The position numbers and the translations under genes were made by a program. 41,283 nucleotides of DNA from Thiobacillaceae bacterium. GTDB lineage: Bacteria; Pseudomonadota; Gammaproteobacteria; Burkholderiales; Thiobacillaceae. Each line of letters begins with the position of its first letter. Positions within the stretch are counted from its first letter, which is position 1. The stretch covers positions 1 to 41,283 of the forward strand of contig JAAPAA010000285.1 in NCBI GenBank assembly GCA_012274165.1, in the 5' to 3' direction. Positions 1 to 41,283 of this stretch are shown piece after piece. Below the pieces are notes generated by a model, which worked only from the letters and a program-made list of their open reading frames with translations, was not told the DNA's origin and made no database searches.

Positions 1-537
1 CGGTAAGCCGGCGAAAAACAGCAAATAAAATCCCGACGCGCCGATCATCAGCGCCGTACCCAGATCGGGCTGCCGCAGAATCAACGCCAAGGGCACGACC
101 AGCATGGCAGCGCCGATCAGAAAATGTTTGGCGCGCAACACCGCCTCGTTGCGCTGGAAATACCAGGCCAGCATCAATGGCAACGCCAGTTTCAGCAGTT
201 CGGATGGCTGGAACGCAAACCCCAGGTTGAGCCAGCGCCGCGCGCCGTTGCGGATCTCGCCAAACAGCGCCACCCCGATCAGCAGCGCCACCCCGGCCAC
301 ATACAGCGGCGGCCCCACTTTGGCCAGCAGATGCGGTGGCACGTTGGCCACCACCACCATCACCGCCAGCGCCAGGCCGATGTTGATAAGGTGGCCGCTG
401 ATGCGGGCCGGACTTTGCCCGGACGCGCTCGTCACCACCGCCAGGCTGACGCCCAGCAGCACCACCACCAGGGTCAGCAGGATGCCGTCGAGATGGGCCA
501 ACCGGCGCAGGATCCAATGGCTAGTCTGGTGCGGCAC
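1..537 (-). CDS. rodA: Rod shape-determining protein RodA (SEDS family), N-terminal part, truncated by window edge; GTG start
   Basis: Reverse-strand translation VPHQTSHWILRRLAHLDGILLTLVVVLLGVSLAVV...NGARRWLNLGFAFQPSELLKLALPLMLAWYF...LRQPDLGTALMIGASGFYLLFFAGLP is typical of RodA; directly follows and overlaps mrdA. Confidence 0.9.
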   Translation of the reverse strand, partial: MPHQTSHWILRRLAHLDGILLTLVVVLLGVSLAVVTSASGQSPARISGHLINIGLALAVMVVVANVPPHLLAKVGPPLYVAGVALLIGVALFGEIRNGARRWLNLGFAFQPSELLKLALPLMLAWYFQRNEAVLRAKHFLIGAAMLVVPLALILRQPDLGTALMIGASGFYLLFFAGLP

Positions 538-2416
538 CGTCTGCTCCCACATTCATGTTGCCGGGGCGTTTCCCGGTCAGGTAGTAATCGAGCACTGCGC
601 GCGCGATCGGCGCGGCGGTGGAGCCGCCGTGCCCGCCATTCTCGACCATCACTGCGATCGCGATGGTGGGGTTTTCGGCGGGCGCATAGGCAATGAACAG
701 CGCATGGTCACGATTCTTGTGCGACAAACCGCCGGCATCGTAGCGCGCCCCCTGTTTGATGGCCACCACCTGCGCGGTGCCGGTCTTGCCCGCGATCGTG
801 TAGGACGCGCCGGCCGCCGCTGCCGATGCGGTGCCGCCCGGACGCATCACCGCCATCATGCCCTCGCGCACCGCTGCAAGATTGTCGGGATCGAACTTGA
901 GTTGCCCCTTCACCGCAACCGGCTGCCTTTGCCAGACGCGGGTAAGTGGGTCGCGCACCGCCTGCACCAATCTGGGTTCGATGTGCTTGCCACCATTGGC
1001 AAGCATGGCAGTGGCCACCGCCAGTTGCAGCGGCGTGGTCAGGTGAAACCCCTGGCCGATGCCCGCGATCACCGTTTCGCCGGGGTACCAGACTTGCTTG
1101 AAGCGGCGCTGTTTCCAGTCACGCGAGGGCAGCAGTCCGGGCGACTCGCCGTCCAGATCGATGCCGGTAGTCGCGCCGAAGCCGAACTGCGACAGATAGT
1201 CGTGCATGCGGTCGATGCCCATGTCGTTCGCCAGACGGTAATAATAGACATCGCACGACTGCGCGATCGAGTGCCGCAGATCGACCGTGCCGTGGCCGCC
1301 CTTTTTCCAGTCACGGTATTGATGGCTGCTGCGCGGCAGGGTGAAATAACCCGGATCGAATATCGTATCCGAGGGTTTGCGCAGCCCCAGTTCCAGCCCC
1401 GCCATCGCCATGAACGGCTTGATGGTCGAACCCGGCGGATAAATGCCGCGCAGCACCCGGTTGACCATCGGCCGCTCGGGCGATTCGTTGAGCTCTTTCC
1501 AGGTGACCGGGTCGATGCCGTCGACGAACAGGTTGGGGTCGAATCCGGGCTTGCTCACCAGCGCCAGTACGCCGCCGGTGTTGGGGTCGAGCGCCACCAG
1601 TCCGCCCAGATAGTCGCCAAACGCATGCTCGGCCACCGCCTGCAGTTCGCGGTCGAGATACAGCCGTAAATCCTTGCCCGGCACCGGCGGAATGCGCGAC
1701 AACATCCGGACCGCGCGGCCGCTGGCGCCGGTTTCCATCTGGTCAAAGCCGGTGCGGCCGTGCAGCAGGGCTTCGTAGCTCTGCTCCAGCCCGGTCTTGC
1801 CGATGTGCGCACTGCCCTGGTAATCCCGCTCGCGCCCGGCCGCGCGCAACTGCTTCAGATCGTGGTCGTTGATGCGGCCGATAAATCCCACCACGTGCGC
1901 CATCCCGAGCCCGGCCTGATAGTTGCGGAACAGCCGCGCCTTGACTTCGATTCCCGGCAGGCGATAACGGTTGGCCGCCAGAATGGCCACTTCCTCGTCG
2001 CTGAGCTTGCTTTTGAGCGGCACGGTTTCGAATTCGTGTGAATCGGCGAGCAGGCGACGAAACCGCCGCAGCTGTCCCGGCGTAATCTCGACCAGCTTGC
2101 CCACCTCGGCCAGCGTGGTTTCCAGATTCGGGGTATGCCCAGGGGTGATTTCCAGCGTATAGGCGGAATAGTTTTCCGCCAGAATGCGGCCGTTGCGGTC
2201 GAGAATCAGGCCGCGATTGGGCGCAATCGGCACCAGCGAAATGCGGTTGCTTTCGGCGCGCCCGGAGTAGTAATCGTGCTGCGTAATCTGCAAATAATAG
2301 CCGCGTGCCAACAGCGCGGTCGCCAGCAGGGCAACAAAGGCTGCGGCCGCCTTGAGCCGCCCGTGAAAGCGCGCCAGCTCAAGGTCCAGGTTTTTCAGCG
2401 TGGCCGGCCGATTCAT
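521..2416 (-). CDS. mrdA: Penicillin-binding protein 2 (peptidoglycan D,D-transpeptidase MrdA)
   Basis: ORF with PBP dimerisation domain and motifs GSTIKPF (SxxK), SCD/YYY and KTGTAQ; start taken at MNRPATLKN inside the longer ORF; located in the mre/mrd cluster. Confidence 0.95.
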   Translation of the reverse strand: MNRPATLKNLDLELARFHGRLKAAAAFVALLATALLARGYYLQITQHDYYSGRAESNRISLVPIAPNRGLILDRNGRILAENYSAYTLEITPGHTPNLETTLAEVGKLVEITPGQLRRFRRLLADSHEFETVPLKSKLSDEEVAILAANRYRLPGIEVKARLFRNYQAGLGMAHVVGFIGRINDHDLKQLRAAGRERDYQGSAHIGKTGLEQSYEALLHGRTGFDQMETGASGRAVRMLSRIPPVPGKDLRLYLDRELQAVAEHAFGDYLGGLVALDPNTGGVLALVSKPGFDPNLFVDGIDPVTWKELNESPERPMVNRVLRGIYPPGSTIKPFMAMAGLELGLRKPSDTIFDPGYFTLPRSSHQYRDWKKGGHGTVDLRHSIAQSCDVYYYRLANDMGIDRMHDYLSQFGFGATTGIDLDGESPGLLPSRDWKQRRFKQVWYPGETVIAGIGQGFHLTTPLQLAVATAMLANGGKHIEPRLVQAVRDPLTRVWQRQPVAVKGQLKFDPDNLAAVREGMMAVMRPGGTASAAAAGASYTIAGKTGTAQVVAIKQGARYDAGGLSHKNRDHALFIAYAPAENPTIAIAVMVENGGHGGSTAAPIARAVLDYYLTGKRPGNMNVGADGAAPD

Positions 2417-2910
2417 GCCTGGTCCTGCAAACCCTTGCCATGCCACAGCCGCAGCACGCCCACCAGCACCAGCCACATCACGCTATTGCTCGTGACCGGC
2501 AACAGGACGGTCAAATCGGACGGCGGATTGGCCGCCAGCCAGCCAATCAGCACCAGCAGCAACTGCACCAGCAGAAAGATGGGGAACAGCTGCGCCGCCT
2601 GGCGCAGCGGGTCGAACTGCAGCAGCCGCAAGCGCAAAAACAGCACCACGTACACGCCGACCACATAGGCCATGGCGTGCTGGCCGAACACCCCGCCATT
2701 CTGGAAATCCGCCAGCAAGCCGACACAAAACGCCGTGCCGAATCCGATGCGCGCAGGCTGATGCAGCGCCCAGAACAGTACGCCGATCAGCAAAAAATCC
2801 GGCCGCAGCGCCAGCGCCCAGCCCGACCACTGCAGCTGTTCCAGCAACAGCGCCAGGGTCAAACTGCCGAGGATGCGGCGCCAGCCGCCGCTCGATTGCG
2901 TGGGGCTCAT
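2413..2910 (-). CDS. mreD: Rod shape-determining protein MreD
   Basis: Hydrophobic 165 aa protein between mreC and mrdA, 4-bp overlaps with neighbours. Confidence 0.9.
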   Translation of the reverse strand: MSPTQSSGGWRRILGSLTLALLLEQLQWSGWALALRPDFLLIGVLFWALHQPARIGFGTAFCVGLLADFQNGGVFGQHAMAYVVGVYVVLFLRLRLLQFDPLRQAAQLFPIFLLVQLLLVLIGWLAANPPSDLTVLLPVTSNSVMWLVLVGVLRLWHGKGLQDQA

Positions 2911-3788
2911 GGCTGCTTGACCGGAGGTGTCGACGGCAGCGGCGCTTGCACCGCGTACGGCGCGGCAACCAGCACCAGCACGGCGCGGGAACGTTCGATG
3001 CCCGCCAGCGGCTCGCCCTCCACCCGCAGATAGGGGCTGGATTCCGAACGCGACACCCGCGTCACGCGCGCCACCGGTATTCCCGCCGGGTACACCCGGT
3101 CGATGCCGGATGTCAGCAGGCGGTCATTCACACGCACATCGATATGGGTCGGCATGTATCTCAGTTCCAGCTGGCCGCGTCCGCTGCCCGCCGCCAGGCC
3201 GCGCTGGCCGGTGCGTTCGACGAACACGGGCGTTAATTGCTCGGGGCTGGTCACCAGCGTGACCTCGCTCGTTCCCGGGTAGACCTGGGTCAGCTGGCCC
3301 ACCAGGCCGCTGGCATCGACCACCGGCAGACCGCTGCGCAGTTTCGCCGCCGCGCCCTGATCCAGCGTCATGCGCTGGGCAAACCAGTCGTGCCCCTGAT
3401 ACAGCAGGGCCGCATACACCACCTGCTGGCCGGGCCGCGATTGCAGCTGCAGCAGGGCGCGCAGCTCGGCGTTTTCGCGGCTGATTTCGCGGGCGGCATT
3501 CAAATTGAGCAACAGTTGCGCCCGCTCGGCAAGCAGGCGATCGCGCTCGTTTTGCAAAAGACGGTGACGGGTAAAGAAGCCACCCAGCTCGGCGGCGACA
3601 TCGGATGGTGTACGCAGAATTTCGCGCACGGGTTGCAGCAGCAGCGAGAAGCCGCTGCGCAAGTTGTCGAGCGCGTGATAACGGGAGTCGGCGATGATGC
3701 ACGCCACCCCCACCGACAGCCAGATCAACAGGCGGGTGGTCGCCCCCAGGCGACGGGTGAACATGAGCTGATCCGACGTCGCCATCAA
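2907..3788 (-). CDS. mreC: Rod shape-determining protein MreC
   Basis: N-terminal TM helix, coiled coil, and GLVGQLTQVYPGTSEVTLVTSPEQLTPVFVERTGQRGLAAGSG...; syntenic with mreB/mreD. Confidence 0.93.
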   Translation of the reverse strand: MMATSDQLMFTRRLGATTRLLIWLSVGVACIIADSRYHALDNLRSGFSLLLQPVREILRTPSDVAAELGGFFTRHRLLQNERDRLLAERAQLLLNLNAAREISRENAELRALLQLQSRPGQQVVYAALLYQGHDWFAQRMTLDQGAAAKLRSGLPVVDASGLVGQLTQVYPGTSEVTLVTSPEQLTPVFVERTGQRGLAAGSGRGQLELRYMPTHIDVRVNDRLLTSGIDRVYPAGIPVARVTRVSRSESSPYLRVEGEPLAGIERSRAVLVLVAAPYAVQAPLPSTPPVKQP

Positions 3789-3822
3789 CGTCCCTTGTCA
3801 GCGCAACTGCGCGTTGCTGCGT

Positions 3823-4926
<1,104 letters not shown>

Positions 4927-4964
4927 CTACCGGGCTTATTTACCGTAAGCCATCAGGTGTTTTC

Positions 4965-5252
4965 ATGTCCCTTTCAACGGACGACGTCAAGCGCATCGCC
5001 CGCCTCGCCCGCATCGAAACCAGCGATGCCGAAGCGCAGGCCACGCAAACCCAGCTCAACAGCATTTTCGACCTCATCGCCACCATGCAGGCGGTCGACA
5101 CCCGCGGCGTCGCGCCGATGGCGCATGCGCAGGAGGTCTATCAGCGCCTGCGCGCCGACGTCGCCACCGAAACCGACCGCCGCGCCGCTTTCCAGGCCAT
5201 CGCACCCGCCGTCGAAAACGGCTTGTACCTCGTGCCCAGGGTCATCGAGTAA
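4965..5252 (+). CDS. gatC: Asp-tRNA(Asn)/Glu-tRNA(Gln) amidotransferase subunit GatC
   Basis: [46 protein letters not shown]...; followed by gatA and gatB. Confidence 0.96.
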
Positions 5253-5255
5253 GCC

Positions 5256-6713
5256 ATGTCCGACACCACGCTTTCCACACTGGCCGCGCAACTCAAGGCC
5301 CGCCAGATTTCCAGCCGCGAACTCGCCCAGGCATATCTCGACCGCATTGCCGCGCTGAATCCGGCGATCAACGCCTTCATCACGCTGGATGCCGAAAAAA
5401 CGCTGATGGAGGCCGCCGCCGCCGACGCGCTGATTGCCGCCGGCCAGGCCGGCCCGCTCACCGGCGTGCCGATCGCGCACAAGGACATTTTCTGCACCGA
5501 CGGCTGGCTCACCACCTGCGGCTCGAAAATGCTGCACAACTTCGTCGCGCCCTACGACGCGCATGTGATCCAGCAATTCAAGGCCGCCGGCATGCCCTCG
5601 CTGGGCAAGACCAACATGGACGAATTCGCCATGGGATCAAGCAACGAAACGTCTTATTTCGGCGCGGTGAAAAATCCCTGGAATACGGCTTACGTACCCG
5701 GCGGCTCGTCCGGCGGTGCGGCCGCCTGCGTGGCCGCGCGGATGGCGCCCGCCGCCACCGGCACCGACACCGGCGGCTCGATCCGCCAGCCCGCCGCCCT
5801 GTGCAGCATCACCGGCCTCAAGCCGACCTACGGCCTGGTGTCGCGCTACGGCATGATCGCGTTCGCCTCGAGCTTGGACCAGGCCGGGCCGATGGCGCCG
5901 TCGGCCGAAGACTGCGCGCTGCTGTTGAACGTGATGACCGGCTTCGACCCCAAGGACTCGACCTGCCTCGAACGCGCCAAGGAGGACTACACGCGCGATC
6001 TCGACAAGCCCTTGAGCGGCCTGCGCGTCGGCCTGCCGAAGGAATTCTTCGCCGAAGGGCTGAACAACGAAGTCGCCATGGCGGTGGAAGCGGCAGTGGC
6101 CGAACTGAAAAAGCTCGGTGCCACTACGGTCGAAATTTCGCTCGCCAACTCCAAACTCGCGATTCCGGTGTACTACGTGCTGGCCCCGGCCGAAGCCTCA
6201 AGCAACCTGTCGCGCTTCGACGGCGTGCGCTACGGCTACCGCGCGCCGGAATACGGCAACCTCGACGACATGTACTGCAAAACCCGCGCGCAGGGCTTTG
6301 GCGCGGAGGTCAAACGCCGCATCCTGATCGGCGCCTATGTGCTGTCGCACGGCTACTACGATGCCTATTACCTGCAGGCGCAGAAAATCCGCCGCCTGAT
6401 TGCCGACGACTTCAACACCGCTTTCAAGACCTGCGACGTCATCCTCGGCCCCACCGCGCCCGGCACCGCCTTCAAGCTGGGCGAAAAGTCCGACGACCCG
6501 GTGGAAATGTATCTGAACGACCTCTACACCATCCCCGCCAACCTCGCCGGCTTGCCCGGCATGTCGCTGCCGTGCGGCTTCGATAGCAAAGGCCTGCCGA
6601 TCGGCCTGCAACTGGTCGGCGATTATTTCAGCGAGGCGAAAATGCTCAACGTCGCCCACCAATACCAGCGCGTCACCGACTGGCACAGCCGCCAACCGGA
6701 GGGCTTGCCATGA
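5256..6713 (+). CDS. gatA: Asp-tRNA(Asn)/Glu-tRNA(Gln) amidotransferase subunit GatA
   Basis: Amidase signature [45 protein letters not shown]. Confidence 0.97.
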
Positions 6714-8140
6714 AATGGGAGACCGTCATCGGGCTGGAAGTGCATACCCAGCTCGCCACGAAATCGAAGATCTTCTCGGGCAGCAGCACCGCCTTCGGCG
6801 CCGCGCCCAACACCCAGGCGAGCGCGGTCGACATCGCGCTGCCCGGCGTGCTGCCGGTGCTGAACCGCGGTGCGGTGGAATGCGCGATCAAGTTTGCGCT
6901 GGCGATCGACGCCACGCTCAACCGCATCAACGTGTTCGACCGCAAGAACTACTTCTACCCCGACCTGCCCAAGGGCTACCAGATCAGCCAGCTGGCCAAG
7001 CCGATCGTCGAGGGCGGTGCGCTGAAAATCGTGGTGGACGGCGAAGAAAGAATCATCAATCTCACCCGCGCCCACATGGAAGAGGACGCCGGCAAGTCGC
7101 TGCACGAAGATTTTCACGGCATGAGCGGCATCGACCTCAACCGCGCCGGCACGCCGCTGCTGGAAATCGTCTCCGAGCCGGAGATGCGTTCGAGCGCCGA
7201 GGCGGTGGCCTACGCGCGCGCGCTACACACGCTGGTGACCTGGATCGGCATCTGCGACGGCAACATGCAGGAAGGCAGCTTCCGCGTCGACGCCAACGTC
7301 TCGGTGCGCCCGGTCGGGCAAAAGGAATTCGGCACCCGCCGCGAGATCAAGAACCTCAACTCGTTCAAATTCCTGCAGCAGGCCATCGACTACGAGGTGC
7401 GCTGGCAGATCGAGACGCTGGAAGACGGCGGCCGCATCGAACAGGCCACCGTGCTGTTCGACCCCGACACCGGCGAGACGCGCATGATGCGCAGCAAGGA
7501 AGACGCGCACGACTACCGCTACTTCCCCGACCCCGACCTGCTGCCGGTCAAGCACGACGAAGACTGGATTGAGCAGGTACGCGCTACGCTGCCCGAACTG
7601 CCCGCCGCGATGCAGGTGCGTTTTCAGGCCGAATATGGCGTCTCGCCTTACGATGCTGCCGTATTGACCGGCTCGCGCGCGTTGGCGGACTACTTCGAAG
7701 TTGCGGCGAAAGCCTGCGGCCAGGGCAAGCTGGCCGCCAACTGGGTAATGGGCGAACTCTCCGCCGCGCTCAACAAGGCTGATTTGAACATCGAGCAAAG
7801 CCCAGTCTCCGCTGCCCATCTCGGCGCACTGATTTCGCGCATCCAGGACGGCACCTTGTCCGGCAAACTCGCCAAGCAGGTGTTCGAAGGACTATGGGAA
7901 GGCGCGGGCGAAGTCGACGCCATCATCGAGGCGCGCGGCCTCAAGCAGATGTCCGATTCCGGCGAGCTGGAAAAAATCATAGACGAGGTCATGGCGGCCA
8001 ACGCCAAATCGGTCGAGGAATTCCGCGCCGGCAAGGAAAAAGCCTTCAACGCGCTGGTGGGGCAAGTGATGAAAGCCAGCAAGGGCAAGGCCAATCCGGC
8101 ACAGGTCAACGACCTGCTGAAACGCAAACTGCAGGGATGA
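6710..8140 (+). CDS. gatB: Asp-tRNA(Asn)/Glu-tRNA(Gln) amidotransferase subunit GatB
   Basis: [34 protein letters not shown]...; 4-bp overlap with gatA. Confidence 0.97.
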
Positions 8141-8141
8141 A

Positions 8142-8177
8142 AAACGAGTTGGCCGGGACATCCCGGCCAACTCGTTT
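8142..8177 (+). terminator. Near-perfect 17-bp inverted repeat immediately after gatB, probable intrinsic terminator (possibly bidirectional)
   Basis: AAACGAGTTGGCCGGGA-CA-TCCCGGCCAACTCGTTT; starts 2 nt after the gatB stop codon. Confidence 0.8.
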
Positions 8178-8234
8178 CAACTCATTCCACCGCCGCCACC
8201 AGGCTGTCGGCCTGTGGCACAGAAAACGGCCTGA

Positions 8235-8831
8235 TTATTTACCCGTCAATTCGCGGAAGCGCGCCTTGTCTGCCGCGTATTTCTCACGCACCTGCGTCAT
8301 TGCCTCTTCGTTGGCCTGGATGGTGCGCTTCAACTCCTCGCTTTCATTGAGGGATTGCTCCAGCTGCCGTTGCAAGCCCGAGCCCACTTTCTTCCCCGCT
8401 TTCTGGATCTGGGCAATGCGCGCATTGAAATCAGCCAGATTGGCATCCACCGCCTTGCCACGCACTTCCGCGCCATGAATCGCCAGCATGTGGTGTTCCA
8501 GCGCACGGTCGCGCGCCAGATCGATTTCCGCTTCGGTGGTATAGGTCGAGGTCAGAGCCCGATCAAACTGCACCTGCTTTTGCTGCTCCTGCTGAATCCG
8601 TTTTTGTTCGGCCTGACGTTCCGCTTCGGCTTTGCGCTCCACCTCGGACTGCGTGCGTTTGATGACCTGCCCCTGCTTGTTCATCTCCGCCGCACCGCTT
8701 TGCTGGTAGGTCGGCGGCAGGGTGTCGCTGTATTGCACGCGGCCGCTGCTGTCCACCCAGCGGTACATCGCTGCCTGCGCGCTGCCCGCGCTCAGAAGCA
8801 AGACGACCACCGCCAGCGTGCTACACGCCAT
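8235..8831 (-). CDS. DUF4124 domain-containing protein (secreted/periplasmic, coiled coil)
   Basis: Signal peptide then [21 protein letters not shown], a typical DUF4124 motif; start taken at MACSTLAVV, overlapping the pyrE 3' end. Confidence 0.8.
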
Positions 8832-9459
8832 ATTTTGCACGGTAGCCAGCCACGGCCAGTAGTTCAGTTTGTCTGTCTGCATCACGTTCCAAAAACTCTA
8901 CCAGATTATCCAGCGTGACCACCGCCACCACCGGAATGCCATATTGTTCACGCACTTCCTGCACGGCCGACTGCTGGCCTGCGCCACGCTCCATCCGATC
9001 CAGCGCGATCACCACCCCGGCAGGTTCAGCGCCGGATTGACGAATCAGGCTCACCGATTCGCGCACCGAAGTACCGGCCGACATCACATCATCGACAATC
9101 AGTACGCGGCCCTTCAGCTCCGCACCCACCACCGTTCCGCCTTCGCCGTGATCCTTGGCTTCCTTGCGGTTGAACGCAAACGGCAGGTTTCTGCCCATCC
9201 CCGCCAAGGCAATCACAATGCTCGCCGCCAGCGGAATGCCCTTGTAAGCCGGGCCAAACAGCACGTCGAATTCAATCCCCGAGTCGACAATCGCCTTGGC
9301 GTAAAATTCGCCCAGCCGTTTCAGCTTGTCGCCGTCGTTGAACAGGCCCGCATTAAAAAAATAAGGACTCATCCGCCCCGCTTTGGTCTTGAACTCGCCA
9401 AAACACAGCACGTTCGAAGCGATGGCGAATTCCACAAACTCGGCTTTGTAATCGGACAT
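8821..9459 (-). CDS. pyrE: Orotate phosphoribosyltransferase
   Basis: PRPP-binding motif [24 protein letters not shown]-terminus typical of PyrE. Confidence 0.96.
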
Positions 9460-9500
9460 TTTTCTTAACTTCTTGAATCGTTATTTTAATTAAACCCGTG

Positions 9501-10280
9501 ATGCGAATTATATCGGCCAACCTCAACGGCATCCGTTCCGCTTCCACCAAAGGCTTCTTCGACTGGCTGCCCACCCAACATGCCGACATCGTCTGCGTGC
9601 AGGAACTCAAGGCGCAAGCCGCCGATCTCAAACCCGAATTCATCCAGTGCGACGGCCTTTCCGGCGCGTTTCACTACGCCGAGAAAAAAGGCTACAGCGG
9701 CGTCGGCGTCTACACCCGCACGCCACCGCAGCAAATCATCGAAGGCCTTGGCGTGCCCGAATTCGATGCTGAAGGCCGCTACATCGAGGCGGATTACGGG
9801 AATCTGGCCGTCATCTCGCTTTACCAGCCGTCCGGCTCCAGCGGCGAGGAACGCCAGCAGGCCAAGTTCCGCTTCATGGACGTGTTCTTCCCGCACCTCG
9901 AAGCGCTGATCAAATCCGGCCGCGAAATCGTCATCTGCGGCGACTGGAACATCGCGCATAAAGAAGCCGATCTCAAGAACTGGAAATCCAACCAGAAGAA
10001 CTCCGGTGTCCTGCCCGAAGAGCGTGCCTGGATGACACGCCTGTTCGACGAGCTAGGCTGGGTCGACGTCTACCGCCAGCTTTACCCCGAGCACACCGGC
10101 GAGGCCTACACATGGTGGAGCAACCGCGGCCAGGCGTATGCCAAGAACGTCGGCTGGCGCATCGACTACCAAATCGCGACGCCCGGCATCGCCGCCAAGG
10201 CCAAAGCTGCCAGCGTCTACAAGGACCAGCGCTTTTCCGACCACGCGCCGTTGATCGTCGATTACGATTACGTCCCATGA
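9501..10280 (+). CDS. xth: Exodeoxyribonuclease III
   Basis: MRIISANLNGIRSASTKGFFDWL...ADIVCVQELKAQ...CGDWNIAHKEADLKNWK...FSDHAPLIVDYD. Confidence 0.93.
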   Translation: MRIISANLNGIRSASTKGFFDWLPTQHADIVCVQELKAQAADLKPEFIQCDGLSGAFHYAEKKGYSGVGVYTRTPPQQIIEGLGVPEFDAEGRYIEADYGNLAVISLYQPSGSSGEERQQAKFRFMDVFFPHLEALIKSGREIVICGDWNIAHKEADLKNWKSNQKNSGVLPEERAWMTRLFDELGWVDVYRQLYPEHTGEAYTWWSNRGQAYAKNVGWRIDYQIATPGIAAKAKAASVYKDQRFSDHAPLIVDYDYVP

Positions 10281-11641
10281 CCTTACGCGCCCACCCTTGG
10301 CTTGCCGCCCTCAAGGTCTACACCCACCCCCGCGTCGTCGGCATGCTGTTTCTCGGCTTTTCGGCCGGGCTGCCACTGTTGCTGGTGCTGGGCACACTGT
10401 CGTTCTGGTTGTCGGAGGCGGGCATTGCGCGCGCGACGATCGGGCATCTGAGTTGGGTGGGGCTGGCGTATGGCTTCAAGTTTTTATGGTCGCCACTGGT
10501 GGATCGGTTGCCGCTGCCGTTTCTGACAGCGTGGCTGGGCAAGCGGCGGGCGTGGCTGCTGCTGTCGCAGCTCTGCATCGCCGCTGCACTGCTGGGGATG
10601 GCGAATACCGACCCGGTACTGAATCTGATGCATACGGTGTATTTCGCGCTGGCAGTGGCGTTTGCCTCGGCGACGCAGGACATTGCGCTCGACGCTTACC
10701 GCATCGAGGCGGTGGAGGCGGAAAAACAGGGCGCGATGGCAGCAACCTATCAGGCGGGCTATCGTCTGGCGATGATCACGGCGGGCGCAGGTGCGCTGTG
10801 GATTGCGGCGAGTGTCGACCCCTCCGAGGCGACCTACGACTTCCACCCGTGGCAGGTGGCGTACACGGTGATGGCAGCGCTGATGGGGGTCGGCATTCTC
10901 ACCACGCTGATCATCCGCGAGCCGGTCAAGAAAATCTTCCCCGTCACCACCGAGCGCGAGGCGCACACGCGCGAGAAATTCGCCGCCGCCGGATTACGCG
11001 GCCGGGTGCTAACCGCAACGGCGTGGTTTTACAGCGCGGTGCTGTCGCCCTTCATCGATTTCATCCAGCGCTACAAATGGCAGGCCTTGCTGATGCTGGC
11101 CCTGATTGCGGTCTACCGCATCTCGGACGTGGTGATGGGGGTGATGAGCAATCCCTTCTATCAGGAGCTGGGCTTCACCAAGGACGAGGTGGCGACGGTT
11201 TCCAAGGTCTACGGCGTGATCATGACCATCGTCGGCGCGGGGCTGGGCGGCCTGCTCACCCTGCGCCTCGGCGTGATGCGCACCTTGTTTCTCGGCGCAA
11301 TACTGTCCGCCGCAACCAACCTGCTGTTCGTCTGGCTGGCCGGGCGCGGGCATGACGTGAGCGCGCTGATGGTGACCGTGTCGGCGGACAATCTCGCCGC
11401 CGGAATCGCCTCCTCCGCCTTCGTCGCCTATTTGTCGAGCCTGGTCAACCAGGCCTATTCAGCCACCCAGTACGCGCTGTTCACTTCGGTGATGCTGCTG
11501 CTGCCCAAATTCATCGCGGGCTTTTCCGGCGAATTCGTCGATGCGTATGGCTGGGCGAATTTCTTCACCGGGACGGCGCTGATCGGGGTGCCGGTTCTGC
11601 TGCTGGTGTGGCTGGTGTCCAGAAACCATAAACAGTCATGA
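10277..11641 (+). CDS. MFS transporter, AmpG-like (muropeptide transporter family)
   Basis: 12-TM MFS protein, MTLRAHPWLAALKVYTHPRVVGMLFLGFSAGLPLLLVLGTLSFWLSEAGI; ATG start at 10277 overlapping the xth stop. Confidence 0.85.
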   Translation: MTLRAHPWLAALKVYTHPRVVGMLFLGFSAGLPLLLVLGTLSFWLSEAGIARATIGHLSWVGLAYGFKFLWSPLVDRLPLPFLTAWLGKRRAWLLLSQLCIAAALLGMANTDPVLNLMHTVYFALAVAFASATQDIALDAYRIEAVEAEKQGAMAATYQAGYRLAMITAGAGALWIAASVDPSEATYDFHPWQVAYTVMAALMGVGILTTLIIREPVKKIFPVTTEREAHTREKFAAAGLRGRVLTATAWFYSAVLSPFIDFIQRYKWQALLMLALIAVYRISDVVMGVMSNPFYQELGFTKDEVATVSKVYGVIMTIVGAGLGGLLTLRLGVMRTLFLGAILSAATNLLFVWLAGRGHDVSALMVTVSADNLAAGIASSAFVAYLSSLVNQAYSATQYALFTSVMLLLPKFIAGFSGEFVDAYGWANFFTGTALIGVPVLLLVWLVSRNHKQS

Positions 11642-12318
11642 TCGAATTTTCCCTCCTCACCGCCCTGCTCGCCGGCCTGCTGGGCGGCGTGCACTGCGTT
11701 GGCATGTGCGGCGGCATCGTCGCGGCGTTTTCTTTTCGCGCCGACGGCAGCACGCCGCCGTTCCGCCTGCACCTGGCTTACAACCTGGGGCGGGTGACGT
11801 CGTATGTGCTGTTCGGCGCGCTGGCCGGCACGCTTGGCGCGTCGTTGAAGCTGGCCGGGTTCATCCCGGTGCAGACGCTGCTGTATGTGCTGGCGCAGGC
11901 CGTGATGATTCTGCTCGGCCTGTATCTGGCCGGATTCAATCACTGGGTGCTGGTTTTCGAGCGCGCCGGCGGCGCCGTGTGGCGCAGGGTGAAGCCGTTG
12001 TTCCAGAAGCTGCTGCCGGTGAAATCGCTGCCGCAGGCGCTGCTGGCGGGCATGGCCTGGGGCTGGCTGCCGTGCGGGCTGGTGTATTCGGTGCTGGTGT
12101 CGGCGCTGGCGGCGGGCAGCGCCACCTCCGGGGCGGCGCTGATGCTGGCGTTCGGCCTCGGCACGCTGCCGAATCTGCTGGGCATGGGCCTGTTCGCGCG
12201 GCAGATTCAACCCTTCATGCAGCAACTGTGGGTGCGTCGCGCAGCGGGCCTGACGGTGGCGGGCTTCGGCGTGTGGGGACTGCTGAAGCTGGCTTATTCG
12301 GCGTTCCCAGCCAGCTGA
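11638..12318 (+). CDS. Sulfite exporter TauE/SafE family protein (UreH-like)
   Basis: LLAGLLGGVHCVGMCGGIVAAF and GMAWGWLPCGLVYSVL motifs; ATGA overlap with upstream MFS gene. Confidence 0.85.
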   Translation: MIEFSLLTALLAGLLGGVHCVGMCGGIVAAFSFRADGSTPPFRLHLAYNLGRVTSYVLFGALAGTLGASLKLAGFIPVQTLLYVLAQAVMILLGLYLAGFNHWVLVFERAGGAVWRRVKPLFQKLLPVKSLPQALLAGMAWGWLPCGLVYSVLVSALAAGSATSGAALMLAFGLGTLPNLLGMGLFARQIQPFMQQLWVRRAAGLTVAGFGVWGLLKLAYSAFPAS

Positions 12319-12345
12319 GGACCCGCTCGTTCCCTCTGCAGCAGG

Positions 12346-12375
12346 CAAAAAAACAGCCCCGAATCCGGGGCTGTT
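12346..12375 (-). terminator. Intrinsic terminator for the minus-strand DUF4426 gene (hairpin plus U tract on minus strand)
   Basis: AAAAAAACAGCCCC-GAATCC-GGGGCTGTT on plus strand; read on minus: AACAGCCCC..GGGGCTGTTTTTTT. Confidence 0.8.
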
Positions 12376-12386
12376 CCGCGTCTGGC

Positions 12387-12815
12387 TTACTTGAAGAATT
12401 GCTGATCGAAGGTCATTTCGTGCTTGGGTTCGCCGGCGACTTCAATGGTGGCAGTGAACTTCAGGGTGTCCGGCGGCGCGACACGGAATTCGCCAAGGTA
12501 GTAAATCGCCGTACCTTCCTTGACTTCGCGCATGTCCACGTTGGCCAGTTGCTGGGTGAGGTTGGTGACATAGAGGGAGAGCTTGGCCGGGACCGGAGTA
12601 AGCGCGCCGACCTTGTTTTTTCTCAGTACCGACAGGGTGACCAGTCCGCGTGTTTTGCTGCGCTCGATCTTGTAGGTGCGCGCAACATCGGGCTGCAGCT
12701 CGTCGGTGGTGAGGGCGTTGTAGTGGACTTCGAGATCGCCGAATTTTTGCGAAATCTCGGCGTGGGCAACGGCGGCAACGGAACACAGGCACAGGGCGGC
12801 AAGCAGGCGTTTCAT
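12387..12815 (-). CDS. DUF4426 domain-containing secreted protein
   Basis: Signal peptide MKRLLAALCLCSVAAVAHA followed by QKFGDLEVHYNALTTDELQPDVARTYKIERSKTRGLVTLSVL. Confidence 0.75.
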   Translation of the reverse strand: MKRLLAALCLCSVAAVAHAEISQKFGDLEVHYNALTTDELQPDVARTYKIERSKTRGLVTLSVLRKNKVGALTPVPAKLSLYVTNLTQQLANVDMREVKEGTAIYYLGEFRVAPPDTLKFTATIEVAGEPKHEMTFDQQFFK

Positions 12816-12878
12816 GGTCTCTCTCCAATTGTTTGTGATGCACTCAGACTCAGGTGAGGCTGCCTGAATTGTAGGCAC

Positions 12879-13574
12879 TTATTTGAAACTGGCGAGCCAG
12901 ATGGTCAAATCATCCAGCACGCGGCTGACCGCCAGGCTGGACGCCTGCGCGGCACCGGCCGCGTCGTAGCTCGTGAGCGGCACCTGCTGTTCGAATACGC
13001 GATGCCCCAGCAGTTTGCGCTGCCGGGCATCGACCAGATCGGCGCGCAGCATCAGCCGCACCTGCCCCGGATTGCTGACCGCATCGTGGTAGAACTCGAC
13101 CAGTTTGGTGTCGAGCACCAGATCGTTGCGAACATACCCGCCGCCGGCGCTCACATTCCACGCCCCCTGATGGTCAAGACGGGCGCGCATGAGTTCGGCA
13201 AACCGCTTGCTCGGCCGCTCGGTCCAGCGCGCGAACTGATAAAGGCCGCGGGTATCGGCGCTGCGGCTGAATACCAGCTGGTCGGTGTCGTAGAAATTGC
13301 CGGTGGTGGTGTCGAGCACCCGCAGGGTAGGCGCATACGATTCCACACGCGCTTTAGCACGTAGTGGATCGGAGTACCCCTCAGGGGGGTATTGAGAAGA
13401 ATCCTTTAGGGCGGTAGCGGGCGACGGGGGGACAACGGCGGCCGGGGCGGCATCGTTCAGCACGTAATACACCACGGCCGGGGCTTGGGATGCGTCGCCC
13501 AGGTTGAGACAACCGGCAAGCACCGTAGTCGCCGCCAGCAGGACCAGCCCAATGCGGGCATGTGCGATTTTCAT
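12879..13574 (-). CDS. ABC-type transport auxiliary lipoprotein (PqiC/MlaD-associated type)
   Basis: Lipobox LLAATTVLAGC; overlaps the downstream end of the MlaD-like gene in an Mla-type operon. Confidence 0.8.
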   Translation of the reverse strand: MKIAHARIGLVLLAATTVLAGCLNLGDASQAPAVVYYVLNDAAPAAVVPPSPATALKDSSQYPPEGYSDPLRAKARVESYAPTLRVLDTTTGNFYDTDQLVFSRSADTRGLYQFARWTERPSKRFAELMRARLDHQGAWNVSAGGGYVRNDLVLDTKLVEFYHDAVSNPGQVRLMLRADLVDARQRKLLGHRVFEQQVPLTSYDAAGAAQASSLAVSRVLDDLTIWLASFK

Positions 13575-14530
13575 GGCAGTTTTTCTCCGGGGCCGAGCTG
13601 CTGTTTCGCCGGACCGAACAAGATGGCGCGCGGGTCGGACAGGCGCTGCCCGGTGGTGGTGAGCGTGTCTGTGGTGGTCCGCAGGTCGCCGCTGAGCCGG
13701 GTTATTTCCAGCGTGCCGGTGTCGCTGAGCTGCTGGATATTGACGGCAATCAGGTCGGCGTCGCGCTGGAGTTTTTCCATCGCGACGACCGCCTGTTTCA
13801 GGGCGATGTCGGCGTTGTTGGCGACGCCGACGAAGCTGCCTTCGACCCGGGTGGTCGCCTGACCGATATTGGCGCCGGCAATGCGGAAGGCCTCCGAGGC
13901 GTCGCGTATCCCCACCATCATGTCCTTGAGGCCGTCCTTGTTGGCGGCAAGCTGGCCGGACAGCGTATTCAGATTGGCCAGCGTTTGGCTCAATGCGCGC
14001 TGATTGTCTTCCGACAGCACCTTGTTCATGCTGTCCATGATCTGCGCGCCGCTGTCTGCCAGCTTCGCCACCGTTACGGCTACCTTGTCGATGTCGGAAC
14101 GCCCTTCGGCGATGACGGGATAACGTTCGCCATTGGCAGCGGTCAACACGGGCTCGGTTTTCGGGCCGTTGACGATTTCAATCGAGGCAATGCCGGTGAC
14201 CAGATTGCGCTTGACATAGGCCACCGCGCCACGATGCACGTCGAGGCCGGCGTCGACTCGCGCGATTACCGCAACGGCTTCATCCCTGGTGCTGGCAAAA
14301 TCGTAGCCATCGACGTTGCCGACCATGATGCCGCGCATTTTGACCGGGCCGCCAACGGCCAGTCCATCGAGCGATTGATTCTTGAAATAAATGGTGTAGT
14401 GCTGATAGGCGATGGTGTTGGCTGCGCCTGCCAGCCACACAATGGCCAGCGTCAGCAGCGCGATCACCGCCAGCACCAGCGTGCCAACCAGGGTGTATCG
14501 GCCTTCAGTTTCCATCTGCGGTTTCTCCAT
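13571..14530 (-). CDS. MlaD/MCE family protein
   Basis: One N-terminal TM plus MCE domain: YTIYFKNQSLDGLAVGGPVKMRGIMVGNVDGYDFA. Confidence 0.88.
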   Translation of the reverse strand: MEKPQMETEGRYTLVGTLVLAVIALLTLAIVWLAGAANTIAYQHYTIYFKNQSLDGLAVGGPVKMRGIMVGNVDGYDFASTRDEAVAVIARVDAGLDVHRGAVAYVKRNLVTGIASIEIVNGPKTEPVLTAANGERYPVIAEGRSDIDKVAVTVAKLADSGAQIMDSMNKVLSEDNQRALSQTLANLNTLSGQLAANKDGLKDMMVGIRDASEAFRIAGANIGQATTRVEGSFVGVANNADIALKQAVVAMEKLQRDADLIAVNIQQLSDTGTLEITRLSGDLRTTTDTLTTTGQRLSDPRAILFGPAKQQLGPGEKLP

Positions 14531-15272
14531 TCGCCGTGCGTGCGGCGAAGTAATCGTTCAGCCACGGGTTGCCTAATTGTTTTAGCTCGGCCACCGTGCC
14601 GCTGCCCAGCACGTGGCCGTCCGACAGCACAATGACGCGGTCGATAATTGAAAAGAGTGTATCCAAGTCGTGGGTGACGAGGAATACGGTGAGCCCCAGC
14701 GTGTCGGCCAGCAGGCGGATCAGTTTGTCGAAGGCGCGTGCCGAAATCGGGTCGAGACCGGAGGTCGGCTCGTCGAGAAACAGCAGCTCGGGATCGAGTA
14801 TCAGCGCGCGCGCCAGGGCCACGCGCTTGCGCATGCCGCCGGAGAGTTCGCTCGGGCGCTTGATGCCGACGTCCGCCGGCAAGCCGGCCATCGCCAGTTT
14901 CAGGCGCGCCAGCTGGCGGCAGAGCGGGTGCGGCAGGTCGGTGTGTTCGAACAGTGGGGTGGCGACGTTGTCTTCCACCGACAGCGAAGAAAACAGCGCG
15001 CCATCCTGAAACAGCACGCCAAAGCGTCGCCGCAGCAGGTTCATTTGCTCCGGCGTACTGTCGCACACCGACTGCCCGAACAACTCGATGTGACCCGACT
15101 GCGGTTTCAGCAGGCCGATGATTTCGCGCAGCAACACCGATTTCCCGGTACCGCTGCCGCCGATCAGCGCAATGACTTCGCCGCGCGCGACGGACAGACT
15201 CAGCCCGCCATGAATGCCGTTGCCGCCCAGCGTGGTGTGGACGTCGCGCACGTCGATCACGGTTTCGCTCAT
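14505..15272 (-). CDS. ABC transporter ATP-binding protein, MlaF-like
   Basis: Walker A GGSGTGKSVLL, signature ELSGGMRKRVALARAL, Walker B LLFLDEPTSGLDPIS. Confidence 0.93.
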   Translation of the reverse strand: MSETVIDVRDVHTTLGGNGIHGGLSLSVARGEVIALIGGSGTGKSVLLREIIGLLKPQSGHIELFGQSVCDSTPEQMNLLRRRFGVLFQDGALFSSLSVEDNVATPLFEHTDLPHPLCRQLARLKLAMAGLPADVGIKRPSELSGGMRKRVALARALILDPELLFLDEPTSGLDPISARAFDKLIRLLADTLGLTVFLVTHDLDTLFSIIDRVIVLSDGHVLGSGTVAELKQLGNPWLNDYFAARTANGETADGN

Positions 15273-16366
15273 CAGATTCCCAGCCGCACGAACAGCACGG
15301 CGAAAATGGCGTTGAGGACGATGATGGCGACCAGGCTCTGCACCACAGTGGAGGTGGTGTTGGCGCCCACGCTACTTGCATCACGGCTGGCCGACAAGCC
15401 CATCCTGCACGCAATCAGCGCGATGAAAACCGCAAATACCGGCCCCTTCAAAATTCCCACCAGCAGGGTTTTCAGCCGCAGCACGCTGTCCATCCGGTCG
15501 ATGAACAGATTCGGCGAAATATCCAGTTGCACCTGCGCCACCAGCATGCCGCCGGCGATCCCGGCAATGTCGCCGATGAAGATCAGCAGCGGCAGCGCGA
15601 TCAGCAGGGCGAGCATGCGCGGAATCACCAGCACCGCCAGCGGCGACAGGCCGAGCGTGGTGATGGCGTCGATTTCCTCGGTGACCTTCATGGTGCCGAG
15701 CTGCGCGGTGATCGCCGCACCGGTGCGCCCGGAAATCAGGACGGCGACGATGACCGGCGAAATTTCGCGCAGGATCGCCAGCAGCAGGCCGTCGACGACG
15801 AAGATGCTGGCGCCGTATTGCAGCGCCTGATCGCCGAGCAGGTAGGCGAACACCACGCCGAGCAGGAACATCATGCCGATCACGATGGGAATTGCGCCGG
15901 CAAACACCGTGCTGACTTGCGCACCCAGTTCGCGCCAGCGCCAGTTTTCCGGCTTGCCCATCAGCCGCGCCAGCTCGATGGTCAACTGGCCGATGAAATT
16001 GACCAGGCCGCAGACGTGTCCCCACATGGCAAGGGAGCCGCGCCCGATCGCCGCAAGCAGGCCGGGATGCCGCACCTCGATTTGCGCTGCGGTAGTCGCG
16101 GCATGCTGCGCCACCAGATTCAGCAAAGCCATATGACGCGGCTGGAAACCGCGCAGTTCGGGCATCGGGTCGCTGGGCTGCGGCCGCGCGGCATTGAGCA
16201 GCAACCACGCGCCATTGGTGTCGAGCTGGGTGACGGCCGCGCCTTCAAGCACGCGCACCGCTTTTCCTTCGAGCCGGGGCAACGCCGACGCCGCATCGGC
16301 ATGCCAGTCACCACTGGCGATCAGGGCACCTTGCGCTTCGTCGAAATGCGCGTGGGCTGCCGTCAC
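15272..16366 (-). CDS. ABC transporter permease, MlaE-like, with N-terminal STAS (MlaB-like) domain
   Basis: MlaE core ISPVIVAVLISGRTGAAITAQLGTMKVTEEIDAITTLGLSPLAVLVIPRMLAL; about 90 aa STAS-like N-terminus. Confidence 0.9.
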   Translation of the reverse strand: MTAAHAHFDEAQGALIASGDWHADAASALPRLEGKAVRVLEGAAVTQLDTNGAWLLLNAARPQPSDPMPELRGFQPRHMALLNLVAQHAATTAAQIEVRHPGLLAAIGRGSLAMWGHVCGLVNFIGQLTIELARLMGKPENWRWRELGAQVSTVFAGAIPIVIGMMFLLGVVFAYLLGDQALQYGASIFVVDGLLLAILREISPVIVAVLISGRTGAAITAQLGTMKVTEEIDAITTLGLSPLAVLVIPRMLALLIALPLLIFIGDIAGIAGGMLVAQVQLDISPNLFIDRMDSVLRLKTLLVGILKGPVFAVFIALIACRMGLSASRDASSVGANTTSTVVQSLVAIIVLNAIFAVLFVRLGI

Positions 16367-17415
16367 GCCAGTCCCAAGGGATTGTTCGGATCGATGCCCG
16401 GCATGAAAGGCAGGCCGCGTTCGCGGTGGGTGACCTGATAAACGCAGCCGATCCAGTTGCCGATCACGCCTTCGGCGGTGTCGTGCCAGGTGTTGTCGAG
16501 CTGCGACAGCAGCAACGCTTCTGGAAAGTCGAGCGCCGCACCCGCCTGCATGCGGCTGCGGTATTCCAGCAACAGCGCCTGCGCCTGCTGGTTGAAGTAA
16601 CGCAGCGGGAAAGACGGCAAGAGCGGTAATTTGCCCGCCACCGCCAACTGCAGGTCGCGTTTGTACTCCTTCAACAGCGACACCGTGTCGTACTCGGGAT
16701 GGCCCTGGAAGAACACCGTACGCAAGCCATCGCCGCTCACCGCCAGATGCACGCCCGCGTCTGCGCTTTCAGCCAGCACCTTGACGCCCGCAGCCTCGAA
16801 CTGCGCGCGCGACACATCGTTCCAGCGCGAATGCGGCACGTCGAAGCGGGTGTTGATGTCGGCCACCAGCGGATGCCCAGCGTCGGTGACGCGGTGCTCG
16901 AACACGCCCCAGATTTTGTGCGGCTGCTTCATCCGCGTCTGGCCATGGCGGAACTGCATCACCGCGTGAGTGGCGAGGCACGAACACAGGGTCGAGGTGA
17001 CGTGGTCCCACGCCCAGTCGATCACCTCGATCAGCGGTTGCCAGAACGCTTCGTCGGCGAGGTTGGGGTGGCTGACGTTGGCGCCGGTGATGATGAGCGC
17101 GTCCAGCCCCTTGTCGCGGATAGCTTCGAAGCTTTCGTAAAACTGCGCGATGTGCGCCTGCGCCGCTGCGCCGCGCGGCAACGCCGGCAGGGTGAACGGG
17201 TGCATGTAGAACTGCGCGATCGGGTTGGATTCGCCGACCAGCCGGTAGAACTGCCGCTCGGTCGCTTCCAGTGCGGCGTCCGGCATCATGTTCAGCAAGC
17301 CGACGTGCAGCTCGCGGATTTCCTGATTGGCCGCGCGCTCGGTCGACAGCACCGTGATGCCGTCGCGGCGCAGGCGGTCGAACGTGGGCAGGGCGTTATG
17401 CGCGACCAGCGGCAT
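16363..17415 (-). CDS. metA: Homoserine O-succinyltransferase/acetyltransferase, MetA family
   Basis: LLNMMPDAALEATERQFYRLVGES...IITGANVSHPNLADEAFWQPLIEVIDWA...FFQGHPEYDTVSLLKEYKRD; start taken at MPLVAHNALP. Confidence 0.85.
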   Translation of the reverse strand: MPLVAHNALPTFDRLRRDGITVLSTERAANQEIRELHVGLLNMMPDAALEATERQFYRLVGESNPIAQFYMHPFTLPALPRGAAAQAHIAQFYESFEAIRDKGLDALIITGANVSHPNLADEAFWQPLIEVIDWAWDHVTSTLCSCLATHAVMQFRHGQTRMKQPHKIWGVFEHRVTDAGHPLVADINTRFDVPHSRWNDVSRAQFEAAGVKVLAESADAGVHLAVSGDGLRTVFFQGHPEYDTVSLLKEYKRDLQLAVAGKLPLLPSFPLRYFNQQAQALLLEYRSRMQAGAALDFPEALLLSQLDNTWHDTAEGVIGNWIGCVYQVTHRERGLPFMPGIDPNNPLGLA

Positions 17416-18295
17416 GCGTTCCCCCTGAATCCTGACCCCTGACCCCTGACCCTTTTCTTGCAATCACGGTTTCCAGCAGGGCCATGAAATCGCGTTCGTC
17501 GCGCACCTGCGCCACTTCCTGCGAGGTCACGGTGTAGCCGTGCGGCTTCGCGATCGCTTCGTAGCGCGGCAGGCGCGAATGAAACAGACGCGGAAACACC
17601 CAGCGCGCGAAATCGTTGGGCTCGATCTGCGCGACGTATTCGAAGCCTTTTTCCTGCAGATATACCGGCAGGGCTTCGGCCAGAAACGCCGGGCGGAAAT
17701 ACAGCGGCTTGGGGTCGGACTGTGCGCGCCTGATCAGCGTGTCTTCTTCTTCGCGGGTGGTGGTCTGGATGTAGAGAATCAGCGTGTGTTCGGCCAGCAG
17801 CTCGACCACGCCGGGCTCGTCCAGCTCGCACAGGCTGCCGCCGACATCGTTCACAAAATGCGGGTAGCCGTAGATTTCCTCGCCCTTGCGGATGAATGCC
17901 GGGACGTCGCGCATCGCCGCAATTTCCGCGTCGCGGTACGCCGCCTGACGCTGCGAAAACTCATCCAGGCTCAATCCGCCCCACTCCGGCCCGCCAAGCT
18001 TGCCGACGAAGGTCAGCACCGGGCCGAGGTCGTGGATCTTGATGTTGTTCTTGATGTCGATCCAGTCGTTGCGCAACAGATCGCGCAGGAACGGCACCTG
18101 CATCGCCTGGTGCTTGATCAGGTCGAGGATCGGTTCATCCAGATAGCGGGTGCCGATGCGGTAGTCACCAGAAAAGTGAAACCAGTCGTGGCCACGCAAC
18201 ATGGAGGAGAGATGCGTCTTGCCGACGCCGGACATGCCGAGCAGGGTGACGCGTTTGGTTGGCCAGGCGCGGAAGGACTCGGGGGTGAAATGCAT
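17396..18295 (-). CDS. Uncharacterised P-loop ATPase/nucleotide kinase-like protein next to metA
   Basis: Walker A GMSGVGKTHLSSML; start at MHFTPESFRAW; 20 bp overlap with metA ORF start. Confidence 0.75.
   Translation of the reverse strand: MHFTPESFRAWPTKRVTLLGMSGVGKTHLSSMLRGHDWFHFSGDYRIGTRYLDEPILDLIKHQAMQVPFLRDLLRNDWIDIKNNIKIHDLGPVLTFVGKLGGPEWGGLSLDEFSQRQAAYRDAEIAAMRDVPAFIRKGEEIYGYPHFVNDVGGSLCELDEPGVVELLAEHTLILYIQTTTREEEDTLIRRAQSDPKPLYFRPAFLAEALPVYLQEKGFEYVAQIEPNDFARWVFPRLFHSRLPRYEAIAKPHGYTVTSQEVAQVRDERDFMALLETVIARKGSGVRGQDSGGTHAAGRA
17424..17452. repeat. Short heptamer tandem repeat (CCTGAAT CCTGACC CCTGACC CCTGACC C)
   Basis: Read directly from sequence; lies in the C-terminal end of the ATPase ORF just upstream of the metA start. 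Confidence 0.85.
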
Positions 18296-18513
18296 GGGAT
18301 CGGTTTTTGGTGGATTAGCGCGAAGCCTACCGAAAAGCCACCCAATACAAAAGGGCGGCTGCAGAACGGTAGCCCGGTTTGGTGCATGGCAGGCTGCGAT
18401 CCGCACCAATTCTGCCCACGGCCATCCCGTCCGCTGCCGCCGCGTTCGCGCGACTGTATGCCGATCCAAGCATGGGCGCGGGTTTGCAAGCCGTCACCGT
18501 TTTCATGGCGAAC

Positions 18514-18529
18514 TGGCACACGAGTTGCT
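18514..18529 (+). promoter_or_regulatory. Candidate sigma54 (-24/-12) promoter upstream of the guanidine-I riboswitch
   Basis: TGGCACACGAGTTGCT matches TGGCACR-N4-TTGCW with correct GG/GC spacing; riboswitch P1 begins about 50 nt downstream. Confidence 0.75.
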
Positions 18530-18579
18530 GATACAGGCATGTCGGGAAAGACGGCGCACGGGCGTCTGCATTTACCGCG

Positions 18580-18683
18580 AATGCGCAGCTAGGGTTCCGG
18601 TCCCGCGAGGGATGGCTGGTCCGAGAGCAGCCGGCCCCGAAGGCGGGGCTCCACGGAGGGACAAAAGCCCGGGAGAACGCATT
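18580..18683 (+). ncRNA. Guanidine-I riboswitch (ykkC motif, subtype 1)
   Basis: Conserved ykkC core: CUAGGGUUCCG ... GGCUGGUCCGAGAGCAGCC ... ACGGAGGGACAAAAGCCCGGGAGA. P1 pairs AATGCG (18580-18585) with CGCATT (18678-18683); internal hairpins UCCC-GCGA-GGGA, GGCUG/CAGCC and a GCCCC/GGGGC stem. Confidence 0.92.
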
Positions 18684-18727
18684 TACCGCTGTCCGGGGTT
18701 GATTCATTTTTTTCCAAGGAGCGCACC

Positions 18728-18974
18728 ATGCATCTGAATGCCGTACTGAAAAAACTGCTGCCGTCGGCGATGGCGGGCAGCGCCATCGACAGCGCGCTGA
18801 TGACCTGCGACCAGGTGGTGGGCGCGACGCCCAGGGGCGCACCTTCAAGGTGGTGATGCCGGTGGATTATTCCTACGGCGGCGACGCGCTGCTGCAGAAA
18901 AATGCCAGGTCAAGCAGGCGGCCGCGATTCCCGCGACGCTCGACGACCGCTATGTGAAAAGCGTGCTGAAATAA
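18728..18974 (+). pseudogene. Frameshifted, probably internally deleted ORF directly downstream of the guanidine riboswitch; possibly a remnant of an ABC transporter substrate-binding protein
   Basis: AAGGAG SD at 18716-18721 and ATG at 18728 (MHLNAVLKKLLPSAMAGSAIDSALMTCDQVVGA, signal-peptide-like), then GRTFKVVMPVDYSYGGDALLQK in another frame, then CQVKQAAAIPATLDDRYVKSVLK-stop in a third; 247 nt is not a multiple of 3. Family is inferred from context only. Confidence 0.55.
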
Positions 18975-19020
18975 ACCTCGTCGCCCTTCCCGAAGAGCGG
19001 CATTCGCCAGAAAGCTTCAC

Positions 19021-19293
19021 ATGTCCACCCGATTGTTCCGCCACCCAGACGGCACCCAGCCCGCGGCCAACGCCCGCGGCGGCGTGCTGATGACCTGGCT
19101 TACCGGCAGCTGCTATGCGAACTTGCGGCGCAAGCACATGCGCCACCACATCGACCGCGCCGACGTCATCAGTCTGGATACCAAGGCGCTACTGCTGAAA
19201 CTGTTGGCGCGACAGGAACACGCCGAGCTGTGGCCCAACCACGACATGGCTTTCTGGAAAACCCTGCGGCGCTTCCCCGAATGCCATGAATAG
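19021..19293 (+). pseudogene. Fatty-acid-desaturase-like remnant (90 aa ORF with desaturase histidine box, most of the protein missing)
   Basis: WLTGSCYANLRRKHMRHHIDRADVISLDTKALL resembles the second His box region (HxxHH) of membrane desaturases; far too short for a functional enzyme. Confidence 0.5.
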
Positions 19294-21451
19294 GCTCTCA
19301 AACGCGCAGCTTGCCGAACTGGCCGGGGCGGAATCCGACGCCCCGCTCGACGTCACGCGCCTGCTCACCACCATCACCGACAACCTGGTCGGCATGATCT
19401 ACCGCTGCCGGGTAGACGCGATCTGGAGCATGGAGTTTGTCAGCGACGGCTGCCACAAGCTCACCGGATACCGGCCCGACGAACTGGTGTTCAACACCCG
19501 GGTCTCCTACGACCAGATCACGCTGCAGGAAGACCGCGCGCACGTCAGCCGCACCATTCACCGCGCACTGGAAAAAAACGAATCCTTCGACATCGAGTAC
19601 CGCATCGAGCGCGCCGACGGCCGGGTATGCTGGGTGCTTGAACGCGGCGTCGGGATACGCGACGCAAGCGGCCGGCTGGCCTGGATCGAGGGATACATCC
19701 AGGACATCTCCGAACGCGTGGCGGCCAACGCCATGCTGCGCGAGACGGTGCGCCGCTACAGCAGCATTTTCGAGCACGCCACCGAAGGCATTTTCCAGAC
19801 CACGCCTGAAGGCCGTTATCTTGACGCCAATCCGGCGCTGGCGCGCATTTACGGCCACGCTTCGCCGGATGCGCTGATCGATCACCTGCACGACATCTCG
19901 CGCCAGCTGTATGTGCAGCCGGAGCGGCGCGCGGCCTTCGTGCGCCTGATGCAGGAACAGGGTGCGGTGCGCAATTTCGAGTCGCAGGTCTACCACCACG
20001 ACGGCCACATCATCTGGATTTCCGAGAACGCGCGCGCCGTCAAAAACGCGGATGGCAGCGTGCAGTTTTTCGAAGGCACCGTGGTTGACATCTCCGAGCG
20101 CCGCCAGCACGAAGCCGAGCTCGAATACCAGGCCAGCCACGACAGCCTGACCGGCCTGCCCAACCGTTCGCTGCTGCGCGACCGCATCGAACAGGCCATC
20201 GCCAAGGCGCGACGCGATGGCAACCGGGTGGGAGTGGTGTTTGTCGACCTTGACCACTTCAAGCTGATCAACGACAGCCTCGGCCACCACGTTGGCGATC
20301 GCCTTCTGCTGGAGGTTGCCGGCCGTCTCAGTTCCTGCATCCGTAGCCACGACAGCGTGGCGCGTCAGGGTGGCGACGAGTTCGTGCTGGTACTCACCGA
20401 GCAGCATGGCGAGGATGACACCCTCGCCATCATCACCCGACTGCTGGAGGTCATCTCCCAGCCATGGGTAGACGATGGCCGGGAATATGGGCTCAGTTGC
20501 AGCGTCGGCATCAGCTGTTATCCGAAGGACGGCGACGACCCCGACGCGCTGCTGCGCTGCGCCGACGCCGCCATGTACCAGGCCAAGGCGTCCGGCCGCA
20601 GCACCTACCATGTCTACACGCCCGAACTGAACCAGGCGATCAGCGCACGCCTTGAACTGGAAAACAGCCTGCGCCATGCGCTTGAACGCGCCGAATTCCG
20701 CGTCTATTACCAGCCGCGCATCGACGTTGCCAGCGGCCGCATCGTCGGCGCCGAAGCGCTGATCCGCTGGGAGTGTCCCGGCAAGGGCCTGATCCCGCCC
20801 GACCATTTCATTTCGATCGCCGAGGAAACCGGACTGATCATCCCCATCGGGCAATGGATCCTGCAGGAAGCCTGCCGCCAGAACCGCGCTTGGCAGCGCG
20901 CCGGGCTGCCACCCATCAGCGTCTCGGTGAATCTGTCGCCGATCCAGTTCCGCCATGCCGGGCTGGTGCAGTCGGTGGCCGCTGCGCTGCAGCAGGCGGA
21001 GCTGGACCCGGCCTGCCTGGAACTGGAACTGACCGAGTCCTTCGTCATGCACGACGCCGAACGCATCAACGTCGCCATGCAATCGCTGAAGGCGCTCGGC
21101 GTCGACATCGCGGTGGACGACTTCGGCACCGGCTATTCGAGCCTGAGCTATCTCAAGCGTTTCCCGGTCGATCGCCTCAAGGTGGACAAGAGCTTCGTGC
21201 GCGACATCGACAGCGACCCCGACGACGCCGCCATCGTGCGCGCCATCATTACCCTCGGCCACGCGCTGGGACTCAAGGTGGTAGCCGAAGGGGTGGAAAC
21301 CATGGCGCATCTGGAATTCCTGCAGCAGCATGGGTGCGACGAACTGCAGGGCTACTACTTCAGCCGTCCGGTTCCCGCTGCGGAAATGGAAGCCTTGCTA
21401 CGCGGCACGGCGGCGAGCGCGAGCTGGTGCGCATCGCAGCGTAGCGCATGA
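19286..21451 (+). CDS. PAS/PAC-GGDEF-EAL bifunctional c-di-GMP signalling protein
   Basis: PAS domains; RSHD I-site, [45 protein letters not shown]. Confidence 0.93.
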
Positions 21452-22287
21452 CGGCATCCATTCCATTGCATGCTGGCGAGTGGACGGAACAACCCGCGCC
21501 GGTTCCGGACGCCTACCTCGGCGTCTGGAACCGCACTCTGCTGGAAACCGCGAGCGGGCGTGATGAACGCAGCCAGGTGTGGTGGCTGCAAACCCCGCGC
21601 TGGCACGCCGATCTGCGCATCCCCGCCGGGCGGCCGGATTTTTCCGGCATCACCTGCCTTGCCGAATGCGACGACACGCAACTGGCCTGGCTCGCCACCC
21701 AGCAGGGTTTCTGCGGCGTCACCCAGGTGGAAGGTGAGGTCTGTACCTGGCATCGCCAGCTGGATTTCCAGCCTGCCAATGGCAGTCGCGACATCGGCCG
21801 CATGGTCTTTGACAGCGAGCGCGTGATCGAAACCGGCGTTGAATCCGACTATCAGGAAATCTGGGAACGGCTGCCACACAGCCAGGGCGGCACCGCCGCG
21901 CTCGAACTGCTGGTAGAAGCCGGCGAATTGCCCGTGCGTCCCGCCTGGCTCCTCGTCGCGGGCGACTGTTTCATCCATGTGCGGGGCCGCGCCCATCCCC
22001 TGCCGCATATCGCCAATCAGAAAAGTGTTTCTGACCTGGCCAGCCTCATCGCTCAAACCCGGCCCTCCCGCGCGCAACGGCTCGACTGGCTAAATGTCGA
22101 GATCAGTTTCGGCTATCGCAACGGCCCCGCACCCTGGCGCATCGAGCGTTCCACGCTGCCGTTCCGCGAGGGACAGATCCTCACTCACCCTGGAACCCTC
22201 CAGCGTCGTGGCCATCAGCTTGTCGTCGAAGGCAACAACGAACGGCGCTGGATAATCCTGGACTGGAACTTCGGCGCGATACTCTGA
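21448..22287 (+). CDS. Conserved hypothetical protein, possibly lipocalin/beta-barrel-like
   Basis: 279 aa, no TM segment; ATGA overlap with the upstream GGDEF-EAL gene suggests translational coupling; Trp-rich strands such as [22 protein letters not shown]. Confidence 0.7.
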
Positions 22288-22429
22288 GCGCTCGGCCGCC
22301 CACCCCGAGCCCTGTCACCCCTGACAGACGCGGCAAGCGCACGTTTCGGGTAACCCTCTACCGGTGAAACGACACGACATGCAGCCTGAGTACGCCGATG
22401 AAACGCTTAAAATCGTCCTGCAACTCGCC

Positions 22430-25000
22430 TTATGCTGCCGCCTGCATCACGGTTTCCGGCATGCACGGCATTTCACCGGCTTCCAGTGCACGATAGATGT
22501 AATCGATATCGAGCACCTGTATCAGCAGCCCATCCTGATTGCCCTTAATGAGCAGCGGCACCAGCGTTTCTCCGGCCTCCAGGGCGAATGGGCTAGGACT
22601 AATCTGCTCGTCGCGGAATTCCGGGACACCATGTAGTTCATCGACCAGCAAACCGATGCTTTGCTGCCCGTTCCAGACCACCACGACCTGACTGCTGTGG
22701 GTGATTTCAGACAGGCTTCCCCGCACCATGTAGCCCAGGTCAAATACCCAGATGAATTTTTTCTCCTCATCTTCGCGTTCGAGCGCAAGCATGCCGATTC
22801 GGCCGGTGAAACCACCCATCGAAACCGGCAGCAAACCCGAGCCTGGCAGGGCTTCCAGCACCTGCTCTGCAGGCATGGCATATAAATCGCCGTCAATGAA
22901 GCATGTTGCGAATTGCCTGCCACCGCTTTCCAGTAAATTGTGATCGATAACGGTGGAGACCCGATTGCCCGATGCGCGACGTTCGCGCACCTCGCCAAAG
23001 GATTCGAACACCACGGCAATGACATCCTCCTGGTAGTCGTCGCTGACCTTGAACTCGCGATAGCCGTTCGAGACGGTGCAGCCCATGCTTGCATAGCGAC
23101 CGTCATGGATCGTGATAATCGAGGTGCTGCAGCCATTTTTCTGCCGCAGGATTGCCGGATCGATATCGAGTTGGCTGCCCACCGGGCGAGCCGGATCGGT
23201 GCTGGCAATGATGAGGCCGCGGCGGTCGATGAAAAATGCCGTGGTGCCGGCCTTGCCATTCAGGCCGCCGTGCAGCATGGCGGAAAACTCCGGCGCGGCG
23301 TCGAACACGATGCCGATCCCGCCGACGACCATTTTTGGCTTGTCCGGATGGCGAATCGCGGCGTGGTAGACATAAGTTGGCAATCCGTCGTACAGCGGTG
23401 TCGCTGCAAATGGACTGACGTGGTAATCCTGCTCGGTCGCCAGCGATAACACCGATGCAAGCGTGTCATGCTCGACCGTGGTGCCGACAATATGCCGGTC
23501 TTCACCCTTCTGCGCCAGACAGGTGCTGGCGATGATCCGCCCACTTTTGTCATACACAAAAATCCGGGTGTAAACGGTATACAGACTGTTGATGTAGGCC
23601 AGGATGCCGGTGATGTTCTTGAGCATGGCCTCGGTCCGCGAAGGAGCAGCCAGCGCAGTGCGCAATGCTGGCGTCAACGCCCACCAGCGGCAATCATTGG
23701 CGCGCTCGTACAAATTGCGGTCGTGCAGGTCGACCAGTAAGTGCGTCATGAATTCCGCCCCGCGCAAACTGGAGCTCAGCACCGTTTCGTACAGGTTGCT
23801 GATGGATCGCGCAAACAGTTCGTTGCTGTGGTTGCCGGTTTCACTGATCTGCTCCAGCACCGATTTAAGCTGAACCTGATTATCGATGTTGCCGGCGGTC
23901 ATGACCTGTCCGTTCCACACGACGCGCTGTATGGTTTCGGCCGCCTTCATGATCTTGTAGAGCGGCGGCGAAAAGGTCTGCGCATGCGACAGCAGGCCGT
24001 CGACGATCGCGGGATCGAGCGATGACAGAGAGCGGTCGCCGTTTTCCAGGAATGCAACCTCGACCGGAACCATGACCTGCCCCTGCCAACCCGGAGGCCC
24101 CATGTAACCCTGATAGCCGTCCGCGCCAAAGGTCTGCACCAGATATTTGCGGCCACCGAACATCATCAGGCGGGCGCTGCCGCTCCGGTTCACCGGAACG
24201 ACCGAACCAACGGGCACCCACAGCGCATCTGCACTGGCAATGACGCGGTTTTCGCTGTCGAGCAACAGCATGTTCGAGCGCTCGTCCGGATCGCGATGCG
24301 ATTTGAAGATGCCCTGCATTTCCTGCTCGAAATCGAAGCAGAGACAGAGGATGCCGACCACCTTGCCGGTTTGCGGATGCAGCATCCGCTGCGAATAAAT
24401 CAGCGCTTTATCCTTGCCCGGGCGAAGGTCAGTCGCGCGGAAACTTTCGACATAGCTGCCTGAAGCCAGCGTTTGTCCGATCAGCGGGTCGATGCTGCCC
24501 TCAACTTCGGAATGCTCGTCGATCTGTACCAATATGTTTCCGTCCCGGTCCAGCAGCATGATTTCGTCGTAAACGGTGTACTTGCTGCGATAGGCCAGCA
24601 GGCGTGCATGAATGGCGTCCGCATTGTTCTGCTCGCCGGCAACGAATTCACAGAGATCGCGGTCAGTGGCGAGAAAGCCGACATCGGCAGTTCGCTCATA
24701 CAGATTGCGCACCACGATATCGATCACGTAGTGCGCCTTGGTGCCGATTTCCATCAGTACGTTCGCACACTTTTCGTGCACCAGGCTCGAAACCAGTTCG
24801 TGTTCCAACTGATCGAATCCGGCCCGCGTTGCCGCCATGGTTTGCAGAATCGATTGGGTCTCGGCCAAATAATTCATCTTGGCCGAGGACTCGATCATGC
24901 GCCACATCATGCTCAGTTCACGCAGGGATTGCTCGCTGCGGACAACGTCGCGCATGTAAGGCAAGAATATGTCGTTCTTCTGGTTGGAGGCATTGCTCAT
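22430..25000 (-). CDS. Soluble-looking double-Cache-domain protein with C-terminal CheW-like domain
   Basis: Start at MSNASNQKND; two repeats of RNLYER...LYTVY/KYTVYxxIxxxDxxGxIxxxx, then CheW-like C-terminus FATCFIDGDLYAMPAEQVLEALP...VWNGQQSIGLLVDELHGV. Confidence 0.8.
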   Translation of the reverse strand: MSNASNQKNDIFLPYMRDVVRSEQSLRELSMMWRMIESSAKMNYLAETQSILQTMAATRAGFDQLEHELVSSLVHEKCANVLMEIGTKAHYVIDIVVRNLYERTADVGFLATDRDLCEFVAGEQNNADAIHARLLAYRSKYTVYDEIMLLDRDGNILVQIDEHSEVEGSIDPLIGQTLASGSYVESFRATDLRPGKDKALIYSQRMLHPQTGKVVGILCLCFDFEQEMQGIFKSHRDPDERSNMLLLDSENRVIASADALWVPVGSVVPVNRSGSARLMMFGGRKYLVQTFGADGYQGYMGPPGWQGQVMVPVEVAFLENGDRSLSSLDPAIVDGLLSHAQTFSPPLYKIMKAAETIQRVVWNGQVMTAGNIDNQVQLKSVLEQISETGNHSNELFARSISNLYETVLSSSLRGAEFMTHLLVDLHDRNLYERANDCRWWALTPALRTALAAPSRTEAMLKNITGILAYINSLYTVYTRIFVYDKSGRIIASTCLAQKGEDRHIVGTTVEHDTLASVLSLATEQDYHVSPFAATPLYDGLPTYVYHAAIRHPDKPKMVVGGIGIVFDAAPEFSAMLHGGLNGKAGTTAFFIDRRGLIIASTDPARPVGSQLDIDPAILRQKNGCSTSIITIHDGRYASMGCTVSNGYREFKVSDDYQEDVIAVVFESFGEVRERRASGNRVSTVIDHNLLESGGRQFATCFIDGDLYAMPAEQVLEALPGSGLLPVSMGGFTGRIGMLALEREDEEKKFIWVFDLGYMVRGSLSEITHSSQVVVVWNGQQSIGLLVDELHGVPEFRDEQISPSPFALEAGETLVPLLIKGNQDGLLIQVLDIDYIYRALEAGEMPCMPETVMQAAA

Positions 25001-25189
25001 CGGATCGGTTTTGGCATCAAGTTGAAATGCCTGAAAACTAGCAAGTAGCAGACCAGGCCTGCACTTGTGAAACCTCAGAGCGCCTTTATCCACGGTGCAT
25101 CAAGCGGAATCTGAATGACCGCCATTCTGCATTCAGCCTGTTTATGGGAGCACCTCAACCACCGTTTCAAGCCTGGCCGGCGCCATCGC

Positions 25190-25266
25190 GGCCATCAAGT
25201 CGCGATCGAAGGCAGCAATGAACGACGCAGGATGATTCTGGACTGGAGCCTGGTACCTCACTCTGA
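25190..25266 (+). pseudogene. C-terminal gene fragment similar to the 3' end of the 21448-22287 CDS
   Basis: RRHRGHQVAIEGSNERRRMILDWSL vs [28 protein letters not shown] is also visibly similar (gaaggcagcaatgaacgacgcaggatgattctggactgg vs gaaggcaacaacgaacggcgctggataatcctggactgg). Confidence 0.7.
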
Positions 25267-25276
25267 AACGCGGCAA

Positions 25277-27487
25277 TCAGCCGCGTGTCTGCCGGCCGGC
25301 GGAAACGAATGCGGCGAAATCCGCTGCCGGTAACGCCTGCGAATGCAGGAAGCCCTGCACCTTGTCGCAGCCGATCCGCGCCAGGTAGTCCTGCTGCTCG
25401 CAGGTTTCGATGCCTTCGGCGATGGCGTCCAGTCCCAGCGTTTTGGCCAGGCCGATGATGGCCGCCGCAATGGCGCAGTCGTTGGCGTCGCCCGGGATGT
25501 CCAGCACAAACGAGCGGTCGATCTTGAGGTTGTCGATCGGCAGCTGCTTCAGATAGGACAGCGAGGAATAACCGGTGCCGAAATCGTCGATGGCGACGCG
25601 GATGCCGTACTCGCGCAACTGCGTGAGCACCCGCGAACACAGTTCGATGTCGCGCATCAGCATGTTCTCGGTCAACTCGATCTGCAGTTGCCGGCCGGGC
25701 ACGCCGCTTTCATGCAACAGATCGATGATGCGGTCGGTGAAATCCGGCTGCGCCAGTTGCACGGCCGAGATATTGACCGAGATGTAGTCGAGCTCAAGTC
25801 CGTCTGCCAGCCATTCATGCATGCGCGTCAGCGCCTCGCGCAGGATCCATTCGCCGAGCGGCACGATCAGGCGCGTTTCCTCGGCAACCGGGATGAAGCT
25901 GCCTGGCGTGCGTGCGTCGGCCGGTCCGTTTGGCCAGCGGATCAGCGCCTCGCAGGCGACGACCTTGCCGCGGGTGATATCCACAATGGGCTGATAGTGC
26001 AGCTCGAAGCCGCCGTCCCGCACTGCGGTGCGCAACGCATGGTCGAGCTCGATTTTGCTGCGCATCACCTCGGACAGTTCCACGCTGTAGCGCACATGGC
26101 CGTCGCGTCCGGCATCCTTGGCGCGGTACATCGCCGTATCAGCGTTCTTCAGCAGGGTGACGGCATCGATGCCGTCTTCAGGATAAAGCGTGACGCCGAT
26201 GCTGCAGCCCACATACAGATCGAGTCCATTGACCACGAACGGCTGCTTGAAAGCCGCCACCACCTTGTCGGCCAGGCTGGTCGCGGCGGCGGGCGAGGTA
26301 TTGCCTTCCATCAACACCACGAACTCGTCACCGCCGAGGCGGGCGACGGTATCGACCTGACGGACCAGGCTCTTGAGCCGGCGCGCAGCTTCAATCAGCA
26401 GCAGGTCGCCGATCTGGTGACCCAGACTGTCATTGATGTTCTTGAAATGGTCGAGGTCGATGAAGAGCAGGGCAACGGTCTGGTCATCGCGCTTGGCGCG
26501 TTCGATGTCATGGTGCAGCCGGTCGCTCAGCAACAGCCGGTTGGGTAGCTCGGTCAGCACATCGTGATGCGCCAGGAAATTGAGCCGGGTCTGGGTTTCC
26601 TTGATCGACGAGATGTCGGTCATGACCGAGATGTAGTGCGTCAGCACGCCCTGAGCATCACGCACTTCGCTGATGGTTTGCAGCAGGGGCAGGATGCGGC
26701 CGTCGCGCGACCGGTCGAGGATCTCGCCATGCCAGTGCCCGGTTGCGCGCAGCGTGTCCCACAACGCTTCATAGAAAGCCGGTTCATGCAGGTCCGACTT
26801 GAGGATGCTCGGCGTCGAGCCGATCAGTTCATCGCGGCCGTAACCCGTGATGCGCGTCACGGCCGCGTTGACTTCGATCACGCGGTTGTCGGTATCGGTA
26901 ATCAGGATGCCTTCGCCGACATGGCTGAAGACCTGGGCATACAGCTGCAGATGGCGCTCGACTTCCATCTGCTGGGTGATGTCGGCAAACAGCATGACCG
27001 TCTTGGCATGCCGGCCGGCCTCGTCGAAAATCTTCGAGGCGACCACCTGCACGTCCTGGCCGTGCAGGTTGACGACATGGCAGGTGCCATCGGCGACCTC
27101 GCGAACATGGGCCAGCGCTTCGGTACAGTCGCACACCTCGTTCGACAGACGACCGATAATCTGCGCCCGTTCGCTGCCGCCGAAAAACCAGTCGAGAGAG
27201 CGCCGGTTGCAGTCCTCGATCCGGTTGTCGTGGTCGAACACGACCACGGCGGCGCCCAGCGTATCGAAAATGGCGCGGATCTCGTCGGTGGCGAGATTGA
27301 GGCGATGGTTGGTCTCGTTGAGATGGGCGACCATCTGCGCGAACGATTCGGCGACGATGCCGATGGGATCCAGCTCGAGCAGGGTGGCGTCGTCGAGCTC
27401 CTCGGGGCGCAGCGGCAAGGTTCCCATCACCGCCAGCAGCTGGTCGAGCTTGGCGCGGATATAGCGAATGGCGTCTGTGCTTGTCAT
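25277..27487 (-). CDS. PAS-GGDEF-EAL c-di-GMP signalling protein
   Basis: Two PAS segments, RQVD I-site, [52 protein letters not shown]. Confidence 0.93.
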   Translation of the reverse strand: MTSTDAIRYIRAKLDQLLAVMGTLPLRPEELDDATLLELDPIGIVAESFAQMVAHLNETNHRLNLATDEIRAIFDTLGAAVVVFDHDNRIEDCNRRSLDWFFGGSERAQIIGRLSNEVCDCTEALAHVREVADGTCHVVNLHGQDVQVVASKIFDEAGRHAKTVMLFADITQQMEVERHLQLYAQVFSHVGEGILITDTDNRVIEVNAAVTRITGYGRDELIGSTPSILKSDLHEPAFYEALWDTLRATGHWHGEILDRSRDGRILPLLQTISEVRDAQGVLTHYISVMTDISSIKETQTRLNFLAHHDVLTELPNRLLLSDRLHHDIERAKRDDQTVALLFIDLDHFKNINDSLGHQIGDLLLIEAARRLKSLVRQVDTVARLGGDEFVVLMEGNTSPAAATSLADKVVAAFKQPFVVNGLDLYVGCSIGVTLYPEDGIDAVTLLKNADTAMYRAKDAGRDGHVRYSVELSEVMRSKIELDHALRTAVRDGGFELHYQPIVDITRGKVVACEALIRWPNGPADARTPGSFIPVAEETRLIVPLGEWILREALTRMHEWLADGLELDYISVNISAVQLAQPDFTDRIIDLLHESGVPGRQLQIELTENMLMRDIELCSRVLTQLREYGIRVAIDDFGTGYSSLSYLKQLPIDNLKIDRSFVLDIPGDANDCAIAAAIIGLAKTLGLDAIAEGIETCEQQDYLARIGCDKVQGFLHSQALPAADFAAFVSAGRQTRG

Positions 27488-27517
27488 GGTGGCAGGGGTC
27501 GGTGCGTGGACTCTGGT

Positions 27518-27760
27518 TCAGGTCGCGCCAAACACCCGGATCCGGTAGCTGCCATCCAGGCGGACGACCTCGGTGCGAAAGCCCATGCGCTCAGCCATGG
27601 CAGGAATGGTGGCGGTGGCCTGGCGGTCATCGGTCAGCACCACAATTTCAGTGCCGCCGCCACGGACCGCAGTGCCATTGCGGTTGAGCTCCTTCAGCGT
27701 CAGCAGCAGGCAGGACGGACATATCTGGCCCCGGATATCGATGTCGATGGTCTGCGTCAT
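27518..27760 (-). CDS. TusA/SirA-like sulfurtransferase family protein with CPSC motif
   Basis: MTQTIDIDIRGQICPSCLLLTLKELNRNG..., 80 aa TusA fold size; adjacent to YeeE/YedE gene. Confidence 0.82.
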   Translation of the reverse strand: MTQTIDIDIRGQICPSCLLLTLKELNRNGTAVRGGGTEIVVLTDDRQATATIPAMAERMGFRTEVVRLDGSYRIRVFGAT

Positions 27761-27766
27761 GCGGCG

Positions 27767-28879
27767 TTACCGTACCACGAAACGCGTGAGCAGGCGGGCG
27801 CCGACCCAGGTGCCGGGCAGCAGGCCCGCGAGGAACAGCAGGCTGGGCAGCGCAAGAATCGGCACCCCGCCCCACAGGTGCCAGACGTTGCACGACGGCG
27901 CCATGCGCGCAGCCAGCCCGAGCAGCAGACCGCCGCTCAACGCGGACAGCATCTGGCGACGCGGCAGTCGCCACTGCAAGCGCCACTCGCCTACCCGCAG
28001 CGCCGAGACCATGGCGCCGCCGATGATGCCGAAAATCAATGGGTACTGAATCGCAGCGATGGCATCCAGCCCGGGGCCCGGTCCGCCCTGGATCGCATGC
28101 CCGGAGAAGGGCGGTGTGTAGCTGAGCGGCTGCACCGAAAAGTAGGCCAGGCGCCCGGCATGTGCGGGGGCGATCATCGACTCGATGCCGGCGCCGAGCT
28201 TGGAATAGCTGGTGGTAATCCCCATCGGCATGCCGATCAGCACATACGAGGCAAAGCCGAGCAGCGCCAGAATGACGGCCGCGCGCCACGGCGCAAGATG
28301 GCCGGCGGCGAACCCGGGGCGGTCCATGCGGCCGCTGCGGAATTCGCGCACCAGCCAGAGGCCACCAACAGTGGCGAGCGGCAGCAGCAGGACGGACGGC
28401 GAGACCCCCAGCCATTGCGGCACAGTGATTGCATCCTTCACCAGCACGGTGGATTGGGCGAAAGCGCTCCACTGCGGGTGGATCTCGGCGTAAGCCGCCG
28501 AACCCGCCAGCATGCCGACGAAGGCCAGCGCGCTGGCCAGGCTGCCTGCACCCATCTTGTAGAGACTGCCGACGACGCAGCCGCCGGCCAGCACCATGCC
28601 GATGCCAAACAGAAAGCCGCCGGCAGCGTTGGCCAGCGACGGGGCGCCGAGCAGGGGAAACGGATACAGCGTGATCAGGCCGCTCAGGCGGCCGAATTCG
28701 AACAGCGCCATGCTGACAACGACCAGCAGGATCATCTGGCGCAGCAGGAAAAAATCGCGGAACAGGAACAGGTCGCGGAACGATGCCGTCACGCAGAAAT
28801 CCGCACGATGCATGACAAAGCCTGCCACGAGGCCGATGGCGAGCGAGCTGAGAACAATCAGCAAAATACCCTGTTCCAT
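27767..28879 (-). CDS. YeeE/YedE family (DUF395) membrane protein, putative sulfur-compound transporter
   Basis: Multi-TM protein with GFVMHRADFCVTASFRDLFLF and GIGMVLAGGCVVGSLYKMGAGS; paired with tusA-like gene. Confidence 0.85.
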   Translation of the reverse strand: MEQGILLIVLSSLAIGLVAGFVMHRADFCVTASFRDLFLFRDFFLLRQMILLVVVSMALFEFGRLSGLITLYPFPLLGAPSLANAAGGFLFGIGMVLAGGCVVGSLYKMGAGSLASALAFVGMLAGSAAYAEIHPQWSAFAQSTVLVKDAITVPQWLGVSPSVLLLPLATVGGLWLVREFRSGRMDRPGFAAGHLAPWRAAVILALLGFASYVLIGMPMGITTSYSKLGAGIESMIAPAHAGRLAYFSVQPLSYTPPFSGHAIQGGPGPGLDAIAAIQYPLIFGIIGGAMVSALRVGEWRLQWRLPRRQMLSALSGGLLLGLAARMAPSCNVWHLWGGVPILALPSLLFLAGLLPGTWVGARLLTRFVVR

Positions 28880-29064
28880 AGTGAGACATTCCGGGTTCAT
28901 GACAGGCGAAGCCGATGCGGGTGCCCGATAGTGCCCAAGCCCGCGCAAGATCGGCCCAATCATTAACGGCCTGTTTGCGGCAAATCTGAACGCACCGCAA
29001 GGCGGCGCATGTCGCCCTCATGGCAGGGGGCATAATCGCCGCATCGACATCACGAAGCCCTGCC

Positions 29065-29742
29065 ATGAGCGTACCCGCCCTGCCTGTCCTGTCCCTGCTC
29101 GAAACCCGCGTCCTCGGCGTGCTCTTCGAAAAGCAGCACACCGTGCCCGACACCTATCCCTTGTCGCTCAATGCGCTGATGGCCGGCTGCAATCAGAAGA
29201 CCAGCCGTCATCCCATCATCGAGGTGAGCGAGGCCGAGGTGCTGGCCGCCATCGACAGCCTCAGGGGACCTGCCCTGGTCATGGAGTCCAGCGGCGGCCG
29301 CGTGACCCGCTACGCCCACAACATGGGCCGCGTGCTGCACCTGCCCGCCCAATCCATCGCCCTGCTCACCGTGCTGATGCTGCGCGGTCCGCAGACACCA
29401 GGCGAGTTGCGCATCAATTGCGAGCGCCTGCACAAATTCGCCGACATCTCGGCGGTGGAAGGCTTTCTGCAGGAACTGGCCGAACGGCCGGAAGGCGCGA
29501 TGGTGGTCGAACTCCCGCGCCAGCCCGGCGCGCGCGAGAACCGCTGGGCACACCTGCTGGGCGGTGCGCCCATCATTGAAGAACTCGCCGCCGCAGCATC
29601 CGCGTCTGGAGAGCTCGCCGCCGGCGTGACCGTGAGCGAGATCGCCGCGCTCAAGGCCAATGTGGCGCGGCTGGAGGCGGAGCTCAATGCCTTGCAGGGC
29701 GTGGTGGGCAAGCTGTGCGCAGAGCTCGGCGTAGCGGGTTGA
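29065..29742 (+). CDS. YceH family protein (DUF480)
   Basis: LSLLETRVLGVLFEKQHTVPDTYPLSLNALMAGCNQKTSRHPI...ALLTVLMLRGPQTPGELR. Confidence 0.92.
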   Translation: MSVPALPVLSLLETRVLGVLFEKQHTVPDTYPLSLNALMAGCNQKTSRHPIIEVSEAEVLAAIDSLRGPALVMESSGGRVTRYAHNMGRVLHLPAQSIALLTVLMLRGPQTPGELRINCERLHKFADISAVEGFLQELAERPEGAMVVELPRQPGARENRWAHLLGGAPIIEELAAAASASGELAAGVTVSEIAALKANVARLEAELNALQGVVGKLCAELGVAG

Positions 29743-29781
29743 TGGGTGGAGCCAGCCATCTCGTGACCGGCTCCGGATCGA

Positions 29782-31887
29782 TCAGGGCGATGCTCGAGTC
29801 GCGGCCAGCATGTATTGCTGGAATTCTTCCGCCAGCAGCGGCCTGGAGAAATAGTTGCCCTGCACTTCATCGCAATGATGCAGGCGAAGATGCTCGACCG
29901 TGTCTTGTGTTTCAATGCCTTCGGCAATGGTTCTGAGGTTGAGCGCACGCGCCATCTGGATGATGGCATGGACGATGGCGGCATCTTCGGGATTGGTGTT
30001 CATGTCCTGAACGAAGGTTTGAGCGATTTTCAGCTTGTCGATGGGGAAACGCTTGAGGTAGGCCAGGCTGGAATAGCCGGTCCCGAAATCGTCGATCGCA
30101 AAGCGGATGCCCAGGCTCCTGAGATTGAGGACGGTTTCCAGTGCGTATTCAGCTTCCACGATCAGGAGGGACTCGGTCAGCTCCAGTTCCAGCCGGGCGG
30201 GCGCAAGTCCGGAGTCGCTCAGGGCCTGCACCACGGATTGCTGCAGGTTGCCGCGACGGAATTGCATCGCCGACAGGTTCACCGCGACGGTCAGTTCGGG
30301 CAACCCGGCCTGTTGCCAGCGGACGGCCTGGCGACAGGCTTCCTGCAGCACCCATTCGCCAATCGGCACAATCAGGCCACAGTCTTCGGCGACGGAAACG
30401 AACGCCTCCGGCAGCACCAGACCGCGCTTGGGCGAGTTCCACCGCAGCAGTGCCTCGACGCCGGTGACCCGCCCGCTGGCAAGATCGATCTGGGGTTGGT
30501 AGTGCAGAACGAACTCGCCGCCAGCCAATGCCTGACGCAATTCGATGCGGATGGCATGGGACAAGGCGACAGCCGCGTTCATCTGCTCGCTGAAAAAGGT
30601 GAAATCGTTTCCGCCCGTGCCTTTGGCATGATACATGGCGGTATCGGCCCGCTGCATCAGCGTGTCCGTATCCTTGGCATCGTTGGGGTAGATCGCGATC
30701 CCGACCGAGGTAGTCACCAGCAGGGAATGGCCCTCGATCTCGCAGGGGGCTGCCAGGGCGGCGACAATCTTGGCGGCGCTACCCGTCACAGCGTCGAGAT
30801 CCTGGATGTGCGTGAGAATGATCAGAAACTCGTCGCCGCCCTGCCGGCTAACGGTGTCTGTTTCCCGCAGGCAGGCTTGCAGGCGTCGCGCAACCTCGAC
30901 CAGCAGCAGATCACCCATGTTGTGGCCGAGGGAATCGTTGATCGCCTTGAATTTGTCCAGATCCAGGAACAGCAGCGCGACGTTTTCATTTGCGCGATCG
31001 GCATAGGCCATGGCCATTTTCAGCCGTTCCGTCGCCACGAAACGGTTAGGCAGCCGGGTTAGATGATCGTGATGGGCCAGAAACTCGATCTGCGCTTCGG
31101 CCAGCTTGCGCGCGGTCGTATCGATGCAGATGCCGGTCATGCGCTGTGCGTTGCCGTCCGCATCATAAGTGGTGTCGCCGAACGCATCGATCCAGCGCAC
31201 CGCCCCGGTCGGCAAAACGATGCGGTATTCGTTGAAGAGGGGCACATGATCGCGGAGGGTTGTGTAGATCGCCTCTTCAGCCCGCTGCAGGTCATCCGGA
31301 TGCACCACGCTGCGCCAGGTATCGAACGTGGCGGCCGTGGCGGCGGGATCCAGTCCGAACAGCTGAAAGAGTTCGTCCGACCAGACAAGCGTCCCGCTGG
31401 GGACGTCCCAGTCCCACACCCCCGCCCCCGCGGTACGTTGCGCCAGCGACAGCCGCTCGTTGGCCCGCAGCAGATCCTGCTCCGCCTGCTTGCGCTCGGT
31501 GATGACGTCGAACATGGCAACGAAGTGTTCGGGTTTGGGACGGTAAACCGTAATCGAGAACCACATGCCGAGTGCGCCGACCCAGGTTTCGAACTTCTCC
31601 GCTTTGCCACCCTGGGCGACCCGGCCGAAAATATCGAACAGCAGGGGATCGGATTCACGGACACCCGGAATGACGTCGGTGATGCGCCGGCCGACTACGC
31701 CCGAGAGGCCGGTCAGCGATTCAAACGCCGGGTTGGTATAAAGACAGATGAAGTCGCAGGGCTGCCCGTCTTCGAACAGCATCTTGCAGTAGGCCATGCC
31801 ATTGAGCATGTGCTCGACGATCGTTCCCGCCTCGCCAGACAGGCGTGCCACTGCAGACGTGCTGTTTACAGAGTCCTTGGGCGGCAT
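29782..31887 (-). CDS. PAS-PAS-GGDEF-EAL c-di-GMP signalling protein
   Basis: PAS domains, RETD I-site, [46 protein letters not shown]. Confidence 0.93.
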   Translation of the reverse strand: MPPKDSVNSTSAVARLSGEAGTIVEHMLNGMAYCKMLFEDGQPCDFICLYTNPAFESLTGLSGVVGRRITDVIPGVRESDPLLFDIFGRVAQGGKAEKFETWVGALGMWFSITVYRPKPEHFVAMFDVITERKQAEQDLLRANERLSLAQRTAGAGVWDWDVPSGTLVWSDELFQLFGLDPAATAATFDTWRSVVHPDDLQRAEEAIYTTLRDHVPLFNEYRIVLPTGAVRWIDAFGDTTYDADGNAQRMTGICIDTTARKLAEAQIEFLAHHDHLTRLPNRFVATERLKMAMAYADRANENVALLFLDLDKFKAINDSLGHNMGDLLLVEVARRLQACLRETDTVSRQGGDEFLIILTHIQDLDAVTGSAAKIVAALAAPCEIEGHSLLVTTSVGIAIYPNDAKDTDTLMQRADTAMYHAKGTGGNDFTFFSEQMNAAVALSHAIRIELRQALAGGEFVLHYQPQIDLASGRVTGVEALLRWNSPKRGLVLPEAFVSVAEDCGLIVPIGEWVLQEACRQAVRWQQAGLPELTVAVNLSAMQFRRGNLQQSVVQALSDSGLAPARLELELTESLLIVEAEYALETVLNLRSLGIRFAIDDFGTGYSSLAYLKRFPIDKLKIAQTFVQDMNTNPEDAAIVHAIIQMARALNLRTIAEGIETQDTVEHLRLHHCDEVQGNYFSRPLLAEEFQQYMLAATRASP

Positions 31888-31976
31888 CCCATGCTCTCCT
31901 TGATGACCGGCGTGAGCGACTTATTCTGCAGGCTCGCACATATACAGATCTTAGTGCAAATACACAGACATTGAAG

Positions 31977-33770
31977 TCAAGCTGCCCGGCTGGCCAGCCA
32001 CGCCCGCCATCCGCCATAGTCCGTAATGTCCTGCGCATCAGCCACGCCGATGCCTTCGCAGATGAAGCCATTCGCCACGCTGCCGTCGGCCAGTTCCAGT
32101 TTGCCGATGCCGAGCGGCGCCGGGATGCCGGCGACGAAGGAACCGAACTGGCTGGCGGGCATTTCCCAGACTTCGCAGGCGATGGCGGCGCCGCCCTCGT
32201 GCACTTTGATGAGGCCGGGGCGCTTGCCGTCGGGCAGGGCGTAGAAGCGGTATGTCGGCGCGGTCTGCGTCGTGGCCCCCAGACGGGCGTTGCGCTCGGT
32301 AAGTTGATGGTTGAGCGGCAAGCCGCTGAGATGTGCACCGACGACAGCGACCCGGACCTGGCCGCCAGGAAGCAGGTTCAATGTTTCGGCATCAGGCAGA
32401 ACATGCTCGGTGGCGCCCAGCTTGCCGCCGAGCGCCTGCTGCATGCGCGACGCCAGGTGCAGCAGCGGACCATCCTGATGCGGCGGCGCGATAAGGGTGA
32501 CGCCGAACGGCAGGCCATCATTCTGGAACCCGGCTGGCACAGCGGTCGCGGCGAGGTCGAGCAGGTTCATGAAGTTGGTGTAATAGCCGAGATTGGAATT
32601 GAGACGGATGGGGTCGGCTTCCATCTCGTCCACGCGATAGATCGTGCCGGCGGTGGGGGTGAGCATCACGTCGATGTCGTTCCACGCCGCATCGCACACC
32701 CGCCTGAACGCGCGCAGCCTGTAGAGATGGGCGAAGGTATCGGCGGCGCTGATGTCGCGACCGCCGGCGATGATGTCGCGCACCGGCGGAAACACCTTGT
32801 CCGGCTGCGCGTCGAAAAAGTCGCGGATGGCGAGGTAGCGCTCGGCGACCCAGGGGCCGCCGTAGAGCAGGCGCGCGGTGTCGAGGAAGGGGGCGAGATC
32901 GACTGCGACCGGCGTGCCGCCCAGCGCCTGCATGCGTTCCACCGCTTCGCCGAACAACCGCTCTGCCTCGGCGTTGCCGAAGAATTGCAGGTCCTTCTGC
33001 ATCGGCACGCCGAACCTGAAACCGGCGGCGCGGCCGAAGTCGAAGCCGTGCGGCGACAGCGGCCGCGAGTATTCATCGTCGGCGTCGAAACCGGCGGCGA
33101 CCGCCAGCACGCGCTCGGCGTCCTCCGCAGTCAACGCGAAAATCGACACCGCATCGAGCGAGCGGCACGCGGGCACCACACCGTGGGTGGACAGCGCGCC
33201 GCAGCTTGGCTTGTGGCCGACGAGGTGATTGAACGCGGCGGGCACGCGGCCGGATCCGGCGGTGTCGGTGCCGAGCGAGAAGCTCGCCAGACCGAGCGCC
33301 ACCGCGACCGCCGAACCGGAACTGGAGCCGCCGGAAATGAAATCGGGGTTGAAAGCGTTGCGGCAGGCGCCGTAGGGCGAGCGGGTGCCGTTCAAGCCGG
33401 TGGCGAACTGGTCGAGGTTGGTCTTGCCAAGCGGGATGGCACCGGCGTCGATCAGGCGCTGTACGACGGTAGCGTTGCGTTCCGGCGTGTAGGCGTATTC
33501 CGGACAGCCTGCGGTGGTAGGCAGACCGGCGAGATCGATGTTGTCCTTGATGGCGAAGGGGATGCCGTAGAGCGGCAGGCTGGCGATGTCCCTGCCTTCG
33601 AGTTTGCTTGCATAGGCCCGCAGGGCGTCGGCGTCGAGGCGGCTGATCCAGATATGGTGCGTGTCTTCTGCAGCTGTACGGGCGAGCAGGTCTTCCACCA
33701 GTTCAAGCGGGGTGAGTTCGCCGGACTGGTAGCGCTGGCGCAGGGTGGCGATGTCGAGCAATGGTTTCAT
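31977..33770 (-). CDS. atzF: Allophanate hydrolase (AtzF/DUR1 type)
   Basis: Amidase signature GGSSSGSAVAVALGLASFSLGTDTAGSGRVPAAFNHLVGHKPS plus C-terminal domain VRVAVVGAHLSGLPLNHQLTERNARL; 10 bp after the carboxylase gene. Confidence 0.93.
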   Translation of the reverse strand: MKPLLDIATLRQRYQSGELTPLELVEDLLARTAAEDTHHIWISRLDADALRAYASKLEGRDIASLPLYGIPFAIKDNIDLAGLPTTAGCPEYAYTPERNATVVQRLIDAGAIPLGKTNLDQFATGLNGTRSPYGACRNAFNPDFISGGSSSGSAVAVALGLASFSLGTDTAGSGRVPAAFNHLVGHKPSCGALSTHGVVPACRSLDAVSIFALTAEDAERVLAVAAGFDADDEYSRPLSPHGFDFGRAAGFRFGVPMQKDLQFFGNAEAERLFGEAVERMQALGGTPVAVDLAPFLDTARLLYGGPWVAERYLAIRDFFDAQPDKVFPPVRDIIAGGRDISAADTFAHLYRLRAFRRVCDAAWNDIDVMLTPTAGTIYRVDEMEADPIRLNSNLGYYTNFMNLLDLAATAVPAGFQNDGLPFGVTLIAPPHQDGPLLHLASRMQQALGGKLGATEHVLPDAETLNLLPGGQVRVAVVGAHLSGLPLNHQLTERNARLGATTQTAPTYRFYALPDGKRPGLIKVHEGGAAIACEVWEMPASQFGSFVAGIPAPLGIGKLELADGSVANGFICEGIGVADAQDITDYGGWRAWLASRAA

Positions 33771-33780
33771 TTTCTATTCC

Positions 33781-36700
33781 TCACTCGCTCACCAGCACCA
33801 GCAGGTCCTGCCCGGCGGAGACCTGCCCACCTTCGCGGCAGAACACCTTGTGGATGCGGCCGTCGCACGGCGCCATCACGGCGAACTCCATCTTCATCGA
33901 TTCGATGATGACGAGCGGATCGCCCTGCTTCACCTCAGCCCCATCTTCCACTTCCACTTTCCACACGTTGCCGGCGACGTGGCTGGCGATGGCGCGGCCG
34001 TTTTCCGGCAGGTCGAGTTCGCTGTCGGGGGCGGCTTCTGCCACCGTCAGGTCGCTGGCGTAGTCGGCCTGGCCGCTGGCGCGCCAGCGTTCGCGCTCTT
34101 CGTCGAACGAGGCCTGCTGCTGCGTCTTGAAGGCGGTGATGGACGCGCTGTTGTCGCTGAGAAACGTGTTGTAGTCGCGCAGGCTGAAGGTGGTTTCCTC
34201 GATCTTCAGCTGGTAGCGGCCAAGGGGGAAATCCTCGCGGATCTTGAGCAACTCGTCCTCGCTCACCGGGAAGAAGCGCACCTGGTCGAAGAAGCGCAGC
34301 AGCCATGGCTTGCCGTCGGTGAAGTTGGCCGTCTGGCGCCAGCGGTTCCACATCTGCAAGGTGCGGCCGACGAACTGGTAGCCGCCGGGGCCTTCCATGC
34401 CGTAGACGCACATGTAGGCGCCGCCGATGCCGACGGCGTTTTCCGGGGTCCAGGTACGGGCTGGGTTGTACTTGGTGGTGACCATGCGATGGCGCGGATC
34501 GACCGGCGTCGCCACCGGCGCACCGAGGTAGACGTCGCCGAGGCCCATCACCAGGTAGCTGGCATCGAAGACGATGCGCTTCACTTCCTCGATGCTGTCG
34601 AGGCCGTTGATGCGGCGGATGAACTCGATGTTGCTCGGGCACCAGGGCGCATCCTTGCGCACCGACTGCATGTACTTCTCGATTGCGAGTTTGGTCGCGG
34701 CGTCGTCCCACGACAGTGGGATGTGCACGATGCGGGTCGGCACCTGCATGTCCTCGATGGCGGGCAGCGCCTTTTCCGCGGCCAGCAGCAGGTCCATCAG
34801 TTTCGACAGCGGCAGCACGCGCGAGTCGTAGTGCACCTGCAGCGAACGGATGCCGGGCGTGAGATCGAGGATGCCAGGTACGGCGTCGGCCTGCAGCTTG
34901 GTCATCAGCGCGTGCACGCGGAAGCGCAGGTTGAGGTCGAGCACCAGCGGGCCGTATTCGATGAGCAGGTATTTGTCGCCGGCGCGGCGGTAAACCACGG
35001 CAACGGGGTTGTCGGTTTCGGGGGTGCGGTGCAGCACGGGTTCGGCGAGCGGACCGCTATCGGCGACGGGCGCGGCCGGGGCGTCGAGGCTGGCGATGGC
35101 GGCGTCCTGCGCCGCCTCCATCTGCTCGGCCTGCGTCTGGCTCAAGCGCTTGAAGCGCACGGTATCGCCCGGGCGCAGCTGGCCCATTTTCCACAACTCG
35201 GCCTGCACGATGGTGGCCGGGCAGACGAAACCGCCGAGCGAGGGACCGTCCGGCCCGAGGATGACCGGCATGTCACCGGTGAAGTCGACCGCGCCGATGG
35301 CGTAGGCGTTGTCGTGAATGTTGGACGGATGCAGTCCGGCCTCGCCGCCGTCCTTGCGCGCCCACTGCGGGCGCGGACCGATCAGACGGACGCCGGTGCG
35401 GCTGGAGTTGTAGTGCACTTCCCAGTCGGTGGCGAAGAACATCTCGATGTCGGCGTCGGTGAAGAAATCCGGCGCGCCGTGCGGACCGTACAGCACGCCG
35501 ATTTCCCACGCGTGCGTGTAAGTCGGGCGCAACGCGACGGGCAGCGCCTTGTCGATGCTCGCAGATTCCGCTGCCGGGATATGCAGCACGTCGCCGACGC
35601 GTAGCGTACGCCCGGCGTGGCCGCCGAACTGGCCGAGCGTGAACGTCGATTTGCTGCCGAGATAATCCGGCACGTCGAAGCCGCCGCGCACCGTGAGATA
35701 GGCGCGGCAGCCGCTGTCCCTGATCGCGCCGAGCTTGAGCATGCCGCCAGCCTTGACCGCGTGCGCCGCCCAGTTGGCGAGCGGTACGCCATCGAGTTCG
35801 GCGCCCATATCGGCACCAGCGAGCGCGATCACGCTGTCGCAGTTGAAGCGCAGCGTGGGGCCAGCGACGGTGAGTTCGAGCGCGGCCGCGCCCTCCTCGT
35901 TGCCGGCCAGCCTGTTGGCGAGCCGCAGCGCCAGCGCATCCATCGGCCCCGACGGCGGCACGCCGACGTCCCAGTAACCGGTGCGGCCCGGCCAGTCCTG
36001 GATGCTGCTCTGCACGCCGGGTTCGATGACGTCGATCGTTGCCGGGCGGTAGTGGAAGGCGTTGAGATAGCGCGTCGTCTGCCGCCCTTCCATGAACACC
36101 ATGTCGCGCACGATCTGGCCGAGGTAGCCGAGGTTGGTCTCGATGCCGGCAACGCGGGTATTGGCCAGCACCTGCTGCATCTTGCTCAGTGCGTCGACGC
36201 GGTCGATGCCCTTGACGATGATCTTCGCCACCATGGGATCGTAGAACGGCGGCACGTCGGAACCGCGCTCGACCCAGGTCTCGATCCGCGCGTCGGCGGG
36301 AAACACGACTTCGGTCAGCACGCCGGCGGCGGGCTGGAAGTCCTTGCCCGGGTCTTCTGCATACAGGCGCACCTGCATCGAGGCTCCCTGCGGATCGGCC
36401 TTGAAGCCGGACAAATCCAGCTCGCCGGCCGCCTCCTTCACCATCCACTCGACCAGGTCGACGCCGGTGACTTCCTCGGTGACACCGTGCTCGACCTGCA
36501 GGCGGGTGTTCACTTCGAGGAAATAGAATTCGCCACTTTGCGTGTCGTAGACGAATTCGACCGTGCCGGCGGAGCGGTAACCAACCGCCTCGCCGAGGCG
36601 CACCGCGGTGGCCAGCAGGCTGTTTCTTTGAATATCGGTGAGACCCGGCGCCGGGGTTTCCTCGATGACCTTCTGGTTGCGCCGCTGCACCGAGCAATCA

Positions 36701-37377
36701 CGTTCTCCCAGCGCGACGACATGGCCCTTGCCGTCGCCGAAGATCTGCACCTCGATGTGGCGCGCGTGCTCGACATACTTCTCGAGGAAAATGCCGGCCT
36801 CCTTGAAGTTGGCGCGCGCCAGCCGCTCGACCGACTGGAAGGCCTCCACCAGTTCGTCGGCGCTCCAGATCAGGCGCATGCCGATGCCGCCGCCGCCGGC
36901 GGTGCTCTTCAGCATCACCGGGTAGCCGATGCGCGCCGCCTCGGCCTGGGCGTGGCCGGCGTCGGACAGCAGGCCAGAGCCGGGCAGCAACGGCACCTTG
37001 TTGTGCTCGGCGAGATCGCGCGCGGTGTGTTTGAGTCCGAAGGCGCGCATCTGATCCGGACTGGGGCCGATGAAGGCGATGCCGGCAGCAGCGCAGTCCT
37101 CGGCGAAGCCGGGGTTCTCGGACAGGAAACCGTAGCCGGGATGAACGGCCTGCGCGCCTGTAGATTTCGCCGCTTCGAGAATCTTCTCGCCACGCAGGTA
37201 GCTCTGCGCCGCCGGCGCCGGGCCGATCTCAACGGCTTCGTCGGCCAGCCGCACGTGCAGCGAATGGCGGTCTGCCTCCGAATAGACGGCGACAGATTTC
37301 ACCCCCATGGTGCGAAGGGTGCGGATGATGCGGCAAGCGATGGCGCCGCGGTTGGCGATGAGAACCTTGTCGAACAT
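33781..37377 (-). CDS. Biotin-dependent urea carboxylase family enzyme; probable guanidine carboxylase by gene context
   Basis: Biotin carboxylase domain (MFDKVLIANRGAIACRIIRTLRTMG), KipA/KipI-type carboxyltransferase domain, C-terminal biotinyl domain with IIESMKMEF; flanked by two DUF1989 genes and allophanate hydrolase. Confidence 0.92.
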   Translation of the reverse strand: MFDKVLIANRGAIACRIIRTLRTMGVKSVAVYSEADRHSLHVRLADEAVEIGPAPAAQSYLRGEKILEAAKSTGAQAVHPGYGFLSENPGFAEDCAAAGIAFIGPSPDQMRAFGLKHTARDLAEHNKVPLLPGSGLLSDAGHAQAEAARIGYPVMLKSTAGGGGIGMRLIWSADELVEAFQSVERLARANFKEAGIFLEKYVEHARHIEVQIFGDGKGHVVALGERDCSVQRRNQKVIEETPAPGLTDIQRNSLLATAVRLGEAVGYRSAGTVEFVYDTQSGEFYFLEVNTRLQVEHGVTEEVTGVDLVEWMVKEAAGELDLSGFKADPQGASMQVRLYAEDPGKDFQPAAGVLTEVVFPADARIETWVERGSDVPPFYDPMVAKIIVKGIDRVDALSKMQQVLANTRVAGIETNLGYLGQIVRDMVFMEGRQTTRYLNAFHYRPATIDVIEPGVQSSIQDWPGRTGYWDVGVPPSGPMDALALRLANRLAGNEEGAAALELTVAGPTLRFNCDSVIALAGADMGAELDGVPLANWAAHAVKAGGMLKLGAIRDSGCRAYLTVRGGFDVPDYLGSKSTFTLGQFGGHAGRTLRVGDVLHIPAAESASIDKALPVALRPTYTHAWEIGVLYGPHGAPDFFTDADIEMFFATDWEVHYNSSRTGVRLIGPRPQWARKDGGEAGLHPSNIHDNAYAIGAVDFTGDMPVILGPDGPSLGGFVCPATIVQAELWKMGQLRPGDTVRFKRLSQTQAEQMEAAQDAAIASLDAPAAPVADSGPLAEPVLHRTPETDNPVAVVYRRAGDKYLLIEYGPLVLDLNLRFRVHALMTKLQADAVPGILDLTPGIRSLQVHYDSRVLPLSKLMDLLLAAEKALPAIEDMQVPTRIVHIPLSWDDAATKLAIEKYMQSVRKDAPWCPSNIEFIRRINGLDSIEEVKRIVFDASYLVMGLGDVYLGAPVATPVDPRHRMVTTKYNPARTWTPENAVGIGGAYMCVYGMEGPGGYQFVGRTLQMWNRWRQTANFTDGKPWLLRFFDQVRFFPVSEDELLKIREDFPLGRYQLKIEETTFSLRDYNTFLSDNSASITAFKTQQQASFDEERERWRASGQADYASDLTVAEAAPDSELDLPENGRAIASHVAGNVWKVEVEDGAEVKQGDPLVIIESMKMEFAVMAPCDGRIHKVFCREGGQVSAGQDLLVLVSE

Positions 37378-37437
37378 GCAATCTCCGGCGGGTCGTCCCG
37401 CTTCATTCAATGCAGCGGGGCGTCCCGCCGTCAGGTT

Positions 37438-38097
37438 TTATTGTTCAGGCGCGTCCCAGATCAGCACCCGCACCGGCGTCGGGTTGTAGGCGTTGCACGG
37501 GTTGTTGAGCTGCGGGCAATTGGAGATCAGGCACAGCACGTCCATCTCGGCGCGCATCTCGACGTACTTGCCCGGCGCCGACACGCCATCGGCGAAGGTC
37601 AGGCCGCCCTCGGGCGTCACCGGCACGTTCATGAAGAAGTTGATGTTGCTGGTGATGTCGCGCTTGGTCAGGCCACCCTCATAGTGGGCGAGCGCATGCA
37701 GGAAACTGTCGCGGCAGGAATGCATCGGCCGCTTGTCGAGCGCATAGCGCACGGTGTTGCTCTCGCACGAGCAGGCGCCGCCGAGGGTGTCGTGGCGGCC
37801 GCAGGTGTCGGCGGTAATGGTGAGCATCGCCCTGCCTTCGGTCGACATCAGCTGCGTGCCGGCGGTGAGATACAAGGCGCCCTGCGCGCGCACGGTGTCG
37901 GCGGCGCTGTAGCGTTCCTCCGGGTCGCGCGCATTGAAGAACAGGGTGTCGACCGCCTGGTTGCCTTCGAGGTCGAGGATGCGGAAGACCTGACCCTTCT
38001 TGATTTCGTGGATCCACGGATCGCCGGCGTCAACCACGGCATCCACCACAGCGGTCTTGGGATCGAAGGAACTTTCGACGAGGTTAAAACGAGTCAC
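37438..38097 (-). CDS. DUF1989 protein, urea carboxylase-associated protein 2 type (probable carboxyguanidine deiminase subunit)
   Basis: [74 protein letters not shown]. Confidence 0.88.
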
Positions 38098-38106
38098 GGT
38101 GCCACC

Positions 38107-38844
38107 TCAACGGAACAGGATTTCGGTTTGATAGAAGCCGCGCTGGTTTTCCGCGCAGGCGTTGCGGCAGACGTCGTCGGCAGCTGGCGTTCCGCTCTTC
38201 CACGCGGTCAGCATGACGTCGCCCGGCGCGTAGTCGGGGCGCGGATCGAGCGGATGCGGTGCGGCAGACAGCACCACCAGCACGTTCATCTCGAAGCGTA
38301 GATCAACGTAGGCACCAGGGTGCGAATTGGCGGCGTCGAAGTGCAGCCGGCCGGCCTCGTCGGCGACGACCTTGCTGAAGAAGTTGACGTTCGGCACTAC
38401 GTCGCGCTTGCCCAGCCCCCACTTGCCGAGTTCGACCAGCAGGCCATCGCGGCCGTTGCGGTGCATGGCGTTGCGGTGGGTCTGGTAGGTGGCTTCGCCG
38501 TACTTCGCCTTCACCATCTCGGCGTTGCTGGCGCCGCACAGCGGGTCATGCCAGCCGCAGCTGTCATGGATCACCGAGCACAGCACGTGGCCCATGTCGG
38601 AGTAGCAGACGTGGCCCGTCGTCAGGTGCGCGGTGTGCTGCGCCTTGAGGGTGTCGGGCATGTTGTAGCGCTCGAGCTTTTCTTCGGCGTTGTAGAACAG
38701 TGCCGAGACGTTGGCGCGGCCGCTCAGATCGGTGAGCCGCAACGCGTTGCCGCGGCGCAGGATGCCCGACCAATGGCAGCCACCCGGCAGCAGCTCTTCC
38801 CACAGGAACAGCTTCGGGGCAATGGGGTTGAGGTTTTGTGCCAT
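38107..38844 (-). CDS. DUF1989 protein, urea carboxylase-associated protein 1 type (probable carboxyguanidine deiminase subunit)
   Basis: LTDLSGRANVSALFYNAEEKLERYNMPDTLKAQHTAHLTTGHVCYSDMGHVLCSVIHDSCGWHDPLCGASNAEM; 9 bp from the UAAP2-type gene. Confidence 0.88.
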   Translation of the reverse strand: MAQNLNPIAPKLFLWEELLPGGCHWSGILRRGNALRLTDLSGRANVSALFYNAEEKLERYNMPDTLKAQHTAHLTTGHVCYSDMGHVLCSVIHDSCGWHDPLCGASNAEMVKAKYGEATYQTHRNAMHRNGRDGLLVELGKWGLGKRDVVPNVNFFSKVVADEAGRLHFDAANSHPGAYVDLRFEMNVLVVLSAAPHPLDPRPDYAPGDVMLTAWKSGTPAADDVCRNACAENQRGFYQTEILFR

Positions 38845-38880
38845 ATGAAATCCAGTCGATAGGTTGATAGCCGGCTTATC

Positions 38881-39348
38881 TCAGCCGGCGGCCGGCGCGT
38901 GCAGCGGCGGGATGACCGCCGCCAGCAGGTGCAGGCGGCCGGTGATGACGCCGCGCAAGCCGAGCATTTCATGGGTGATGGCCTGGAGCGTGGTCGCCGG
39001 GCCCTGGACCAGAATCACCTCCAGCATCTGGTCCTCGGTCAGGTGTACATGCAGCGAGCTGATGACCTCGGCGACGTACTGATACTGGATGTCCGCCAGC
39101 CGGCCCTGCAGGCTGCGGGTGGCACGGTTGTACAGCAAGGTCAGGGTGCCCGCCATGACCTCGTTGCCGAGGCTGCGCTTATGCTCGGCCAGCTGATAAT
39201 TGACCATTTCGCCGATGGCCTGCGAGCGGCTGTCATAGCCGCGGCTCTCGACCATGCTGTCCAGCCCGGCCAGCAGGTCCGGCGGCAGCGAGACACTGAT
39301 TCGGCTGACCGGGCTGGACACCTTCTCGCTTCCGTTTTTCGTCGTCAT
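38881..39348 (-). CDS. NikR-like ribbon-helix-helix transcriptional regulator with altered metal site
   Basis: RHH N-terminus VSRISVSLPPDLLAGLDSMVESRGYDSRSQAIGEMVNYQL and NikR-type C-terminal domain with LHVH; two E. coli NikR ligand positions substituted. Confidence 0.85.
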   Translation of the reverse strand: MTTKNGSEKVSSPVSRISVSLPPDLLAGLDSMVESRGYDSRSQAIGEMVNYQLAEHKRSLGNEVMAGTLTLLYNRATRSLQGRLADIQYQYVAEVISSLHVHLTEDQMLEVILVQGPATTLQAITHEMLGLRGVITGRLHLLAAVIPPLHAPAAG

Positions 39349-39368
39349 GCTTGGCTCTGTTCAGGCTG

Positions 39369-40730
39369 TCAGAACATGTAGCTGTAGCGTTCGACTTCCC
39401 ACTTGCTGACCGACAGGTGGTAAGCCTCCCACTCCTCGTTCTTGTAGCGGATGAACTCGTCGCGCAGTCCCTTGCCCAGGGTGGCCTCGACCAGCGGGTC
39501 GGCAGCGAAGGCGGCCACGGCCTCCTGCAGGGTCTGCGGCAGGAACTCGATGCCGCGCGCGCGGCGCTCGTCGTCGCCGATGGCATAGAGGTTGTCCTCG
39601 TTCGGGTTGCCCGGACTCAGACCCTCGCGAATGCCTTCCAGGCCAGCGGCCAGGGCCAGGGTGGCGGCCAGGTAAGGGTTGACCGCGCCGTCGGCGTTGC
39701 GCGATTCGCAGCGGCCGCCGCCGGAGGGAATGCGGACCGAGTTGGTGCGGTTGTTGGAGCCCCAGGAGTTGAACACCGGCGCCCAGGAAAAATAGCTCAT
39801 GGCACCGCGCCGCACCAGGCGCTTGTAGCTGTTCACCGTCGGCGCGAACACAGCGCACAGGGCGCGGCCGTGCTTGAGGATGCCGGCGACGAAGCTGTAG
39901 CCGAGCGGGGTCAGGCCGATGCCGTGCGGGTCGTCCTCGGGCGCGCAGGCGAACAGGTTCTTGCCGGTCTCCAAATCGTAGATCGACATGTTGAAGTGGG
40001 CGCCGTTGCCGGTTTTGTCGGCGAAAGGCTTGGGCATCATGGTGGCGAGCAGGCCTTCCTCCTTGGCGTAGTGCTTGGCCATGAAGCGGAAGAATGTGAG
40101 GCGATCGCAGGTGGTCAGCGCATCGGCGTAGTTGAAGTCGAACTCGAACTGGCCGTTGGCATCTTCGTGGTCGAAGGAATACAGGTCCCAGCCGAGGTCG
40201 TTGATGGTTGTGGCCACCTTGTCCAGCCAGGAGAAATTGTCGACAAAGCCGCGCACGTCGTAGCAGGGCTTGGTGAGCTTGTCGTCGGCGACCGGCACCG
40301 ACAGGCTGCCGTCGTCGTTCTGCTTCAACAGGAAGATCTCGCACTCGATGCCCAGGTTCATGCCGTAGCCGAGCTTGGCCGCCTCGGCCAGCTGGTTCTT
40401 CAGGGCGACGCGGGTGTTCAGGGCATAGGGCTTGCCCTGGAAATGGTTGTCAGCCGGAATCCAGGCGATCTTCGGCTCCCACGGCAACTGGATGGCGCGG
40501 TCGAGGTCCGGCACCGAGGTCAGCTCGTCGTCGTTGGGTGCCTGGCCGAGGCCATCCAGGGCGTAGCCAGTATAGCGTTCGGAGCCCTTGGCCATCTGGC
40601 CGAGGTGGCCGATCGGCACGACCTTGGCCTTGGGCACGCCGTGGATGTCGACATAGGCGCCGATGCAATATTTCACGCCCTTGTCGGTCAGGTCTTTTTG
40701 CTGGTTGGCGATCTCTTCGTTCGAATACAT
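39369..40730 (-). CDS. Type III-like glutamine synthetase (GlnT group)
   Basis: [40 protein letters not shown]...[10 protein letters not shown]...[12 protein letters not shown]...[37 protein letters not shown]. Confidence 0.88.
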
Positions 40731-40764
40731 GTTGGGTCCTTGGTGCGTGGATAAGCGGGACGGC

Positions 40765-41283
40765 TCAGGCGCCGTCGCCGAAATAGGAATGGGGAAGCGG
40801 GGGGGCCTCGGTACAGCCTTTCACAACCAGCTTGGCAAGGTCGGCCACCAGCCAGTCGAACCAGCGCGCGCCCTTCTCCGCCGTGGCCAGGCTGGGCGTG
40901 CCGGTCACGCCATTGAGGCTGGTGCGATTGACCGGATGGGAAAAGACGCAGCCACAGGTGCGGTCCGGGTCGTCGGCTTCTGCGAACTTGTCCGGACGCA
41001 CCCCCTCGGGGGCGATGGCCAGCATGATCGACGCCTCGGCGTCGTTAGCGTGCCAGTCGTCGGCGTCGGCGCTGTGGAATTCGCGCACCCGTTCGCTGAG
41101 CGTCGCGGTATTAATCACCGCGACCATCAGGTCGTCGTGCTCGGCGCGCAACATCTCCAGGGCGCAGCGCAGCGGCGCAGCGTTGGTGACATGCGCGTTG
41201 ACGATGAACAGGCGGCGGATGCCGCTGTGATACGCCCAGTCGCCGATCTCCTTGACCAGCTGGATCAGCGTGACCGGCTGCAG
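40765..41283 (-). CDS. Creatininase family protein, C-terminal part (5' end outside window)
   Basis: Frame open to window end: [52 protein letters not shown]...[26 protein letters not shown]; matches creatininase-fold layout (NxH..N and HAxxAExS motifs). Confidence 0.82.

Follow-up and report, generated by a model that had tools for sequence, protein, structure and literature searches.

A guanidine-I riboswitch leader heading a truncated operon in a Thiobacillus genome

Results

Leader elements and surviving genes

The stretch of DNA analyzed (41,283 nt; hereafter the window) belongs to a Thiobacillus metagenome-assembled genome (MAG) of 407 contigs, which is 84% complete; the genus is evident from its named relatives. 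The features of the locus are listed below.

18514–18529, + strand: sigma-54 (-24/-12) promoter-like motif, TGGCAC-N5-TTGCT, about 49 bp 5′ of the aptamer
18578–18677, + strand: guanidine-I (ykkC subtype 1) riboswitch aptamer, intact as judged by its RF00442 score and 0/92 branch substitutions
18666–18720, + strand: expression-platform hairpin, aptamer 3′ end GCCCGGG against the downstream arm CCCGGGC (alignment and folding)
18728–18974, + strand: wreck of an NMT1-type substrate-binding protein gene (blastn/tblastn to L047, L048, L049 and L054)
19021–19293, + strand: open 90-aa fusion remnant of desaturase-like pieces and a metallo-hydrolase end (tblastn; breakpoints)
19286–21451, + strand: intact PAS-PAS-GGDEF-EAL (c-di-GMP) gene, a surviving operon member (Pfam; synteny)
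21448–22287, + strand: intact 279-aa gene (DUF), the last surviving operon member (orthologues behind the metallo-hydrolase)

The original prediction of a guanidine-I riboswitch was borne out by an Infernal search with the Rfam model RF00442, which gave a significant match at 18578–18677 of the top strand (82.4 bits, E = 2.3e-13; gathering score 63). The alignment covers the full model length (1–107), so that the whole aptamer lies above the gathering cut-off, and no other RF00442 match occurs in the genome. Judged by its sequence, the aptamer would be expected to bind guanidine. The predicted Shine-Dalgarno element is also there: an AAGGAG sequence is located 6–7 nt 5′ of the ATG at 18728.

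The motif at 18514–18529, TGGCACACGAGTTGCT, is a perfect match to the sigma-54 consensus TGGCAC-N5-TTGCW, with the GG and GC elements 10 bp apart. No other perfect match is present in the window, where 0.04 would be expected by chance. All 29 guanidine-I loci of the family have such a motif upstream: the best one at each locus matched 9–11 of 11 positions with GG/GC and lies 10–49 bp 5′ of the aptamer. Six loci without a scoring riboswitch retain the motif at 10–11 of 11 positions; among 170-bp segments taken at random from the window, about 0.8% reach a score of 10. A GGTGCA half site was seen upstream of the motif in the window. We consider 18514–18529 a putative sigma-54 promoter. The presence of such motifs before guanidine-I loci means that the operons of the family probably respond to guanidine and also to nitrogen limitation, the latter being deduced from the promoter type.

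The hairpin that uses the 3′ end of the aptamer, and would compete with it, is kept in relatives with intact genes and is mutated in the window. Here the downstream arm CCCGGGC has become CCGGGG (CCCGGGCC to CCGGGGTT on the window lineage), 6/44 positions of the downstream hairpin are substituted on the window branch, and the local fold reaches -15.8 kcal/mol as against -22.7 to -29.5 kcal/mol in the intact relatives. A terminator scan found no canonical intrinsic terminator 3′ of the window aptamer, and in Thiobacillus the hairpin does not resemble one, its U-tract being distant or absent. Folding of the whole leader was no better than that of shuffled sequences (z = -0.69). For these reasons we make no claim about the mode of switching from folding alone.

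Broken genes behind the leader

The open reading frame starting with the ATG at 18728 ends after 42 codons, and tblastn located residues homologous to the intact protein in two other frames beyond it. This demonstrated that the two frame changes are real and that the reading frame is too short, as had been predicted. The predicted break at 18728–18974 does contain a broken gene; the damage is longer, however, reaching 19293 and including large deletions beyond the frameshifts.

Comparison of the window with the sister species (G060) and with G083 gave five aligned blocks. Relative to G060, four segments are missing from the window, of about 174 bp (the part encoding the signal peptide), 565 bp, 171 bp and 2260 bp; measured against G083, where the cysteine hydrolase gene is present, the fourth comes to 2880 bp. 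These four internal deletions span 18756–19195. At two breakpoints neighbouring blocks share 4 and 9 bases, as deletions at microhomologies would leave. The substrate-binding protein gene has also lost single bases at two further sites, which changes its reading frame. In total it carries the ~174-bp and ~565-bp deletions together with two frame changes, and no signal peptide is left. In relatives the protein is 328 aa long, and an intact relative matches PF09084 (NMT1) at 5e-21. Its identity is taken from intact relatives only, since direct Pfam and NCBIfam searches of the broken pieces gave no match.

Further downstream, tblastn placed residues 48–114 of the desaturase at 19003–19182 and residues 234–260 of the metallo-hydrolase (its last 27 residues) at 19210–19290. 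At 19021–19293 the reading frame of this fusion remnant is uninterrupted, and its last 8 bp are shared with the beginning of the c-di-GMP gene, an arrangement also present in relatives. The EamA transporter and cysteine hydrolase genes are entirely deleted. Intact copies of the substrate-binding protein, desaturase and cysteine hydrolase genes were not found elsewhere in the assembly (84% complete). The only other substrate-binding protein in it, on contig C53, is 31% identical and resembles those found in carboxylase operons.

The intact operon in relatives

The comparison of this locus among related genomes supported the view that the leader is left over from an operon with deleted structural genes: related species carry intact copies behind the same leader. 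The gene order there is NMT1-type substrate-binding protein, desaturase-like protein (PF00487), EamA transporter (PF00892), biuret-hydrolase-like cysteine hydrolase of the isochorismatase fold and lactonase-like metallo-hydrolase, followed by the PAS-GGDEF-EAL gene and the 279-aa DUF gene. The metallo-hydrolase is closest to AHL lactonases, below the cut-off. The cysteine hydrolase of the relatives scores 265 bits with NF050097, whose equivalog cut-off is 370, and also matches biuret hydrolase 6xjm.

Module genes were found behind this leader in G060, G083, G084, G093, G072 and G109, the last from another genus, and all six share the upstream flank with the window where the contig reaches. The loci of G072 and G084 are split by contig ends, and the G072 leader is not on the contig carrying the genes. 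The G060 copy is incomplete as assembled, with no cysteine hydrolase gene and with a stretch of undetermined bases (N) within the transporter gene; the operon of G109 is without the c-di-GMP gene.

Both intact genes of the window belong to this operon. A PAS-GGDEF-EAL orthologue lies directly 3′ of the metallo-hydrolase gene in relatives and in another family, and the window gene at 19286–21451 is under purifying selection on the window branch (ratio of codon positions 1+2 to 4-fold sites 0.20). The 279-aa gene overlaps it by 4 bp; orthologues of it lie 3′ of the metallo-hydrolase gene both in G109 and in loci from other families (L147, L148, L150, L152 and L153). Overall, the first gene, which would be intact in a functional operon, is destroyed by two deletions and frameshifts, and the original downstream c-di-GMP and DUF genes are intact. 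The window leader therefore heads a truncated operon in which five of seven genes are lost or broken and the last two are intact. Because these two genes survive, the description of the riboswitch as an 'orphan' was too strong.

The carboxylase operon

A second guanidine-related operon occupies 31977–41283 on the bottom strand. It encodes allophanate hydrolase, urea/guanidine carboxylase, UAAP2, UAAP1, a NikR-like regulator and type III glutamine synthetase, and what reads as a creatininase-like gene comes next, near the contig end. A move of the missing genes to this operon had been suggested and was rejected. The operon is a separate locus from the broken one, carboxylase operons elsewhere in Thiobacillus have a guanidine-I leader of their own, and no intact copy of the three missing genes searched for turned up in the rest of the 84% complete assembly.

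The NikR-like gene (38881–39348, bottom strand) scores above the cut-offs of some NikR models and below those of others; a similar gene is present within the carboxylase operon in G105 and G497. A guanidine-II candidate before the carboxylase gene (37388–37431, bottom strand) scores 26.7 bits, below the cut-off, and at the matching place in G105 (L074:12144–12191, top strand) the score is 39.6 bits, above it. A guanidine-II element may therefore precede the carboxylase gene in this operon variant with NikR and type III glutamine synthetase.

Repeated losses in Thiobacillus

Genes of the module have also disappeared from other Thiobacillus genomes. At this locus the first four genes are missing from G075, where an aptamer of 78.5 bits still precedes an intact metallo-hydrolase gene. 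G105 has a damaged aptamer (65.6 bits) with a gene fragment, and the aptamer of G082 scores 36.5 bits. Remnants below the threshold are left in G053, G064, G092 and G107 (Thiobacillus thioparus DSM 505), and in G078 and G069 the aptamer is almost gone.

On the tree the losses fall in about six places: the window genome (G000); G078 with G069; G075; G105; the clade of G082, G107, G053 and G064; and G092. We thus infer about five losses in Thiobacillus besides that of the window lineage, a number which is only an estimate because some deep nodes are weak (support 51–77). The clearest cases are the window genome beside the intact G060, and G105, whose sister G072 has intact genes. After loss of the module the aptamer decays in most of the other lineages, and the promoter motif and the c-di-GMP gene are kept. 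The c-di-GMP gene is retained in all loss lineages, and in those tested it is under purifying selection (ratios of positions 1+2 to 4-fold sites 0.12–0.37). In G107 and G072 the match to this gene is split between frames (L068 and L071).

Substitutions on the window branch

Since the split from G060 the aptamer has acquired no substitutions on the window branch (0/92), as against 11/94 in the flanking leader and platform (Fisher p = 0.0007) and 29/302 in the gene debris (p = 0.0004); 4-fold sites have changed at 0.12–0.14. In the debris 15/212 sites at codon positions 1+2 have changed, compared to 6/186 in the same segments of the sister. From this excess, the period after gene loss was estimated at about 36% of the branch length (90% interval 2–71%). 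The unchanged aptamer could mean continued selection; part of the branch predates the loss, however, the time since the loss is poorly known, and an aptamer neutral since then would still show zero changes with a mean probability of about 0.09.

The guanidine-I module across Burkholderiales

Orthologues of the metallo-hydrolase (at least 60% identity) are present in 22 of 400 genomes of the order, and 20 of these 22 have a guanidine-I riboswitch, compared to 51/400 overall. The module genes were clustered at the eleven loci examined, usually directly 3′ of a guanidine-I aptamer; at two of the eleven they come last in a carboxylase operon. At one of the eleven, in G338 from another family, the c-di-GMP gene also follows the module genes, with 71% identity.

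A conserved guanidine-I module was thus seen in several families of Burkholderiales (L030, L047, L049, L050, L054 and L144–L154), consisting of substrate-binding protein, desaturase-like, EamA, biuret-hydrolase-like and lactonase-like genes, often with a c-di-GMP or DUF gene. L147 and L148 (genus g41) have two desaturase-like and two or three substrate-binding protein genes per module, which suggests duplication or a longer pathway. The open-access literature, to which the search was confined, yielded no description of module genes (desaturase/isochorismatase, biuret) with a guanidine riboswitch, nor of a guanidine riboswitch with sigma-54. The module thus appears to be widespread in Burkholderiales and undescribed, a novelty that an open-access search does not prove.

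Discussion

The data are best explained by a leader that is a relic of an operon dismantled by successive deletions, its aptamer being most likely at an early stage of decay; we regard this as highly probable. Guanidine and, given the sigma-54 type of the promoter, presumably also nitrogen limitation would once have switched on the operon through the promoter and the aptamer. Successive deletions in the window lineage then removed or broke the first five genes, leaving the last two. The ligand-binding part is unchanged while the hairpin that would do the switching has begun to drift, and the switch itself has presumably lost its function. Where these genes were lost in other lineages, the aptamer disappears later, with the promoter motif and the c-di-GMP gene remaining.

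Alternatively, the switch may still work and, following the deletions, directly control the PAS-GGDEF-EAL and DUF genes, linking c-di-GMP to guanidine and nitrogen. Control of the c-di-GMP gene had been proposed in the original prediction and is possible, since this gene belongs to the same operon in relatives, including another family. The unchanged aptamer between drifting flanks and the perfect sigma-54 motif upstream speak for a working switch, as does the remnant at 19021–19293, which has remained open and still overlaps the c-di-GMP start as in relatives. However, intact relatives preserve the hairpin arm, whereas here it is mutated and the hairpin folds far more weakly, and in other lineages the c-di-GMP gene persists without the aptamer. 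Moreover, about 600 nt of mostly untranslated debris with an early stop would favour transcription polarity. We consider a working switch rather unlikely. It is doubtful, too, that the aptamer works with the c-di-GMP protein under sigma-54 and guanidine, the lost module importing or processing a guanidine-related compound. Residual control of the c-di-GMP gene by the leader is possible, and we rank the relic as the more likely of the two.

Since the genome is a fragmented MAG, with 407 contigs and incomplete, the small indels could be errors and the gene intact in the organism. The four large deletions are not easily explained in this way: their breakpoints lie inside genes, two genes are totally lost, and these are not single-base errors. 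The assembly is without intact copies, and the same genes are lost in other Thiobacillus species, including Thiobacillus thioparus DSM 505. Sequencing or assembly error is thus largely refuted as an explanation and very improbable. It is equally hard to believe that the leader is a stand-alone regulatory RNA (sponge or sRNA), which could in principle be transcribed from the sigma-54 motif and end early, as no terminator-like site was found and in relatives without the genes the leader decays instead of being kept.

The locus forms part of a graded series within one genus, in which the structural genes are lost first and the switch afterwards, and the promoter motif and the signalling gene persist. 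As for the module itself, Pseudomonas mendocina hydrolyses guanylurea to guanidine (PMC12186494). Our guess, which fits the gene types, is that the module takes up and cleaves a guanidine-releasing compound such as guanylurea; it may point to a natural guanidine-related substrate.

The window leader agrees with known guanidine-I riboswitches (RF00442) in its full-length covariance-model match above the curated score, its conserved core and its position before genes. It differs in that the first genes are destroyed, the switching hairpin is weakened and a sigma-54 type promoter motif lies upstream. The cysteine hydrolase of the module resembles BiuH and other isochorismatase-fold cysteine hydrolases, matching NF050097 and 6xjm in the relatives, but scores below the equivalog cut-off of 370 and is wholly deleted in the window. 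Finally, the operon shares with guanidine carboxylase operons having an ABC importer, as in Vreelandella boliviensis (PMC12508155), a guanidine-I leader followed by a periplasmic substrate-binding protein, and a related carboxylase operon is that at 31977–41283 of the window. Unlike the Vreelandella boliviensis type, the broken operon is without carboxylase, carboxyguanidine deiminase and allophanate hydrolase, and is characterized instead by desaturase-like, EamA, biuret-hydrolase-like, lactonase-like and c-di-GMP genes.
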